64,000 nt of DNA, from positions 62,001-126,000 of the forward strand of contig NZ_LDZY01000001.1 in NCBI RefSeq assembly GCF_001029285.1, read 5' to 3'. This DNA is from Desulfosporosinus acididurans. Lineage in GTDB: Bacteria; Bacillota; Desulfitobacteriia; Desulfitobacteriales; Desulfitobacteriaceae. The translations under genes were made by a program, and so were the position numbers. Under the pieces are notes generated by a model, which worked only from the letters and a program-made list of their open reading frames with translations, was not told the DNA's origin and searched no databases. Shown here in pieces: positions 1 through 64,000 of the stretch. Numbering within the stretch: the first letter of the stretch is position 1; every line of letters starts with the position of its first letter.

Positions 1-240
1 CGGTTGCTGCAAACATTATGCGATAACTATGGGATTGATGACGTACTCAATGCCATCAAATATTGTGAGGTGAGCAAACTCTTCGGAATAACGTATGTAA
101 AGGATTTTTTAGAGCATAGTGCCAAACCAAAGCAAGTCATCGTCCTCAATACTATTCCGGTTAGCAACAACAAGTACCATGTAACCACTGAGAAACGCTC
201 TCTGGATGTGTATGCAAAGGCAGGTAGCAGCCATGAATGA
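1..240 (+). CDS. istA: IS21 transposase IstA, C-terminal end (partial)
   Basis: Only the last 79 or so residues are present, because the gene is cut by the window start. The assignment rests on position, since this fragment ends in an ATGA-type overlap with a clear istB, which is the standard IS21 arrangement. IstA is the DDE transposase that cuts and joins the element ends. Its catalytic core lies outside the window, so neither activity nor integrity can be judged here. Confidence 0.85.
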
Positions 241-970
241 ACGGATTGAACGTGTCAATGCATTGGTGTCAGGGCTGCATTTGGCCCCTGTTGATTTAGA
301 AAACCTTTATGCTAAAAAGAATAATCTCACACCTCTCGAAAGCGTTGAGGTTTTCCTTTCGGAGCAACAACGTCTTCGGACGGAAAAGCAAAATCTAATT
401 CGCAGAAGAAGAGCAAATCTACCGGCCGAAAAAACCCTGGAAACCTTCGACTTCGGATTCCAACGCAGCGTATCCAAGGAACAGATGCTAAGGTTGTCCG
501 ATATGACTTGGGTTGAGCAAGCGTTTAACATTTGTTTCCTGGGACCACCTGGTATTGGGAAAACGCATCTGGCCTTGTCCTTAGCGGTACAGGCTTTAAA
601 CCTAGGTTATGCCGTAGCTTTTACGACCTTGGATGAACTCATAATTACACTAAAAACCTCGCAAATCTCGACCGCCAGTAAGAGACGAATAAAAATACTC
701 AACTCGGCATCACTGGTTATTATTGATGAAGTTGGCTTCATGCCACTTTCTACAATAGAAGCCAATTTGTTCTTCGGTTTCGTGTCTTCAATGTCCGAGA
801 AAACATCACTCATCATTACCTCAAACAAAGGATTCGATGAATGGGCTGACTTTTTAGGGGATGCCACCATTACAACTGCGATTTTAGACCGACTTATACA
901 CCACTGCGAGATTTTAAACATGACGGGAAACAGCTACAGACTCCAACATAGGAAGACTATTACACAGTAA
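233..970 (+). CDS. istB: IS21 helper ATPase IstB
   Basis: IstB is the AAA+ ATPase that helps IstA select a target and transpose. The 245-residue protein has a Walker A motif GPPGIGKTH near residue 105 and a Walker B motif (LVIIDEVGF) near residue 160, and its length is normal for the family. An upstream in-frame ATG exists at 206. The ATG at 233 is preferred because it overlaps the istA stop, and translational coupling is usual in IS21. No frameshift or stop is visible, so the helper gene looks intact. Confidence 0.95.
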
Positions 971-1025
971 CAAAATGTTGTATGGTTTGTGGCGAAAAGT
1001 TGCTGGTTTTACTTGACTGCTTACA

Positions 1026-1363
1026 TGGCTCTCTAAAGCAGATTGATCATTGGTAATTCCCTCATTTATGGTTTGCAGAGATTGCTGCAATGATAAAATT
1101 TTCATATCAAGGGCAAGCTCCTGTTCTGTCTGATTACTGAACTGGCTATTTAGTTTTAATTCTTGTTCAGCGAATTGCTGCAATTCATTAGCGTCGTTCT
1201 TGTTTGGGGTTTCCTTTGCGGAATTACTTTGAGTCTGTAAATTTGTTAATTGTGAACTTGTCGGAGCATTTGTTTGTGTTTGGGCTTGGGCTTGCACCTG
1301 TAAAGGCAGACAAAAAATACATGCCATACAAATAAAAATTAATACTTTAAATTTATTATTCAT
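1026..1363 (-). pseudogene. Secreted glutamine-rich protein gene interrupted by IS21
   Basis: The fragment starts at an ATG preceded by AAGAGGAATAAT. It encodes a signal peptide (hydrophobic residues about 6-22, ending VQAQAQ) followed by a Gln/Asn/Ser-rich, probably helical region. After about 112 native residues the frame runs into the IS21 end and stops at 914, adding some 37 foreign residues. The rest of the gene would lie beyond the left end of the element. I do not recognise the family. It is probably an exported protein, now inactive or secreted in shortened form. Confidence 0.7.
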
Positions 1364-1494
1364 TATTATTCCTCTTGTTGAATATTTATTATGTCTTAAC
1401 TACTATTCGCTAAAATCATTCTATATCCTTTGTTTTTAATGTTAAGTTTTTGTCAGCCTTTGCTTTTTTCTTAATTTCAGTTCACCTAAATCTC

Positions 1495-1539
1495 AAAAAG
1501 TTAAAGGACATCTCTTTTGAAGATATCCTTTAACTTTTT
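1495..1539 (-). terminator. Intrinsic terminator after the diguanylate cyclase gene
   Basis: A hairpin with arms AAAAAGTTAAAGGA and TCCTTTAACTTTTT is flanked by A and T runs, so it can work in both directions. It lies about 75 bases past the stop of the gene ending at 1613. Confidence 0.8.
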
Positions 1540-1612
1540 ATAATAACTTTTATCCAATTGTGAGGCTTTCACCACTTAGTAATCATCTGGGTGGGGAAAA
1601 GATACACTATGT

Positions 1613-2650
1613 TTATGCTTCAACCCGATTTCTCCCCTTATGTTTTGCCACATAAAGCTTGTTATCAGCACATTCAATTAATTTTTCGGCATTAATCCTT
1701 GGAGCACGTGAGGAAGGTTTAATACTGCAAACACCCAAGCTTGCTGTGATTTTAATCGAACATTCTCCATATACTATTTCACTGTTTTCTACAGAACTTC
1801 TCATATGCTCAGCTATTTCAACGGCCCTTTTAAGACCGGCACCAGGAAGGCAGATTAAGAATTCCTCACCTCCATACCTTGAAATCCAATCACTTTCCCG
1901 TTGAATACATCCAGAAAGAATATCTGCAACAGCTTTTAACGTATGGTCTCCTGCTACATGACCATGGGTATCATTAACATTTTTAAAAAAATCGATATCC
2001 GCAATAATAATTGATAAACTTTGCTCAGAAAGTGAGGTACTAATAATATCTACTGGCAGTTTCTGATCGATATAACGTCGATTGTAAGTACCAGTCAATG
2101 TATCTTTAAAAGCTAAATTGCTCATCTTATCTATTAACTTATAGATTTCAGGACAGTTTCCATTTTCAAACGTTATAGACTCCGTTGTATTCTTCAATAA
2201 TTCAAAAACAATGTCAAATTCACCATTTGCAGCCTGATCAACTGATGTACCTAAAACTCTAACTTGGTTACGGATAAAGTCCTTTAATTCTTCATCTCGC
2301 AGCATCATAATAATCATACCGGCAGCTATTCTCGCTACGGGAGGAACAACTTCCAAAGGTCCAGCAATTCCAAAGGTACCAATTTTGGCACCTTCTGCTT
2401 CAATAGCAATACTGACTCCTTCTTTTACTCGACCTTTTGACTCTTCAGCCTCCTGGGCTGTAATAACTGCCGAATCTTTATCCGAGGTTAATATCTGATA
2501 ACTTCCTTTATGCTTTTGACCAATCCTTACTTGCTCTGAATCAGCAATGATTGTTCCAGTATTATCACAGACTATGACATCGAATCCGCTTTGTTTATGA
2601 ATTAATTCAACAATCTTTTGGGCAACAGCATCACTGAGCTTTATAACCAT
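1613..2650 (-). CDS. Diguanylate cyclase with sugar-diacid-type sensor domain
   Basis: This enzyme is predicted to make cyclic di-GMP from two GTP. Residues 5-135 resemble the diacid-recognition domain of CdaR-type regulators, with the conserved stretch ADSEQVRIGQKHKGS. Residues 175-345 form a GGDEF domain with metal-site sequence IADIDFFK and active-site loop GGEEF at 260-264. The inhibitory I-site RxxD is present as RESD at 251-254, so product inhibition is expected. There is no membrane segment, so it should be cytosolic and respond to a small carboxylate-like ligand (inference). A GGAG-type binding site precedes the ATG. Confidence 0.88.
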   Translation of the reverse strand: MVIKLSDAVAQKIVELIHKQSGFDVIVCDNTGTIIADSEQVRIGQKHKGSYQILTSDKDSAVITAQEAEESKGRVKEGVSIAIEAEGAKIGTFGIAGPLEVVPPVARIAAGMIIMMLRDEELKDFIRNQVRVLGTSVDQAANGEFDIVFELLKNTTESITFENGNCPEIYKLIDKMSNLAFKDTLTGTYNRRYIDQKLPVDIISTSLSEQSLSIIIADIDFFKNVNDTHGHVAGDHTLKAVADILSGCIQRESDWISRYGGEEFLICLPGAGLKRAVEIAEHMRSSVENSEIVYGECSIKITASLGVCSIKPSSRAPRINAEKLIECADNKLYVAKHKGRNRVEA

Positions 2651-2876
2651 TAAAATTTAAACTCTCCTTTTTCTTCTCAGCAGATCCTTCATTAACACTT
2701 ACCTTAAGAGGATATATAAGCATTGCTATAGTTACTATTCTTCAAAACATTTTTTGATATAATTCTTTCTATATCGACTATTTCCTTCTTTTTATTCAAA
2801 TAATTTTAACTATTATCATTCTGTTAAACCCTTATGAATTTGACTCCTATAGAGCAAATCTGTATTCCATCATAGT

Positions 2877-3560
2877 CTAGCCTCTTCTGATCATCCAAAA
2901 TGCAATTCGCATCAACCAGTAAACAGAACTAATCAGTATTGATCGCTCAACGATACCAGTACATTTAAGAAGAACAAAGCAGATGCGAGGCATTTCTATT
3001 TGAAATTTACATGATAAGTCCCCTAGATAACCTAAGAATAGGATCCATCCTAAACTTAATTCTAAAATCGCCATAGTTCCACTCATCCAAGCAAGGTAGA
3101 GAATACTTGCATCATTATGACTTGCAGTATTAGATAAAGTGTGAGAAAAGCATATTAAACTTAGTATCGAAGCGATTAATCCAATGATTGTGGAAATTGT
3201 ATGGATAGCACCCTTTAATGAAAAAGGTTTACATTTTAAATCAACTTTAAAAAAACTGCTTACCAGCCCACAGATACCCCAAACGGCCATGAAAATAAGT
3301 CCTGTCTCATCAATTCTATCCCTATTTACCAACGTCTGACGCAGACTTAAGCCCACTCCTAAAATTGATAATCCATAAATTGCAAAACTGCTTGCTGCAA
3401 TTTTTCCGTATTTGCCAATCGCATATTCACTAATATAACGACTGATTGGATTATAGTCAGGACGTAATTTATGCATACCTAGAATAATGACGATAAAGTA
3501 TACTAAACCAAGTTCTGAACCAATAGAAATAGCTTTAACATTTCTCAGAAAAAATGTCAC
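2877..3560 (-). CDS. DUF998 family membrane protein
   Basis: The protein has about six hydrophobic segments and a conserved first loop reading LRPDYNPISRYISEYAIG, which is typical of DUF998. Its function is unknown. A longer frame opens with ATG at 3581, but AAGGGAG sits inside that extension and points to the GTG at 3560, giving 227 residues. It stands alone, with a divergent small gene upstream. The N-terminal stretch is basic and hydrophobic, as in an integral membrane protein. No catalytic role can be read from the sequence. Confidence 0.75.
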   Translation of the reverse strand: MTFFLRNVKAISIGSELGLVYFIVIILGMHKLRPDYNPISRYISEYAIGKYGKIAASSFAIYGLSILGVGLSLRQTLVNRDRIDETGLIFMAVWGICGLVSSFFKVDLKCKPFSLKGAIHTISTIIGLIASILSLICFSHTLSNTASHNDASILYLAWMSGTMAILELSLGWILFLGYLGDLSCKFQIEMPRICFVLLKCTGIVERSILISSVYWLMRIAFWMIRRG

Positions 3561-3689
3561 CTTTAGCTCTCCCTTATACACCCTGCTATTGACTCAAAGT
3601 TATTGACGATTTCAGCTTCAAATCGTAGAACAAATAACTAGTCTGCCATGATAGTAGTCTAGTTTATACTCATAGGAGATTATGCGTAT

Positions 3690-3800
3690 TTTCCCCAAGC
3701 AATTGGAAAATATTACACTCAAAGTGATCAGAATTTGAATGGCAATCACAATCGGAATAATTCCTGCTCCCCAAGCGAAACCTGCTCCGCATATTTTTGT
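3690..3800 (-). pseudogene. Relic of a YjcZ-like sporulation peptide gene
   Basis: One minus-strand frame reads CGAGFAWGAGIIPIVIAIQ and continues hydrophobic. This closely follows the intact YjcZ-like peptide encoded at 22785-22892 (GAGFGWGAGIGIVVVII). No ATG, GTG or TTG with a ribosome binding site opens the frame, and it runs past the usual end. It is best read as a decayed copy. The rest of 3561-3911 shows nothing else that I can name. Confidence 0.4.
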
Positions 3801-3911
3801 TATTTCTGCATCCCTTAATTTGTAGTTCCAATGAGTAAAGGGATTTAAGTTTGGATATTCCTATATTAGATCTGATTATTTAATTCGCGCTAACAGGAAG
3901 GAGTGTTAGGT

Positions 3912-4064
3912 ATGGACTTTGCGTCTTGTTCAAAATGTCTATACGGGCAAACAACTATTTGTGATGCATTTATGCTTCACCAGTTTCAAAGCGGCAATGG
4001 TGTTACGGAAATAACCTGGCAGGGCGGCGGGTGCCCTTTTTATAATCAATATCAAAAGCCTTAA
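3912..4064 (+). CDS. Small cysteine-containing protein, 50 residues
   Basis: A strong AAGGAG site lies about 9 bases before this ATG. The peptide has four cysteines: a CSKC pair at residues 6-9, C17, and C41 in a QGGGCPFY end. The spacing suggests a metal site or disulfides, but I do not recognise a family. A terminator follows at 4131. The good start signals, clean stop and neighbouring terminator support it as a real gene. Confidence 0.6.
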   Translation: MDFASCSKCLYGQTTICDAFMLHQFQSGNGVTEITWQGGGCPFYNQYQKP

Positions 4065-4130
4065 AGTATCCTAAGAGAAGCAGATATTATAATGACAGCA
4101 AAAAAATAGAAACAATTACATACAAAGACT

Positions 4131-4161
4131 AAAAAGTCGCCCTTGCTGCAGGGCGACTTTT
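4131..4161. terminator. Bidirectional intrinsic terminator
   Basis: Arms AAAAGTCGCCCT and AGGGCGACTTTT lie between two convergent genes ending at 4064 (plus) and 4198 (minus). A and T runs on both sides suit both transcripts. Confidence 0.85.
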
Positions 4162-4197
4162 ACTGTGTCTGATTTATATTTCACTGGCCTTTTCTCT

Positions 4198-4407
4198 CTA
4201 ACTCAAAGGTTTATTCATGCTGTTATTCTGAGTTACATAGGCCAGCCTACCCCTAAGCAGTGCGACATGACGCTCCATGTCGGAAGACATTTCTTTGAAC
4301 ATTTGTTTCGCTGTTCCATCCAGGGTCGACGCTGAAAAAGTTTCATACGTTCCAAGAGCTGATTGAGCAGCGGCTACTGCTTTTTCCAAATCTGCTTGAA
4401 CAGTCAA
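4198..4407 (-). CDS. DUF1657 family small protein
   Basis: The protein has 69 residues and begins MTVQADLEKAVAAAQSALG, which matches the short helical DUF1657 family of spore formers. Members often sit beside spoVA genes, but none are here. The start is a TTG with GGGAGGG 7 bases before it. The longer frame opening at 4449 has no such site and adds residues atypical of the family. The function is unknown. The context with other small sporulation-type genes suggests a role in sporulation (inference). Confidence 0.75.
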   Translation of the reverse strand: MTVQADLEKAVAAAQSALGTYETFSASTLDGTAKQMFKEMSSDMERHVALLRGRLAYVTQNNSMNKPLS

Positions 4408-4504
4408 ATTAAATCCCTCCCTGTAAGTATTTAAACTTAGTATGTGCATAATTCCTAATACTAATCAGCTATGTTTCCCCCTAGATTTATTGAAATTGAA
4501 TGCC

Positions 4505-4759
4505 TTAACTACCCGATATTAGCATTATTGCTTCATCTAGGGCACGAAGGTATGCTAAAGGCAAGTCAGAAATTGCCGCTCTGATTTCTTTAAAGGCGAT
4601 CAAATGAGCTTCTAAAGATTGTGCATTCTGTGGGTAACAAGAATCTGCCAATTGATTGAGATACTTCGCCTCAGCAGGATAACCATTTTGACTGAGATAA
4701 TCATAAAGGAGCAGTGCTAATTTAAAGACATCACTTTGAGTTTTTATAGTAAATGACAT
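4505..4759 (-). CDS. Hypothetical protein, 84 residues
   Basis: Translation should start at the ATG at 4759, behind GGGAGGTTGCAAA. An upstream in-frame extension to 4810 has no comparable site and enters a repeat element. The protein is soluble and mostly helical by composition, with YDYLSQNGYPAEAKYLNQLAD in its first half. There are no recognisable motifs and no family I can name. It is probably co-oriented with the DUF1657 gene downstream, from which it is separated by about 97 bases. Confidence 0.55.
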   Translation of the reverse strand: MSFTIKTQSDVFKLALLLYDYLSQNGYPAEAKYLNQLADSCYPQNAQSLEAHLIAFKEIRAAISDLPLAYLRALDEAIMLISGS

Positions 4760-4800
4760 TTTGCAACCTCCCATTCTGAAAATTATGGTATATAGCGGCC

Positions 4801-4839
4801 CTTGATCCAATCATAAGACTCCCACTTCACCAAGGGGGG
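4801..4839 (-). repeat. IS200/IS605-like end repeat, right-end type
   Basis: The plus strand reads CTTGATCCAATCATAAGAC, then a hairpin CCCACTT...AAGGGGGG. About 25 of 28 bases match the copy at 59793-59820, and the copy at 41344-41379 is related. It looks like a remnant of a mobile palindromic element. Orientation is given relative to the copy at 59796-59913. Confidence 0.6.
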
Positions 4840-4859
4840 CTATACCTTAATCATTATAC

Positions 4860-4891
4860 AAAAAGGACTGGAGTATTTCAGCATCCAGTCC
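4860..4891 (-). terminator. Intrinsic terminator of the flavodiiron gene
   Basis: Arms GGACTGGA and TCCAGTCC are followed on the minus strand by TTTTTGTATAAT. It lies 37 bases beyond the stop at 4928. Confidence 0.8.
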
Positions 4892-4927
4892 CAAAGTAAA
4901 AATAAATTTCTGATTTCCGCTTAAGAT

Positions 4928-6091
4928 CTATTTAAGAGTCATTGCAATCTTTTTAGTTATCTCGGTTAACTGATCAGAATCAGGAATATACTGGATTCTT
5001 ATTTGCTCCAAGAGATCAAAATTCATACTCTTCAATACATCTTCAACCATGCCAACACTTTGCCCCCCCCAGCCATAAGAACCAAAAGCTAAACCAATCC
5101 GCTTTTTAGGAGCTAAACCTTTTAAATATGTTAAAAAAGCAGCTACGGTGGGAAGCATGTTATTGTTCAAGGTAGGTGAGCCTACGCATATATATTTAGC
5201 AGTAAGAACTTCAGTCATAATATCAGAGATATGATTCGTTCTTAAATTCCTCATTCTAGTGGTAATGCCTTTCTCCTCCATGGCGTTCTGTATAGCATAA
5301 GCTATCATCTCTGTTGAGTTCCACATTGAATCATATACTATTACTGCCTTATCATCCGTCTGATCCGTAGACCACTTACGATATTCACTTAGGATATCCT
5401 TTATTTTCGAACGCCATATTACTCCATGGCTTGGAGCAATGGTATCAATCTCCAAAGCAGAGACTAATTCTAAGGCTTTTTCAACTTGTTTACCATAAGG
5501 GAGTACAATATTGGCATAGTATTTTGCAGCTTCTTCCATAACAATATCCGCTGAAAGTTGATCGTCAAAGCGTTCCGACGTAGCAATGTGCTGTCCAAAA
5601 GCATCATTGGAAAACAATATTTTGTCCTCCTGTAAATAGCAAACCATGTTGTCAGGCCAATGAACCATAGGAGTATGGATAAAGGTAAGACTTCGCTTAC
5701 CCAAACTTAGCGTTGTTCCTGATTTCATCACATTATAATTCCAATTACCTTTATAGTGGGCTTTTAGACCTTTTTCCCCATTTAATGAGGTATAAATTTG
5801 AGCTTGCGGAGCTGCTTCCATTAAACGAGGGAGCCCACCAGAATGATCCATCTCCACATGATTAGATACGATATAATCTATTTTAGAAGGATCAACAACT
5901 TCAGAGATTCGTGCTAACATTTCATCAGCTAAATAATGCTTAACCGTATCAATGAGGGTTATTTTTTCATCAATAATCAAATAAGCATTATATGTAGTAC
6001 CCCTCGGAATTAGATATCCGTGGAAATTTCGAATATCCCAGTCGATTCCCCCGACCCAATAGACATTTTCGGCAATTTGGACAGGTTTCAT
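4928..6091 (-). CDS. fprA: Flavodiiron protein (A-type flavoprotein, O2/NO reductase)
   Basis: Flavodiiron proteins reduce oxygen to water or nitric oxide to nitrous oxide in anaerobes. The N-terminal metallo-beta-lactamase-like domain carries the diiron ligands: H78-x-E80-x-D82-H83, the histidine in TPMVHWPDN, the aspartate in LFSNDAFG and the histidine in APSHGVIW. From about residue 250 a flavodoxin domain follows (IVYDSMWNSTEMIAYAI). There is no fused rubredoxin or flavin reductase domain, so an external electron donor is needed. The ATG at 6091 has GGAG 8 bases before it and is preferred to the GTG at 6100. A PerR-like box covers its promoter. Confidence 0.95.
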   Translation of the reverse strand: MKPVQIAENVYWVGGIDWDIRNFHGYLIPRGTTYNAYLIIDEKITLIDTVKHYLADEMLARISEVVDPSKIDYIVSNHVEMDHSGGLPRLMEAAPQAQIYTSLNGEKGLKAHYKGNWNYNVMKSGTTLSLGKRSLTFIHTPMVHWPDNMVCYLQEDKILFSNDAFGQHIATSERFDDQLSADIVMEEAAKYYANIVLPYGKQVEKALELVSALEIDTIAPSHGVIWRSKIKDILSEYRKWSTDQTDDKAVIVYDSMWNSTEMIAYAIQNAMEEKGITTRMRNLRTNHISDIMTEVLTAKYICVGSPTLNNNMLPTVAAFLTYLKGLAPKKRIGLAFGSYGWGGQSVGMVEDVLKSMNFDLLEQIRIQYIPDSDQLTEITKKIAMTLK

Positions 6092-6164
6092 TTTGAGCAC
6101 TCCATTCTAAAATTTAATATAGTTCAATCCAGAAAAGACTTAAGAAGTAGTGAGCTCCCAAATA

Positions 6165-6189
6165 CAATAATGTCCAGTGGACATTATTG
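6165..6189. promoter_or_regulatory. 25-bp perfect palindrome in the flavodiiron leader
   Basis: The two 12-base arms CAATAATGTCCA and TGGACATTATTG are separated by one base. The site lies 74-98 bases before the flavodiiron ATG and downstream of the predicted transcription start. The one-base centre is short for an RNA hairpin, so a dimeric repressor site is the likelier reading. I cannot assign the regulator. Confidence 0.6.
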
Positions 6190-6232
6190 CCGAGAAGTGG
6201 AGATCTTAAAATGCCAAGGGCACTTAGCTTAT

Positions 6233-6247
6233 TTATAATGATTATTA
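6233..6247. promoter_or_regulatory. PerR-like operator over the flavodiiron promoter
   Basis: TTATAATGATTATTA matches the Firmicute PerR consensus TTATAATnATTATAA at 13 of 14 defined positions. It overlaps the -10 hexamer of the promoter at 6244-6271. PerR control of flavodiiron genes is known in Clostridium acetobutylicum. Here it is inferred from the motif alone. Confidence 0.6.
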
Positions 6248-6271
6248 TATCATATTAGATATACAGATCAA
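6244..6271 (-). promoter_or_regulatory. Sigma-A promoter for the flavodiiron gene
   Basis: On the minus strand TTGATC and TATAAT are separated by 16 bases. It would give a leader of roughly 140 bases containing the 6165-6189 palindrome. Confidence 0.6.
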
Positions 6272-6407
6272 GAGGTATCCTTTGATTATTCGATTTAATT
6301 ACTATTTTCTATTTTAGTGTATTTCATCCCCCCAATTCCCAACATAAATTACACCCGTAATGAAATGCAAGGAAATACCTCCTTGAAGTGCTTGTCCGTA
6401 CTCTTTT

Positions 6408-7103
6408 TTAAAGGCTTAACTCTTGCCCCTTTTGAGAGAATTTGAGAATTTTGCAGGAGGAGTCTTTCATTTTATATACGAAGTCCTCCAGGATTTCAGG
6501 GCTATCGGCAAAGTGCATCGGAATAAGATATTTAGGATTAAGTTCTCGAATAAAATAATCTGCTCCCGCCAGATAATTCTTTTCAAGTCTTGGATCTACC
6601 GGAAAGAAAGCAAAATCGATAACCTCACCTTTGATTCTTTGAATTTCATCTTTAAACTCTTTCTCGGCCTTGGCCATCTCTTCCTGAGTATCAATCCAGT
6701 ACCACCAGTTTAAATCTCCGGCATGAAAAAGACGGGTTTCTTCATCCTGGACCATAAAAGAAACACCTATATCTGTAGAATTATAAGCTTTAATTTTCAA
6801 GCTGCCCAATTCGACTTTTTCGTAGGGGGCAAGTACGTTCAGGTTATTTAACTTTGGAGAAACAAGAATATCATTGCTAAAGATATAGTGCATATCCGAT
6901 CTTTCTTTTTGCCATTCTAGGATCAAAGGATTAAAATGATCAGGATGGCTATGAGAGGAAAAGACAAAAATATTTTTAGGACTTTTCTTGATTAGATCGC
7001 CGATACTACCTTGATAATAATCAAAAATAAGTAAATTGTTTGGCGTTTCGACTACAAAACCACTATGATATAAATATTTTATTTTAAGATGTGCGTTTTC
7101 CAT
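6408..7103 (-). CDS. Metallo-beta-lactamase-fold hydrolase (UlaG/UPF0173-like)
   Basis: The 231-residue protein carries the metal motif SSHSHPDHF near residues 50-58 and a later histidine in AGDLNWW/PMHF contexts. This is typical of soluble MBL-fold hydrolases related to UlaG. The substrate is unknown. The start is the ATG at 7103, behind GAGGTGATAAC. A longer frame to 7220 covers the promoter and is not used. A PerR-like box lies at the start of transcription. Together with the adjacent flavodiiron gene this suggests a role in oxidative stress (inference). Confidence 0.85.
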   Translation of the reverse strand: MENAHLKIKYLYHSGFVVETPNNLLIFDYYQGSIGDLIKKSPKNIFVFSSHSHPDHFNPLILEWQKERSDMHYIFSNDILVSPKLNNLNVLAPYEKVELGSLKIKAYNSTDIGVSFMVQDEETRLFHAGDLNWWYWIDTQEEMAKAEKEFKDEIQRIKGEVIDFAFFPVDPRLEKNYLAGADYFIRELNPKYLIPMHFADSPEILEDFVYKMKDSSCKILKFSQKGQELSL

Positions 7104-7113
7104 TGTTATCACC

Positions 7114-7128
7114 TCATAATGATTATAC
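7114..7128. promoter_or_regulatory. PerR-like box overlapping a -10 element
   Basis: TCATAATGATTATAC matches the PerR consensus at 12 of 14 positions. On the minus strand it contains TATAAT, a plausible -10 with a weak TTGATT-type -35 about 15-16 bases upstream. It lies just before the ribosome binding site of the MBL-fold gene. Confidence 0.5.
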
Positions 7129-7199
7129 AATAAATTTGAAGAAATCAAGAGTCTGCTGCTCAAGGACAACTCGACAAAATTTGAGAAAGAAGGTTTCCT

Positions 7200-7568
7200 A
7201 TGAAATTTCGATTTAATCATAATAACTTTAACATCCTAGACCTCGAAAAAAGCCTAAAATTCTATCAAGAAGCCTTGGGCCTGGTAGAAGTCAAACGATT
7301 TGAACCGCCAAGCGGTGATTTTATCCTTGTTTATCTTGGAGATGGAGTTACAGAACATAGCTTGGAACTGACATGGTTAAAAGAGCGAACAAAACCCTAT
7401 GATTTAGGGGAGAACGAATTCCATGTAGCTTTTATGGTTGACGATTTCGAAGCAGCATATGAACGTCACAAAAAAATGGGATGCATTTGCTATGAAAATA
7501 AAGAAATGGGTATCTATTTTATTAACGATCCAGACAATTACTGGTTAGAAATCGTCCCCCAAAAATAA
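7200..7568 (+). CDS. VOC-family protein (glyoxalase I-like)
   Basis: This single-domain protein of 122 residues resembles lactoylglutathione lyases, which isomerise methylglyoxal-thiol adducts. The four expected metal ligands are visible: the histidine in FNHNNF near residue 6, the glutamate in HSLELTW, the histidine in EFHVAFMV and the glutamate in WLEIVP at the end. AAGAAGG precedes the ATG. It is divergent from the MBL-fold gene, and its true substrate could be another small electrophile. Confidence 0.88.
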   Translation: MKFRFNHNNFNILDLEKSLKFYQEALGLVEVKRFEPPSGDFILVYLGDGVTEHSLELTWLKERTKPYDLGENEFHVAFMVDDFEAAYERHKKMGCICYENKEMGIYFINDPDNYWLEIVPQK

Positions 7569-7671
7569 CGAGATCCCCATACACTTTGATACCATCACAT
7601 CGTTCTAAGATTTGCATATGCTGCTGAGCGGAACTAGCAGATTTTGGCAGGATATTGCACTTATGAAGATA

Positions 7672-7713
7672 AGAAAAAATGCCTTAGAGAAACTTTCTTT
7701 AGGGCATTTTTTC
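7672..7713 (+). terminator. Intrinsic terminator after the VOC gene
   Basis: AAGAAAAAATGCC pairs with GGCATTTTTTCTT around a short loop about 105 bases after the stop. Confidence 0.8.
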
Positions 7714-7770
7714 TTACCAATATTAATTTTTAACAGTTAATGAGACCACAACTAAACTCGAAAACAACAA

Positions 7771-7808
7771 AATACGTTGGCAAATTTCTTTCACAAAGCC
7801 AACGTATT
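7771..7808 (-). terminator. Terminator of the tRNA operon
   Basis: Arms AATACGTTGGC and GCCAACGTATT are followed on the minus strand by TTGTTGTTTTC. It lies 57 bases beyond the last tRNA. Confidence 0.75.
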
Positions 7809-7864
7809 ATTACGTCAAAAGAAAAGATAACCCTATAACATTTTCCAGTCTATTAATTATGTAA

Positions 7865-7952
7865 TGGTGCCGATGACCGGAATCGAACCGGTACGGGCTA
7901 TTAACCCGCGGGATTTTAAGTCCCGTGCGTCTGCCAGTTACGCCACATCGGC
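7865..7952 (-). tRNA. tRNA-Leu (UAA)
   Basis: The anticodon loop CTTAAAA gives UAA. It has a long variable arm, the T-loop GGTTCGATTCC, a paired acceptor GCCGATG/CATCGGC and an encoded CCA. It is the last gene of the ten-tRNA cluster. Confidence 0.97.
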
Positions 7953-7955
7953 AAT

Positions 7956-8030
7956 TGGAGGCGGCACCCTGATTCGAACGAGGGGATCGAGGTTTTGCGG
8001 ACCTCTGCCTTACCACTTGGCTATGCCGCC
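7956..8030 (-). tRNA. tRNA-Cys (GCA)
   Basis: Anticodon GCA lies in the arm GAGGTCCGCAAAACCTC. The acceptor is GGCGGCA/TGCCGCC, the discriminator is U and CCA is encoded. Confidence 0.97.
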
Positions 8031-8041
8031 ATAAGTATTAC

Positions 8042-8115
8042 TGGAGCGGGTGATGAGAATCGAACTCACGTAGCTAGCTTGGAAGGCTAGTGCTCTACCA
8101 TTGAGCTACACCCGC
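8042..8115 (-). tRNA. tRNA-Gly (UCC)
   Basis: Anticodon loop CTTCCAA gives UCC. The acceptor is GCGGGTG/CACCCGC, the T-loop is GAGTTCGATTC and CCA is encoded. Confidence 0.97.
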
Positions 8116-8121
8116 AATAAA

Positions 8122-8196
8122 TGGCTCCCCGAGTAGGACTCGAACCTACAACCTACCGGTTAACAGCCGGTTGCTCCACCATTGAGCTATCGAGGA
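8122..8196 (-). tRNA. tRNA-Asn (GUU)
   Basis: Anticodon loop CTGTTAA gives GUU. The acceptor TCCTCGA/TCGGGGA includes one U-G pair. The discriminator is G and CCA is encoded. Confidence 0.97.
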
Positions 8197-8203
8197 ATGT
8201 ATC

Positions 8204-8294
8204 TGGCGGAGAAGGAGGGATTTGAACCCTCGCGGCAGTTACCCACCCTAACGGTTTAGCAAACCGTCCTCTTCAGCCACTTGAGTACTTCTCC
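8204..8294 (-). tRNA. tRNA-Ser (GCU)
   Basis: Anticodon loop TTGCTAA gives GCU. It has the long class II variable arm, the acceptor GGAGAAG/CTTCTCC and an encoded CCA. Confidence 0.97.
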
Positions 8295-8303
8295 AAGTAT
8301 ATT

Positions 8304-8388
8304 TGGTGCGGAAGACGGGACTTGAACCCGTACGGAGTTACCCACACGCCCCTCAAACGTGCGCGTCTGCCAGTTACGCCACTCCCGC
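8304..8388 (-). tRNA. tRNA-Leu (GAG)
   Basis: Anticodon loop TTGAGGG gives GAG, with stem CACGT/GCGTG. It has a class II variable arm and an encoded CCA. Confidence 0.95.
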
Positions 8389-8394
8389 AATAGC

Positions 8395-8470
8395 TGGAGC
8401 CATTGACCGGGATTGAACCGGTGACCTTATCCTTACCAAGGATACGCTCTACCGACTGAGCTACAATGGC
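8395..8470 (-). tRNA. tRNA-Thr (GGU)
   Basis: Anticodon loop TTGGTAA gives GGU. The acceptor is GCCATTG/CAATGGC and CCA is encoded. Confidence 0.97.
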
Positions 8471-8477
8471 AATATAA

Positions 8478-8566
8478 TGGCGGAGGGGGTGGGATTCGAA
8501 CCCACGGCCCCTTGCGGAGTCACTGGTTTTCAAGACCAGCTCCTTAAACCACTCGGACACCCCTCC
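8478..8566 (-). tRNA. tRNA-Ser (UGA)
   Basis: Anticodon loop CTTGAAA gives UGA. It has a class II variable arm, the acceptor GGAGGGG/CCCCTCC and an encoded CCA. Confidence 0.97.
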
Positions 8567-8585
8567 AAAAATAACACTTTTTAAT

Positions 8586-8670
<85 letters not shown>

Positions 8671-8701
8671 TTTCAATTCTTAAAATACAGAAGTTTTCTA
8701 A

Positions 8702-8777
8702 TGGTGGAGGTAAGCGGGATCGAACCGCTGACCCCCTGCTTGCAAGGCAGGTGCTCTCCCAGCTGAGCTATACCCCC
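8702..8777 (-). tRNA. tRNA-Ala (UGC)
   Basis: Anticodon loop CTTGCAA gives UGC. The acceptor is GGGGGTA/TACCTCC with wobble and CCA is encoded. It is the first gene of the cluster. Confidence 0.97.
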
Positions 8778-8882
8778 AAACAAAAAACAATCCACCACAA
8801 GTTTACCGAGCCTCGGCAAAGCTTCGCTCAAAACACTTTTTCAGTGAAAGAAGGTGTTTCAGCTATTTGAGGTCGGAACTTT

Positions 8883-8911
8883 ACAATAGCACTTTAAGTT
8901 AACCTTGTCAA
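8883..8911 (-). promoter_or_regulatory. Sigma-A promoter of the tRNA operon (proximal)
   Basis: TTGACA and TATTGT are separated by 17 bases on the minus strand, about 105 bases before tRNA-Ala. Confidence 0.7.
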
Positions 8912-8998
8912 GAATTAAACTTAATAATATAAAATTAAGATAAGACAAGATAAACGCCTAAGTGATACGCAATTTCTGTCCACCTTGACCGAGATCAA

Positions 8999-9027
8999 AT
9001 ACTACCATTAATAGAGCAAATTGTCAA
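8999..9027 (-). promoter_or_regulatory. Sigma-A promoter of the tRNA operon (distal)
   Basis: A second perfect TTGACA, with TAGTAT 17 bases later, lies about 116 bases upstream of the proximal one. Paired promoters are usual for stable-RNA operons. Otherwise the 541 bases from 8778 to 9318 hold no gene that I can support. Confidence 0.6.
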
Positions 9028-9318
9028 TAGCACTATAACCAATTGAGCTTTAAGTTCTTAAATTTTTAGTAATTTTAATGAACAATACTTACATCATATT
9101 GTTATACATTTTAACATCCGCTATCCCAAAGATGCAATGTTTATTTAGTTCAATTGAATAAATCTTAGAAGATTTAGCCCTGACAGCCAAATCTCACAAA
9201 TTTTTTCAAAGCAGCAACAGCTAGTCCAATACGCCGAAAATCATCTTATCAGTTCATTAGCTGCTTATTTGAACATGTTTAATTTGGGTTTATGCTTTTA
9301 CTATTTGTTAATACTCTG

Positions 9319-10347
9319 TTATCCTTTTGAACTCTCGTTGGGTGTGCCCTTCTCCGCCTTTTTCTTGAATTCTCCCGGAAAACGATTTGAGCCTTTATTC
9401 ATCTGAGGCTTTTCATGTCTATTATTCATAGAATCATTGTCATTGCCGGGCATTTTACCTGAGGAGGGCGGCAATTTATCAGGCTTTAGTTTTCCTTTTG
9501 TTTCTTTATTTGATTGATCAGAGGATCCAGAATCAGGCCTTACATTTCCATTCGTTTGAGGCGTACTTGATTCCATCCCATGTTTACCAGTCTTGATCTG
9601 CTCTTGAACCTGGGGATTTTCAAGTAATCGATCCCGTTCTGAATTATCTTTTAGCTTCTGAGCTTGCGTCTCGACTCCGGCCTTTTGAGCAGTCTGCCAA
9701 AGCGCATATTCCCCAAGAGTCAATTCTCCTTGTTGTGCTAGCTCGCGCTCCTGGGAGGTCAGAGGAAAAACTGCAACCTGTGGAGTGAACCCATTTTTCT
9801 TAATTGCTCTCGTGACCCATAAAGCGATTTGCTGATCGTTAAGTTCTTTAGGCATTTGATCTGAGGTTTTATCTGACATTGGAGAATATCCCACCACGAC
9901 CCAGTTTTGTTGGGAATTTAGGAATTTATGATCATAAGATTGGGTGATAATTTGTTCAAGGGCCTTATCTAGTGGCTGTCCTTTAAGATCTAACTGACTT
10001 AACATGCTTTTGGCGTCATCATTTTCGCTCTGGAACTTTAATAAGCGCCCTTGGGAGTCAATCGTAAATTGTAAACTTGGATTAATGTCTACTGAGAGCA
10101 ACGCAACTGCAGTTGGTGCTTGATAAAGATTCCATCCCAAACAAGCCATCAAGACTAAAAGGAATAATGCGGCTACCCCTGCCCCAATTCGTAGGCTGTT
10201 TGCATTCATTATAACTGTCCGAACTTCGATTTCCTCGCCTACTTCAATGTTCTGTCGCCTGTAAACATGGCGAAAAGCGCCGTCATTACCTAAAACAGTG
10301 TAGCGAAACCCAGACCTTTCCAGTACCACAGCTTTCAACTTACTCAT
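9319..10347 (-). CDS. rsgI: Anti-sigma-I factor RsgI
   Basis: RsgI is a single-pass membrane protein that holds sigma-I inactive. The N-terminal 55 residues form the cytoplasmic anti-sigma domain (MSKLKAVVLERSG...). A membrane span follows at about 57-80, then the conserved start of the extracellular part, VDINPSLQF. The last 100 or so residues are rich in Pro, Ser, Lys and Asn and probably disordered. No carbohydrate-binding domain is seen, unlike the clostridial cellulosome RsgI proteins. The ATG at 10347 has a GGGGGGAG site and overlaps the sigI stop by 8 bases. Confidence 0.92.
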   Translation of the reverse strand: MSKLKAVVLERSGFRYTVLGNDGAFRHVYRRQNIEVGEEIEVRTVIMNANSLRIGAGVAALFLLVLMACLGWNLYQAPTAVALLSVDINPSLQFTIDSQGRLLKFQSENDDAKSMLSQLDLKGQPLDKALEQIITQSYDHKFLNSQQNWVVVGYSPMSDKTSDQMPKELNDQQIALWVTRAIKKNGFTPQVAVFPLTSQERELAQQGELTLGEYALWQTAQKAGVETQAQKLKDNSERDRLLENPQVQEQIKTGKHGMESSTPQTNGNVRPDSGSSDQSNKETKGKLKPDKLPPSSGKMPGNDNDSMNNRHEKPQMNKGSNRFPGEFKKKAEKGTPNESSKG

Positions 10348-11056
10348 TTTCTCCCCCCTTTTCCCGCGAGATGACATATTCTCTTAAATATATATAGTCA
10401 TGTTGATTGGCTATAAGCAAAGCTACTGCTAAGATATATTTCCGTCCCCTTTCCAAAACTTTAGCGTGAATCTGAGTTTTCAGTGCTAAAGCTTGCATAG
10501 GGACTTTTCCGGTTCGTTCAACATGAGCCCATAGTTCTTCGTCAAATGCCAGTTCTCTTGCCGCCCTAAGCAATGTCTCACGAGAATCTCGATGCTTGGG
10601 TGAAGCTGCAACTAAATCTTGAAAGGTAAGGTTTACTGCCGCCAAAGCTTGCGTAAACTGTTGGATTTCCGCCGCCCTCTCCCGGTTTTGTTCTTTCTCT
10701 TTGAATTCATTTAAACTCAGATGAATTTCAATGTCTCGTCCAATATCCTCTTGGTCGAGTGAATTTGTCAGCTGTGACCGCTGTTTCCGATGATAATCAA
10801 TAAGGCGCCTTTTGATTAAAACTCTGGCAAATGCTAAAAAAGGCACGCCTTTATCAGCAATAAACAAATCGATGGCTTCATTAAAAGCGATCAAAGCCTC
10901 GGATAATTCCTCATCCCTGCCCCATTCCAGAAAATGAAAACACGCCTGGCTAGCGACATGACAAATAAACATTTGAGATTTGGCCAAAAAATCCTCTCGG
11001 GCTTTCGAATCCTCTTTCAAACGCTGCCACGTCGATTGGTCTTCCCATTCCGGCAT
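10340..11056 (-). CDS. sigI: RNA polymerase sigma factor SigI
   Basis: SigI is an alternative sigma factor of the sigma-70 family, linked to heat and cell-envelope stress in Bacillus. The 238 residues fit the family. Region 2 is visible (ALIAFNEAIDLFIADKGVPFLAFARVLIKRRLIDYHRK). The C-terminal part contains the SigI-specific domain that replaces region 4. It is cotranscribed and overlaps with rsgI. Upstream, AGCCCCCCT and CGTA about 20 bases apart vaguely resemble a sigma-I promoter, which would mean autoregulation (weak). AGGAGG precedes the ATG. Confidence 0.93.
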   Translation of the reverse strand: MPEWEDQSTWQRLKEDSKAREDFLAKSQMFICHVASQACFHFLEWGRDEELSEALIAFNEAIDLFIADKGVPFLAFARVLIKRRLIDYHRKQRSQLTNSLDQEDIGRDIEIHLSLNEFKEKEQNRERAAEIQQFTQALAAVNLTFQDLVAASPKHRDSRETLLRAARELAFDEELWAHVERTGKVPMQALALKTQIHAKVLERGRKYILAVALLIANQHDYIYLREYVISREKGGENE

Positions 11057-11317
11057 GCTTTCTTCCTCCTACCCTCTTATACGATAGGGTTTCTACTTTT
11101 TTAGGGGGGCTCACCCCAAATTGCCTTCAGATTCTTCTACAAATACAAAAATACCGGTAGTTTAATCACCTAACTCTAAACATTCGATACATTGTTAGCC
11201 ATTTCCTCTCGCGGAAACCAAAAGCTCTCTCTTATCCGTATGGTAATTATTACAATGGTATCGTTATGTCTAAAAATGGCTCCTTACCAAATATTACACA
11301 TTTCGTTTTAAAGGATA
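11057..11317. other. Divergent intergenic region between sigI and the wall hydrolase
   Basis: No gene is supported here. It must hold the sigI promoter on the minus strand. The C-rich stretch near 11100 is a possible sigma-I -35 element, but I cannot confirm it. Confidence 0.4.
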
Positions 11318-11347
11318 TTGACGAATTCTGTCGAAATCTTGTTTATG
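11318..11347 (+). promoter_or_regulatory. Probable promoter ahead of the c-di-AMP riboswitch
   Basis: TTGACG is followed 18-19 bases later by TTTATG/TTATGA, a weak -10. Its position would start transcription just before the riboswitch. Confidence 0.4.
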
Positions 11348-11365
11348 AAAAAAATGAAAAAGAAA

Positions 11366-11486
11366 AATAAAGCTGAATCTAGAGATTACTCTAGAGCGGG
11401 GGATTTTATTTCTATACCGGGGTGAATCGCCACTATGGCGTAGGGCTGTTACCTTCGCCCGAATCCGACAACTAACCTCGTAAGCT
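11366..11486 (+). ncRNA. Cyclic di-AMP riboswitch (ydaO/yuaA class)
   Basis: The conserved blocks occur in order: AGAGCGGGGGA, CCGGGGTGAATCG, GTAGGGCTG, CGCCCGAATCCG and CTAACCTCGTAAGC. These match the ydaO consensus. The class senses c-di-AMP and usually turns off wall-hydrolase or osmolyte-transporter genes when bound. Here it sits directly before an NlpC/P60 gene. A distinct terminator hairpin is not obvious, so control could be at translation, since the ribosome binding site is immediately downstream. Confidence 0.92.
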
Positions 11487-11504
11487 ATGAAAGGTGAAAA
11501 GGGA

Positions 11505-12263
11505 ATGAAATTGTCTCCGGGCCTGTTTCGACTATCAGGTGTCATTCTATCAGGAATGCTCTTGGTGGGGAATGTTTTAGTGCCATCAACGTCTCAAACC
11601 TTGGGTTTGAATTCTTTCATGAATCCTAGCAAATTGGATTCCTTTTCAACGTCGTTCATTGTTCCTCAATTTATTCACCAACGGTTATCTTCAGCGAAAA
11701 CAGAGCCAATCTTTAAAGCAGCAGCAACAACCGTTACGGCAGCTGCTCCAAAGAATAATCAAGTTCAGACGAAAACTACTCAAACAGCAGAAACCTCTCT
11801 GCCTAAAGGTACATCATCAGTACATATAACTCAAGTTGCTCAGGCTGTGTCAAATAATACTATGACTGATGAGACCAATGTATCTCGCGGCGTTATTAAC
11901 CATTCTGACATCATCGACCATGCTGTAGGTTTAGTGGGTAAGCCCTATATTTTTGGCGGGACAACGTTAAAAGGATTTGATTGTTCCGGATTTACCCAGT
12001 ATGTTTATGCTGGATCAGGTATTTCCCTTCCGCGAACATCTTATGCCCAATATGCTTCAGGCGATTCTGTCAGCAAGAGTAACCTCCAACCGGGAGACTT
12101 AGTTTTCTTTTCTACGTATTCTAAGGGAGCATCGCACGTAGGTATTTACATCGGCGGCGGAAAATTTGTTCATGCTGATAACCCTAAAAAAGGGGTAACT
12201 ATTACCAACTTGAGTGACAGTTTTTATGTTAAAAATTATCTTGGAGCTCGAAGGTATAAATAA
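11505..12263 (+). CDS. NlpC/P60 peptidoglycan endopeptidase
   Basis: This is a secreted wall hydrolase that cuts peptide stems of peptidoglycan. The protein has a hydrophobic N-terminal export signal (residues about 8-30) and a low-complexity Thr/Ala/Lys linker. Its C-terminal NlpC/P60 domain (about 140-252) has the catalytic cysteine in FDCSGFTQYVY and histidine in SHVGIYIGGG, with HADNP as the third polar site. No SH3 or LysM binding domain is present. An ATG at 11487 is in frame but lies in the riboswitch. The ATG at 11505, behind AAAGGTGAAAAGGG, is preferred. A terminator follows. Confidence 0.92.
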   Translation: MKLSPGLFRLSGVILSGMLLVGNVLVPSTSQTLGLNSFMNPSKLDSFSTSFIVPQFIHQRLSSAKTEPIFKAAATTVTAAAPKNNQVQTKTTQTAETSLPKGTSSVHITQVAQAVSNNTMTDETNVSRGVINHSDIIDHAVGLVGKPYIFGGTTLKGFDCSGFTQYVYAGSGISLPRTSYAQYASGDSVSKSNLQPGDLVFFSTYSKGASHVGIYIGGGKFVHADNPKKGVTITNLSDSFYVKNYLGARRYK

Positions 12264-12374
12264 TCCGTTAATAATTAACAGAATAATTTAAAAAAACTGT
12301 TAAAGGGAGATCTCGAAAATTCACACATAATTAATGACTATTCAATGACAAATCTATAAAGTATCCTTTAATAT

Positions 12375-12419
12375 TAAAAAAAGTGCTTTTGGCATACTAC
12401 TTTGCCAAAGCACTTTTTT
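12375..12419. terminator. Bidirectional intrinsic terminator
   Basis: Arms AAAAAAGTGCTTTTGGCA and TGCCAAAGCACTTTTTT lie between two convergent genes. A and T runs flank both sides. Confidence 0.9.
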
Positions 12420-12453
12420 CTCGTACATCCCGCAAAATATAAAGTTATCTACG

Positions 12454-14085
12454 TCAGTTTGTCTTAGTAAAAATAAAATTAACCGGATTTGTAGAGGTAG
12501 AAAAACTCGTTGGATTATTTAGGTAACCTGTATAAGCGGAAGTGCCTGTTATTATATTATTACCTGTTATATGTGGAACACCCATATTATAAATTTCCAA
12601 ATACTTACCGATTAAAACAAAATTATCTTCCTCAGTCCAGCTGGAGTTTGTAATTTTTATTAGTGTACTATTTGGAAAAGAATACTTAGTTTTATAATTA
12701 GTTGTATATCCGGTGTTTTCTTGAGTAACTTCTAAAGTTCCATCATTTTCAAAGTTCAAAGTGTATTTTCCGTCAGATGTTGTCCACGTGCCCAAAATAT
12801 CTTGCTGAATTTGATCAACTGTGAGAATAGGATCTGGATTCTCATGCATAACCTCAACGGTAGCTATAGGCTTAACCACAGTGGATTCAGCAATTGTACC
12901 TGTCACGCAAAAACTACCCGCAGAGAGATACCTGCTTGATTCTATAATTGGCCAGGTGACATTAACGGTTTTGGTTGTCCCATCCATCATAGTAGCCGTT
13001 ACCGATGAAGGCAGCACTGGGGCAATTCCGATTGAAGTTGTTACACTAACAGGACTTAAATGACTTACTCCGGCCTTTCCCTGTCCTAACCCTGATATAA
13101 CACTATCAGGGATAACAACTGTTCCGCCAAATATATCAACGGTAGGTGTTACATTGCTATCACCATTTAAACCATTAGCAATTCTGTCTTGATAATAACT
13201 TCTTGTCACATCTGCTGGAGAATTATTAATTAAAATTATAGGAGCAGCAATTTTTGAGGCGAGCGCACTTCCGCTTAGGGCATCAGAAAACTGTTCACCG
13301 GAAGCTACAGTTGTAACTTTAGGGCCAAAAACACCGGCGAATTGATTGTTAACAGCAATATTTGTGCTATAGCTGTCATTACCTGCAATCCTTTCATAAT
13401 TGGGAAATTGATTAGCAACACTATCACTAATTTCATCGGAATCACCGATAACATAAGTCTTGACAATACCGTTGTTTGCAGAAATATAGTTTTTAACCGA
13501 TTCAGGGATACTATCTTGAGATACAAGAATGATTGGATCCTGTTTAATTGCTGCGACAGGTGAAATAGAAAGAGCGTCGGTAAAATCGTCTGAAGTACAA
13601 ACAAACAGCATCGTTGGTGACGTTGTCACTTGCTTAGCTACAGCTATTGCGGTTTCATATTTATCGTACCCATAAATCCTATTGGTTGTTATCCCCATTG
13701 CTTGTAGTTCAGTATCTATAGCATCAGAGATCACTCCAGTACCACCTATTATTGTAACATTTTTGGTTTTCAAATCAGTTAATGTTTTTTTAGTGATTGC
13801 CGGCAGCGTTGTGCTCTCAGTAAGTAATATCGGGGCATCAAATTTTTTAGCCAGGGGTACAGCAGCAAGACTATCCGTGAAATTACCTCCAAAGGCTAAG
13901 ATACAATTTGTTGAACCATTGGGCCAACCTTGTTCGGCAATTGTGCTTGAGGTTTCATAACGATCTTGACCTGCCATTCTATTGATAATGGGAGAAATGG
14001 TTGACGTATCCGTCGAAGCCAATACGGGGAGAACAGACGAAAATGTAAATAACGCGGTTAGAAACAAAGTCGGTAATTTCCTCAT
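12454..14085 (-). CDS. Surface protein with CWB2 cell-wall-binding repeats
   Basis: The 543-residue protein has a signal peptide (1-23) followed by three CWB2 repeats spanning about 30-320. Each repeat opens with a motif such as RMAGQDRYETSS, RIYGYDKYETAI and RIAGNDSYSTNI. CWB2 triplets anchor S-layer-type proteins to anionic wall polymers. Residues 345-420 look like an Ig-like domain of the Big_4 type (VTATMMDGTTKTVNVTWP). The last 120 residues (DILGTWTTSDGKYTLNFENDG) resemble a small lipocalin-like beta barrel. The role of the effector part is unknown. It is transcribed alone. Confidence 0.88.
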   Translation of the reverse strand: MRKLPTLFLTALFTFSSVLPVLASTDTSTISPIINRMAGQDRYETSSTIAEQGWPNGSTNCILAFGGNFTDSLAAVPLAKKFDAPILLTESTTLPAITKKTLTDLKTKNVTIIGGTGVISDAIDTELQAMGITTNRIYGYDKYETAIAVAKQVTTSPTMLFVCTSDDFTDALSISPVAAIKQDPIILVSQDSIPESVKNYISANNGIVKTYVIGDSDEISDSVANQFPNYERIAGNDSYSTNIAVNNQFAGVFGPKVTTVASGEQFSDALSGSALASKIAAPIILINNSPADVTRSYYQDRIANGLNGDSNVTPTVDIFGGTVVIPDSVISGLGQGKAGVSHLSPVSVTTSIGIAPVLPSSVTATMMDGTTKTVNVTWPIIESSRYLSAGSFCVTGTIAESTVVKPIATVEVMHENPDPILTVDQIQQDILGTWTTSDGKYTLNFENDGTLEVTQENTGYTTNYKTKYSFPNSTLIKITNSSWTEEDNFVLIGKYLEIYNMGVPHITGNNIITGTSAYTGYLNNPTSFSTSTNPVNFIFTKTN

Positions 14086-14458
14086 AGAATCATTCCCTAC
14101 TTTCAGGTTTCTTAATTCACTATAGTCTGCGTAACTTTAAGAACAACTCAAAAAGGCCAGAGTCGAGACACTTCTTCAGTTATTAAAGCCTTATAAAATT
14201 TACGTTATGTATGCATCAACTCCTTAAAATCTCAAACAATATACTAAAATCAATAGAATTGAAAAACTAAACTTCGTTTTGTAATAGATAAAAACATAGT
14301 TCAGGTATTTTGTATTATAGGCGAATTTAGAAGGAATTTGGTAAAGAACTTTTTAAGGTTTTGTGAAATTTTAGAGATTTGTTAGTAAAGTAAGGAATGT
14401 CGTGATACTATAAGGTTAAAGCCGCTAATCTAAAAAAAACGAAAGAGGTGTAACGCTA
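14086..14458. other. Divergent intergenic region, 373 bases
   Basis: This AT-rich stretch must contain the promoters of the CWB2 gene (minus) and the Bax-inhibitor-like gene (plus). I see no gene, repeat or structured RNA. A GAAAGAGGTG ribosome binding site lies at its right edge. Confidence 0.5.
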
Positions 14459-15175
14459 ATGTCACCATTTGAAAACTCATCCCATTATTATCAAAATCCC
14501 TATGTTATTGACATTAAAAAGGTCAAGACTGTTTCGTTATCCCAGGTCATGGGCCTTTTATCCTTTATGTTCTTAGCGATGGCTGCGGGAGCTTTTCTAG
14601 TACCTCCACAATATTTTATGCCTGCTGCTATTTTGGAATTTTTGTTGCTCTTTATTATTCCGATCGTGAGCCGACGAGCTGTTGTACGAGGAGACGATCC
14701 TGCTGCCGGTTTAACTGCAGGATTGGCCCTGCTCTTTGCAGCATGTGCGGGAGCTGTTCTTGGACCAATCGTCCAAGCTCTGACCGCAACGACTGAAGGA
14801 CTTTTAGTACTTGGGCAAGCTGCTTTAGTAACCTTTATCGTCTTTGCCGCTTTTGGTGCTTATGGGCTCATGACAAAGCGTAATTTAAGCAGTATGGCAA
14901 AAGCGCTCTTTATTGGCTTGTTAGTCCTGCTGGGAGTTACAATTCTTTCAACGATTTTCAGCAGCTTTTTCAGTCCTTTCGGTTTGCTGATCGGTTTAGG
15001 AGGCGCTATTCTTTTTTCCCTGATGACGGCCTTAGATTTTCAAAGAGCAAAATATAGCCTTGCTGACAATGCTGTTTTAGTCACCCTAAGTATCTTTTTA
15101 GATTTCATCAATTTGTTTACATTTATTCTAGATATATTTCTTATCTTTGGCGGCGGCGGAATTCGCAAACGTTAA
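14459..15175 (+). CDS. Bax inhibitor-1 family membrane protein
   Basis: The 238-residue protein has seven predicted membrane helices and ends in a basic tail (GGGGIRKR). The overall pattern fits the bacterial BI-1/YccA family: a first helix after residue 27, the stretch ALTATTEGLLVLGQAALVTF, and FGAYGLMTKRNLSSM. Homologues act as pH-sensitive calcium leak channels or interact with membrane proteases. The role here is unknown. It stands alone, with a strong terminator right after it. Confidence 0.85.
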   Translation: MSPFENSSHYYQNPYVIDIKKVKTVSLSQVMGLLSFMFLAMAAGAFLVPPQYFMPAAILEFLLLFIIPIVSRRAVVRGDDPAAGLTAGLALLFAACAGAVLGPIVQALTATTEGLLVLGQAALVTFIVFAAFGAYGLMTKRNLSSMAKALFIGLLVLLGVTILSTIFSSFFSPFGLLIGLGGAILFSLMTALDFQRAKYSLADNAVLVTLSIFLDFINLFTFILDIFLIFGGGGIRKR

Positions 15176-15190
15176 TACGCATAATATTCA

Positions 15191-15245
15191 AAAAACTAAG
15201 CAGCCCTGTTTCGGTATTGAACGAAACGGAGCTGCTTAGTTTTTC
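15191..15245 (+). terminator. Intrinsic terminator after the BI-1 gene
   Basis: Arms AAAAACTAAGCAGC and GCTGCTTAGTTTTT enclose a second inner stem (GTTTCG...CGAAAC). It starts about 15 bases past the stop. Confidence 0.9.
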
Positions 15246-15357
15246 TGTTGGAGGATAATTGAATGATTGACGGGTAAACTAATGGATACCATGTTTGTTT
15301 TCGAAATTTGACACAACTGTTAAACAAACGTGAGAAGCTAACAACGGGAAGGGAACT

Positions 15358-16467
15358 ATGGAAAGAATTTCAGCACACCAATTCATGACCTTAGGAGCAT
15401 CTGTACTCATGGGCGGAACTTTCCTTCTCATAGCTACTTTTGTTACCGAAGCAGGCGGACGAGACGGTTGGATGTCTATTATGCCTGCCTTTGCTTTAAC
15501 AATTCCTTACGGTATTATGATACTTTCATTATCAACCCAATACCCCCGAAAGAGTTTGTTGAATATTTCGGAAATTATCTTTGGAAAATGGACTGGCAAA
15601 ATTATAGGTTCTCTCTATATTGTAATATCTTGTTATTATGGCGGGTTACTTTTGGCTTTTATCGGAATTATTTATGAACAATCTATCATGCCCTTGGTGC
15701 CTCGTTGGGTCTTTTACCTTGGTGGTCTGCTTCTAGTATTCTATTTGGCATCTTCCGGAATCGAAGTCTTTGCTCGCTTTTCCGAAGTCCTCTTGCCCAT
15801 CATCGTTGTTGCCTTAGTTTTTAACATTGTCCTAACAGTTCCGCGAATTGAACAGAACGAACTTCTTCCTTTTTTGGGAAACGGAGTGAAGCCTCTTTTA
15901 TGGAGCGCTATTAAAGTAATACCTTTTCCGATGGTCTATTCCATGTTCTTAGCAGGAATTATAACATTTCTGCCTCATAACGATCAGCAAGGAAAAAGTC
16001 AATTTAAGACGGGGATTTGGCGTGCAGCTTTTCTAGTAGGAATTTTAAATACCATCGTAGTCTTAATTCAAGTTCTTGTCTTCGGACCAAGAGAAACAGT
16101 TCGTTTATCCTTTGGCATTCTCGAATTGGGCAAAATGGTTGAATTAAGCAGGACTGTGGCCGGCGTGGAATCGTTATTTATGGGAGTTTGGCTTGGAGCC
16201 TTAGTAATAAAATGTTGTGCTTTCTTTTATATGACGACCTGGGGATTAGAAACTGTGCTAAATCTTAAAGGCATAAAATGGCGGCTCCTATTATGTGCCG
16301 CTTTTCTAGGAATTGCTTTCGGGGTAAAAAAAGGATTCTATTTAAGTACAAAGCTTTCTTTTGCTGAAAGTTACCTTATTTTTCCTTTTGTTTCTGTTTG
16401 GATCCCCATCCTATGGATAGCCTCGCATTGGAAGGTTAAACTCAATACGCCCAATAAAACGAGTTAA
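15358..16467 (+). CDS. Spore germination permease, GerAB/GerKB family
   Basis: The B subunit of germinant receptors is an APC-superfamily membrane protein that binds the germinant. The 369 residues give about ten helices and begin with the family start ISAHQFMTLGASVLMGGTFLL. The partner A and C subunits are not beside it, so it is an orphan. The last 57 bases overlap convergently with the HD-GYP gene, without a terminator between them. GGGAAGGGAAC precedes the ATG. Confidence 0.9.
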   Translation: MERISAHQFMTLGASVLMGGTFLLIATFVTEAGGRDGWMSIMPAFALTIPYGIMILSLSTQYPRKSLLNISEIIFGKWTGKIIGSLYIVISCYYGGLLLAFIGIIYEQSIMPLVPRWVFYLGGLLLVFYLASSGIEVFARFSEVLLPIIVVALVFNIVLTVPRIEQNELLPFLGNGVKPLLWSAIKVIPFPMVYSMFLAGIITFLPHNDQQGKSQFKTGIWRAAFLVGILNTIVVLIQVLVFGPRETVRLSFGILELGKMVELSRTVAGVESLFMGVWLGALVIKCCAFFYMTTWGLETVLNLKGIKWRLLLCAAFLGIAFGVKKGFYLSTKLSFAESYLIFPFVSVWIPILWIASHWKVKLNTPNKTS

Positions 16468-17520
16468 ATCTTGCATTAAATCTATATATTGTTCCTTGTT
16501 GATTATCCGCCCTTTATTATCTTTTAACAGACGTATCAAAGGCCGTGTAGGCATTTGCATGGGAACAGCCGCAACTACTCCTATTTCACCGGTATTAAGT
16601 GTTATAACTGCGTTTTCCGGATATAAGATTAGACTTTCACGAAAAGCTTTCACTACTATGGGATCATAACCCTTTCCCGCCCCTGCAATGATCATCTCCA
16701 AAGCATAGTAAGGCGGCAAACCTTTTCGATAGGGTCTGTCAGCAGTTAAGGCGTCAAACACGTCGGTCACAGCTACAATTTGAGCATCGAGATGTATGTC
16801 ATTCTTTTTTAAACCGCAAGGATAGCCTGTGCCATTCCAGCGTTCATGATGTTTAATGACTGTCTCTAATACACTTGGCAATACCCGAGAGTTTTTAAGC
16901 ATCTCCGCACCAAACTGTGGATGCTGTTTCATAAGAAGGTGTTCCTTCTCTGTCAAAGTTCCAGGTTTATTCAAAATTTCTTTAGGAATATTCAGTTTAC
17001 CCAAATCATGCAAAAGTGCTCCCAAAGTTAAATACTTAAGTTTTTTCTCACTATACCCCAAACGCCTAGCCGTCAACGTCGCTAAAATAGCCACGTTCAA
17101 ACTGTGCACAAAGGTCCCATAATCATGATGTCTAAATTGTTCTACATCAAGTCGAACCATATTTAAATTCAAATATACATTAGTAGCTCTTAATTGTTTG
17201 ATAATTATTTCCACAAGTTCGATTGTCTTTTTTATCTGTTCTTGACTAATAAGTTTTGCCTCATGATAAATATTCCATAAAGAACCAACTAATTTTTCAT
17301 AGACATCCTTAGGAAAGGGTTTAATGATATTAGCCGAACGATTTTCATCTTCTTTTTTCTCCCAAATAAAAACCTCCCTATTTTCAAGAAGTTTTTGGAT
17401 GCTTTCTGTAATTGGTTGTCCTTTATGTAATAACAATACACCAACCTTATCAAATAAATCGGCACTCGCTGTCATACTTGCAGCTAAATTCGTATGAACT
17501 TGCTTCAACAACCAATTCAA
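16411..17520 (-). CDS. HD-GYP domain c-di-GMP phosphodiesterase
   Basis: This enzyme is predicted to hydrolyse cyclic di-GMP. The HD-GYP domain spans about residues 130-315. It contains HSLNVAILA, the metal-binding HDLGKLNIPKEILNKPG and HHERWNGTGYP, with D in VAVTDVFDALTADRPYR. The N-terminal 120 residues are a divergent domain with no membrane span. The start is TTG at 17520 behind GAGGAGGGAG. The leader holds a c-di-GMP-I riboswitch followed by a terminator, so the enzyme's own substrate probably sets its expression. It could also be read as a plain HD-GYP signalling protein. Confidence 0.93.
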   Translation of the reverse strand: MNWLLKQVHTNLAASMTASADLFDKVGVLLLHKGQPITESIQKLLENREVFIWEKKEDENRSANIIKPFPKDVYEKLVGSLWNIYHEAKLISQEQIKKTIELVEIIIKQLRATNVYLNLNMVRLDVEQFRHHDYGTFVHSLNVAILATLTARRLGYSEKKLKYLTLGALLHDLGKLNIPKEILNKPGTLTEKEHLLMKQHPQFGAEMLKNSRVLPSVLETVIKHHERWNGTGYPCGLKKNDIHLDAQIVAVTDVFDALTADRPYRKGLPPYYALEMIIAGAGKGYDPIVVKAFRESLILYPENAVITLNTGEIGVVAAVPMQMPTRPLIRLLKDNKGRIINKEQYIDLMQDLTRFIGRIEFNLPMRGYP

Positions 17521-17565
17521 GAATTCTCCCTCCTCTTTATCTCTCTTAAACCTTCCTTATTTTAT

Positions 17566-17599
17566 TAAAAATAAAAGCCGCCGAACTCAATGAACGGCG
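17566..17599 (-). terminator. Riboswitch expression-platform terminator
   Basis: On the minus strand CGCCG and CGGCG enclose an 11-base loop, followed by GCTTTTATTTTT. It lies between the c-di-GMP aptamer and the HD-GYP start codon. Confidence 0.7.
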
Positions 17600-17614
17600 A
17601 CACAGTTTCTTTGT

Positions 17615-17700
17615 TTGGTAACCCGGCTATCTATCATCTTTTAGCTAGACCCGTGGCTTTGCGTCCTCAGCTCTCACTGAGTTTGCCTTTATCACTGAAT
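17615..17700 (-). ncRNA. Cyclic di-GMP-I riboswitch (GEMM-I)
   Basis: The conserved pieces appear in order on the minus strand: AAAGGCAAAC, GAGGACGCAAAGCCAC, GGGTCTA, and GATAGCCGGGTTACC. These match the GEMM-I aptamer, including the tetraloop-receptor segments. The downstream terminator at 17566-17599 suggests transcriptional control. Since the gene is a c-di-GMP phosphodiesterase, an ON switch would give negative feedback (inference). The remaining 17701-18025 holds divergent promoters but no gene. Confidence 0.92.
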
Positions 17701-18025
17701 GTTAAATTATCTCCTTACTTCATTAAAACGATTATTGCATCACTGGAAAGTAGTATATTATAAGATATGATAAAGTACAACATTCTTTAACTATTATAAC
17801 GTATTTTTATCATATTATCATATTATTTATCATTTTATGACATACATTAAGTTTAATTTGACATTATCTGAGTATATTTGACCTATTTCACTTCGATAGA
17901 TATACTAATTGCCTATAATAAACTTATGCCCAAAATAAATATATTACTCAGAAACCATTTGTCGAAACCGAACTCTTCCTGTAAAATTAAACTGTTCCTA
18001 TTAATCTATTTAAGGAGGTTTTTTT

Positions 18026-19261
18026 ATGTCTGGGACTCCGTCCACTTCCCCATCTCGCAAGGTTTCGATGGTTCCCATCAAAGGAATTTTGGTTTTACTC
18101 ATTGCTGTGTTAGTATGCGCATTGGCCGTTGGTCGTTACAATGGTCCTCTGCCAACCGTGGAAGCGAAACTAACTACCACATCCTCTTCATTGCCCGGTC
18201 ATTTTTCGGTAACATTTCCTGAACAGGGTGAATCAGCTGTTGGCACAGAAAATTTAGGTGTTATAACGTCAACACCTAACCAATCACCCGTTCCAATTGC
18301 CAGCGTGACAAAAATTATGACTGCTTATTTAGTCTTAAAAACTCATCCTTTACAACCGGGTCAATCCGGTCCCGCTTTAACTATGAGTGCCCAAGATTTC
18401 GCTGGTTATCAAAATGCTTTAAGCAATGGCTATTCATATTTAAAGATTGAAGAAGGGGAAACCCTCACTGAAAAGCAACTCCTGGAAGGTCTATTACTCC
18501 CTTCGGGAGACAATGTTGCCGATACCCTGGGGCGATGGGTATCCGGATCAGATGAAGCATTTGTTGCCAAAATGAACGAAACCGCAAAATCCCTTGGTAT
18601 GACTAAAACTCACTATGCAGATGCCAGCGGTGTCAGTGAAACAACGGTCAGCACCGCTGTAGATCAAATAAAAATTGCTCAAGCAGCCATGCAAGACCCT
18701 GTTTTTCGTCAAATTGTTGCTATGCCGCAAGCGACTCTTCCTGTTGCCGGAACAGTATACAATGTCAATAGCATGGTTGGAAAACATGGCATTACAGGCA
18801 TTAAAACAGGATCAACAACAGCAGCAGGCGGTTGTTTTGTCTCGGCAACACCCGTTGTTGCTGGCGATGAAACCCATTACATTATTGGTGCAGTTTTAGG
18901 TCAAGTTACTCAACAATCTCTCCAAAGTGCGCTTCAAGCAAATGCTGACATACTGGATCAAGTTCGCTCTCAATTCAAACTCTATACTTTAGACCAACCT
19001 GCCTCGGGTTACGGCGAACTTACAACGGCTTGGGGCAGCAACAGTCCGTTAAAGGCGTCTAAGTCTGTACAAATCTTTGGATATCCTGGCATGAAAGTCA
19101 ACTATTCCATAGATCCCCAAACTACTAAATTACCAATGCCAGCCAACAGTAATCGTGCCACCTTGAAAATTAAATCTGGTGAAGAAGTCCAATCTATTCC
19201 GCTTCAGAATTTACAGCCTATAAATCCACCCGGATTTTTATGGCGGCTTATTCGTTTTTAA
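18026..19261 (+). CDS. dacA: D-alanyl-D-alanine carboxypeptidase, S11 family
   Basis: This low-molecular-weight penicillin-binding protein trims the terminal D-Ala of peptidoglycan stems. An N-terminal membrane segment (19-36) acts as signal or anchor. The active-site motifs are SVTK (S93-K96), SGD in LLPSGDNVAD, where SxN is more usual, and KTGST. A C-terminal beta domain follows (about 320-411), with the final WRLIRF. The start has an ideal AAGGAGG site. It is close to the MBL-fold gene downstream (25 bases), so the two are probably cotranscribed. Confidence 0.9.
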   Translation: MSGTPSTSPSRKVSMVPIKGILVLLIAVLVCALAVGRYNGPLPTVEAKLTTTSSSLPGHFSVTFPEQGESAVGTENLGVITSTPNQSPVPIASVTKIMTAYLVLKTHPLQPGQSGPALTMSAQDFAGYQNALSNGYSYLKIEEGETLTEKQLLEGLLLPSGDNVADTLGRWVSGSDEAFVAKMNETAKSLGMTKTHYADASGVSETTVSTAVDQIKIAQAAMQDPVFRQIVAMPQATLPVAGTVYNVNSMVGKHGITGIKTGSTTAAGGCFVSATPVVAGDETHYIIGAVLGQVTQQSLQSALQANADILDQVRSQFKLYTLDQPASGYGELTTAWGSNSPLKASKSVQIFGYPGMKVNYSIDPQTTKLPMPANSNRATLKIKSGEEVQSIPLQNLQPINPPGFLWRLIRF

Positions 19262-19286
19262 TCATTTCCTAGGAGAGGTGAAAACA

Positions 19287-19922
19287 ATGCATATTCGTTG
19301 GTTTGGTCACTCCTGCTTTCTTTTTACTAATCAGGAGGGCCTAAAAATCCTAACAGACCCCTTTAATGAAAAAGTGGGATACCCTCTTCCTCAAGTTAAT
19401 ACGGACATTATTACCGTGAGCCATCATCACCATGACCACGATCATGTTCAAGGTCTTCCCGGAAAACCTCTAATTATTGATGAAGAAGGTCAGCACAATA
19501 TTTTCGGTCTATCGCTAACAGGCACAAAAACATTTCATGATGACGACCTGGGATTCAAACGCGGCAAGAATGTTCTTTTTTCATTTACAATGGACGGCGT
19601 CACCGTTGTCCATTTAGGGGATCTTGGACATGTTCTAACCCCAGAACAGTTGTCAAACGTCGGACAAGTAGATATCGTCTGTGTTCCCGTGGGGGGCTTT
19701 TATACCATAGACGCTGAACAAGCTTATCAAGTAATCCATCAGCTGAATCCCAAGATTATTTTACCAATGCATTATAAACGGGATGATACAATTTCATTGC
19801 CTATTGCCGGTGTTGATAGTTTCCTCAAACACTTTGATTTAATTAAAAAAGCAAAAGATCTAAATATCTCTTCTTCGTCTTTGCCTCAAAGCCAAGAAGT
19901 TGTTGTCCTGGAGTTATCATAG
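19287..19922 (+). CDS. Metal-dependent hydrolase, MBL fold (UPF0173-like)
   Basis: The protein has 211 residues with GHSCF near the start, SHHHHDHDH as the metal site near residue 47-55, LGDLGH and LPMHYK. These are signatures of the UPF0173/YtkL group of MBL-fold proteins. The substrate is unknown. The ATG at 19287 behind AGGAGAGGTG is preferred to an in-frame GTG at 19278, which lies inside that site. Its place after a DD-carboxypeptidase hints at, but does not prove, a link to wall metabolism. Confidence 0.88.
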   Translation: MHIRWFGHSCFLFTNQEGLKILTDPFNEKVGYPLPQVNTDIITVSHHHHDHDHVQGLPGKPLIIDEEGQHNIFGLSLTGTKTFHDDDLGFKRGKNVLFSFTMDGVTVVHLGDLGHVLTPEQLSNVGQVDIVCVPVGGFYTIDAEQAYQVIHQLNPKIILPMHYKRDDTISLPIAGVDSFLKHFDLIKKAKDLNISSSSLPQSQEVVVLELS

Positions 19923-19925
19923 ACA

Positions 19926-19978
19926 AAAAGCCCCCACCTTGGAACTGATAAGGATCAGTTTCACAAGATGGGGGCTTT
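19926..19978. terminator. Intrinsic terminator between convergent genes
   Basis: AAAGCCCCCA pairs with TGGGGGCTTT and an inner stem ACTGAT/ATCAGT extends it. The T run is better on the minus strand. Confidence 0.85.
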
Positions 19979-20014
19979 GCCGTGCTGTCAAATTAATCGG
20001 ATGCTCTCCTAGGC

Positions 20015-20476
20015 TTAGTGGATAAAGTTATTTACGATATATCGCACAATGTCTCCGCGACTAATAATACCTACAAGTTTCCCCTGGGAAACAACAGGGA
20101 CCTTCTTGATTTTTTTATTGCCTAAAACTTTTGCCACTTGATCCAGATCCTCTTCTGCTTCCACGGTTATAACCCGTTTGGTGGCAATTTCCATAACATT
20201 GCAATTCATGAGATTTTTTATTTTGTCATCAAAGGTTTCCGTATCTACCCACGAGGCCGAATTAAAAGCGTCGATAAAGAAAATCTTTGGATCCTGATAG
20301 CCGATATTTTTCATGATATCACCATCGCTGATAAAACCGATTGGTTCATTCTTGTCATTGATGACAGGAACTCCGCTGATCCGATGTTCAACAAAAGCCT
20401 GAAGAACCGTTTTTACTGAATCATGATTACTTACCGATACGACCTGCTTTACCATAGTTTCAAATGCTTTTGCCAT
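20015..20476 (-). CDS. Tandem CBS-domain protein
   Basis: The 153 residues hold two CBS domains (about 8-60 and 92-150) with characteristic ends GVPVINDKNEPIGFISDGDIM and VPVVSQGKLVGIISRGDIV. Such stand-alone pairs bind adenine nucleotides and act as energy or second-messenger sensors. There is no effector domain, so the partner is unknown. A GAGGTGGGG site precedes the ATG. It is near the efflux gene (71 bases upstream on the same strand is free), but cotranscription is uncertain. Confidence 0.88.
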   Translation of the reverse strand: MAKAFETMVKQVVSVSNHDSVKTVLQAFVEHRISGVPVINDKNEPIGFISDGDIMKNIGYQDPKIFFIDAFNSASWVDTETFDDKIKNLMNCNVMEIATKRVITVEAEEDLDQVAKVLGNKKIKKVPVVSQGKLVGIISRGDIVRYIVNNFIH

Positions 20477-20548
20477 AATTACCCCACCTCTTTAAAGTAA
20501 TTGTTAATTTCATCGTAGTTATTATCATAAGAAAAAAATTTTATTTTA

Positions 20549-22210
20549 CTATTGAAGGGGCTGAGTCGTCTTTCCTCGCATATAGGAAGCCACCGCCCCA
20601 ATGATTGACAACACGGCAGAAATGTAAAAAGCAATTCGCAAACTAGACATTACTGCAGGAGCAATTAGTTTAGGAAAGAAAACCGTCCCGAGAATCAGCT
20701 GCTGACTTGCTTGAGGCAGATTATGGAGAACAGCCGCAGGTAACAGTTGGGCCATCGGGTTATAACCTAAAAAGGCGGCGAACAAAGCTCCCGTCGGCGG
20801 TAAGTTGGCAACCGTTTGGGCGGTCGCTGCCGGAACGCCTGCACTGATAAGTCCTTGGTACATGGTGGCAGGCAAATGATGAGCTAAGCCAATGATCAAT
20901 ATACTGAAATATAATGTCATACTTAAAGCCGATCCTGTATTTTGTAAGGTAGCACGCATCCCGGAAGAAGCTCCTCGATGCTCGGGAGGAACAGTATTCA
21001 TGATAGCCGTTGTATTAGGAGCAGCAAACATCCCCATTCCTATACCAGCAATCAGCAAGATAATAACAAAGGGCAGATAACTGAAGTTGGCCGGTAAAAA
21101 AGTTAATAAGATAAAAGCAAGCGTTGATAAGAGCATACCAATCGTAGCAAAGCCGCGGGCACCGAAACGGTCTGAAAGAAAGCCGCTTACCGGTCCCATG
21201 ACAAAAAAGCCTAACATCATTGGGAGCATATAAATCCCCGCCCATAAAGGTGTTTGCTCAAAACTATAGCCGTGGAGAGGAAGCCAAATTCCCTGGAGCC
21301 AGATGATCAGCATGAACTGTAATCCGCCTCGAGCTACTGATGATAAAAACAAACTGAGATTGCCGGCTGCAAAAGCTCTGATTTTAAATAATTCTAGGCG
21401 AAACATAGGCGTCTCGGTAACGAGTTCAATATATATAAAGCCGGCTAAAAGAACAACTCCAAGAATAATGCCGCCAATAACCCAAGGATTACCCCAACCC
21501 ATTTTCGATGTTCCATAGGGCATAATACCATATGTTAACGCTAGAAGAAGGGCTGTTAAGCCAACGGCAAAGGTACCATTTCCTAACCAGTCGATCTTCT
21601 CTTTTCTCAACAATAACCCTGTATCCTTTAATTTAAGATAGGCCCATATTGTACCCGTAAGGCCGACAGGAACACTGACTAGAAATACTAAACGCCATTG
21701 AATATCTGCTAAAAGACCGCCTAGGATTAGACCTACTAAGGAACCGCCGATGCCTAGGATTTGATTTAGTCCCATTGCCATGCCCCTTTGATTAGGTGGA
21801 AAGGCATCCGTAAGAATCGCAGTGCTGTTGGAAAACAGGAATCCTGAGCCAACCCCTTGCAAAAGGCGAAAGAGAATTAATTCAGTTGCTCCTATGCTCC
21901 CCTTTCCCGGGGTAAGAGCAAGTAAGATTGAAGCTGCCGTAAAAATAGCGAAACCTAGATTATATAAGCGGGCCCGGCCATATATGTCGGATATTCTGCC
22001 AAAGGAAACTAACAGCGTGGCTGTCACCACGGTATACCCCATCAACAACCAGAGCAAATAAGCAGTACTTGCAGGAGCCATGGGATTAATTTGGATTCCT
22101 CTAAAAATTGCCGGAAGAGAAATCAATACAATATTTCCGTTGAGCATCGCCATAAATACTCCAAGTGTTGTATTTGACAATGCAATCCATTTATAACGTG
22201 AATTTTGCAT
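20549..22210 (-). CDS. MFS drug efflux transporter, DHA2 (14-helix) family
   Basis: This is a proton-driven multidrug exporter of the EmrB/QacA type. About 14 hydrophobic helices are visible, with motif A-like [14 protein letters not shown] after helix 2 and motif C-like [18 protein letters not shown] in helix 5. The start is the ATG at 22210 ([14 protein letters not shown]) behind AGGGAAGG. A longer frame to 22255 lacks a site. The hydrophilic loop near residue 460-510 is rich in Ala and Pro. Substrates cannot be predicted. Confidence 0.9.
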
Positions 22211-22570
22211 AAACTTTGATCCTTCCCTAAATAAATTCGCCAAAATTACTAGCATAAATCATAATTGTCTTATTTTGCACCTTTTAAGTATTACCATTCT
22301 GCAAATCATCAATTCTCTTTTGAATTAGAGATTTTATAGTCTGCAACTAGAGAACGATAACCGCATCAACATTTTACATTTAGGCATTTAGACATCCAAT
22401 AAAATTCAGGCCTTTTATTAAACAATAGCAATAGTTGTCGTCTTCCTTTCGCATATCTCTTTAAAAATGGCTTCCTCTGCAAACCACTTTATTTATAGTT
22501 TACGTCAACGTTACTTATTTTACAAATGTTATTTTTCTTAGTTCTTATACTGTGGTATGAATTAATACAA
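22211..22570. other. Intergenic region, 360 bases
   Basis: This AT-rich stretch lies upstream of the efflux gene and should contain its promoter. No convincing promoter hexamer pair, gene or repeat was found. Confidence 0.4.
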
Positions 22571-22599
22571 ACAGACTGCCAGCATTGCCAGCAGTCTGT
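22571..22599 (-). terminator. Intrinsic terminator after the YjcZ-like genes
   Basis: Arms ACAGACTGC and GCAGTCTGT are followed on the minus strand by TTGTATTAATT. The T run is modest. Confidence 0.6.
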
Positions 22600-22630
22600 G
22601 ATATTTTAGATTTACAACTCCGATCTAAAT

Positions 22631-22753
22631 CTAAAAGATAACTCCAAGTGCAATTAAAATAAGAACTGCAATGGCAATAATCCCTGCTCCGATACAGCTG
22701 CCACCATATCCATAGCCGCCGCCAAAACCTCCAAAGCCTCCATATCCATACAT
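22631..22753 (-). CDS. YjcZ-like sporulation peptide, glycine/tyrosine-rich
   Basis: A 40-residue peptide begins MYGYGGFGGFGGGYGYGG and ends in one membrane helix (IGAGIIAIAVLILIALGVIF). This is the pattern of YjcZ-family sporulation peptides. AGAGGAG sits 9 bases before the ATG. It is separated by 31 bases from a second member upstream, so both are likely transcribed together during sporulation (inference from the family). Confidence 0.8.
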   Translation of the reverse strand: MYGYGGFGGFGGGYGYGGSCIGAGIIAIAVLILIALGVIF

Positions 22754-22784
22754 AATTTATTCTCCTCTTTCTTTTTTAAATTCT

Positions 22785-22892
22785 TTAGAATACAATCCCC
22801 ATAGCAATTAAAAGCAAGATAATTACTACAACGATTCCAATACCTGCTCCCCAGCCAAAACCTGCTCCACCGCCAGCTGCTCCAAATGCCAT
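22785..22892 (-). CDS. YjcZ-like sporulation peptide
   Basis: A 35-residue peptide reads MAFGAAGGGAGFGWGAGIG followed by a hydrophobic helix ending MGIVF. It is typical of the YjcZ family (small membrane peptides of spore formers). AAAGGAGG stands 7 bases before the ATG. A decayed relative lies at 3690-3800. Confidence 0.85.
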   Translation of the reverse strand: MAFGAAGGGAGFGWGAGIGIVVVIILLLIAMGIVF

Positions 22893-23054
22893 TCTGTTTT
22901 CCTCCTTTCTTGCAACCTAGTACACAATATGCTAAATACCCATATTTTTCCACTAGAATACAAAAAATTTCTCGCTGACACTGGCATCACTAAATAACCT
23001 TTCAGCTGTAAGAACGAACAAAAGAAGTTTGCACGTCATTACAGCCCTCAAAAA

Positions 23055-23088
23055 TTAAAAGCCTAGCCTTAATGGCTAGAAGCTTTTA
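23055..23088. terminator. Intrinsic terminator after the M28 peptidase gene
   Basis: TTAAAAGC and TAGCC pair with GGCTA and GCTTTTAA. It lies about 60 bases beyond the stop at 23146. Confidence 0.75.
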
Positions 23089-23145
23089 AAGACATTTTAT
23101 CAATTCGTACTATTACTCGCTTATCTTAATTTGCATTCGAGTCGA

Positions 23146-24195
23146 CTAAAAAGCGATGGCTTGAACAGCGTTATAGAGAATTTTATTCGCCAAAGCAATT
23201 TTTTCCGGATTTACAAAATCAGGGACATCAGCCGGAGTATGATTCTTATAAAGCCAATCTTTAGCCATCATTGTTACTGCCGGAATATGATCCATATTGA
23301 AATACAGTTGATCACTATTATAACCATCATGTGAAGTCAAAGGTATGCTTATTTTTTCTGTGGAAGCGGCAGTCTGTACAGCTTGTACGGCCTTATTATC
23401 ACTGCTGGCCCAAATAGAAAAATCCCTCAAAGGACCATTACCAATGGTGTCAACATTAAATACAGCTTGAATTCCTTGAAGAGGAAACGTTGGCTTTTGC
23501 AAAAAGGAAAACGATCCCACAAAACCCATTTCTTCCGCACTCCAAAAAGCTAATATTACATTGCGTTTTGGTTTGACTCCTTCTTTAAGCAAACGACGCA
23601 TGACATCAAGAATACAACCTACTCCGGAGGCATTATCATTGGCCCCGGGATAAAGAGAACCTTGAAATATACCTAGATGATCAAAGTGAGCGGATAAGAT
23701 TACCGATTCATTCCTATTCGTTCCCATAACGCCCCCGATGACGTTTACACAGGGCGTGCGCAAATCTTGGGGATTTCCGGGGCGAAACGTCAAACGCCCA
23801 TGGAAAAATTCTTCAACGACAGGATAAACTGTAAAAGCATTTGTATAATTACGGGTATTATCTTCCATCAAATCGCCCAGAGGTTCCAGCCCTAAGCCTT
23901 CCAATTGTTCCATCAGATAGGCAGCAGCCTTTTCTGCCCCGACCGTTCCAGCCCGTCGACCTTGAATGTCTGACTTAGTTAGGGCAAAAATATCATCCAT
24001 TGCCGTCTGGTTCAGATAGGAATCATCTTTGACGAGAATAGAATTCTCCGGCTTTAGGGACGAGTCCTTGGTCAGAATCGATGCTTGTACAACTTGAAGA
24101 TTTACAAGTTCAGATATCTTTGACCAACCTAACCAGGGAAGTAATCCTGCTCCAAAACCTGCTATACATTTTAAGAAACTTCTTCTTGTCGGCAT
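23146..24195 (-). CDS. Tat-exported M28-family zinc aminopeptidase
   Basis: The protein starts with a clear twin-arginine signal (TRRSFLK at 3-9, then a hydrophobic stretch to about 25), so it is folded before export. The M28 zinc ligands are seen in order: H in SAHFDHLG, D in GANDNASG, the E-E pair in SAEEMGF, D in NVDTIG and the final H in the TMMAKDWLYKNHTP region. Such enzymes remove N-terminal residues from peptides. A protease-associated-type segment may occupy residues 85-165. It is monocistronic, with a terminator behind it. Confidence 0.9.
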   Translation of the reverse strand: MPTRRSFLKCIAGFGAGLLPWLGWSKISELVNLQVVQASILTKDSSLKPENSILVKDDSYLNQTAMDDIFALTKSDIQGRRAGTVGAEKAAAYLMEQLEGLGLEPLGDLMEDNTRNYTNAFTVYPVVEEFFHGRLTFRPGNPQDLRTPCVNVIGGVMGTNRNESVILSAHFDHLGIFQGSLYPGANDNASGVGCILDVMRRLLKEGVKPKRNVILAFWSAEEMGFVGSFSFLQKPTFPLQGIQAVFNVDTIGNGPLRDFSIWASSDNKAVQAVQTAASTEKISIPLTSHDGYNSDQLYFNMDHIPAVTMMAKDWLYKNHTPADVPDFVNPEKIALANKILYNAVQAIAF

Positions 24196-24348
24196 ACGAA
24201 CTTCCCCCTAACATTATAGCAGAAGCCTAATCTAACCTGCTCAAATTACCAGGCTAGTGATATTTTTAACGCAAAGATACTCTGTAATTTCTCATCCGCA
24301 AAACTAACTGCTATTATGAATATCGGCCAGTTCGTATGTAAACCTTAG

Positions 24349-24855
24349 CTAAAGTGTCTTCTTGAGCAAATTATCATGGCGCCATTCTTCCAGACAGTTA
24401 TTGACTCGAGCAACGGCCTCCGGAATACTTCTCTGCAGCGTCTCTGTTAATTCAGTCCCCCAGTCCAGACTCTCAGGCTGGATACCAATAACAACAATTT
24501 CCTCCGGTGTACGTCCTTGGAATCCGGCCCAGTACAAAACCTCTGCAAAGCTCATTTGATGTACAGAAAGTTTATTGCTTGTATACTTCGGCACTTCATC
24601 TCCACGCCACACAACTACCTCTCCTGGCTTTTTTCCCGCCTCAACAGCATCCAAAACGATCAGCCGTTTCGTATTCTCGACGAATTCTAATAATCTCAAG
24701 CCATCCGTTCCTCCATCAAGAAGGACAATTTCCGGAGGAAGATTATTTCGAAGCCGTTCTAAAAGATGAATACCAGCCCCTTCGTCCTGGCGGATAGAAT
24801 TTCCGAGTCCAAGTATTCCAATTTCAATTTGGTCTTCTATATTAACCTTATTCAC
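24349..24855 (-). CDS. hyaD: [NiFe] hydrogenase maturation protease
   Basis: This endopeptidase removes the C-terminal tail of the large hydrogenase subunit after nickel insertion. The 168 residues show the family start GILGLGNSIRQDEGAG, with metal ligands E and D in DEGAG and LDAVEAG and the histidine in KLSVHQMSF. The start is GTG at 24855 behind GAGGGGG. It is the last gene of the operon hyaA-B-C-D, 33 bases after hyaC, and its substrate is presumably the large subunit at 25652-27364. Confidence 0.93.
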   Translation of the reverse strand: MNKVNIEDQIEIGILGLGNSIRQDEGAGIHLLERLRNNLPPEIVLLDGGTDGLRLLEFVENTKRLIVLDAVEAGKKPGEVVVWRGDEVPKYTSNKLSVHQMSFAEVLYWAGFQGRTPEEIVVIGIQPESLDWGTELTETLQRSIPEAVARVNNCLEEWRHDNLLKKTL

Positions 24856-24888
24856 GAATATGCCCCCTCGATCAATGCTCTGTACCCT

Positions 24889-25638
24889 TTATAAGGAATT
24901 ATTTTGCGAGCTGACAGCTCCTAAAGCTCCTAAAGCTCCTGCTGAAATTGTCTCTGAAGAAAGGTCCAAATCAGGCGAGGCGCAACTATTAGTCTCAACA
25001 AATTTATAGCCGGTTATAATGGAGGAGACAGTTCCGTCTTTATCCAAAATGTCCTGGCGAAATAACATATAGAGATGACCGATCAAAAAGAGCGGGTACC
25101 CCCAGGCCAGAAGATGATGCCAGATCCTAACGTTATATTCTCCACCTAAAACCGGAATTATCCAGCCAAATAGAGCAAACCAAGTTCCGTTCGGATCACT
25201 GCCGCTTTTCATCGCCATCCCGGTGATGATCATCATACTACCTGCCAGCCAGATAAAACAAAGATACAATAAACTGGCTAGAGAATTATGACCTACATGA
25301 GGCGTCGATTTTTTTGAGAGAAACAGGTAATACTTAAGGGTTTTAAAGGTATCTTGCCAAAATGATTTTCTCCAAAAGCGGAGTTTTGCATAGTCATTGC
25401 CTGCCCAAAACCAATAGAGACGAAACAGCATATTAGCTGTAAAAATCAATGCCGTTACTACATGAACATAATGACAGGTACCCATGAGAAAATGACCGGC
25501 AGCCTCACCGCTGACAGTAAACGCCGGATGCCCGATATACATCCCTGTTATGAAAAGAATCGTAATGCAAAAGGCGTTGACCCAGTGAAATAAACGTATG
25601 GGAATCTGCCAGACATAAACTTGTTCTTTCTGAGTCAT
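24889..25638 (-). CDS. hyaC: Hydrogenase cytochrome b subunit
   Basis: This membrane anchor passes electrons from the hydrogenase small subunit to menaquinone. Four membrane helices are visible, with heme-ligand histidines in RLFHWVNAF, CHYVHVVTA and WHHLLAWGYPLFLIGHLY. The C-terminal tail (Ala/Gly/Leu-rich) is unusual but short. The ATG at 25638 has GGGGGGAG before it. A TTG one codon earlier is possible. It follows hyaB by 13 bases. Confidence 0.92.
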   Translation of the reverse strand: MTQKEQVYVWQIPIRLFHWVNAFCITILFITGMYIGHPAFTVSGEAAGHFLMGTCHYVHVVTALIFTANMLFRLYWFWAGNDYAKLRFWRKSFWQDTFKTLKYYLFLSKKSTPHVGHNSLASLLYLCFIWLAGSMMIITGMAMKSGSDPNGTWFALFGWIIPVLGGEYNVRIWHHLLAWGYPLFLIGHLYMLFRQDILDKDGTVSSIITGYKFVETNSCASPDLDLSSETISAGALGALGAVSSQNNSL

Positions 25639-25651
25639 CAACTCTCCCCCC

Positions 25652-27364
25652 TTAACGTGATCTTACTCTTAGCATTTCCTGCCCGTTCTTGTTGAGAATA
25701 TGCGTGGAACAAGCCAAACAGGGATCAAAGGAGTGAATGGTTCTTAAAATCTCGAGGGGCTGATTTTCTATAGCCATGGGGGTATCAAGGAGAGATGCTT
25801 CATAAGCCCCTTTTTGTCCCTTAAGGTCACGCGGAGAAGCGTTCCAAGTTGTGGGTACGACTGCTTGGTAATTGCTGACCTTACCATCTTTGATACGTAC
25901 CCAATGGCCGAGGGCTCCTCTGGGGGCCTCAGAAAAACCAATCCCCTGAGCTTCCTTAGGCCACGTCTGAGGTTCCCATTTTTCGGAGTTAAAGGTTACA
26001 GAGTCACCGGCTTTGATATTGGCAATAAGCTCATTGTAAAACCCGGCCAGATGATCCACACAATATTTAGATTCCAGAGCACGAGCCAAGGTGCGGCCAA
26101 GAGTTGAGAATAAAGCGCTAATTGGTAAATCGAGTTTGCGTAGTGCTTCATCAACCAGACCTTTCATTTCTTGGTTTCCTTTGGCATAGCCTATAACAAA
26201 TCGGGCTAAGGGACCAACTTCCATGGCTTGTCCTTTCCAGCGGGGAGCTTTAATCCAACTATAGGATTTGTTTTCATCAAGGTTAGCATAGGGCGGTTTA
26301 GGTCCATCATACGAAGGGTTTGTTTCGCCATTCCAAGGATGGAGCCCAATAGTTTTGTCATCATACTTATACCAGGAATGAGATACAAATTCTTGGATTT
26401 GGTTAGGATCTTTGAGGTCAACATCATAGACTTTGCTGAGATCGCGATTCAAAATAACGCCACGCGGAAAGAGGAAGTGATCCGGGTCATTGATATCTGT
26501 CGCGGGAAGCCCGCCATATGCCAAATAATTACTCACTCCGCCTCCCCAAAGCTCGTTTTTATAAAAACCGGCGATGGCCAGGATGTCCGGCATAAGGACT
26601 TGATCTACAAAAGTCCGAGCTTCATCAATCTTAGATTTAACAAGATTTAATCGTTCCATATTTATAACATCATTGTCGTTTAAGTTAATAGCACAGGCCA
26701 TTCCGCCGACGGCATAGTTGGGATGAGGATTCTTTCCGCCGAAAATAGTATGGATTTTAACAATTTCCTTTTGCCATTCTAATGCTTGGAGATAGTGCGC
26801 AACCCCCATTAAATTAGCTTCAGGCGGAAGCTTGTATGCCGGATGTCCCCAGTAAGCATTTGCAAATATCCCAAGCTGTCCGCTTTCTACAAAGGTTTTA
26901 ATTTTCTGTTGAACATCCTTAAAATATCCCGGCGATGACAAGGGCCAATTAGAGATTGAAGCGGCAAGAGCCGATGTTTGTGCCGGATCGGCTTTTAGGG
27001 CGCTGACAACATCAATCCAATCGAAGCCGTGGAGATGATAAAAATGTACGATATGATCATGTAAATGAAGAGCAGCAGTCATTATGTTGCGGATAAGGTT
27101 AGCATTTTTGGGTATTTTGATACTTAATGCATCTTCGACTGCCCTGAGGGATGTCAAAGCATGAATATGCGTGCATACACCACAGATTCTTTGAACGAAA
27201 GCCCAGACATCTCGGGGATCGCGGTTTACGACTATTTTCTCAATTCCGCGAAAAATTGTTCCAGAGCTTAAGGCATCTGTAATTTTTGTGCCATCAAGAT
27301 TAACTTCAATTCTCAAATGTCCTTCAATACGTGTAATAGGGTCAATGACTATTCTTTTGGCCAT
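25652..27364 (-). CDS. hyaB: [NiFe] hydrogenase large subunit
   Basis: The catalytic subunit of a group 1 type uptake hydrogenase has 570 residues. The nickel ligands are present: N-terminal [10 protein letters not shown] near residue 59 and C-terminal DPCLACSTH followed by a 15-residue tail that the maturation protease should remove. The opening [21 protein letters not shown] is characteristic. With a Tat-bearing small subunit and cytochrome b, it should sit on the outer face of the membrane and feed electrons from hydrogen into the quinone pool. Confidence 0.97.
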
Positions 27365-27421
27365 CTACAATCCCTCTCTAAATCAGTTTTTTTCCCTCAA
27401 TAGATTTCGAGTCAACTAACG

Positions 27422-28528
27422 TTAATTACCAGATTTATCTTTAGGAGAATTATGTGTGGAAGTTTTGCCTGCCTTGCCGGCTGCTGTAGCCAAAGCATGG
27501 GCGCCAGCAGCAGCACCGGCAACTCCTAAGCCAATAAGACCTATTTGATCAGGGTTCTTTCCAATCACATGGTTGGGTACATCCGCGAGATGAGTGTAGA
27601 AAGGTCCCTTATCAAAGAAATGATCTTCTGAACAGCCCAAACAGGGATGGCCAGATTTAATGGGATAGCTAAGGCCATCATTCCATTGGGTAATCGCACA
27701 GGCATTATAAGTTGTCGGACCTTTGCAGCCCATTTTATAGAGGCACCAACCTTGCTTAGCCCCTTCATCATCAAAGGATTCTACAAACTGACCGGCGTCA
27801 AAAAAAGCCCGGCGGTTGCAATTATCATGGATTCGGTGTTGATAAAAAGCTTTGGGACGGCCTTGATTGGTCAATTCAGGCAGCGTACCGAAGGTTAAAT
27901 AATAAACAATCGTACCTGTAATGACTTCGGCGATCGGCGGACAACCAGGAACATTAATTACTGGCTTGTTGGTAATAATTTCTTTAACGGGGACAGCATT
28001 CGTCGGATTAGGTGCTGATCCTTGAACACAGGCATTCACAGCGCAAGAGCCATAGGCTACAACGGCAAGAGCACCTTCGGCAGCTTCCTCTAAGACGCTC
28101 TGGGTCGTTTTCCCCCCAATGGTGCAGTAGACTCCTCCATCACCGGTGGCTACACTGCCTTCGACAACAAGCAAGTATTTGCCGAAGAAATCTTTCATAG
28201 TTTTCTGCTTGGCTGCTTCGGCTTGATCCCCTGCGGCAGCCTGAAGAACTTCCATATAATCAAGAGAAATCATGTTCAAAATCAGATCTGCCACTAAGGG
28301 ATGTCCGGAACGAATAAATGATTCCGAGCAACAGGTACATTCTTGCAAATTAAGGTAAATGACCGGAATACGCGGTTTTGTCTCCATGGCATTGACAATC
28401 TTTGGTAAAGCTGATGCTTCTAAGCCTAACATTGCCCCCATAGCTGTACAAAATTTAAGAAAATTACGGCGTGAAATTCCTTTCTTCAGCGCCCATTGGT
28501 AATAGCTTTCTTTCTCTTCCAAGCTCAT
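27422..28528 (-). CDS. hyaA: [NiFe] hydrogenase small subunit, Tat-exported
   Basis: The iron-sulfur subunit has 368 residues. SRRNFLKFC near residue 19 is a twin-arginine signal for export of the folded dimer. The proximal cluster ligands begin with LQECTCCSES, and the others appear in YGSCAVN, VPGCPPI, HDNCNRR, GCKGPTTYNAC and HPCLGCSE. A C-terminal Gly/Ala-rich hydrophobic segment (about 335-355) anchors it in the membrane. It is first in the operon, with GAGGGGGCG before the ATG. Confidence 0.96.
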   Translation of the reverse strand: MSLEEKESYYQWALKKGISRRNFLKFCTAMGAMLGLEASALPKIVNAMETKPRIPVIYLNLQECTCCSESFIRSGHPLVADLILNMISLDYMEVLQAAAGDQAEAAKQKTMKDFFGKYLLVVEGSVATGDGGVYCTIGGKTTQSVLEEAAEGALAVVAYGSCAVNACVQGSAPNPTNAVPVKEIITNKPVINVPGCPPIAEVITGTIVYYLTFGTLPELTNQGRPKAFYQHRIHDNCNRRAFFDAGQFVESFDDEGAKQGWCLYKMGCKGPTTYNACAITQWNDGLSYPIKSGHPCLGCSEDHFFDKGPFYTHLADVPNHVIGKNPDQIGLIGLGVAGAAAGAHALATAAGKAGKTSTHNSPKDKSGN

Positions 28529-28648
28529 CGCCCCCTCTTTATAACCATTCGCTCTCTATATTTCCCTTATTATTTAAATATTCGCCAAAAAGAGATAAAT
28601 TCCTTCGTTCAATTTAAAATAATTTTCAACTAATATTTATTAATACAA

Positions 28649-28681
28649 AAAACCTCCACCCGCAATTTGGAAGGAGGTTTT
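28649..28681 (-). terminator. Second terminator of the GNAT operon
   Basis: AAAACCTCC and GGAGGTTTT form the stem, followed on the minus strand by TTTTGTATTAAT. It backs up the hairpin at 28693-28731. Confidence 0.75.
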
Positions 28682-28692
28682 AGAATAACCAT

Positions 28693-28731
28693 AAAAAACG
28701 CCCCAACCATTTTGACTGGCGGGGCGTTTTT
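28693..28731 (-). terminator. First terminator of the GNAT operon
   Basis: AAAAAACGCCCC and GGGGCGTTTTT form a stem directly after the stop at 28734. Confidence 0.88.
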
Positions 28732-28733
28732 AT

Positions 28734-29621
28734 CTAATCAAAGGCTAAGCCCAGATATCCAAAATTCTCCTGAGAATTAGTCCCTTCAAATTCCTCAGGT
28801 GCCTTAATCATTCCAAAAGGACGCACAATTCCCTCTAAATACTTGCCAAAACGAGGATGGGTACGCAGAACATATTCATCTGCCGGTATTTCCTGAACTA
28901 TCTGTTTAATAGCTGGGACCATTAAATCTGCCGGAATTAAAATCTCTTTGATTAGTACCTTCTGAGGACTTAGTCTTTCAACCGCTAAGCATCCCGCAAT
29001 TTTTTCAATATTTATGGCATAAATGTCTGCTCCGGAAAGTTGAGACAGTTTTTTTTGGTAAACAATGTCCTCATCTGAGTAAGAAATATAGGAACTACCC
29101 TGAAGTTGATGATTCCTGCGACGATTATAATCCTCAGGTGTGATAGGGTAAATTCGACACTCGCCCTGTTGATAAACCGGTAAGGCAGCTACACTGCTGT
29201 AATTAAGTTGAGTCTCCTTAATATAGAATCCATTACGGAACCCCAGTTTACGGTAAAAGTCAAATAGTTTCAGACTTGCCGGAACCAGCACGAAAACCTC
29301 GGCTTTAGACGGTTTAAGATATTGGCAGCTGTAGTCAATTAACTTAGAAGCCAGACCTTGATTCTGGTATTCCGGGACTGTAGCAATAGCATAGAGCATA
29401 GCGGTACTATAACTACAATGTTCAGAAATCACGGTTTTAACCGGCATCATTGTGAGCATTGCTAATATTTGCCTGTCATTAAGCAAAACAGCTGTTTCAT
29501 CTGCCTTATACCTATGGGCAAAAAAGAAATTGATATAACGCTCAGGATCACCAAAACAAAGTTTCCATATTTCTTTTTGTTGTTTTTCCTCACCTATTTC
29601 AGCCAACCGCATTTCATGCAT
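28734..29621 (-). CDS. GNAT-family N-acetyltransferase (Eis-like)
   Basis: The N-terminal 150 residues form a GNAT domain with the acetyl-CoA loop ATVPEYQNQGLASKLI near residue 80. The C-terminal half resembles the sterol-carrier-like part of Eis-type enzymes. The 295 residues are shorter than full Eis proteins. The acceptor is unknown. It is 37 bases after the DUF2156 gene on the same strand, so the two form an operon that ends at tandem terminators. Confidence 0.82.
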   Translation of the reverse strand: MHEMRLAEIGEEKQQKEIWKLCFGDPERYINFFFAHRYKADETAVLLNDRQILAMLTMMPVKTVISEHCSYSTAMLYAIATVPEYQNQGLASKLIDYSCQYLKPSKAEVFVLVPASLKLFDFYRKLGFRNGFYIKETQLNYSSVAALPVYQQGECRIYPITPEDYNRRRNHQLQGSSYISYSDEDIVYQKKLSQLSGADIYAINIEKIAGCLAVERLSPQKVLIKEILIPADLMVPAIKQIVQEIPADEYVLRTHPRFGKYLEGIVRPFGMIKAPEEFEGTNSQENFGYLGLAFD

Positions 29622-29658
29622 TGAACTTTAATCTCCACCTGACTGTCTATAAAATTAT

Positions 29659-30561
29659 TTACCCTTCAAAATAAGTACCCAGATGTTTTTCTTCCATTTT
29701 GTCCGGATGATAAGACAGTTTTGCTTTTCTTAACCCTTCAACACCCATATCTTCCTCACGATTTACATACACTAGATCAGGGTACTTCTCCTTAATAGTT
29801 GCCGCAAACTCACGATTTATCATTTGATAAGCCCCCGGAATGTAACCAAATGCTTTTTCAACATGAATAACATACGTATCTGAATTTAGTTTTTCCCCCA
29901 TTGTATAGGCGATTACTTTGCCTTCTAACCGAATCAGTCCGCCCTCTATACTTAGTTCGGCAAAATTATTGAAGCAACGGCGGACAGCGCAGTTTTCCTC
30001 AGCAATACTTCCTTCATCGCAGGGATTAATTTTACACCATTCTTTATTCATTTCCCAACAATCAGAAAGGTTATCTAAGGTGATTTTTTCAAAAGCCCAG
30101 TCCTGATTTTCCTTCTTGAATCGATTAATATAATTTCGTTTTGAGTGAAGAGAATTGCCCGCAAGAGAAACAAGCTTGTCTAAGAAATAAACATAATCGA
30201 AACTATCGCGCATCTCACGATATTCAAAGTGCTCGGGATACAAGGAATTTAGCTGTTTTATATTTTCAGGTGAAAGCCCGGCTAAAACAAATTCATGTCC
30301 GCAGGAGACGGCATCTTGCTTCATAGCCTCAAATACAATCATAAGATTTCCTGACCCAGCAGGGTAAAAATAATAGGTTACATCATCCATAACTCCTTTG
30401 ACCACCAAAAAACCATCTACCTGGGCAACACGATAGTGATAGATCTTTGACCAGGCAAATATATTGGTAAAGTTCTGATGGCATCCACTCAAATCAGCTG
30501 CAGTAAGAAGTGGTTCCATCCATTTTTTGTCGTCTAAATCTACATCTTTAAAGTCAATCAT
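29659..30561 (-). CDS. DUF2156 (phosphatidylglycerol lysyltransferase C-terminal-like) protein
   Basis: The 300 residues resemble the soluble GNAT-like domain of aminoacyl-phosphatidylglycerol synthases, without the membrane flippase part. Typical segments are the start IDFKDVDLDDKKWMEPLL, the RNYINRFKKEN basic patch and the end NREEDMGVEGLRKAKLSYHP. Stand-alone members may transfer amino acids or acyl groups to an unknown acceptor. GGAGAAAAT precedes the ATG. The adjacent GNAT gene suggests a shared modification role (inference). Confidence 0.85.
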   Translation of the reverse strand: MIDFKDVDLDDKKWMEPLLTAADLSGCHQNFTNIFAWSKIYHYRVAQVDGFLVVKGVMDDVTYYFYPAGSGNLMIVFEAMKQDAVSCGHEFVLAGLSPENIKQLNSLYPEHFEYREMRDSFDYVYFLDKLVSLAGNSLHSKRNYINRFKKENQDWAFEKITLDNLSDCWEMNKEWCKINPCDEGSIAEENCAVRRCFNNFAELSIEGGLIRLEGKVIAYTMGEKLNSDTYVIHVEKAFGYIPGAYQMINREFAATIKEKYPDLVYVNREEDMGVEGLRKAKLSYHPDKMEEKHLGTYFEG

Positions 30562-30786
30562 ATTTTCTCCGCCAATCTGTCTTAGTTCATCTTAATCGAC
30601 CAAAATATACTATACCACATCTTACAAAATTCCCTTAGCGGAATTTAAAAAAAGTCACAGATTCACTATTGTTCATTAGTATTCCCCATACCATAGTTCG
30701 AATAGACACCCACAAGAATCTAAATTCCAAATTACATTTACCATAATACAGGGTAATTAATCAATATATTTAATCTATGCCATTTT

Positions 30787-30815
30787 TTGCATTTTATTTT
30801 GATTAGGTTTATAAT
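30787..30815 (+). promoter_or_regulatory. Sigma-A promoter of the radical SAM gene
   Basis: TTGCAT and a consensus TATAAT are separated by 17 bases, 40 bases before the ATG. The rest of 30562-30854 holds nothing else I can support. Confidence 0.65.
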
Positions 30816-30854
30816 CATAAAAATTAAATTTTATTTAACAGAAGGGAGTTAGCT

Positions 30855-32345
30855 ATGAGAATACTTTTTGTTTACCCACAATACCCAGTTACATATTGGG
30901 GATTTCAGTATGCCTTGAAATTTGTATCAAAGAAGGCTAGCTTTCCGCCTCTTGGACTGGCTACTGTTGCTGCCATGTTTCCAGACGATGATGAAAAGCG
31001 CTTGATTGACATGAATGTAACGACACTAAAAGATAAAGATTTATTGTGGGCTGATTACGTAATGCTTAGTGCCATGGCCGTTCAGAGAGAATCAACGAGA
31101 GAAGTGATTGATCGCTGCAAAGCTCTCGGTATAAAAACAGTCGCTGGCGGACCTCTATTTACCGCTGAACCTGAAATTTATGATGATGTTGATCATCTTT
31201 TATTAAATGAGGGTGAACTTACCATACCGAAATTTATCCATGACCTTAATGAGAATAAAGCACAACATATTTATACGTCTGATCAATGGGCAGACCTGCG
31301 TGATACTCCTGTACCTATATGGAAACTTATCGATCAAAAAAGGTATTCAACGATGAACATTCAATATTCACGCGGATGTCCTTTTAACTGCGATTTTTGT
31401 AATGTAACCAGCTTATTTGGACACATACCACGAACAAAGGACGCCCCGCAATTAATTAGGGAGTTAAACGCCCTTTATGAATCCGGTTGGCGTGGCGGAG
31501 TTTTTTTTGTCGATGATAATTTTATTGGCAATAAACGAAAGCTTATGAAAGATATTCTCCCAGCCCTGATTAACTGGATGAGGGAAAAAAACTATCCGTT
31601 TGCCTTTTTAACTGAAACCTCAATCAACCTTGCCGATGACGATACCTTAATGGAAATGATGGTTAAAGCCGGTTTTAATACCGTATTTATAGGCATCGAA
31701 TCTCCAAATGAAAGCAGTTTAGCCGAGTGTAACAAAGTACAAAACAAAAACAGAGATTTAATTTCAAGTGTAAAGAAAATTCAGCACTCTGGTCTACAAG
31801 TTCATGGCGGCTTCATTGTTGGTTTCGACAATGACAATAGTTCGATCTTCGATAGCCTTATTGATTTTATCCAGCAAAGTGGGATCGCTGCTGCTATGGT
31901 TGGGTTGTTAAACGCTCCTAACGGAACTAAATTGTATCAGCGTTTAGCCGGTGAAGGCAGATTATTAAAAGGGTTTACAGGAGATAATACAGATTTTAGT
32001 ATGAATTTTATTCCCAAGATGGATCGAGAAACTCTGGTCAAAGGATATCAAAGAATTGTCAACACTATCTATTCTCCGAGTCGTTATTATGAAAGAATCC
32101 TTGTGTTTCTGAAAGAATACAAACCCATCGCCTCCACCACAGGCCCTTTAAGTTTTAATCATATTTTAGCCTTTTTAAAATCAATCATTCGCTTAGGAAT
32201 TATTGAGAAAGAGAGGCGGTATTATTGGAGACTTATTTTCTGGTCACTAATGAAACGACCTAAAGTCTTCCCTTTAGCGATTACTCTGTCAATTTATGGT
32301 TATCATTTTCGAAAGGTGTTTGAAAACACAGCTCTAGAGAGCTAA
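30855..32345 (+). CDS. B12-binding radical SAM protein with DUF4070 tail
   Basis: The N-terminal 150 residues are a cobalamin-binding-type domain (start ILFVYPQYPVTYWGFQYAL). Residues 165-370 hold a radical SAM domain with the 4Fe-4S motif in RGCPFNCDFCNV (CxxxCxxC). The rest matches the DUF4070 end of this class. Members methylate or rearrange unreactive carbons, often in lipid or hopanoid-like products. There is no neighbour to show the substrate. GAAGGGAG precedes the ATG. Confidence 0.9.
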   Translation: MRILFVYPQYPVTYWGFQYALKFVSKKASFPPLGLATVAAMFPDDDEKRLIDMNVTTLKDKDLLWADYVMLSAMAVQRESTREVIDRCKALGIKTVAGGPLFTAEPEIYDDVDHLLLNEGELTIPKFIHDLNENKAQHIYTSDQWADLRDTPVPIWKLIDQKRYSTMNIQYSRGCPFNCDFCNVTSLFGHIPRTKDAPQLIRELNALYESGWRGGVFFVDDNFIGNKRKLMKDILPALINWMREKNYPFAFLTETSINLADDDTLMEMMVKAGFNTVFIGIESPNESSLAECNKVQNKNRDLISSVKKIQHSGLQVHGGFIVGFDNDNSSIFDSLIDFIQQSGIAAAMVGLLNAPNGTKLYQRLAGEGRLLKGFTGDNTDFSMNFIPKMDRETLVKGYQRIVNTIYSPSRYYERILVFLKEYKPIASTTGPLSFNHILAFLKSIIRLGIIEKERRYYWRLIFWSLMKRPKVFPLAITLSIYGYHFRKVFENTALES

Positions 32346-32448
32346 TAGTTCGCTTAAATACACATCAAATTTTTTTTCATTTCTCGGATCCTGAAAAACT
32401 AAGTGAGCAGTTCGAATACAAATTATAGGTTTTTAACGAAAACCTTAG

Positions 32449-32507
32449 ACAAAATGCATTAAGCAAAAGTCCGGCAATATGCCGGACTTTTGCTTAATGC
32501 ATTTTGT
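32449..32507. terminator. Long perfect terminator hairpin between convergent genes
   Basis: The two arms of 28 bases are perfectly complementary and separated by ATA. The core reads AAGTCCGGCA / TGCCGGACTT and the base is ACAAAATGCATT / AATGCATTTTGT. It serves the radical SAM gene and the chemoreceptor gene. Confidence 0.85.
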
Positions 32508-32523
32508 TGTTCCACTTCTCAAA

Positions 32524-33591
32524 TTATTTTGACACGGAGGTTAACTTTTCCCCTACCAATTTAAGGCTCTCTAATTTCTGGGACAAATCTTGAGTGGCAG
32601 TTGCTTGCTCTTTAGTTATCACATTACTCTGCTCAACATTTTTTTGCACGCGAATGACTGAATCACGAAATCTCTTAAGCATCTCATCAATATCCTTAAC
32701 CGACTTATTGCTCTCCACGGCCAGTTTGCGTACTTCCTCAGCCACCACAGAAAAACCCCGTCCATGTTCCCCTACACGAGCAGCCTCAATTGCCGCATTG
32801 AGGCCCAATAAGTTCGTTTGCTGAGCCACCCTGCGAATTACTTGTAATATTTCTGAAATACCATTAACCTCTTGAGTGGCAATTTGGGCGATATTAAAGG
32901 ATTCTTCGCTTGAAGCGGCTAGTTCCTCAGAAGAGGCCGCTAATTCCTCAACAAAAGCAGCTGATTGTTCCAGTTCCGAATAAAGTTCTGTTAACACCTG
33001 TTCGTATCGTTGCGTTTTTTCTCGCTCTCTCACTGAGACTTGCGCTATTTTTAACGCCTCGGTTATAGCACGCTTTACTGCCAATTGACCCGATTCAAGG
33101 AGGTCCAACATGTATCCGCCCTGTTCCTTAGCTGCCGTATATCCGCCTTTGTCCCCTGTAATAGCCTTAACACCGATTTTGCTTAATTGTTCCAATATTT
33201 TGGGAATTTCTTTAATAGTAGTCCATGGCCTAACATATATTGCCGTTTCACCGACAACGAAGTCTGAATCATCCATATCATCTAAAAATCCTTTATGAGC
33301 CACCACACCCACTTTTGCCGCTCCACCGGCAATCAAACGCTGAACTGCTTCCAACATCTCAGCAATAGTCATGGTCAGCCCAACAACAGGCTTATCGGTA
33401 TACTCTTTTAACATATCAACCATAAGGCCTCTGCTGATCATAACATCCGCTTGAGGATTGGCTCTAACTACCTCTGAACCTCGATCAAAGCTTACCACTT
33501 CGATAGGAAACGATAAATTGAGCTCATGCATCACCTGTCCCGCAACTTGAGCCATATCAGGCGTCAAAGCTACAAAAAAAATGGAATTCAT
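32524..33591 (-). CDS. Soluble chemoreceptor with PrpR_N-type sensor domain
   Basis: Residues 1-175 match the PrpR_N sensory domain of propionate-type regulators ([24 protein letters not shown]). Residues 220-355 form a short methyl-accepting signalling domain with the conserved hairpin tip [39 protein letters not shown] (given in two parts: [20 protein letters not shown] and [19 protein letters not shown]). There is no membrane segment, so it should sense an internal metabolite and feed a CheA/CheW array. GAGGGGG precedes the ATG. Confidence 0.88.
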
Positions 33592-33835
33592 GATTTTGTT
33601 TCCCCCTCGTTAAACTAGGTTATTCCCCTTTTTCTGGATTTTTGGGCGAACATTTATGAATTAAACCGGAGCAATAATGAAAACGACCGGAGTATTTTCA
33701 TACTTCTATAATTTATATTATTAATTCATATAATTCTACTTCCAACAACAAATATCCTGCATTCGTTACATAATTCGTAAAATATTTGCCTGAAGCGACG
33801 TAATATGTGAATACTTTTGTGAATCATCATCCTCC

Positions 33836-33866
33836 AAAAAAGTTAGCCCTGGCGAACTGCCGGGGC
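33836..33866 (-). terminator. Terminator of the alcohol dehydrogenase relic
   Basis: GCCCTGGC pairs imperfectly with GCCGGGGC, followed on the minus strand by TAACTTTTTT. The rest of 33592-33896 shows only the upstream region of the chemoreceptor gene. Confidence 0.75.
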
Positions 33867-33896
33867 ATGTATTGACCATCTGGGGATACCTTTAGA

Positions 33897-34750
33897 CTAA
33901 GGTCTCAACACGACTTTGATGCAACTGTCAAGCTTTTGGTCAAATAGTTCATAAGCCTTTTCTCCCTCGGTTAGCGACATTCGATGAGTTATTATATCCG
34001 TTGCATCAAACTCATTCTTAATGATCATCTCTAAAATACGATCTATGTACGAATGTGCGGGACATTGGCCCATTTTCAGGGTAACATTTCTGGAAAAGAA
34101 ATCGCCAAAGGGAAAATTATTATATCTCGCTCCATAGACACCAACCACAGATATTGTTCCCCCCTTACGGACTGCCTGTGAGGCAATTTCAAGGGCCGAT
34201 TTTGAGCCTCCTTGAATTTTCAGGAGAGTTTCTATTTTTTCGACTGAAGACATTTCCCCATCCATCCCAACACAATCAATAACTACGTCCGCTCCGCCAT
34301 GGGTTATTTCTTTGATGTATTCTCCGGTATTATCATAGTCATCAAAATTTATCACTTCAACTTTGTTATACTTTCGGGCATGTTCCAACCTGTAATTCAG
34401 ATTATCCACTGCTATGATTCTATCTGCCCCCATCAAGGCAGCCCACTTTTGGGTAAGTAAACCTACCGGTCCGCAACCTAAAACTACTACGATATCCCCC
34501 TTTTTCACACCGCCATTTTCTACCCCCCAGTACGAAGTCGGCAGTATGTCTGTTAGAAAAAGCACTTGTTCATCGGAAAGATTTTCCGGAACTATTCTTG
34601 GCCCAACGTTGGCATAGGGTACTCTCAGGTACTCTGCCTGACCACCGTCGTAGCCGCCCATTATATAATGTCATCGGCCTTCATAATTGTAGAATCTTCA
34701 ACATTTTTAACCTCGACGTGATTGACTCCTTGAAATGTAATTGCTTTCAT
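33897..34750 (-). pseudogene. Zinc-dependent alcohol dehydrogenase, internally deleted
   Basis: The 5' end is intact: AAGGAACTAAGGG, then ATG at 34750 and MKAITFQGVNHVEVKNVE up to ADDII, where a TAA follows. The sequence then jumps, in another frame, to MGGYDGGQAEYLRVPYANVG, which continues to a normal C-terminus with the Rossmann motif VLGCGPVGLLTQ. About 100 residues of the GroES-like domain, including the catalytic zinc ligands, are missing. A 254-residue open frame from 34661 remains but should be catalytically dead. The terminator is preserved. Confidence 0.85.
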
Positions 34751-34902
34751 TCCCTTAGTTCCTTTCTGGTATTTTTATTATCTTTTCATTTTCGTAATAA
34801 TTCATACCTTCTTTCTGCCCCATCTTCTGTTTTAAATGGCAGTGTACAATTTCAGGAACCTTGTTCACTTAAATCCATAAATTGAATTAAGGGGGGATAA
34901 GA

Positions 34903-35163
34903 ATGACAGAAGAGATTCGATGTGTCCATTGCGATAAAAAAAGCAATCAGGATCAATGGTTTATCACAACAGCTTATGCTTTAAACATAAGCATTGAAGA
35001 GGTTATAAATCGAGATCAGCCAGTTTTAGTATATTTTTGTCCCAATTGCGGTTTGCCCAATACACGAATAAAAGAAAGCCATGAAGAAATGCCCGCCGAG
35101 GAAGAGATTGAAGCAATCAATGAAGAGGTAACCAATAACAAGTCAGATTTTGAGAGCGAGTGA
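34903..35163 (+). CDS. Small zinc-ribbon protein, 86 residues
   Basis: Two cysteine pairs, CVHC at residues 7-10 and CPNC near 48-51, suggest one zinc site. The second half is strongly acidic. I do not recognise a named family. An AAGGGGGG site precedes the ATG and a terminator follows 24 bases after the stop. It stands between the dehydrogenase relic and the amidohydrolase. Confidence 0.65.
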   Translation: MTEEIRCVHCDKKSNQDQWFITTAYALNISIEEVINRDQPVLVYFCPNCGLPNTRIKESHEEMPAEEEIEAINEEVTNNKSDFESE

Positions 35164-35186
35164 ACCCTAGATTATTCATGTTAAGC

Positions 35187-35210
35187 AAAAAGACGCCGAA
35201 AGCGTCTTTT
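35187..35210 (+). terminator. Intrinsic terminator after the zinc-ribbon gene
   Basis: Arms AAAAGACGC and GCGTCTTTT enclose a six-base loop. Confidence 0.85.
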
Positions 35211-35295
35211 GAGTTTAAGCTTAATTTTATCTGGATAATTTCATAATCTCCTAATGATTATGACAAACTAAAACTACGAAAGGGGGAAAGATCTT

Positions 35296-36468
35296 TTGGA
35301 CTCACTGCTTCTTAAACATTGTCTGCTTTTCGAACAAGATGGAAGAACTGTACATAAGGACATTCTAATCGAGATGGGTAAGATTATATCTCTGGAAGAG
35401 GATCTTTCTTCTGCTGGTTGTTCTTCAATAATTGATGTTCAAGAGCAATACGTTTTGCCTGGATTTATTGACTGCCATACTCATTTAGGTATTATTGAAG
35501 AATGCACGGGAAAAATCGGAGTTGACAATAACGAGACCTCCAATGCGGTTACCCCCCATCTTCGAGGCATCGATGCAGTCAACCCCCTGGATGTGGCTTT
35601 TAAAGACGCGGTTAAATCCGGAGTTACAACAGTTATGGTAGGACCAGGGAGTAATAACGTTGTAGGAGGCCTCTCTTTAGCGATTAAAACCTCGGGACGC
35701 ATCATAGATCAAATGGTCCTAAAAAATCCAGTTGGCTTAAAAATTGCCCTAGGCGAAAATCCAATCAGTACTTATGGCATTGAAAGTATATGCCCCGTTA
35801 CGAGAATGGGAACGGCTGCTTTAATCAGAGAACTTTTTATGCGAACAGAAGATTATCAAGAATTAAAGCAACAAGGCAAGATTAAATATCGAGATCTTCG
35901 TCTTGAGGCAGTTATTCCTGTCCTACAAGGTGAAATTCCTTTAAGGGCCCACGCTCATAGAGCTGATGATATTGTTACCGCAATACGTATTGCTGAAGAA
36001 TTCAAAATTCATAAACTCGTCATTGAACATGGAACCGAAGCCGATTTGGTCGAAGACTATCTTAAAGAACGCAAAATACCGGTAGCTTTTGGGCCTATGT
36101 TAACACCGCGAATTAAGATGGAATTAAAAAGCCGAAATTACAAGACTGCCATTAATCTAGTAAATGCCGGCATAAAAGTAGCTCTAATCACTGATCATCC
36201 CTATAATTCTATAGACCAATTGCGTACTATTGCCGCATTGAGTATCGCTGAAGGGCTGAAGCCGTCCGAAGCGCTGTGTGCTCTTACTTCGAATCCTGCA
36301 GAAATTTTAGAATGCGGTCAGCAAATCGGGGCTGTTAAAATTGGCTGCGATGCTGATTTGGTTGTCTTCGACGGAGATCCATTTAATCTTAAATCTAAGA
36401 TCATCTATACATTTGTTAATGGTCAACTGGCATATTCGAAAAATGGAAAACTGTCTTTCAAATCTTAG
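35296..36468 (+). CDS. Amidohydrolase
   Basis: This metal-dependent hydrolase of 390 residues has the HxH motif in GFIDCHTHLG near residue 61. Further ligands are in RAHAHRADD, VIEHGTEAD and the aspartate in ALITDHPYN. The C-terminal sequence GCDADLVVFDGDP is typical of the imidazolonepropionase/dihydroorotase-like group. The substrate is unknown. The start is TTG at 35296 behind AAAGGGGGAAAG. It is followed 21 bases later by a small zinc-ribbon gene. Confidence 0.88.
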   Translation: MDSLLLKHCLLFEQDGRTVHKDILIEMGKIISLEEDLSSAGCSSIIDVQEQYVLPGFIDCHTHLGIIEECTGKIGVDNNETSNAVTPHLRGIDAVNPLDVAFKDAVKSGVTTVMVGPGSNNVVGGLSLAIKTSGRIIDQMVLKNPVGLKIALGENPISTYGIESICPVTRMGTAALIRELFMRTEDYQELKQQGKIKYRDLRLEAVIPVLQGEIPLRAHAHRADDIVTAIRIAEEFKIHKLVIEHGTEADLVEDYLKERKIPVAFGPMLTPRIKMELKSRNYKTAINLVNAGIKVALITDHPYNSIDQLRTIAALSIAEGLKPSEALCALTSNPAEILECGQQIGAVKIGCDADLVVFDGDPFNLKSKIIYTFVNGQLAYSKNGKLSFKS

Positions 36469-36489
36469 TATTTTTAAGGAGTTTTCAAT

Positions 36490-36630
36490 ATGGTATTACG
36501 ATGTCCAAAATGCAACAGTAATAAGTATTATTACACCTATATTAACGAGCAAGAAATTGTGCTATGCAGAAGCTGCGGCTATTGGGAATCGATGTCTTTA
36601 GATGACTGGGAGAAATTAAGTAATTCTTAA
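36490..36630 (+). CDS. Zinc-ribbon micropeptide, 46 residues
   Basis: The peptide begins MVLRCPKCNSNKYYYTYI and has a second pair CRSC near 26-29, so it has the four cysteines of a zinc ribbon similar to TFIIS or transposase ribbons. TAAGGAG stands 7 bases before the ATG. It closely follows the amidohydrolase and is probably cotranscribed. Its function is unknown. Confidence 0.65.
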   Translation: MVLRCPKCNSNKYYYTYINEQEIVLCRSCGYWESMSLDDWEKLSNS

Positions 36631-36707
36631 ATCTCTGCTTATAACCAAAAGTTCAAATACTTCCGATGCTCATATAAAGTTTAGAGGCGAGTCTTAGGGG
36701 TAACAAA

Positions 36708-36983
36708 TTACTCCTCTGGGATAATTTTAGCTCTGTCGAAAGGCAAACGTTTCTTGATATCCATGATCTCTTCCGAAATCGATGCAAAGTTATTAGCGCA
36801 GGTTTCGTTGTGGGTTGGCACCTTTTTCAAGGAAGATGCTTTTGGTTCCATTCTCTTTTGAACGTTCTTTCTGTCAAAGTGATACATCGTTTCCCGCCGC
36901 CCTTTACGAGAATCGGCAAACCCGATCTTTCGAGCCGGGCGGATGCTGCTTATAGGTTTTATTTCCTCAACATGCTCGTCCAA
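36708..36983 (-). CDS. Hypothetical basic protein, 91 residues
   Basis: It starts with TTG at 36983 behind a perfect GGAGGTGAT. The protein is basic and hydrophilic, with no membrane segment or known motif. It contains short Arg/Lys-rich stretches (RKIGFADSRKGRRE) that could bind nucleic acid or spore coat (speculation). It reads convergently with the zinc-ribbon gene. The strong binding site is the main evidence that it is real. Confidence 0.55.
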   Translation of the reverse strand: MDEHVEEIKPISSIRPARKIGFADSRKGRRETMYHFDRKNVQKRMEPKASSLKKVPTHNETCANNFASISEEIMDIKKRLPFDRAKIIPEE

Positions 36984-37174
36984 GTAATATCACCTCCATT
37001 TTTATGCCTCTTTGATTATCATTTTATCATTATCCCATAACTTAACTCTAGATAAGATTGTCCATCGCCATCTTTTTTTCAGCTCTTAAGGTTATATTTC
37101 CAGCGTCAGAAAAGTAAGTGTGTGTTAATCACTTTTACGTTCCGGATAAATTTTTTTAATACGAATAATTCTCA

Positions 37175-37209
37175 GCAAAAAGGGTGCACTTAAAGTGCAC
37201 CCTTTTTGC
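37175..37209 (+). terminator. Terminator-like palindrome upstream of the metallophosphatase gene
   Basis: The 17-base arms GCAAAAAGGGTGCACTT and AAGTGCACCCTTTTTGC flank a single A. It has the form of an intrinsic terminator, but no plus-strand gene ends before it within 500 bases. It may end a small RNA or attenuate the gene starting at 37286. Nothing else is seen in 36984-37285. Confidence 0.65.
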
Positions 37210-37285
37210 CTGCAGCCAATATATTAGATTATAAGCCAGCTGCTGCTTGGTTATTGTTTTGATTTAAGCTAATGAGGAGGATGAC

Positions 37286-38179
37286 ATGGATAAGTTAGAA
37301 CGTATTTCAATGATATTTCAAACTGCGGAAGAGATTCTGTTTGACAACTCCTCAAAAATCATCCTAATGAGTGACATCCATAGAGGAGACGGAAGTTGGG
37401 CTGATGATTTTTCCAAAAACCAAAATGTTTATTACGCTGCCTTAAACCATTACTACCATGAAAACTATACCTACATCGAAGTTGGTGATGGTGATGAACT
37501 CTGGAAAAATAACAAACTAACCGATATCATTAATATACATAATGATACTTTTCTGCTCCTCTCTAAATTTTACAATGAAGGCCGGCTTTATATGATCTGG
37601 GGGAATCACGATATCGTTAAACAATCTGAGAATTATGTATTCAATAACTTATATCAATACTTTGATGAACAAGAAAAAAAGTTTATCCCCTTATTTAAGG
37701 ATCTAAAACTACATGAGGGGTTAATTTTAAGATATCAAGAAACAAATCAGAAGATCCTCTTAATTCATGGACACCAGGTAAATATTATGGATTATGAGCT
37801 TTGGAGATTATCAAGATTTCTTGTCAGATATTTATGGAAACACCTCGAGTTATTCGGTATGAATGACCCTACAAGTACAGCAAAAAATTATGAAAAAAAA
37901 GAAGATGTCGATCAAGTACTGATTGAATGGGTAAAGGTAAATAAACATCTGCTCATTGCCGGGCATACTCATAGACCTATGTTCCCGGATGTAGGCGCCC
38001 CCCCCTATTTTAATGACGGGAGCTGTGTCCATCCGCGAAGTATCACAGGAATCGAAATCAATGATGGATCAATAGCACTTGTCAAATGGAGTGTCAAAAC
38101 TAAGGACGACGGAACATTATTTATCGCCAAAGAGTTTCTGGAAGGGCCAAGAAAGTTATCCGACTTTCAATATTCCTAG
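37286..38179 (+). CDS. Calcineurin-like metallophosphatase
   Basis: The 297 residues carry the full set of dimetal motifs: MSDIHRGDG (DxH), EVGDGDELW (GDxxD-type), WGNHDIV (GNHD), IHGHQ and AGHTHRPMF. The arrangement resembles UDP-2,3-diacylglucosamine pyrophosphatase-like enzymes, but this organism type does not make ordinary lipid A, so another phosphoester substrate is likely. It is monocistronic behind AGGAGGATG. The leader contains the palindrome at 37175-37209. Confidence 0.88.
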   Translation: MDKLERISMIFQTAEEILFDNSSKIILMSDIHRGDGSWADDFSKNQNVYYAALNHYYHENYTYIEVGDGDELWKNNKLTDIINIHNDTFLLLSKFYNEGRLYMIWGNHDIVKQSENYVFNNLYQYFDEQEKKFIPLFKDLKLHEGLILRYQETNQKILLIHGHQVNIMDYELWRLSRFLVRYLWKHLELFGMNDPTSTAKNYEKKEDVDQVLIEWVKVNKHLLIAGHTHRPMFPDVGAPPYFNDGSCVHPRSITGIEINDGSIALVKWSVKTKDDGTLFIAKEFLEGPRKLSDFQYS

Positions 38180-38395
38180 GACAATTTAGCCAAAATCCCT
38201 ATATGTATAGTTTACTTCCGATTACATTGGTTTATAACATCGTCGGATGCAATTAAGTGCCGTAGAAATGCCTAACATTAAATATGGTATCAATCTACTG
38301 ATGTATATTGATACCATAAAGATAAGATTAAAATCTGCAGATTGATGATTTTAAGATCTGTAAATTTGAGATGAGAAAGGTCAGTAAAAAAGTGC

Positions 38396-38512
38396 TTACC
38401 ACCACCTCCGACCTAAGCCTGGATAACACCCGCACCCGAAAGCGCCGCCATATGGTCCTCCCCAATAATTAAGCCAGTATGGCCACGTCCATACAAGACC
38501 CAGAGTTGGCAT
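38396..38512 (-). CDS. Tryptophan-rich micropeptide, 38 residues
   Basis: Translation from the ATG at 38512, behind AGGGGGTGGAAA, gives MPTLGLVWTWPYWLNYWGGP and then a Gly/Cys/Trp end with two cysteines (residues 27 and 29) and RRWW. Six of 38 residues are tryptophan. The start signal and clean stop support translation. I do not recognise a family. It may be a membrane-active or spore-associated peptide (speculation). The rest of 38180-38627 holds no other gene. Confidence 0.45.
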   Translation of the reverse strand: MPTLGLVWTWPYWLNYWGGPYGGAFGCGCYPGLGRRWW

Positions 38513-38627
38513 TTTCCACCCCCTAATCATTACGATCGTATCATTTTGAAATTGCTTGACTCAGTAATAGCATATTCATAATGTTGGTTTTATGTTAATG
38601 ACTACCTTTTTAGGTGTGGCTTCATCA

Positions 38628-39029
38628 TCACGCTGTAGTGCGTATCGCTCTTTTCTTTTCAAACTCCGCCCATCGTTCTTCCATTGACATTGCTCGAGTC
38701 TTCTTTCCTTTAGGAACATTATTATCGGTTTCTTTTTTACTGGAAACGAGGTCTGTTGCAGAGTTCTCCGCTTGGCACGTTTCTTCGATAGACTGCCCTT
38801 TAATTTCTTCTTTTGATTCTTCTATTTCCGCCACCACCCGTGCTATTCTGGCGCTTGTTTCTCTTATCCGCTCATCAATTATACTTTCCTTTCTTACATA
38901 ACTAAGAATTTTTCTCTGTAGCAAAACAATCACTGCTATTAGTACTAAAATGGACAGACCTTCCAGTAATTCGAATAAATTAACCTGAAAACTGATCCTG
39001 CGACAAGATTCAATTATTTGATTAATCAT
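38628..39029 (-). CDS. Hypothetical single-pass membrane protein
   Basis: The start is the ATG at 39029 behind AGGTGG, giving 133 residues. One helix (about 20-38, LSILVLIAVIVLLQ) is followed by a long charged helical region rich in Glu and Arg (probable coiled coil) and a basic end (EKKRAIRTTA). No family is recognised. It is alone in its transcript as far as can be seen. Confidence 0.6.
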   Translation of the reverse strand: MINQIIESCRRISFQVNLFELLEGLSILVLIAVIVLLQRKILSYVRKESIIDERIRETSARIARVVAEIEESKEEIKGQSIEETCQAENSATDLVSSKKETDNNVPKGKKTRAMSMEERWAEFEKKRAIRTTA

Positions 39030-39181
39030 ATGTTTAGTCCACCTCAATCCTAATTCAAGTGTAATTAACACAGATACTAAAGAAATTGTTAATCTTATTT
39101 TCTATAAACAGTCAATAATTACCTTCCGGAATATTGTAATATATTGTAAAATTGCTTCTTTTTTTAGATGCATCACAACAG

Positions 39182-39216
39182 AACCCCTATATTGGAGTTT
39201 CCAACATAGGGGTTTT
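39182..39216 (-). terminator. Intrinsic terminator after the cysteine-rich gene
   Basis: AACCCCTAT and ATAGGGGTT pair around an inner TTGG/CCAA stem. The T run is better on the plus strand, so direction is uncertain. Confidence 0.6.
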
Positions 39217-39237
39217 GCTCTTCTCTTCTTAAGACCC

Positions 39238-39477
39238 TTATCGATGTTTAAAAGTATAGTTTATGCCTTTTCTACGGAGTCTTTTTCCAGAACTTCGATC
39301 TTCCTTATTTATTAGTATATCATCAATTCCGATCTCGGCATAATCACCTTCAAGAGTGTCTAGACACTGACAACAATTATCACATATTTTACTAGGGTCA
39401 AGATCGCAGCGATCACACTCACCACAATCTGTGCAAAGCCGGTCTTCCAAAACACATGGTTTACCAATTGTTTTCAA
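39238..39477 (-). CDS. Small cysteine-rich protein, 79 residues
   Basis: Nine cysteines are packed into residues 8-39, including CTDCGECDRC and CDNCCQC. This pattern suits an iron-sulfur or zinc cluster protein but is not the CxxCxxCxxxCP pattern of ferredoxins. The C-terminus is basic. The TTG at 39477, nine bases after GAGGGA, is preferred to the TTG at 39486, which touches that site. No family is recognised. Confidence 0.6.
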   Translation of the reverse strand: MKTIGKPCVLEDRLCTDCGECDRCDLDPSKICDNCCQCLDTLEGDYAEIGIDDILINKEDRSSGKRLRRKGINYTFKHR

Positions 39478-39550
39478 GTTTATCAATCCCTCAGAATTTA
39501 GTTATTTTTATGAGTTATCGGCTATTGGATTTATGTTACTCTCTATCATA

Positions 39551-40423
39551 TCATAAAATACCGAATCTGGACAAAATTAATAAATTCCTTTCATCCTTGG
39601 AAAGATTATGAATCGCCGCATTGATTCGCTGATCAGCCCAATATTGCCAGACAACGAGAAAAGGATACGGATTTATCCACTGACCATTTGGGATTTCAAT
39701 ACCTAAATGAAGATGATCAGGTGTCGTCAAAGCATCTCCCGTATGACCCATAGTTCCAACGTCTTCACCTGCTTCAATTCGTTTTCCTTTTACCAATTTA
39801 GATGATATTGTTTCCAAATGTGCGTAATAATAATAATTCCCATCATCGCCGCGAACTCCAACTCGTTCTCCACCCAGGCGATTCCATCCCAGCTGTTCTA
39901 TTCTTCCTCCACAAATGTTGATTATCGGAGTACCCTCCGGAGCAAAGAGGTCCGTCCCCTCATGAGCACGTTTGCCTCCTTCACGATCCGCACCGAAACT
40001 ATCTTCAAACCATGTCTTTCCAACTACCGGGAATCTGTACCTGCCTGGCGTGAGATATTGAACGTGAACTAATATATCTCGACGTCTTGTTACTAGATTT
40101 TTTATTGGCAGAGGAATATTCCCCCAGGATAAGTTTTGGAAAGAAATCTTATTTTTGAGCTGTTCGATTAAGAATTGACCCTCTTGGGGAGAAAGTGTTG
40201 AACGGATTGCCAGCAAATCCTCCCAGGGAACTACTTTGCCAGACCGATACTCTTGGGAACATTCCTTCACGAGGTTGGGAGAAATCGAGAGCAAGTAAGG
40301 ATATATATCCTTATCTTGGCTGGGAGAACGATGGAGTAAGTTCCAAAAAACCAAGGCTGCAGCCATCAGACAAAGAATTTGAGTCAATGCTATGAAATAA
40401 TTCCACTGAACCTTAGTTCGCAA
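39551..40423 (-). CDS. M23-family peptidoglycan peptidase
   Basis: This membrane-anchored (helix about 9-29) metallo-endopeptidase has the zinc motif HEGTD near residue 170 and HLHLGIE near 240, with YYYYAHLE between. The M23 (LytM) domain spans about 130-260. The enzyme cuts peptide cross-links in the wall. The TTG start has AAAAGGAGATG before it. It is divergent from lexA, and the LexA box lies between them. Confidence 0.9.
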   Translation of the reverse strand: MRTKVQWNYFIALTQILCLMAAALVFWNLLHRSPSQDKDIYPYLLSISPNLVKECSQEYRSGKVVPWEDLLAIRSTLSPQEGQFLIEQLKNKISFQNLSWGNIPLPIKNLVTRRRDILVHVQYLTPGRYRFPVVGKTWFEDSFGADREGGKRAHEGTDLFAPEGTPIINICGGRIEQLGWNRLGGERVGVRGDDGNYYYYAHLETISSKLVKGKRIEAGEDVGTMGHTGDALTTPDHLHLGIEIPNGQWINPYPFLVVWQYWADQRINAAIHNLSKDERNLLILSRFGIL

Positions 40424-40468
40424 ATTATCATCTCCTTTTCTCTAGCTTCCTTCTTTAATCACTGGTTT

Positions 40469-40482
40469 CGAACATTTGTTTG
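40469..40482. promoter_or_regulatory. LexA (SOS) box
   Basis: CGAACATTTGTTTG differs from the Bacillus-type SOS box CGAAC-N4-GTTCG at one base of its ten defined positions. It overlaps the -35 of the lexA promoter, which fits autorepression. Confidence 0.75.
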
Positions 40483-40508
40483 CGCTTTGTTTTAAGGAAT
40501 GGTAAAAT
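40480..40508 (+). promoter_or_regulatory. lexA promoter
   Basis: TTGCGC and TAAAAT are separated by 17 bases, 30 bases before the start codon. Confidence 0.55.
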
Positions 40509-40537
40509 ATACATAAGTATAAGTAGGGAGTGAAAAT

Positions 40538-41155
40538 ATGTATCCAGATTTATCGGAACGACAAACTAGAATCTTGGATTTTATTAAGCTAGAAATCCAC
40601 AAAAAAGGATATCCCCCTTCCGTTAGAGAAATCGGCGAAGCTGTTGGGTTATTGTCTAGTTCTACAGTTCATGGGCATCTTCAAACTCTTGAGGATAAAG
40701 GATATATTCGGAGAGATCCCACGAAACCAAGGGCCATCGAGATTTTAGACGACACCAGTGACACTCTCGACTCAAGGAAAGTTGTTCACATTCCAATTAT
40801 CGGTCGTGTAACGGCAGGGCAACCCATTTTGGCTGTAGAAAATATGGAAGGAACATTTCCCTTGCCTGCTGACCTAGTCCATCAGGAAAATGTTTTTATG
40901 CTGCGAGTTCAGGGAGAAAGCATGATTGAGGCTGGAATCCTAGATGGAGACTTAATTATCGTTCATCAGCAAAATGAAGCGCGCAATGGAGAAATTGTCG
41001 TTGCCTTAATTGGAGACGAAGCAACAGTAAAGCGATTTTTTAAGGAAAGAACACTCATTCGTCTTCAACCTGAAAACTCGGCAATGGAACCCATCTACTC
41101 CCAAGATGTTTCGATTTTAGGCAAGGTCATCGGTGTTTTTCGCACCCTGCATTAA
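40538..41155 (+). CDS. lexA: SOS repressor LexA
   Basis: LexA represses DNA-damage genes and cleaves itself when RecA is activated. The 205 residues contain a winged helix-turn-helix (about 1-65, [13 protein letters not shown]), the cleavage site A93-G94 in VTAGQPI, the catalytic serine S128 in GESM and lysine K165 in ATVKRFF. All are conserved. GGGAGTG precedes the ATG and a LexA box overlaps the promoter. Confidence 0.97.
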
Positions 41156-41219
41156 CTCCAAACTCCCTAATTAAGATATGCAGCATCCCTCTTACTTAGG
41201 TTAAGTACTCACGAACTTA

Positions 41220-41270
41220 AGTGAACTCGTTCAGCTAAAGCTGAACATCGGGGCTTCGGTGAGGGACTCT
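41220..41270 (+). repeat. IS200/IS605-like end repeat, left-end type
   Basis: AGTGAACTCGTTCAGC, TAAA and GCTGAAC form a hairpin, followed by CGGGGCTTCGGTGAGGGACTC. Near copies are at 56600-56645 and 59863-59913. Located 65 bases after the lexA stop. Confidence 0.65.
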
Positions 41271-41290
41271 AAATAGTAAAGTGAAAAATA

Positions 41291-41331
41291 ATGGGCTGGA
41301 ACAAACGTCTTTCTCGTTTGCTCCAGCCCAT
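41291..41331 (-). terminator. Intrinsic terminator after ddl
   Basis: ATGGGCTGGA...CAAACG pairs with CGTTTG...TCCAGCCCAT. On the minus strand ATTATTTTTC follows. It lies about 120 bases beyond the ddl stop, past a repeat. Confidence 0.75.
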
Positions 41332-41343
41332 TGCCTTATAAAC

Positions 41344-41379
41344 TAATTCAATTGTAAGAATCCCACTTCTACAAGTGGG
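41344..41379 (-). repeat. IS200/IS605-like end repeat, right-end type
   Basis: The plus strand reads AATTCAATTGTAAGAATC, then the hairpin CCCACTT/AAGTGGG. It is related to 4801-4839 and 59793-59820. Confidence 0.55.
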
Positions 41380-41450
41380 CGTAATTCCCATACCATGAAC
41401 CATGCTTCGTTTTGGTACAATCCATCCTTCAGCGCGATAGCATTTGTTCA

Positions 41451-42554
41451 CTAATCTTTTGATATTTTGCTCTTTTGTTTTTCCTCAAACCGTTCAAATC
41501 CCAAGGTAATTAAATGATCAATCAGTTTGGCGTAGGGAATGCCTGTTGCATCCCAAAGTTTCGGGTACATTGAAATCTCAGTAAATCCCGGCAAGGTATT
41601 AATCTCGTTGAGAATAATTTCATTCTTGTCTGTCAAGAAAAAATCCACACGGCTGAGGCCGCTTGCATCAACTGCACGATACGCTTCAATGGCCATACTC
41701 TGTAATTGTTCAATGATGAATTGAGGAAGAGGCGCCGGTATTTTCAAACTGGAACCAATATCCGAATATTTTGCTTCATAAGAATAGAATTCCTCTGCTG
41801 GCAAAATTTCACCGGGCAATGAGGCTTTCGGATCATCATTGCCTAAGACAGCAACTTCGATTTCTCTGCCCACGATATTCTCTTCGACGACAACTTTACG
41901 ATCATAAGTTGTCGCAAGGTTTAAAGCTTGAATCAGTTCTGAACTGTTATGGGCCTTGGAAATACCCACGCTGGATCCTAAATTGGCCGGTTTCACAAAA
42001 CAGGGATATCCTATTTTAGCTTCAATAGCTGACACCCAAGTCTCCGGCTGCTTCAAGTAATCAGAACGCAGAAATGTCAGGTAATTGGCTAAAGGAAGTT
42101 TTTTATCCAGGAATACCACTTTCATACGGTCTTTGTCCATGCCGAGAGAAGACCCGAGGACACCTGAACCTGCATAGGGAACATTGGCCATTTCTAAAAG
42201 TCCTTGCAGCGTTCCATCTTCCCCATAGGGTCCATGAAGGACTGGAAAAACAAAGTCAAATTTACCCTCATTAGGAAGCGTTCGGCCATCTAGGGCAATA
42301 AAGCGCTGATCGGACGGATCAAGTACAAGAGTTACTTGAGGAGACTGATTGCTCCCGGAAAACCCCTCCCTAATAATATCTTGAGGGAGAACACCCCAGA
42401 ACCATTGGCCTTGCTTGTTAATTCCGATAGTTTCAACATCATAGCGATTGCGATCAATCGCTTTAAAAATAGATTGAGCAGAGTTTAGAGAAACTTCGTG
42501 TTCCCCTGAACGCCCGCCAAAGATTAGAATCACACGGATTTTGTGATTTTCCAC
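41451..42554 (-). CDS. ddl: D-alanine--D-alanine ligase
   Basis: Ddl joins two D-alanines for peptidoglycan precursors. The protein begins with the family motif VILIFGGRSGEHEVS, then shows LHGPYGEDGTLQGLL, the ATP-grasp core (KLPLANY, PCFVKPANLGSSVGIS) and the end motif EINTLPGFTEISMYPKLW. The GTG at 42554, behind GAGGGTGGGGG, gives 367 residues. The frame extends further upstream to 42623, but without matching start signals or family similarity. Confidence 0.95.
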   Translation of the reverse strand: MENHKIRVILIFGGRSGEHEVSLNSAQSIFKAIDRNRYDVETIGINKQGQWFWGVLPQDIIREGFSGSNQSPQVTLVLDPSDQRFIALDGRTLPNEGKFDFVFPVLHGPYGEDGTLQGLLEMANVPYAGSGVLGSSLGMDKDRMKVVFLDKKLPLANYLTFLRSDYLKQPETWVSAIEAKIGYPCFVKPANLGSSVGISKAHNSSELIQALNLATTYDRKVVVEENIVGREIEVAVLGNDDPKASLPGEILPAEEFYSYEAKYSDIGSSLKIPAPLPQFIIEQLQSMAIEAYRAVDASGLSRVDFFLTDKNEIILNEINTLPGFTEISMYPKLWDATGIPYAKLIDHLITLGFERFEEKQKSKISKD

Positions 42555-42669
42555 AATCCCCCACCCTCTCATAAGTATTCGTTTAACTATAATTTTCTGC
42601 TTGATTATGTTAGTAAGTAACACTAGTTATGGTGATAAGATTCATCACTTTAGTATATGACGCAAATTT

Positions 42670-42700
42670 AAAAAAGCTCCCACCTTAGCGGGCGAGAGCT
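42670..42700 (-). terminator. Terminator overlapping the end of lepB
   Basis: On the minus strand AGCTCTCGCC pairs with GGTGGGAGCT and TTTTTTAAAT follows. The lepB stop lies in the loop, so transcription ends immediately after the gene. Confidence 0.75.
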
Positions 42701-43230
42701 CCAAAATGATCAAGCGGCCAATAGCGGAACAATGTACGGCCCGTAATATTTTTTATCGGTAAAAAACCCCAAACCCTTGAATCATCACTGTTATTTCTGT
42801 TATCACCCATGACGAATACAGAATCCTTAGGAACAACAACGGGACCAAAATCATTTTTTGATTTTTCTAAGATATAGGGTTCATAGAGTGGTTTATCATT
42901 GACATATGTCGTGTGATTACGTATCTCTATCTTATCTCCGGGCAAACCAATAATACGTTTAATAAAATCTTCCGTTGCATGGGCACTCGCAGGCGGTTTA
43001 AAAACCACAATATCCCCTCGGGTCAAATGACCGAACTCCTTAAAGAAAAACTTATCAACAATGACCCGGTCTTGAAGCTGAATTGTCGGAAGCATCGAAC
43101 CGGTAGGTATTTTACGTGCTTCAACAACATAAGTCCGCAACACCCAGGAAAGGGCGAAGGCAATAAGGACTATTTCTAGTAATTCTACAAAAAAGCGAGT
43201 CGTGCTTTTCTTGGATTCTAACTCTTCCAT
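42685..43230 (-). CDS. lepB: Signal peptidase I
   Basis: LepB removes signal peptides at the outer membrane face. The 181-residue protein has one N-terminal anchor helix (about 12-32). The catalytic serine S45 is in PTGSMLPT and the lysine is in DFIKRIIGLPGD, and the box MGDNRNNSDDSR is conserved. The ATG at 43230 behind AAAAGGGGTGG is chosen over a longer frame to 43323 that overlaps the next gene. Confidence 0.95.
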   Translation of the reverse strand: MEELESKKSTTRFFVELLEIVLIAFALSWVLRTYVVEARKIPTGSMLPTIQLQDRVIVDKFFFKEFGHLTRGDIVVFKPPASAHATEDFIKRIIGLPGDKIEIRNHTTYVNDKPLYEPYILEKSKNDFGPVVVPKDSVFVMGDNRNNSDDSRVWGFLPIKNITGRTLFRYWPLDHFGALAR

Positions 43231-43298
43231 AATCCACCCCTTTTCTGTGTTTAATAGTATCACAGGATGGTCAAAGTTCCAAATATCAAGATCAATAC

Positions 43299-44564
43299 TT
43301 AAGCTAAGAGTCCTTGCTGCCATAAATTCAGGGCTGCTAAAATATTTCCCGTTTGAATATACCGTTGAGAAATACCCCCTTGCTGGTAGACAATATAAGG
43401 TTCTCTTAAAGGACCATCCGCAGAAAATTCGCTCGTTGAACCTTGGACAAATGTCCCGCCGGCCATAATAATTTCGTCTTCGTACCCCGGCATGCCGGAA
43501 GGAACAGGTTTAATGTGAGCATCAATTGGAGAACCTTTCTGAAGTCCCTGACAAAAGGCAATCATTTTTTCTCTCGACCCAAGCTTTACAGCCTGAATAA
43601 GATCTGTTCTGGGCGATTCAGGTTCGGGATTAACTTCAAAACCTAAAGCTCGCCAAAAAGCCGCGGAAAAAACCGCTCCCTTTAGAGCTTCAGATACCGT
43701 TAAAGGACTAAAGAACAATCCTTGATAAAATAAGCGCTCCCATTCCAGGGTTGCACCCATATGACCGCCAACTCCAGGTGCCGTTAAACGCTGTGCAGCC
43801 AAACTGACTAAGTCAGACCGTCCGGCAATATACCCTCCGGTAGGGGCAATACTCCCGCCTAAATTTTTGATGAGCGATCCGGCCATTAAATCTGCCCCAA
43901 TGTCGCCAGGTTCCATAGGTTCTACCAATTCACCGTAACAATTATCAACAAATATTACCACATTAGGAAAGTGACTTTTTACGAAGTCAACAAGTTCTTT
44001 GAGTTGGGCAATCGTTAGGGAATTTCTCCAAGCATAGCCCCGCGAACGCTGGACGATCACCATTTTGGTTTTAGCCGTAAGAGCCTCTTTCAACAATTTT
44101 AACTGCATATTTCCTTGGCTGTCTAAAGGGATCTCCTGATAGCTTACCCCAAAATCCAGCAAACTTCCTTGTCCTTTTCCTCGAAGTCCGATGACTTCCT
44201 CCAGAGTATCATAGGGTGTACCACTTACTGAAATCATTTGATCGCCAGGACGAAGGACACCAAATAAAGCAGCGGCAATGGCATGAGTACCCGAAACGAA
44301 TTGCCCCCGCACAAGAGCCGCTTCTGTCCCCAGAATACGAGCTGCCACTCTGTCAAGGACGTCCCGTCCGCTGTCGCCAAGACCATAGCCCGTCGTTCCC
44401 TGGAGATGATAGGCAGAAACACGTTCTTCTTGAAAGGCTCTTAGTACCTTTTCGTGATTTTGTGCCGAAACTTCTTGCAGAGAGGGCAATTGTTGGCGGA
44501 GAACTTCTTCTGCCTCTGCAACTGCTTTATGAATAAACTCCGGCCAGTTAGGATTCAAAAACAC
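43299..44564 (-). CDS. ynbB: PLP enzyme of the YnbB (methionine gamma-lyase-like) family
   Basis: The 421-residue, PLP-dependent protein of fold type I is annotated in Bacilli as aluminium-resistance/methionine gamma-lyase-like. The lysine that binds PLP is in AGSLIKNLGGS near residue 235, preceded by FVDNCYGE with the cofactor aspartate. The true reaction is unproven. The GTG at 44564 has an ideal GGAGGAG. It lies 32 bases after hflX on the same strand. Confidence 0.88.
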   Translation of the reverse strand: MFLNPNWPEFIHKAVAEAEEVLRQQLPSLQEVSAQNHEKVLRAFQEERVSAYHLQGTTGYGLGDSGRDVLDRVAARILGTEAALVRGQFVSGTHAIAAALFGVLRPGDQMISVSGTPYDTLEEVIGLRGKGQGSLLDFGVSYQEIPLDSQGNMQLKLLKEALTAKTKMVIVQRSRGYAWRNSLTIAQLKELVDFVKSHFPNVVIFVDNCYGELVEPMEPGDIGADLMAGSLIKNLGGSIAPTGGYIAGRSDLVSLAAQRLTAPGVGGHMGATLEWERLFYQGLFFSPLTVSEALKGAVFSAAFWRALGFEVNPEPESPRTDLIQAVKLGSREKMIAFCQGLQKGSPIDAHIKPVPSGMPGYEDEIIMAGGTFVQGSTSEFSADGPLREPYIVYQQGGISQRYIQTGNILAALNLWQQGLLA

Positions 44565-44596
44565 GATGCTCCTCCTTATAACGTTTAATGGATAAA

Positions 44597-46207
44597 TTAC
44601 TCTAGCATAGATTCCAAGACAGTCCAGACAGGACTTAAAGAATCCCCGCGTTTAAGCGATAAAGAGATAGGATAAGGCAAAACCTGGGCCAGCTTTGAGA
44701 TTTCCTCATCATCCCGAACTTTATCAACTTTGTTGAGAAGTGTGATGATCGGCTTTTCTTGACACTCCAATTGTCCTAAAACCTCGTGGACAGTCTCAGC
44801 CTGTTGAATTGCCTGCGGATGGCTTACATCTAGGACATGAATGAGAACATCAGCCTGCTGAACTTCTTCGAGGGTAGCCAAAAATGCTCTAAGCAGCTTA
44901 GTAGGCAGTTTGCGGATAAAACCAACTGTGTCACTCAGCAGAATTTCAAGCGCAGGTTTAATTTGAACTCTGCGGACAATAGGATCTAAGGTCGCAAATA
45001 ATTTATTTTCTCCGCTGGGAATATCAGAACGAAAGCCTGCCTGCTCCATAGCATTTTTCATAAACGTCGTTTTTCCGGCATTTGTATAGCCCACCAAGGC
45101 TACTACCGTTAAACCGCTTTTAGCCCGTTGACGCCTTTGAATCTCTCGATGCTGCAGGACAGCTCTCAGCTCTTTCTCCAGAAGATTGATTCGTTCGCGC
45201 ATTCTCCGACGGTCAAGCTCCAATTTGGTTTCTCCAGGACCGCGTGATCCAATTCCGCCGCCTAGCCTGGATAAAGCTTGTCCTTGTCCTGTTAAATAAG
45301 GCAGCAAATGTTTTAGCTGTGCCAGTTCCACTTGAAGTTTACCTTCACGAGAACGAGCACGCTGGGCAAAAATATCTAAGATTAGCCCCGTGCGGTCTAA
45401 AACTTTCAATCCCGTTTCCATTTCCAGGGTCCGCAGTTGTGTCGGGGACAATTCATCATCACTAATCAGGACCTCAGCCCTTGTTTCCTGAAGCCGATGA
45501 ACTAATTCTTCCAGCTTACCGCTGCCTATATAGCTTCGTGACTGGCCGTAACGACGCAGTTGGACAAGCTGCCCAACGACCTCGACTCCCGCAGTAAGTG
45601 CTAACTCTGCCAGCTCTTCCAAATCCTCATTAAACTCCTGATCTGCCTCTTGCAAGGCCAGAAGAAAAGCACGCTCTTTTTCAGGTTTCGTCTCTGTCTT
45701 TTTCCGCCCCTTGCGATCGTGAGAAGGATCTGGTATTGAATCGTAATAGTCAAACTCCTGCCAGTTATTCGGACTAAGATCAACTACGAAAGGATTACCG
45801 TCACTTGTAAGATAAGCAAGCTGAAAACCCGTCAGTTCACCTTGGCGTACTCCAATAGCTGTCATACTTTCCAGCCTTAACGATGTCAAGGCGCTATAAT
45901 CAAGAGAACTAAGCGTTGGAACTCCATTGGGATGGGTATGCAGACAGCGCAAATGTTTGCTTTGTGATCTTCCCTTAAGAGGCGGGAGAGTAACTGCAGC
46001 ATGTCTTCCCACTGCTGCCGCAATCAGTACTCCCCCGCGGGAAAGGTAAACACAAATCTCCCGGTTCCAGAGCTGTGTCAAACGGTTTAGGCCTCTAAGA
46101 ATTTCGGGATGAAGCAATTGCTGCCGCTCCGTTTGATAGTCGGAGAGCATTTTAAGTTCCTGTATCTGACTCGCCTTGATCCCAGACAAATCACCCGAAA
46201 TTTCCAT
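44597..46207 (-). CDS. hflX: Ribosome-associated GTPase HflX with JAMM-like N-terminal domain
   Basis: HflX splits stalled ribosomes. The core is normal: an HflX N-terminal domain (about 185-340, RYGQSRSYIGSGKLEEL), glycine-rich linker GGGIGSRGPGETKLE, Walker A GYTNAGKTTF, G3 DTVGFIRKLP and G4 NKVD. Ahead of it are about 170 residues with a HTHPNGVPTLSSLDYSAL motif, which matches the HxH...SxxD metal site of JAMM/RadC-like domains. Whether this domain still binds zinc is unknown. It follows spoVK by 21 bases. Confidence 0.92.
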   Translation of the reverse strand: MEISGDLSGIKASQIQELKMLSDYQTERQQLLHPEILRGLNRLTQLWNREICVYLSRGGVLIAAAVGRHAAVTLPPLKGRSQSKHLRCLHTHPNGVPTLSSLDYSALTSLRLESMTAIGVRQGELTGFQLAYLTSDGNPFVVDLSPNNWQEFDYYDSIPDPSHDRKGRKKTETKPEKERAFLLALQEADQEFNEDLEELAELALTAGVEVVGQLVQLRRYGQSRSYIGSGKLEELVHRLQETRAEVLISDDELSPTQLRTLEMETGLKVLDRTGLILDIFAQRARSREGKLQVELAQLKHLLPYLTGQGQALSRLGGGIGSRGPGETKLELDRRRMRERINLLEKELRAVLQHREIQRRQRAKSGLTVVALVGYTNAGKTTFMKNAMEQAGFRSDIPSGENKLFATLDPIVRRVQIKPALEILLSDTVGFIRKLPTKLLRAFLATLEEVQQADVLIHVLDVSHPQAIQQAETVHEVLGQLECQEKPIITLLNKVDKVRDDEEISKLAQVLPYPISLSLKRGDSLSPVWTVLESMLE

Positions 46208-46228
46208 AGTTCATAACCTCAACTTTAA

Positions 46229-47194
46229 CTATATCGTTTCCATATTAATATCTTCCGGTAGTATTTGAATAAGTTCTTCCCGACTGGACGTTGATTTCTG
46301 AAACAAGCGAACAGCCTGCTTGCGTACGGTTTTCTCGACAAGGTTGCGCACTAAGCGTGCATTCCCAGCATAAGGGTGGGAATGCAGCAGGAATTGCAGG
46401 TAGCTGCGGAGTGCCTCATTCGCTTCTTTCGTTAACTCGTACTGTCGAGTTTTGAACATCAGATTGCCAATAGCTAACAACTCGTCCAACGTATAATCCG
46501 GAAAATCAATATGAATCGGAAAACGCGAACGCAGTCCCGGATTGGTCTGAAGAAACCAATCCATTTCCTGACGATAACCGGCAAGGATCAGGACAAGATT
46601 ATCCTTATTATCCTCCATGGCTTTAACTAAAGCATCGATAGCCTCTTTGCCAAAATCCTTCTCACCGCCGCGAGCTAAAGAGTAAGCTTCATCAATAAAA
46701 AGAACTCCACCTAGAGCCTTTTTGATTTGCTCCCTTGTTTTCTGCGCCGTGTGTCCGATATATTCACCGACAAGATCTGCTCGTTCACATTCAATAACAT
46801 GCCCTTTTTGCAGAACTCCCATTTCTTTATAAAGGCGACCGACTAAGCGGGCTACCGTTGTTTTTCCCGTCCCTGGATTTCCTCGGAAAATCATATGCAA
46901 AACCAAAGGCTCTGATACAAGCTTCTCTTGAACTCTGCGCTTTTGAATTTCCACAAAGGCTTGTAAATCTAGAATAAAACGCTTCACCGTTTCAAGCCCA
47001 ATATAGGATTGTAATTCAGCAAGAATTTCTGCGATTTTATCCTTATCTTTCTCCGTTGAAGAAAAATTATTTTTTCGGATACGTATCCCTATCCCCTCTG
47101 TGGAATGAGCCGACACTTCAGGTTTGGGGGGTATGGGTGTTTGAATCACCGGCGACTGCTGATTTTCCGGATGAAACGTTACTCGAATTGTCAT
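46229..47194 (-). CDS. spoVK: AAA ATPase of the SpoVK (CbbX) family
   Basis: SpoVK is needed late in sporulation in Bacillus. After about 60 variable residues the AAA domain shows Walker A GNPGTGKTTVAR, Walker B GVLFIDEAYSL and sensor-2-like GNARLVRNLVEK. The N-terminal Pro-rich part is not conserved. The ATG at 47194 is chosen. The upstream in-frame ATG at 47215 would place GGGAGG inside the gene. Close to hflX (21 bases), so cotranscribed. Confidence 0.9.
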   Translation of the reverse strand: MTIRVTFHPENQQSPVIQTPIPPKPEVSAHSTEGIGIRIRKNNFSSTEKDKDKIAEILAELQSYIGLETVKRFILDLQAFVEIQKRRVQEKLVSEPLVLHMIFRGNPGTGKTTVARLVGRLYKEMGVLQKGHVIECERADLVGEYIGHTAQKTREQIKKALGGVLFIDEAYSLARGGEKDFGKEAIDALVKAMEDNKDNLVLILAGYRQEMDWFLQTNPGLRSRFPIHIDFPDYTLDELLAIGNLMFKTRQYELTKEANEALRSYLQFLLHSHPYAGNARLVRNLVEKTVRKQAVRLFQKSTSSREELIQILPEDINMETI

Positions 47195-47268
47195 ATGTAC
47201 AGGCACACCTCCCATCCTTACTACTATACGCAGTAAAGAATAAAAGGTGTCCTGATTTTCGTATGGTA

Positions 47269-49092
47269 TTATTTTCCAGTTAGGCTCTTGGCATACTTAA
47301 CACGTGAGGCATGGTCTAGGAATTTCTTCCTCAGACGTACACTTTTGGGGGTGATTTCAACAAACTCATCATCATTAATAAATTCTAAGGATTGTTCTAA
47401 GGACATTTCTTTGGGTTTTTCAAGCCGTAAAGCATCGTCGGCAGCGCTCGTCCGCATGTTGGTGAGGTGTTTTTTCTTACAAACATTTACTTCAATATCC
47501 TGTTCGCGGTTATTTTCCCCCACAATCATGCCTGCATAAACATGAAGCCCGGGATCAACAAACAAGTTTCCTCTTTCCTGAGCTGCGTATAACCCATAGG
47601 TTGTTGTCTCACCCTCTTCAAAAGCGATCAAAGCCCCTCGAGTTCTTCCGGGAATTTCTCCCTTAAAAGGTTCATACCCAAGGAAGACGTGGCTCATCAT
47701 ACCTTCACCCCGTGTTTCAGAGAGAAACTCGCTTCGAAAACCGATAAGACCTCGGGCAGGAATATTAAACTCAACCCGCAGCTGTGTCTCTGACAGACTG
47801 GTCATATTAGCCATTTCTGCTTTTCGTTTCCCTAAGAGTTCCATAACTGCTCCTAAAGATTTCTCCTGAACGTCACAAATGAGAAATTCCATTGGCTCAC
47901 ATTTTACCCCATCAATCATCTTATAGATGACTTCAGGCTTGGAAACTTGCAGTTCATAGCCTTCACGGCGCATGTTTTCAATGAGTATGGAAAGATGTAA
48001 TTCTCCCCTGCCGGAAACTTTAAAACAATCTGCCGAATCCGTTTCTTCGACTCTTAAACTGACATTCGTCTCAATTTCCTTCCAAAGCCGTTCACGCAGC
48101 TTCCGGGAGGTTACGAAATTCCCCTCACGTCCCGCAAAAGGGCTTGTATTAACCATGAAATTCATGGATAAGGTTGGTTCGTCAACCTCAATAACTGGCA
48201 AAGCTTCGGGATTAAGAGCACAAGCTACAGTTTCTCCAATATTGGCACTGGTTAATCCCGTTAAAGCAACAATTTCTCCTGCTGACGCTTCGGCGACATC
48301 TTGACGCTTCAAGCCCTCAAAAACCATGACCTTGCCAACCTTTGCCCGTTCAAAACTCTCATCACGTTTAATAAGAGTAATAGTTTCGTTTTGATGAACT
48401 GTTCCTCTTACGATTCTTCCGACGACAATTTTTCCTACATAATCATCATAATCGAGAGTCGTGACAAGCATTTGAAAAGGAGCTTCAAGGTCCACAACGG
48501 GCGCCGGGATATGATCAAGAATAACGGAAAATAAAGGTTCTAAGGTATCCTCAAGAGCATCAGAGGAAAGCCCCGCAATCCCGGCTCGCGCTGAAGCATA
48601 GACGACGGGAAAATCCAATTGATTATCCTCTGCTCCCAGTTCTATAAACAGATCTAACACCTCGTCGACAACTTCTGTGGGACGGGCATCGGGACGATCA
48701 ATCTTATTTATAACAACGATAGGAATCAGTTTTAATTCTAATGCTTTACGCAAAACAAAGCGAGTTTGAGGCATCGGCCCTTCAAAAGAATCGACGATGA
48801 GAAGAACGCCGTTAACCATTTGTAAAACTCGCTCAACCTCTCCTCCAAAGTCAGCATGACCCGGAGTATCAATAATGTTAATTTTTGTTCCTTGCCAATG
48901 AACGGAGGTATTTTTAGATAAAATAGTAATACCACGTTCCCGTTCTAAATCATTGGAATCCATAACACGTTCCACAACCTGCTGATTTGAGCGAAACGTG
49001 CCGCTTTGTTTTAACATCGCATCAACAAGTGTTGTTTTTCCATGATCTACGTGAGCAATAATTGCAATATTTCTTAAATTTCGAGTTTCCAT
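47269..49092 (-). CDS. typA: Ribosome-binding GTPase TypA/BipA
   Basis: This translational GTPase of 607 residues is involved in ribosome assembly and stress. It shows G1 AHVDHGKTTL at 14-23, G2/switch RGITI, G3 DTPGHADFGGEVER and G4 NKIDRP. A domain-V-like part and the C-terminal BipA-specific region (PARGLIGFRSEFL) follow. The length and motifs are fully standard. The leader to hfq contains a terminator, so it has its own promoter. Confidence 0.97.
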   Translation of the reverse strand: METRNLRNIAIIAHVDHGKTTLVDAMLKQSGTFRSNQQVVERVMDSNDLERERGITILSKNTSVHWQGTKINIIDTPGHADFGGEVERVLQMVNGVLLIVDSFEGPMPQTRFVLRKALELKLIPIVVINKIDRPDARPTEVVDEVLDLFIELGAEDNQLDFPVVYASARAGIAGLSSDALEDTLEPLFSVILDHIPAPVVDLEAPFQMLVTTLDYDDYVGKIVVGRIVRGTVHQNETITLIKRDESFERAKVGKVMVFEGLKRQDVAEASAGEIVALTGLTSANIGETVACALNPEALPVIEVDEPTLSMNFMVNTSPFAGREGNFVTSRKLRERLWKEIETNVSLRVEETDSADCFKVSGRGELHLSILIENMRREGYELQVSKPEVIYKMIDGVKCEPMEFLICDVQEKSLGAVMELLGKRKAEMANMTSLSETQLRVEFNIPARGLIGFRSEFLSETRGEGMMSHVFLGYEPFKGEIPGRTRGALIAFEEGETTTYGLYAAQERGNLFVDPGLHVYAGMIVGENNREQDIEVNVCKKKHLTNMRTSAADDALRLEKPKEMSLEQSLEFINDDEFVEITPKSVRLRKKFLDHASRVKYAKSLTGK

Positions 49093-49173
49093 AGTTGGAT
49101 TGAATTCCTTTCTTTTACCTTAATTAATGCATACAAAGCTAAGATATCATAGTTAGGTATCGAATTCAAGTAA

Positions 49174-49210
49174 AAAGAACTAAGCCCGGCATTTCCGAAC
49201 CTAGTTCTTT
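49174..49210 (-). terminator. Intrinsic terminator after hfq
   Basis: AAAGAACTA pairs with TAGTTCTTT around an inner stem. On the minus strand TTTTTAC follows. It ends the miaB-to-hfq transcription unit. Confidence 0.85.
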
Positions 49211-49278
49211 CGTCCAAAATTAAAATCCTTCAGATCGTTATGTTCGAGAATTAATTTCAGCGAATTATGCTTAGCGTT

Positions 49279-49518
49279 TTATTCTACAGCAGCTGCAGTT
49301 GCTAAATTAATCGGACGTATCGGCATAACCGTAGAGATAGCATGCTTATAGACCATTTGCTGCCGGCCTTCAAATTCAATCACAACCGTAAAATTATCAA
49401 AACCTTTGATAAGTCCTTTAAGCTGAAATCCGTTAACCAAATAAATGGTCACGGGAAGGTTCTCCTTACGCACCTGATTTAAGAAGGTGTCTTGTAAATT
49501 GATGGGCGATTTATTCAT
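49279..49518 (-). CDS. hfq: RNA chaperone Hfq
   Basis: The 79 residues have the Sm1 core [22 protein letters not shown] and the Sm2 motif YKHAIST. Hfq forms hexamers that bind small RNAs. The order miaA-hfq is a widespread arrangement and supports the call. AGGGAAATAT precedes the ATG. Confidence 0.97.
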
Positions 49519-49553
49519 ATATTTCCCTCCATCACCTTATATTTCTACGCCAT

Positions 49554-50495
49554 CTATTCTACACGAGTTTGCTGGGCTCTGCAAGTCTGGATTAGCTCTT
49601 CAAGGATTTGGTCAATTCCCTCTTCGGTATCATACCAATGAATTCTGGGATCACGGCGAAACCATGTTAATTGACGCTTGGCAAAATGGCGGGTATCCCT
49701 TTGTAAAATTCTGAGCATTTCATCCTTTGTCACAAGGCCTTGCAAACACCAGACAGCATGCCTGTACCCAATACTTTGGAGCGGTTTCAACGTCGGAGAG
49801 TATCCTGTCTTAAGCAGGTTAAGAGTTTCTTCAAGTAAACCTTCGGCAAGCATTATTTCACACCGTCGATTTATCCGCTCATAAATGATTGCACGGGGAG
49901 CAGTTAGCCCAATATAGAGCACCTGAGGATCTAAAGGCCGGTATTCATCATCCTTGAACTGACGCTGACTGGACAATGGTTTACCGGTCAATTCTTGAAC
50001 TTCTAAAGCCCGAATCACGCGCAGCACATTATTAGGATGCAATTGACGGGCAGTTTCCGGGTCTCGCTGCTCCAGCACCTGATGTAAGGCTTGATTGCCA
50101 TGATTTTTAACGAATTCCTGCCATTTAAGTCGTATTTCTTCCGAACCATGCTCCCAAAAATCATATGGATCCAGCAAGGAACGAATGTATAGTCCTGTTC
50201 CTCCGACCACAATGGGAACATGACCTCGATCACGTATTTCCTCTATCAGAGAACTTGCCGATGTTTTAAACTGAGCAGCTGTAAAAGGTTCCGTAGGATC
50301 TAAACAATCGATGAGATGATGGGGGGCGAGTTGCAGTTCTTCCGGAGAAGGTTTGGCTGACCCTATATCGAGTTTTTGATAAACTTGGACAGAATCTCCG
50401 GAGATAATTTCTCCCCCGACGTTTTGGGCAAGAGCTAACCCCAATGAAGACTTGCCAATGCCGGTTGGGCCAATAATGATAACCAGTGGTAACAA
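49554..50495 (-). CDS. miaA: tRNA dimethylallyltransferase MiaA
   Basis: MiaA adds the isoprenoid group to A37 of tRNAs that read U-starting codons. The 313 residues show the P-loop GPTGIGKSS, the DSVQVYQKLDIGSAKP site, and the stretch QRDTRHFAKRQLTWFR near the end. Together with miaB in the same block it makes ms2i6A. It follows the methyltransferase gene by 13 bases. Confidence 0.97.
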   Translation of the reverse strand: MLPLVIIIGPTGIGKSSLGLALAQNVGGEIISGDSVQVYQKLDIGSAKPSPEELQLAPHHLIDCLDPTEPFTAAQFKTSASSLIEEIRDRGHVPIVVGGTGLYIRSLLDPYDFWEHGSEEIRLKWQEFVKNHGNQALHQVLEQRDPETARQLHPNNVLRVIRALEVQELTGKPLSSQRQFKDDEYRPLDPQVLYIGLTAPRAIIYERINRRCEIMLAEGLLEETLNLLKTGYSPTLKPLQSIGYRHAVWCLQGLVTKDEMLRILQRDTRHFAKRQLTWFRRDPRIHWYDTEEGIDQILEELIQTCRAQQTRVE

Positions 50496-50508
50496 GACAA
50501 CTCCTCCA

Positions 50509-51309
50509 TTAAATTATAATAAGACCATAATCAACGGAACTGTATCGACCGCCAGACATTAGTTTGAAACCAAGGCGATTAAACTCCCCGCTGTCCTTCC
50601 GTTCCTTAAGCACAACTCTTTTTCGAGCAACTCGGCAGGCATCCTTCACAGTCTGCCGATCAAGAGGACTATGCTCAGACCATTGGTGCAAGGGCTGGAT
50701 ACCATCGGATTCACGAAACGTTCTGCGAAACATCGGATCAAAGTATATCACATCAATAGACTTCGAGGGACAACGGCTTAGAAATTCCTTGTGGTCTGTC
50801 CAGCGAACGTCAATCCTTGAGGCGGCATGCACTAAGGATGTCCAAGCTTTTTTCTTATGTTCGGTTCTGGCTTGAAAACTAGTTTCGGAAAGATGCTTTA
50901 GACCGTCTTGAATAACTGCGGCCAAAATTGGGGATTTTTCCAGTCCCAAAACATGACCGGACTCTCCTACAACAAGTGCTCCAATTAGAGCGTCAGAAGC
51001 CAGCCCCAAGGTTGCATCCAGAAAGGAATCACCAGCCTTTAATTGAGTCGCATCAAGAAAACGGTCTGAACCGCCCCGTAAAATGTTAATAGCCCGAATC
51101 AAAGCCATATTAGGATGAAACGCTAAACGGCTTTTCCCCAGGATTAGTTCTGCACCGCGCCTTGAAATTTTTAGTTCAGGAAGAGATCTTAAATTGTTTT
51201 GTTGATCAACCCAAGAACATCCCGGTTGTTGTCGGAACCACTGAAGCCGTTCCCAGAGCTCGATGTCGGGCTGAGTAACTCTTAAGCAAATTGGAATAGG
51301 CTGATCCAT
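50509..51309 (-). CDS. RsmJ-like SAM-dependent methyltransferase
   Basis: The 266-residue protein resembles the PF04445-type methyltransferase (16S rRNA G1516 methyltransferase RsmJ in E. coli). It has FLDATLGLASDALIGALVVGESGHVLGLE as the SAM region (quoted in parts: FLDATLGLASDALIGAL and GESGHVLGLEKSP) and the catalytic DVIYFDPMF. The ATG at 51309 behind GGGAGGAG is chosen. It lies between mutL and miaA, 13 bases from miaA. Confidence 0.85.
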   Translation of the reverse strand: MDQPIPICLRVTQPDIELWERLQWFRQQPGCSWVDQQNNLRSLPELKISRRGAELILGKSRLAFHPNMALIRAINILRGGSDRFLDATQLKAGDSFLDATLGLASDALIGALVVGESGHVLGLEKSPILAAVIQDGLKHLSETSFQARTEHKKKAWTSLVHAASRIDVRWTDHKEFLSRCPSKSIDVIYFDPMFRRTFRESDGIQPLHQWSEHSPLDRQTVKDACRVARKRVVLKERKDSGEFNRLGFKLMSGGRYSSVDYGLIII

Positions 51310-51408
51310 GAATCTCCTCCCTTTAACCCCCCCATTATAACAGTCTCTGCACAAATGTTCTTCTTTTTTATAACACTAGTATGTCCCTGCCAATGCAGGC
51401 TCAACCTT

Positions 51409-53412
51409 CTAAAGAACTCGGTAAAAACGCTTCTCCAGCTCTGCACGGGTGATCTTGATGGTTGTAGGACGCCCATGCGGGCAGGTATAGGGGTTCTCTG
51501 TCTGACTTAAGCGGGAAATTAATTGTTCCATTTCCAATAGAGAGAGGGAATCCTTAGCCCTGATTGATTCCTTACAGGCCAAAAGATATATCCACTCTTT
51601 TAAAAGCTGATCAAAACTCGGAGAGGTGTTTTTTTGCAAAACCTCTTCCAAGAATTGCCGCAGCAGCTCATCCGCCGGAACACTCCCCGTTTGGACAGGA
51701 ACGCCCCGCAATAAATAGGTTTGATTTCCAAATTGTTCAAGAACAAAGCCCATTTCCCTGAGAATCCACATGTGCTCGATTAACATTTGTTCTTCCTGAA
51801 GCGTGAGCTCCAAAGGAATCGGTATTAAAAGCATTTGGCTTTCTTGCTTTCTCGCTTTAAATTCAGCAAGAATACGTTCATAATTTATCCGTTCATGGGC
51901 TGCATGTTGATCAATCAGCAAGAGAACTTCACTATCAGTTGCTAAAATATAGGTATTAAACAGCTGCCCAATTGGCCAGAAACGGCTGAGGCTATGACCG
52001 TCATTATCCGCTTTGTCCATTGTCGCCGAATCATTCGTTCCTTCTTCCCTGTTCTTTGGAATTTCTCGATCTTCCGAAAAAACCGGAGAAATTGGAGTGA
52101 CATTGTCATCAGAGAATAGATTACGTTGCTGGAGGAACGTCTTTTTGACCTCAGCCGTTGATTCGACATTCACAGGTGAATGTGAAGATCCTTGATCTTC
52201 AGAGACAATAGGCTCAGCTTCTTTTTCTGATAATAAAGCTTTAGATATCGATGGATCTCTCCTAACCTGGTTTTCGCGAATTTCTTCCCTGGCTTGATGC
52301 GCAGAATTTTGTGGACTGTTATAAGTCTCAGTCAGGATCCGAATAGGTTTTCCCTGAACAACCGTATTTGCTTGAGTTCTTAGCACTGATTCCATAGGCC
52401 TGCCAAAGGATGGCAAGGGTTGACTCTTTAGCAGCGTTTGATAAATAGTCTTGGTTATAAATGACGCAAGCTCCTGTTCGTTCTTGAATTTCACATCCAT
52501 CTTAGTAGGGTGGACATTGACATCATAATCTGAGGGAGATCCGTGCAGGTGAAGGGCAACTAGAGGATGAAGTTTAACAGGGATCAGCGTACGATATCCT
52601 TCTTCTAAGGCATTACTTAAAAAGGAGGAACGCACAACCCGTCCGTTAATCATAAAGGTCTGCGCTTGTTTGGTTTTTCGAACCAGATCGGGAGGACTGA
52701 TTAAGCCTTCCAACCTCCAATCCTCGCTTTGAGCATCCACGGTTATGAGCTGACGAGCTATTGATTGACCAAAAATAGCTCCCATCGTTTCCTTTAAATC
52801 TCCTCGCCCTGAGGTTTGCAACACCCTTTGAGTAGGATGGGCTAAAGAAAAGGCGATTGTCGGATGGGCAAGGGCAATCCGACCCACTGTATCGCTGATG
52901 AGACCAAATTCAGTCGCTTTGGACTTCAGAAATTTCAAGCGAGCCGGTGTATTAAAGAAGAGATTGCGAACTGTCACGGATGTTCCGGCAGGACAGCCCA
53001 CTTCTTGAAGAACCCCCTCTCCTCCTCCGGTCAAAGTGTAGGATATACCTGAAATCTCTGTTCCTGGGCGAGATATAATTTCCAGAGTGGACACTGAAGC
53101 GATGCTCGCTAAAGCTTCTCCACGAAAGCCAAGAGTTTGCAAATAATCCAAATCTTGAATTCCGGTAATTTTACTGGTAGCATGGCGAAGCACTGCTAAG
53201 GGCATATCCTCCTCACTCATTCCCTTGCCGTCATCCCTCACTCTAATCATAGGTACGCCATTTTCTTCAATGGAGATATCGATATGTTTTGCTCCGGCAT
53301 CTAAAGCGTTCTCCACAAGTTCCTTAACCACAGAAACAGGACGTTCTACCACTTCCCCTGCTGCGATTTGATTCGCCGAATGGGAATCAAGGATATGAAT
53401 TGCCGATGTCAA
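51409..53412 (-). CDS. mutL: DNA mismatch repair protein MutL
   Basis: MutL links mismatch recognition by MutS to strand incision. The N-terminal GHKL ATPase shows IAAGEVVERP, NALDAGA, RDDGKGM and TLGFRGEALASI. The C-terminal nuclease motif DQHAAHERINYE and the zinc motif CPHGRP are present, so it is an incising type of MutL, as expected without MutH. The TTG at 53412 behind AAGGATTGAGG gives MTSAIHILDSHSAN. An ATG at 53436 lacks a good site. Confidence 0.95.
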   Translation of the reverse strand: MTSAIHILDSHSANQIAAGEVVERPVSVVKELVENALDAGAKHIDISIEENGVPMIRVRDDGKGMSEEDMPLAVLRHATSKITGIQDLDYLQTLGFRGEALASIASVSTLEIISRPGTEISGISYTLTGGGEGVLQEVGCPAGTSVTVRNLFFNTPARLKFLKSKATEFGLISDTVGRIALAHPTIAFSLAHPTQRVLQTSGRGDLKETMGAIFGQSIARQLITVDAQSEDWRLEGLISPPDLVRKTKQAQTFMINGRVVRSSFLSNALEEGYRTLIPVKLHPLVALHLHGSPSDYDVNVHPTKMDVKFKNEQELASFITKTIYQTLLKSQPLPSFGRPMESVLRTQANTVVQGKPIRILTETYNSPQNSAHQAREEIRENQVRRDPSISKALLSEKEAEPIVSEDQGSSHSPVNVESTAEVKKTFLQQRNLFSDDNVTPISPVFSEDREIPKNREEGTNDSATMDKADNDGHSLSRFWPIGQLFNTYILATDSEVLLLIDQHAAHERINYERILAEFKARKQESQMLLIPIPLELTLQEEQMLIEHMWILREMGFVLEQFGNQTYLLRGVPVQTGSVPADELLRQFLEEVLQKNTSPSFDQLLKEWIYLLACKESIRAKDSLSLLEMEQLISRLSQTENPYTCPHGRPTTIKITRAELEKRFYRVL

Positions 53413-53414
53413 CC

Positions 53415-54743
53415 TCAATCCTTCTTTCTCTGCCATACCTGATGTTGATTATGAAGCTGATTTTGCAGCAGGCCGCTGTGAATCTCTTGATGATGCTGCT
53501 GCACATATTCCCAGAGATCATAACCTGCCTGTTCACATTGGGGACAGGCCTCAAAAGGAATACGCACCAGTACTGACTTCGTCTTCGCATGTGATCGCTG
53601 ACTTTCAATATATACCGTACCGGCACAATGGTTACACTTACGCACAAAATCCTGTCGTGTTTCTTGGAACCCTTCCGTATCATAGTAGACAGAACGAGGA
53701 ATGTAAACCCATTCCCCTGGAGGGAAGAATTTTACATTGTGAATTGTAAAGTCAGGTTTTACCATTTGAGTTTGCTTTTTAAGGGTCTCTACGTAGGGTT
53801 TAAGGGTTGCTAAGGGTAAACTCGAACGCCCTATTTTCTGAGGTTCACGAACATGATGATAGTCTTCACCCGCCAAGGCCAATAAAATTGCCAAATTAAC
53901 AAAGGGAAGCGCGCCTTCAATGGAATAGCCGCCTTCAAGAACAGCCAGGTCGGGCTGAAGAAGTTCGGTTATCCTGCCATACCCCGAAGCCGTAAGATTC
54001 ATGGAAGCTAAAGGGTCCGTAAAATGATTATCCTGTCCTGCAGAATTAATGATCAATTCCGGTTTAAAGGCTTGAAGACGGGGCAAAACCCAGGTTTCCA
54101 AAACATAGTGATACCCTTCGTCCCCCGTTCCCGGAGGGAGCGGAATATTCAGAGTCTGACCCCAAGCGTTGGGACCGCCTTGTTCATCAATAAACCCGCT
54201 GCCTGGGTAAAGCGTTCGCCCATCTTGATGCAAAGATATAAAAAGAATATTGGGATCATGATAAAAGATATCTTGAGTCCCATCGCCATGGTGAACATCG
54301 GTATCGACGATGGCAATTTTCTTGATGCCATAACGTGCTCTCAACTGATTGATAAGAATTGCTTCATTATTTATTGTGCAAAATCCGCGATTTCCCCAAA
54401 CCGTTGCTCCTGAATGATGTCCGGGGGGACGAACAAGAACAAAACCATTGGAGATCTCTCCCCGAATCCGTGCCTCTCCAAGTAAGATAGCACTTCCTGC
54501 AGCGATCAGATGAGGATCTAAGGTTTCCGGATACAATGATGGCGTAGGAAATAAGGCTTGAGCTTGAGCTACGTCTGCTAATGAGGCAACCCGAGGAGTA
54601 AATTGCTTCATTTGCGGCAAATCAAGAATTCCTTCTTCAAAGAGTTGTTCCTGAGTATAGAGTAGACGTTCCTCTCGCTCGGGATGGGAGTTGCCTAAAG
54701 ACCAATCAAAAGCGGGGAAAAATAATATTCCTGTGCGCTTCAT
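53415..54743 (-). CDS. Histone deacetylase-family protein with zinc-ribbon tail
   Basis: This arginase/deacetylase-fold zinc enzyme deacetylates small amides such as acetylpolyamines or acetoin-like compounds in bacteria. The core (1-310) shows RPPGHHSG, TDVHHGDGTQ (metal ligands), GQDNHFTDP and EGGYS. The C-terminal 75 residues contain CNHCAG and CPQCEQ, a probable zinc ribbon not found in most members. It overlaps the hydantoinase gene by 4 bases and ends 2 bases before mutL. Confidence 0.9.
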   Translation of the reverse strand: MKRTGILFFPAFDWSLGNSHPEREERLLYTQEQLFEEGILDLPQMKQFTPRVASLADVAQAQALFPTPSLYPETLDPHLIAAGSAILLGEARIRGEISNGFVLVRPPGHHSGATVWGNRGFCTINNEAILINQLRARYGIKKIAIVDTDVHHGDGTQDIFYHDPNILFISLHQDGRTLYPGSGFIDEQGGPNAWGQTLNIPLPPGTGDEGYHYVLETWVLPRLQAFKPELIINSAGQDNHFTDPLASMNLTASGYGRITELLQPDLAVLEGGYSIEGALPFVNLAILLALAGEDYHHVREPQKIGRSSLPLATLKPYVETLKKQTQMVKPDFTIHNVKFFPPGEWVYIPRSVYYDTEGFQETRQDFVRKCNHCAGTVYIESQRSHAKTKSVLVRIPFEACPQCEQAGYDLWEYVQQHHQEIHSGLLQNQLHNQHQVWQRKKD

Positions 54744-56407
54744 TTTACAACCCTCCCTATCACTCCAGGTCGAAGATGGGCAGCTCCACGAATAATTTGG
54801 CCTACCGTTTGATAGTTTTGAACGATAGGGAAGAAATCAAAAGGTTCTTTTTCGATCTCATGAATTTGAATTCCATACTGTTCTGCTTGTTTTTGGACAA
54901 GTTGATCTAAAAAGTCTTCAACTTCACGGTAAGGACGCGGGGAGCCCATCCATTTTCCTTGCTCACCCGTTTCCTGCACATGATAACGTTTCATGTAAGT
55001 ATCCAGATGAAGAGTACAATCAAAGGTTGGCCGGGCCATTGCTGCCCCCAGAGCATTGGAGACTTCGGGATAAACGCCAAGTTGTACCGGTGTTCCCAGG
55101 CGTTTTCCCAAAGCCTTCGTAAGCCCTTGGGCTCCGCCTCCACTTAACAGCGTATTAAAGGTCTGAGCCTCATGAGGATGAAGAACTTCCCATACTTTGT
55201 AAGCAGGCTCGTCTTGCCATTCACGTTTTAAAGAATCAACAGCCTCTGCAATCCGGTTCACGACGGCCTCAATAATGTCACCAGCAAGCTGCTGATAATA
55301 CTGAGGCGCCCTGAGATCAGGCGGGCAATGAGACGCCAAAGCTTCTTCGGCCAATTGGCGGTTGCCGTAATCGATCAGCCCAAGATAACGCATAGCATCC
55401 GTCGGGGTCAAAGCCTTACCGCCGAGGCAATAGGCCGAGCCGAGACGGTAGTTTTTTAACTCAAATCCCTGTTCACAGGTCTCGATGACTGAATCTCCGC
55501 CAACCGGGATTGAGCGAACAGCCAGGGAATGAACGAGAGTCGAATAAGGGCCAATTTGAGCCCCTCGCGAGCTGAGCAAAGGCGTTCCGGAAAGAATCAA
55601 ACCTAGATCGGTGGTTGTTCCGCCGATATCGACAACGATTGTAGAAGCAGAGGTTTCACTCTGAGTCAGTGCTGCTAGAACGCTCGCTGCAGGTCCGGAA
55701 TAAATTGACTCAATAGGCCTGAGTTTCCCGATTGGCAGGATGCCCCCATCTGCTTTTAAAATTGCAATTGGGGCCTGAATCTTAAGACCTGAGAGAGCCG
55801 TTTGTAATTGCTGAGCGAATAGCTGATAACATCCCGTAACACCCAAATTCAAATGGGTTGTGAGGCTGCGGCGATAAAAATTTGCTTGGCCCCATTCATG
55901 TCCCAAGGCTATCTGACATTTGGGGTAAGACTTCCTAAGATAATCCGCCAGCCGGTTCTCATGGGAATTATTTCTATGAGAAAATTTCCCCACAACTGCC
56001 ACCAGTTCAGGACTCCCTGATCGTTCTTTCCAGCTCAGACGCTGCCATTCACTCGGATTAGAGGGGTTGACTTCCCGTCCCCGAAAGTCCATTTCCCCGC
56101 TGAGCACTTGATAGTCAACAGGCCAAGGGAGAGCATTCAGGCTCATACCATTTCCGGGAAATAATAAAAGGTTAACAGGCGGCAGACGTTTTTGCAGGAT
56201 GGCATTGGTGACGAGTGTCGTACTTACTGTAATCTGATTTACTTGCCTGACATCAGGCAAGTTTAACGTTTCGAGAACATTCACGATAGTTTCGACTAAA
56301 TTCTCTTCCTGAGTAGGAACTTTAGCTGTCCGTTGAATTTGGCCCTGTTCAAGATATACCGCGTCGGTATAAGTACCTCCAACATCAATACCCACGTGAC
56401 AGGACAA
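54740..56407 (-). CDS. hyuA: Hydantoinase/oxoprolinase-like (HyuA) protein
   Basis: The 555 residues have an actin-like ATPase core: HVGIDVGGTYTDAVYLEQG, the second phosphate loop IVVDIGGTTTDLGLI and the late GGGAQGLTKALG. Family members hydrolyse five-membered cyclic imides using ATP, usually with a HyuB partner, which is absent here. The TTG at 56407 behind GGGGGGG is chosen over ATG at 56464. The 4-base overlap with the deacetylase-like gene suggests joint function on one substrate (inference). Confidence 0.87.
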   Translation of the reverse strand: MSCHVGIDVGGTYTDAVYLEQGQIQRTAKVPTQEENLVETIVNVLETLNLPDVRQVNQITVSTTLVTNAILQKRLPPVNLLLFPGNGMSLNALPWPVDYQVLSGEMDFRGREVNPSNPSEWQRLSWKERSGSPELVAVVGKFSHRNNSHENRLADYLRKSYPKCQIALGHEWGQANFYRRSLTTHLNLGVTGCYQLFAQQLQTALSGLKIQAPIAILKADGGILPIGKLRPIESIYSGPAASVLAALTQSETSASTIVVDIGGTTTDLGLILSGTPLLSSRGAQIGPYSTLVHSLAVRSIPVGGDSVIETCEQGFELKNYRLGSAYCLGGKALTPTDAMRYLGLIDYGNRQLAEEALASHCPPDLRAPQYYQQLAGDIIEAVVNRIAEAVDSLKREWQDEPAYKVWEVLHPHEAQTFNTLLSGGGAQGLTKALGKRLGTPVQLGVYPEVSNALGAAMARPTFDCTLHLDTYMKRYHVQETGEQGKWMGSPRPYREVEDFLDQLVQKQAEQYGIQIHEIEKEPFDFFPIVQNYQTVGQIIRGAAHLRPGVIGRVVK

Positions 56408-56599
56408 TATAATCCCCCCCAAAATCCATATTCGATAGTTTAACCACTGATTATTGTTATACAATTCTTATCATAGGCTATTTTCCTGAAATGCGCTCCA
56501 TCGAAATTGGTAATTTGTGCATTAAAATCATTTGTCCTTCGGCACGATAAGATTTGTTATTGGCTAGGCGCTTTCGGGGAAACTGTCCACAGGACATTT

Positions 56600-56645
56600 T
56601 CGTCACCGAAGCATCGATGTTCAGCTTTAGCCGAACGAGTTCACT
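56600..56645 (-). repeat. IS200/IS605-like end repeat at the mutS stop
   Basis: On the minus strand AGTGAACTCGTTCGGC, TAAAGC and TGAAC form the hairpin, followed by CGATGCTTCGGTGA. Its first two bases complete the mutS stop codon TAG. Confidence 0.65.
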
Positions 56646-59190
56646 AAGAAGTTGATTGGATTCGATCTCTTAGATCATAGAGATACTGTAAGGCTTGACG
56701 TGAGGTCATATCTTCTAATGGCAGTTGAGCCAATTCCTCTAAAATTGGATGGGTCTGCGGAACATCAAAAAGGGAGAACTGGGTTACAGCTTGGGAAGAA
56801 TCTATTGGACTAGGGACAGATTTGGACGCCTCTAGTTCCAACAGTAAGGTTTTAGCTCTCTTGAGGAGCTCATGGGGAAGACCGGCTAAACGGGCCACTT
56901 GAATACCATAACTTCGATCGGCACGGCCCGGTAATATCTTATGTAAAAAGACAATGTCGTCTCCGCGTTCTTTTACGCCGACATGAAGATTGAAAAGGCC
57001 ATTAAAATTATCTTCAAGTTGGGTCAATTCATGATAATGCGTTGCAAAAAGGGTTTTAGGGTTGAAATCAGGATGTTGAACTAAGTATTCTGCGACAGCC
57101 CAAGCAATGCTTAAACCATCAAAGGTTGCCGTTCCTCGTCCAATCTCGTCCAAAATGATTAAGCTCTTCCTGGTAGCATATTTTAAAATATGTGCTACCT
57201 CATGCATTTCGACCATAAAGGTGCTTTGTCCTGCCGCTAAATCATCCGACGCCCCTACCCGGGTAAAAATTCGATCAACTAAACTAATTGTCGCTTGTTT
57301 GGCGGGCACAAAGGATCCAACGTGTGCCATCAAGACAATAAGCGCTACCTGTCTCATATAAGTAGACTTTCCTGCCATATTGGGCCCGGTAATGATCGCC
57401 AAATGTCGCTCCCTGGACAACTGCGTATCGTTCGGTACAAAGACACCCGCCTCTAACATATCTTCTACGACTGGATGCCGCCCCTCTGAAATTGAAAGCT
57501 CACCATCTATTGTTATTTGAGGACGAATGTAGCGTTTACGCACTGCAACTTCAGCCAAGCTTACGAAGACATCGATTTCTGCTAAATTATCGGCCGCCTT
57601 GAGGATAGCCTGAGTATAGGAACGAACATCTTCTCTAAGCTCCAGGAAAAGTTGAAACTCTAATTCCTTTAATCGTTCTTCAGCACCTAGGATTTTTTCT
57701 TCATACTCTTTTAGTTCCGGAGTTATGAATCGTTCCGCATTTGAAAGAGTCTGTTTCCTGATATAAGCCTCAGGTACAAGATGGGCATTGGAATGCGTGA
57801 TTTCTATATAATAGCCAAAAACTTTGGTATAGCCAATTTTTAAGGATCGTATCCTAGTCCTTTCACGTTCGGCGTTTTCAAGCTTAGCGACCCACTCTTT
57901 TCCACCCGTTGCAATAGAGCGCAATTCATCCACCTCTTGGGAATATCCGGTTCTAATGATATTTCCATCCCGCAGAGATATAGGCGGAGAAGGATTGAGA
58001 GCATTAAGAAGTGTATTGACTAAAGGATCAAGTCCCTCCAATACAGGAATTTTCCTTTTCAAAATAGTTGCAGTGTTTGAGTTAAGAATCTCACGAATTG
58101 CCGGTAGAAGGGCCAAGGTTTGAGCCAGGGATAATAAGTCCTTAGCATTGGCCGTTCCGTAAGATACTCTTCCCATTAATCGTTCCAAATCATAGACTTT
58201 AGCCAAGATTTTCATCAAATCTTGACGTAAAAAGGAATCATGTGTTAACTCTTCAACAGTATTTAAACGCTGTTCAATATCAGCTTGCACGAGCAAAGGT
58301 TTATCGATCCAATGTCTCAGTAATCGTCCGCCTAAAGCAGTTTGAGTCAGATCGAGGACAGACAAGAGTGTCCCTTTTTTACCCTGATTTCTTAAGGATT
58401 CAGTAAGTTCAAGGTTTCGTCGAGTCCACTGGTCGAGAAACATCCATTGCTCTGAGCGATACGTTTTGATCTCGACAATATGCGAGGGATCAACGCCCGG
58501 CATCGTTTCCAGCAAATAGTCCCAGAGAGCGGATGCTGCTGAAGCCGCCACAGGGAATTCTTGAAGCAAAGGAGCCTGAGCAGAGAAGCGCAGTTTAAAT
58601 ACCGTACTCTCATAAGACTTAAGATCTCGAACACTGCAGTAGTATCCAGACCAAATTTTTGCTTTCTTTATAAGTTCAGGCGGCAGCAAAATTTCAGCAG
58701 GATTAATGCGGGAAAGCTCGGCGAGCAAGGCCTCAACTTCCGAGGTCTGAAAAATAGCAAACTCTCCTGTTGACAAATCTAAAAAGGACAAGCCCCACTG
58801 AACATTAAAAAAAACACTCGCCAAATAACGATTGCTGCGTTCAGAAATCGACTCAGTTAAAGTACCCGGAGAGACAATACGAATGATTTCTCGCTTAACA
58901 ATACCCTTCGTAGCTTTCGGGTCTTCAACTTGCTCGCAAATGGCAACTTTATGCCCCGTACTTACGAGTTTTACCATATATGTCTCAACTGCGTGATAGG
59001 GAACACCGCACATAGGTATCCGTTTGCCTTCCCCCGCGTCTCGACTCGTTAGGGCAATTTGCAGGATCGGTGCTGCTAATTCAGCATCTTCACCAAACAT
59101 TTCATAAAAATCACCAAGTCGATAAAAGAGTATCGCGTCAGGAACCGTTGCTTTTATTCCTTGATATTGTTTCATCATCGGGGTGGTCAT
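56644..59190 (-). CDS. mutS: DNA mismatch recognition protein MutS
   Basis: The 848 residues cover all MutS domains. The mismatch-binding FYEMFGEDA is near residue 27, the Walker A motif GPNMAGKSTYMRQ near 610, the Walker B ILDEIGRGT and the signature TFATHYHEL follow. The length is normal. The C-terminal helix-turn-helix end is complete (YDLRDRIQSTS). It starts with ATG behind GAGGAGATA. The stop codon TAG is formed by one gene base and the first two bases of a repeat element. Confidence 0.97.
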   Translation of the reverse strand: MTTPMMKQYQGIKATVPDAILFYRLGDFYEMFGEDAELAAPILQIALTSRDAGEGKRIPMCGVPYHAVETYMVKLVSTGHKVAICEQVEDPKATKGIVKREIIRIVSPGTLTESISERSNRYLASVFFNVQWGLSFLDLSTGEFAIFQTSEVEALLAELSRINPAEILLPPELIKKAKIWSGYYCSVRDLKSYESTVFKLRFSAQAPLLQEFPVAASAASALWDYLLETMPGVDPSHIVEIKTYRSEQWMFLDQWTRRNLELTESLRNQGKKGTLLSVLDLTQTALGGRLLRHWIDKPLLVQADIEQRLNTVEELTHDSFLRQDLMKILAKVYDLERLMGRVSYGTANAKDLLSLAQTLALLPAIREILNSNTATILKRKIPVLEGLDPLVNTLLNALNPSPPISLRDGNIIRTGYSQEVDELRSIATGGKEWVAKLENAERERTRIRSLKIGYTKVFGYYIEITHSNAHLVPEAYIRKQTLSNAERFITPELKEYEEKILGAEERLKELEFQLFLELREDVRSYTQAILKAADNLAEIDVFVSLAEVAVRKRYIRPQITIDGELSISEGRHPVVEDMLEAGVFVPNDTQLSRERHLAIITGPNMAGKSTYMRQVALIVLMAHVGSFVPAKQATISLVDRIFTRVGASDDLAAGQSTFMVEMHEVAHILKYATRKSLIILDEIGRGTATFDGLSIAWAVAEYLVQHPDFNPKTLFATHYHELTQLEDNFNGLFNLHVGVKERGDDIVFLHKILPGRADRSYGIQVARLAGLPHELLKRAKTLLLELEASKSVPSPIDSSQAVTQFSLFDVPQTHPILEELAQLPLEDMTSRQALQYLYDLRDRIQSTS

Positions 59191-59235
59191 CCCTAATATC
59201 TCCTCTTGAGTTCATTTTACGCCAGCAGCTAAATC

Positions 59236-59270
59236 TTAAAAGGGAAGAGCTATAGATTAGCTCTTCCCTT
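59236..59270 (-). terminator. Terminator between ylbF and mutS
   Basis: AAGGGAAGAGCTA pairs with TAGCTCTTCCCTT, followed on the minus strand by TTAAGATTT. MutS therefore probably has its own promoter or relies on readthrough. Confidence 0.8.
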
Positions 59271-59297
59271 AGTGAATTTCATTCTTCCTCTTGAGGA

Positions 59298-59699
59298 TTA
59301 GCCGCAACTGCAGCCTCCGCATCCAGAACTGGAACAGCCGCCGTCTCCACAGGAACAACTATCCGAAGAGTTAGCAATAGCGCCTGCCAAGATGGCATTT
59401 ACACTGTCCAACATTTGGGTAAACTCATCCTGTGCTTTCATATAATCGGAAATAGCAGGATTAGCCTCTACCCGAGATTCAATTTCATCAACCGCTTTTT
59501 TATCCTCTTCAGAAAGCTCTTGATTATTTTGCTGCATCTCCATAAAACGTTCCTGAGCTTTCTGTAACTCAGCAATCAGTTTTTGTGCGGACTCATCAGC
59601 AGTCATAGCATCTTCTTTGCTATGTAATTCAGCAAGCTCCGGACTTCGAGCAATTGCATCTGCTAGAATCTGAGCCTTCTCAATTATTTCATTCGTCAC
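59298..59699 (-). CDS. ylbF: YlbF-family protein with cysteine-rich tail
   Basis: Residues 1-110 are a helical YlbF/YmcA-like domain (MTNEIIEKAQILADAIARSP, EEDKKAVDEIE). In Bacillus, YlbF, YmcA and YaaT form a complex that carries 4Fe-4S clusters and affects RNA processing and development. Here the last 20 residues hold six cysteines in a Ser/Gly-rich SCSCG...CGGCSCG pattern, suited to a cluster or metal. GGAGGTG precedes the start. It is beside miaB, an iron-sulfur enzyme. Confidence 0.85.
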   Translation of the reverse strand: MTNEIIEKAQILADAIARSPELAELHSKEDAMTADESAQKLIAELQKAQERFMEMQQNNQELSEEDKKAVDEIESRVEANPAISDYMKAQDEFTQMLDSVNAILAGAIANSSDSCSCGDGGCSSSGCGGCSCG

Positions 59700-59795
59700 T
59701 TATACACACCTCCATAATTGTTACATTCTACATCAAACAACTCAATTCCTGCTTAACTCCATCTGAGCAGTTAAAAAGTGTTTAATAATCACTTT

Positions 59796-59913
59796 GATTC
59801 AATCGTAAGACTCCCACTTCTATAAACGGGAGTGGGTCCTCCGTACTCTGCTTCAGTGGGGTAGAGTCCCCCACCGAAGTCTCGATGTTCAGCTTTAGAT
59901 GAACGAGTTCACT
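59796..59913 (-). repeat. Complete-looking palindromic repeat element, 118 bases
   Basis: On the minus strand it begins AGTGAACTCGTTCATCTAAAG with a hairpin, carries an internal GACTTCGGTGGGGGACTC, and ends with hairpin CCCGTTTATAGAAGTGGGAG and TCTTACGATTGAATCA. Both end types of the other copies are present in one unit, so it could be a non-autonomous IS200/IS605-like unit. It begins at the miaB stop codon. Confidence 0.65.
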
Positions 59914-61243
59914 CCACGAGTTCGCCTACGAGGGTCCATGACCCTGCCTCCAGAATTCGCAGAGATACTAAGGAACCGATGATTTCCTGAGGGCCATCAA
60001 AAACAACAAGAATATTTCCACGCGTCCGGCCAGTCAGGCGATCAGGATTGGTCTTACTTGGTCCTTCAACCAAAACCTCATAACATTTCCCGAGCATTCT
60101 TTGTCTTAGTTGATAACTTTCTTCGTTTTGCAGGCTCATCAATTTTTGCAATCGCTGCTTTTTGACAGGCAAAGGAATCTGCTCTTCCATACTCGCCGCC
60201 GGTGTGCCTGAGCGTTTTGAATACATAAAGGTAAAAGCCTGACTATAATGTCCTAAACCAATCATTAAAAGGGTTTGTTCGAAGTCTTCCTCAGTTTCGC
60301 CAGGAAAACCAACAATGATATCAGTTGTCAGTGTCGCCTGAGGAAGAAGCTCGCGAATTTTTTCGACGATACTCAAATAGTATTCCCGAGTATATTGCCG
60401 ATTCATACAAGCTAAAATAGAATTACTGCCCGATTGAAGCGGCAGATGAAAGTGTTCGCATAGTTTACTTCCTTTGGCTATTGTCTGAATTAATTTATCC
60501 GACAAGTCTTTGGGGTGAGAGGTAATAAAACGCACACGCAAAAGCTCAGGTATTTGATCCACTTCCTGCAGTAAATCTGCGAAATCATAGGGAGGGTCGA
60601 AATCTTTTCCGTAGGAATTTACATTTTGCCCTAGTAAAGTAACTTCTTTACAACCACTGGCCACCAGATTCTTAATTTCTTGAATAATATCCTCCGGCTT
60701 GCGGCTTCTCTCTCTCCCCCGAACATGGGGAACAATACAATACGAACAAAAATTATCACAGCCGTACATAATATTCACATTGGCCTGAAGTTTTCCTTTT
60801 TCTGCCAAAGGTGTCGATTCTTTTGTTTCATGAGGTTCCTGCCAAACCTCAGCAACTTTTGCTCCAGTGTCAGAACGATGCAGCAGCTCAGAAAATTCGT
60901 GCAAGTTGTGAGTCCCCATCCAGATGTCTACGTGGGGAGCACGTTTTTGCAGCCGCTCTAAGGCACCAGGTTGTTGAACCATGCAACCGCTGATTGCAAT
61001 TTTTAAGTTTGGATTCTTTTCCTTTAGTTTTTTAAGATCACCGATTTTGCCTAAGATTTTATTTTCAGCACTTTCTCTGACGCAGCATGTATTAACGATA
61101 ATTAAGTCAGCATGTTCAAGGTCATCCGTTCTATTATATCCTTCTTGCCGTGTAATTTCTGTCAGAGTCTCAGCATCCCTTTCTGACATTTGACAGCCAT
61201 ATGTTAAAGTGACTACATTTTTTTCCTTACTCAAGTGGTTCAA
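59909..61243 (-). CDS. miaB: tRNA-2-methylthio-N6-isopentenyladenosine synthase MiaB
   Basis: This radical SAM methylthiotransferase modifies A37 after MiaA. The N-terminal cluster cysteines are in TYGCQMSERD, NTCCVRESAE and SGCMVQQPG. The radical SAM motif is CDNFCSYC (CxxxCxxC) in MYGCDNFCSYCIVPHVRGRE. A TRAM domain ends the protein. The 444 residues are standard. The stop TGA lies in the AGTGA start of a repeat element, so the last residues (ELVE) may be slightly altered. Confidence 0.97.
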   Translation of the reverse strand: MNHLSKEKNVVTLTYGCQMSERDAETLTEITRQEGYNRTDDLEHADLIIVNTCCVRESAENKILGKIGDLKKLKEKNPNLKIAISGCMVQQPGALERLQKRAPHVDIWMGTHNLHEFSELLHRSDTGAKVAEVWQEPHETKESTPLAEKGKLQANVNIMYGCDNFCSYCIVPHVRGRERSRKPEDIIQEIKNLVASGCKEVTLLGQNVNSYGKDFDPPYDFADLLQEVDQIPELLRVRFITSHPKDLSDKLIQTIAKGSKLCEHFHLPLQSGSNSILACMNRQYTREYYLSIVEKIRELLPQATLTTDIIVGFPGETEEDFEQTLLMIGLGHYSQAFTFMYSKRSGTPAASMEEQIPLPVKKQRLQKLMSLQNEESYQLRQRMLGKCYEVLVEGPSKTNPDRLTGRTRGNILVVFDGPQEIIGSLVSLRILEAGSWTLVGELVE

Positions 61244-61306
61244 CTCCTAAATGGCTAATTCCTATACCTTATTTATTATTATAAATTATAAATCGATTTA
61301 CCAAAA

Positions 61307-62353
61307 TTAAAGATTGCGAAAAACGCCCGCCTTACTCAGTGCATGATAGGCAATGAGAATAAACGGTCCTAAAATCAAACCGACAATCCCCGTAGAAGCT
61401 AAACCGATGTACATGCTGATAAGAACAAAAAGGGGATCGAGTCCCACATTATCTCCCAAAATTTTAGGTTCGATAACGTGCCTGACAATAGTAATTATAA
61501 TCGTGAGAAGAACAAGTTCCAGCGCCAACAAGTTATGCCCCCCAAGGAAAGCAATGAGGGCCCAAGGAACTAAAATGATTCCCACCCCTAACACGGGAAG
61601 TATACCAAAGATCCCTGTAATAGTTCCTAAAACGATAGCAAATTTAGTGTGAATAATCAGCAAGCCAACAATGGATAAAAAGAGGGTAACCAAAAAGACA
61701 ATGAATTCTGCCCGCACAAATCCCGCAAAAGCACGTGAAAAATCATAGCCCAATTCTCGTAACTCTTCACGCCATTCCTGAGGAAAAATATTTACGAAGT
61801 CACTTAGATAGCGTTTGCTCCCCTTGGACATAAAAAATGTCGCCACCAAAGCAATGACTATGATAATAATAAATTCTGGAATTTTTGCAGCAAATGTCAA
61901 AACATTTGATAAAACGTTAGGCACTCTGCTTACAAATTCTTTAACAGTATTATTTATACTATCCTCAGTACCCGGGATATTTAGATAATACACTTCAAAT
62001 TTCGTAAGCCAATGAGTTATAAAGTGTTGTAATAACCGATTATAGAATGGCCAATGAATATAAATTTCTTGAATTTCTCGAATCAGGCGGAGAACTAAAA
62101 GAGTAATTATGACGCCTACTCCCCCAATTTCCACAATCATAGCTGTCAGTACCGCTGGGACTTGGGGAAAACGGACTTTTCTGATAAGAAAATTCTTAAG
62201 CGGGCTTATGGCTGCAGTCATGATAAATGCCAAAATAAAAGGCAAAAAAAGATAACTAAAGTGACCTACTAAGTAAATTAAAATACCAATGGCTAACCAA
62301 AAAGCAATAAACTTCAAACTTCGAATAAAAAACGACTTGGTTACTTGGTTCAC
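61307..62353 (-). CDS. AI-2E family (YtvI-like) membrane permease
   Basis: The 348-residue protein has about eight helices. The conserved blocks FGILPVLGVGIILVPWALI and the RHVIEPKILGDNVGLDPL motif mark the AI-2E transporter superfamily, whose members export small molecules or sodium. The GTG start at 62353 shares one base with the dacF stop region and has AAGGGAG before it. Cotranscription with dacF is likely. Confidence 0.88.
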   Translation of the reverse strand: MNQVTKSFFIRSLKFIAFWLAIGILIYLVGHFSYLFLPFILAFIMTAAISPLKNFLIRKVRFPQVPAVLTAMIVEIGGVGVIITLLVLRLIREIQEIYIHWPFYNRLLQHFITHWLTKFEVYYLNIPGTEDSINNTVKEFVSRVPNVLSNVLTFAAKIPEFIIIIVIALVATFFMSKGSKRYLSDFVNIFPQEWREELRELGYDFSRAFAGFVRAEFIVFLVTLFLSIVGLLIIHTKFAIVLGTITGIFGILPVLGVGIILVPWALIAFLGGHNLLALELVLLTIIITIVRHVIEPKILGDNVGLDPLFVLISMYIGLASTGIVGLILGPFILIAYHALSKAGVFRNL

Positions 62354-63615
62354 TAACTAGACTCCCTTCTTCTAGCAAGCAAAATTCGTTTCCGTGCCTG
62401 GCGTTTCGCCATGAGCTTATAACGATAGAGAAACAGCAAAAATACTCCTAGACTCATAATACCTAAAGGCCAAGGCAGACCATTAGGTTTTGGATCCTCT
62501 TGAGCTTTTGGGGGCAGGACAGTCCTCGAAGCATTAAGAGGAAGCGTATCTAAGAGGTTGCCGCCATCATAAACCTGCACTTGAGATACCGCCTGACCCT
62601 CCTCAACTGAGTTCAGGACCTTCGAAGGAGACAATATCTTTAAACTTAATACTGAAGAGGTTTGACCATTGACCCCTTGTGTTAAGTAGATTGGCTTCCC
62701 TAGCTTTAAATCAACCTTTTCATTGTTAACCGTTATTGCACCCAGCACCGAACCCGCAGGTTTATAAACCTGATCAGTATATTGGGTAAAACCATAATCG
62801 AGCATTGCCTGCATATCTGTATAAATTTCACGGCCTGGTGATTTAAGAATCACGCCAATTAATTGACGGCCATTTCTTGTCATCGAGGCGACAAGACAGT
62901 TTTCCGCTGCCGCCGTATAACCTGTTTTTATTCCATCGACGTCGGAATCTCGCCATAACAATTTGTTTTCATTCATCATTTGGGTTGGAACATCCGGCTT
63001 TGCTCTGGGAATAACATGAGATTTAGTACGTACATATTGAGCAAATACAGGGTTTTGATAAGCAACCCGAGCAATTAAGGCTAGATCATGAGCTGTGGTG
63101 ACATGACCTTCTGCGGTTAAACCGCTGGGATTGACAAAATGCGTCCGAGTAGCACCGATCTCAAGAGCTCTTTGATTCATAAGAGCGACAAAATTACTGA
63201 CATTTCCACCGATATATTCAGCTACAGTTACTGCAGCATCATTGGCGGAGTTTAACAACATTGCGTAAAGCAAATTCTGAAGTGACATTTGTTCACCAGG
63301 CCGTAAGTAAATCTGAGTCCCATAAACAAGCTTACTATTGAGTAAAGTAGAGGAGGCTGTCACAATATCATTCAAATTTCCCCGTTCGATTGCTAGAAGT
63401 CCGGTCATGATTTTTGTAGTACTGGCAGGTGCTAGTTGTTCGTCTGGATTTTTAGCAAACAGTGTCTGACCAGATTGAACATCAATCAAATAAGCACCCT
63501 CGCCGTGTATCTGAGGTAACGATTGATTAGTCGAAGGCATGTTCGAAGCATAAGTAACCGATATATTGCTTATTATCATCGATACCGTCAGTATTACAAC
63601 CATTATAAATTTCAA
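62353..63615 (-). CDS. dacF: D-alanyl-D-alanine carboxypeptidase, DacF-like
   Basis: The protein has a signal peptide (1-23) and the S11 motifs STTK (S65-K68), SAN in LLNSANDAAV and KTGYT. A PBP5-type C-terminal domain and a final membrane helix (LGIMSLGVFLLFLY) with basic tail anchor it. DacF-type enzymes act on spore or vegetative peptidoglycan. The start is TTG at 63615, ten bases after AGGAGG. It is followed by the AI-2E permease. Confidence 0.93.
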   Translation of the reverse strand: MKFIMVVILTVSMIISNISVTYASNMPSTNQSLPQIHGEGAYLIDVQSGQTLFAKNPDEQLAPASTTKIMTGLLAIERGNLNDIVTASSTLLNSKLVYGTQIYLRPGEQMSLQNLLYAMLLNSANDAAVTVAEYIGGNVSNFVALMNQRALEIGATRTHFVNPSGLTAEGHVTTAHDLALIARVAYQNPVFAQYVRTKSHVIPRAKPDVPTQMMNENKLLWRDSDVDGIKTGYTAAAENCLVASMTRNGRQLIGVILKSPGREIYTDMQAMLDYGFTQYTDQVYKPAGSVLGAITVNNEKVDLKLGKPIYLTQGVNGQTSSVLSLKILSPSKVLNSVEEGQAVSQVQVYDGGNLLDTLPLNASRTVLPPKAQEDPKPNGLPWPLGIMSLGVFLLFLYRYKLMAKRQARKRILLARRRESS

Positions 63616-63638
63616 AGAAGAGTAGCCTCCTATTCTTG

Positions 63639-64000
63639 CTATACTTTACGCTGATAAAAAAGTGCGAGAGTGCCTGGCCCTGTATGACTGCCGACAACAC
63701 AGCCAATATCACTGATCCAAATATCTTTTACTACGACGCGCTCTTGGATTTCCCGTGCAAGAATCAATGCTTCTTCATAACACGCGGAATGAGAAATACC
63801 GATGATTTGTTCTTCCGGATGATCGATTTCCTCTTCTAACACCTCAGCTAACTTGCGGATTGCTGCTCGTCTGGAACGTACTTTGACAAAAGGTTCAATT
63901 TTCCCTTCCGAGGTCATTTGTAAAACGGGTTTGACATCGAGTAAACCGCCAAGGAATCCGGCAGTCTTACTCACTCTGCCCCCTTTAACCAAATACTCCA
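63639..64000 (-). CDS. DegV-family fatty-acid-binding protein, C-terminal part (partial)
   Basis: The gene is cut by the window end, so only the C-terminal 119 or so residues are seen. YLVKGGRVSKTAGFLGGLLDVKP and the end GSHTGPGTLALFYQ are signatures of DegV proteins, which bind fatty acids and deliver them to fatty acid kinase. It lies 24 bases before dacF on the same strand. The start cannot be given. Confidence 0.93.
   Translation of the reverse strand, partial: EYLVKGGRVSKTAGFLGGLLDVKPVLQMTSEGKIEPFVKVRSRRAAIRKLAEVLEEEIDHPEEQIIGISHSACYEEALILAREIQERVVVKDIWISDIGCVVGSHTGPGTLALFYQRKV

Follow-up and report, generated by a model that had tools for sequence, protein, structure and literature searches.

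A repeat whose left end closes both mutS and miaB of Desulfosporosinus acididurans is probably a non-autonomous, palindrome-associated element of the IS200/IS605 type, which collects at stop codons largely through its insertion target A↓AT(A/C)A (the arrow marks the junction). The window analysed here is a stretch of 64,000 nt containing both genes; copies at stop codons were tallied over about 1.65 Mb of the same genome, part of the whole. Desulfosporosinus sp. FKB (G008), the closest relative, and genome G009 served as references for empty sites.

Gene ends, element ends and target

Both mutS and miaB end at the left end of the repeat, as the first-pass annotation had stated (Table 1). At miaB the site is empty in FKB and in G009. 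The empty site reads GTGGA↓ATCAAAGTGATG in FKB and the filled one GTGGA(GTGAAC...GATTGA)ATCAAAGTGATT, which changes the gene end from GAA TCA AAG TGA to GAG TGA with the loss of two residues (Ser-Lys). The earlier reading of this end, GAG and then TGA built with bases of the element, is confirmed by the empty site, where the element contributes G-TGA. The mutS stop had been read as T followed by AG from the element; an element base is indeed used, but according to the empty-site comparison the element gives the G alone (TA+G) and the A belongs to the target.

Relatives without the element at this place have a MutS that runs about two residues further and finishes in ...QS(T/S)E(T/A)M, and the insertion appears to have removed about two residues. 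It is shared with FKB and is therefore old; the pre-insertion target is not readable, since the right half of the element is missing. Additionally, G009 carries a separate copy 14 nt beyond its mutS stop. The copies at mutS and miaB belong to different forms (long and short) and have 42 nt in common at 90% identity.

Table 1. Positions of the repeat copies and the genes that they end in the 64,000 nt window
Feature	Position	Strand	Detail or basis
mutS	56644..59190	-	TIGR01070, 1041 bits, cut-off passed
mutS 3' end	stop TAG 56644-56646	-	codons ACT TCT, then stop; G at 56644 is an element base
Element copy at mutS	56535..56644	-	long form, right-truncated; nhmmer with repeat models; remnant at the same site in FKB (G008)
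miaB	59909..61243	-	TIGR01574, 532 bits, cut-off passed
miaB 3' end	stop TGA 59909-59911	-	codons GTG GAG, then stop, supplied by the element
Element copy at miaB	59799..59912	-	full short form, GTGAACTCG...GATTGA, 114 nt, three hairpins
Former end of miaB with the displaced target	59789..59798	-	A TCA AAG TGA, equal to the C-terminal codons and stop of miaB in G008
Third left end	41221..41271	+	left part only, intergenic
Right half of a long-form copy	41345..41448	-	inverted beside the preceding left part
Right-end fragment	4803..4839	-	
Long-form internal fragment	6160..6194	+	

Fewer than ten clean empty sites, on few of which the single-base placement of the boundary is based, put the limits of the element at GTGAACTCG...TTGG, with A↓ATAAA or A↓ATCAAA as the insertion site. 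Read from the opposite strand, the target is TTKAT↓T and the element CCAATCG...GAGTTCAC (CCAATCGTAAGACTCCC...GAGTTCAC). For mutS and a number of further copies the empty site cannot be reconstructed. Among the sites that can be read, AAGCA↓ATAGGTA became AAGCA(GTGAAC...AACTAG)ATAAATC at C1:168960, and AAGTA↓ATAAATG became AAGTA(GTGAAC...CATTGG)ATAAATT at C3:326873. By this comparison the element starts with the G of AGTGAAC and the preceding A is a target base. In the automatically read junctions, the right-end flank was ATAAA in 28/81 cases and ATCAA in 6/81; the left flank was near random with a mild A excess only, while the A of AGTGAAC was present in 72/74. Together, the junction reads and the empty sites point to A↓AT(A/C)AA as the target. 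Limits of AGTGAAC...TTG with the target N↓RATAAA were rejected because at three sites R was not the same base in the filled and the empty state; GTGAAC...TTGG with A↓ATAAA agrees with those three sites.

Structure, relatives and mobilisation of the repeat

An initial search of the genome returned 302 to 349 candidate locations, the best of which align end to end, and a profile search (nhmmer) of 1.246 Mb of the genome found 118 element pieces; many copies are truncated. Copies measure 114-190 nt and occur in a short form of ~120 nt and a long form of ~188 nt, the latter being the short form with an extra hairpin module within the second hairpin. A third form of 252 nt is present in several near-identical copies in one Desulfosporosinus MAG (L382, L383, L369, L376, L379, L336, L358), which suggests recent spread. 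The element has no coding capacity and encloses no transposase ORF, its termini are unlike each other and form no terminal inverted repeats, and a target duplication is not visible.

Pairing was counted directly, copy by copy, since RNAalifold was uninformative on the gappy alignment. In 55 copies hairpins H1, H2 and H3 were paired in 97%, 89% and 93% of cells, respectively, and one position of H3 showed the alternative pairs T-A (28), A-T (10) and C-G (5). H1 lies 8 nt from one terminus and H3 ~11 nt from the other, and these two end hairpins differ. No curated Rfam family was matched by the element. Most Desulfosporosinus genomes carry it, as do two genera belonging to a second family, and every genome sampled from a third family lacks it; among named records, the exact left end belongs nearly always to Desulfosporosinus.

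These properties resemble those of the PATEs (palindrome-associated transposable elements) of Haloquadratum, which derive from IS605 and are defined by near-terminal palindromes, the lack of inverted repeats, an unduplicated target and, at one end, a targeting sequence of 4-5 bp (PMC3119063). PATEs share with the repeat a non-coding size, the absence of terminal inverted repeats and target duplication, near-terminal palindromes, a short one-sided targeting sequence, a high copy number and mobility even without intact IS200-type transposases (PMC3119063). They belong to another phylum and are unlike it in sequence; for the repeat, the analysis found no IS605 parent that has its ends, and a link between target and stop codon, as in the repeat, was not among the PATE features considered here (PMC3119063). 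ISDra2 inserts 3' of TTGAT and uses single-stranded DNA and subterminal hairpins (PMC2806898). Like ISDra2 and IS608, the repeat is inserted 3' of a pentanucleotide (TTGAT in ISDra2, TTTAT or TTGAT here), has subterminal hairpins and makes no target duplication; unlike them, it contains neither tnpA nor tnpB. A precedent for IS elements that target stop codons was not found in the literature searched.

Presumably, a Y1 (HUH) transposase provided in trans recognises the ends by their hairpins, cuts them in single-stranded DNA and joins the element 3' of TTKAT, giving the strand TTTAT↓CCAATCG...GAGTTCAC↓T. The Y1 and TnpB loci inspected in the same genome and the genus included no autonomous parent with matching ends, and no pair of left and right ends 230-4000 nt apart encloses a transposase. 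A copy beside TnpA in G022 was rejected as the parent; it is a neighbour only, and the IS starts after TTAC and has other ends. An origin as a TnpB omega-RNA remnant was rejected as well (no Rfam match at the element; TnpB loci without the element except as an unrelated neighbour), a classical DDE-derived MITE does not fit the missing terminal inverted repeats and target duplication, and a group II intron was set aside, the GTG start being the sole feature looked at.

The mobiliser may instead be a single-copy RAYT-like protein (C20:24598-25395; Y1_Tnp match, REP_Tyr_transpos just under the cut-off), which would make the repeat a REP-like system and not the PATE of a lost IS605. We regard this as a possible but less favoured reading. 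Relatives of this protein occur in most element-carrying genomes and are the sole Y1 proteins found in G002, G006, G007, G008 and G011, and REP/BIME sequences are likewise palindromic, lie between genes and number in the hundreds in a genome (PMC2817692). However, the repeat differs from REP/BIME by its length of 114-190 nt and its two unlike terminal hairpins, and the RAYT loci examined have no adjoining element, unlike the described RAYTs (PMC2817692). Furthermore, G014 has many copies and no RAYT match, and G033 and G040 have a RAYT match and no element, a comparison confounded by phylogeny. A lost or unsampled IS200/IS605 TnpA is at least as possible a mobiliser as the RAYT.

Insertion into and replacement of stop codons

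The hexamer AATAAA includes TAA, and stop codons thereby become hot spots for insertion. A gene end xAA TAR is converted to xAG TGA, with the stop at the same codon and a synonymous change for Lys, Gln and Glu, and TAA TAA or TAA TCA gives TAG. An in-frame target within the last codons brings an earlier stop from the element at the cost of a few residues, as at miaB; in the third frame the protein is extended by Val-Asn-Ser-Phe-Ser before TAA. In 1.246 Mb of genome, the left end supplied the stop of a codirectional gene in 17 of the 74 cases (23%), with TGA, TAG and third-frame outcomes at 9, 3 and 5 left ends.

Empty-site pairs with G008 and G009 revealed these exchanges directly: AAA TAA to AAA TGA at C1:12754, CAA TAG to CAG TGA at C1:168960, AAA TAG to AAG TGA at C1:128961, AAA TAA to AAG TGA at C2:238154, AGA TAA to GGA TAG at C3:67757, and AAG TAA TAAATG to AAG TAG...TTGG↓ATAAAT at C3:326873. 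Orthologous 3' ends were located in G008 or G009 for all 17 stop-site genes, and of the 12 genes in the TGA/TAG class, 7 (these six and C2:190403) have the stop codon in the identical position in at least one element-free relative. The G009 orthologue of the gene at C2:99912 carries an insertion at another codon. Several stop-site copies, that at mutS included, are common to FKB, so such insertions persist.

As a null we took every AATAAA of the same sequence that does not lie in the interior of a gene: insertion would create xAG TGA or TAG at 6.7% of these, and at 9.4% a gene would be closed within its last 24 nt. The motif-matched expectation is ~7 for the 17 observed (P 4e-4) and ~5 for the 12 (16%) of the xAG TGA or TAG class (P = 0.004). 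Wider counts, in which gene calls were unverified individually, lead in the same direction, with 23/92 gene-ending copies in an extended set from the same genome, some of the genes being short, 3/21 in FKB, and 12 of about 91 at other Desulfosporosinus loci, a sample of exact left ends that overlaps FKB. Copies thus abut stop codons far above chance, as had been suspected from mutS and miaB, and most of the association is accounted for by the motif.

The hexamer predicts fewer stop-site copies than observed, and therefore a further factor is needed, either selection or an unseen targeting feature. The excess over the motif expectation is 2.4-fold for 17 against ~7 (two- to three-fold overall) and probably reflects purifying selection; copies that land in a gene, a promoter or a ribosome site would presumably be lost, leaving survivors clustered on stops. 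A real advantage of copies at stops, or additional targeting, is a less simple possibility. The first-pass annotation had offered a target preference for gene ends or selection for insertions that keep the frame short. Preference together with selection holds in outline, but what is preferred is a hexamer with TAA and not gene ends as such; in the 7 of 12 genes the native stop was replaced at the same codon and the frame was not shortened.

It is conceivable, and in our view improbable, that the match between a target containing TAA (A↓ATAAA) and a left end providing G-TGA is an adaptation, the element having been shaped by evolution to hit stop codons and restore them. If so, its spread would do the host almost no harm, and that adaptation would be reflected in the surplus of copies at stops over what the motif predicts.

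Selection as the whole account, with insertion random relative to stops and survival of those copies that harm neither genes nor promoters, is unlikely. Gene interiors are almost free of copies (3/74 left ends), in line with such selection, and the excess over the motif-matched expectation persists. Against it, if the motif were ignored, xAG TGA or TAG would arise at only ~1% of the positions allowed, compared with 12/74 (P 2e-11), and A↓AT(A/C)A is common to filled and empty sites.

Least probable of all, and very doubtful, is that the hairpins were selected as 3' mRNA elements acting in stability, processing or termination with ribosome release, so that helpful stop copies were kept; a processing or stability role had been raised in the first-pass annotation. 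The hairpins are strong and their variation preserves pairs, several stop copies persisted in FKB too, and the excess above the motif expectation would fit. However, pairing is equally expected from a transposase that reads hairpins in single-stranded DNA, copies are as common on start-facing sides as on the others (37 vs 37), and many copies are truncated and none matches an Rfam family. There is also no U-tract or terminator-like match on the gene strand: the final hairpin is followed by CTTACGATTG with no T run, and a search for intrinsic terminators gave no minus-strand match near mutS or miaB.

Under the favoured reading of targeting followed by selection, a mobile element gathers at stop codons for a reason lying in the sequence itself, TAA in the target and TGA from the element end, with proteins almost unchanged. 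The repeat adds a new family to a class of elements that is already known; its stop-containing target and replacing end are unusual and need no new principle. For annotation of Desulfosporosinus this means that a mobile element can be the source of an annotated stop codon or C-terminus. With its hundreds of copies, many of which can be dated by comparison with close relatives, the family is also a useful record of IS200/IS605-like insertions.

Further copies and features of the window

The left-end sequence AGTGAACTCG has three exact matches in the window, at 56636-56645 (-), 59904-59913 (-) and 41220-41229 (+). At the third, positions 41220-41448, a left part (+) and a right half (-) stand head to head with a gap of 73 nt, which holds a hairpin GGGCTGGAACAAACG...GTTTGCTCCAGCCC. 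Elsewhere, at locus L039, the start of the left end, AGTGAACTCAA, is repeated in tandem immediately before the element whose left end lies at C3:187461, like a duplicated terminus.

The window further contains a c-di-AMP riboswitch (ydaO/yuaA leader) at 11361-11501 (89.7 bits), a c-di-GMP-I-GGC riboswitch at 17613-17696 (-) (70.7 bits) and ten clustered tRNA genes at 7868-8777 (-). An intergenic perfect inverted repeat of 28 bp with a loop of 3 nt lies at 32449-32507.
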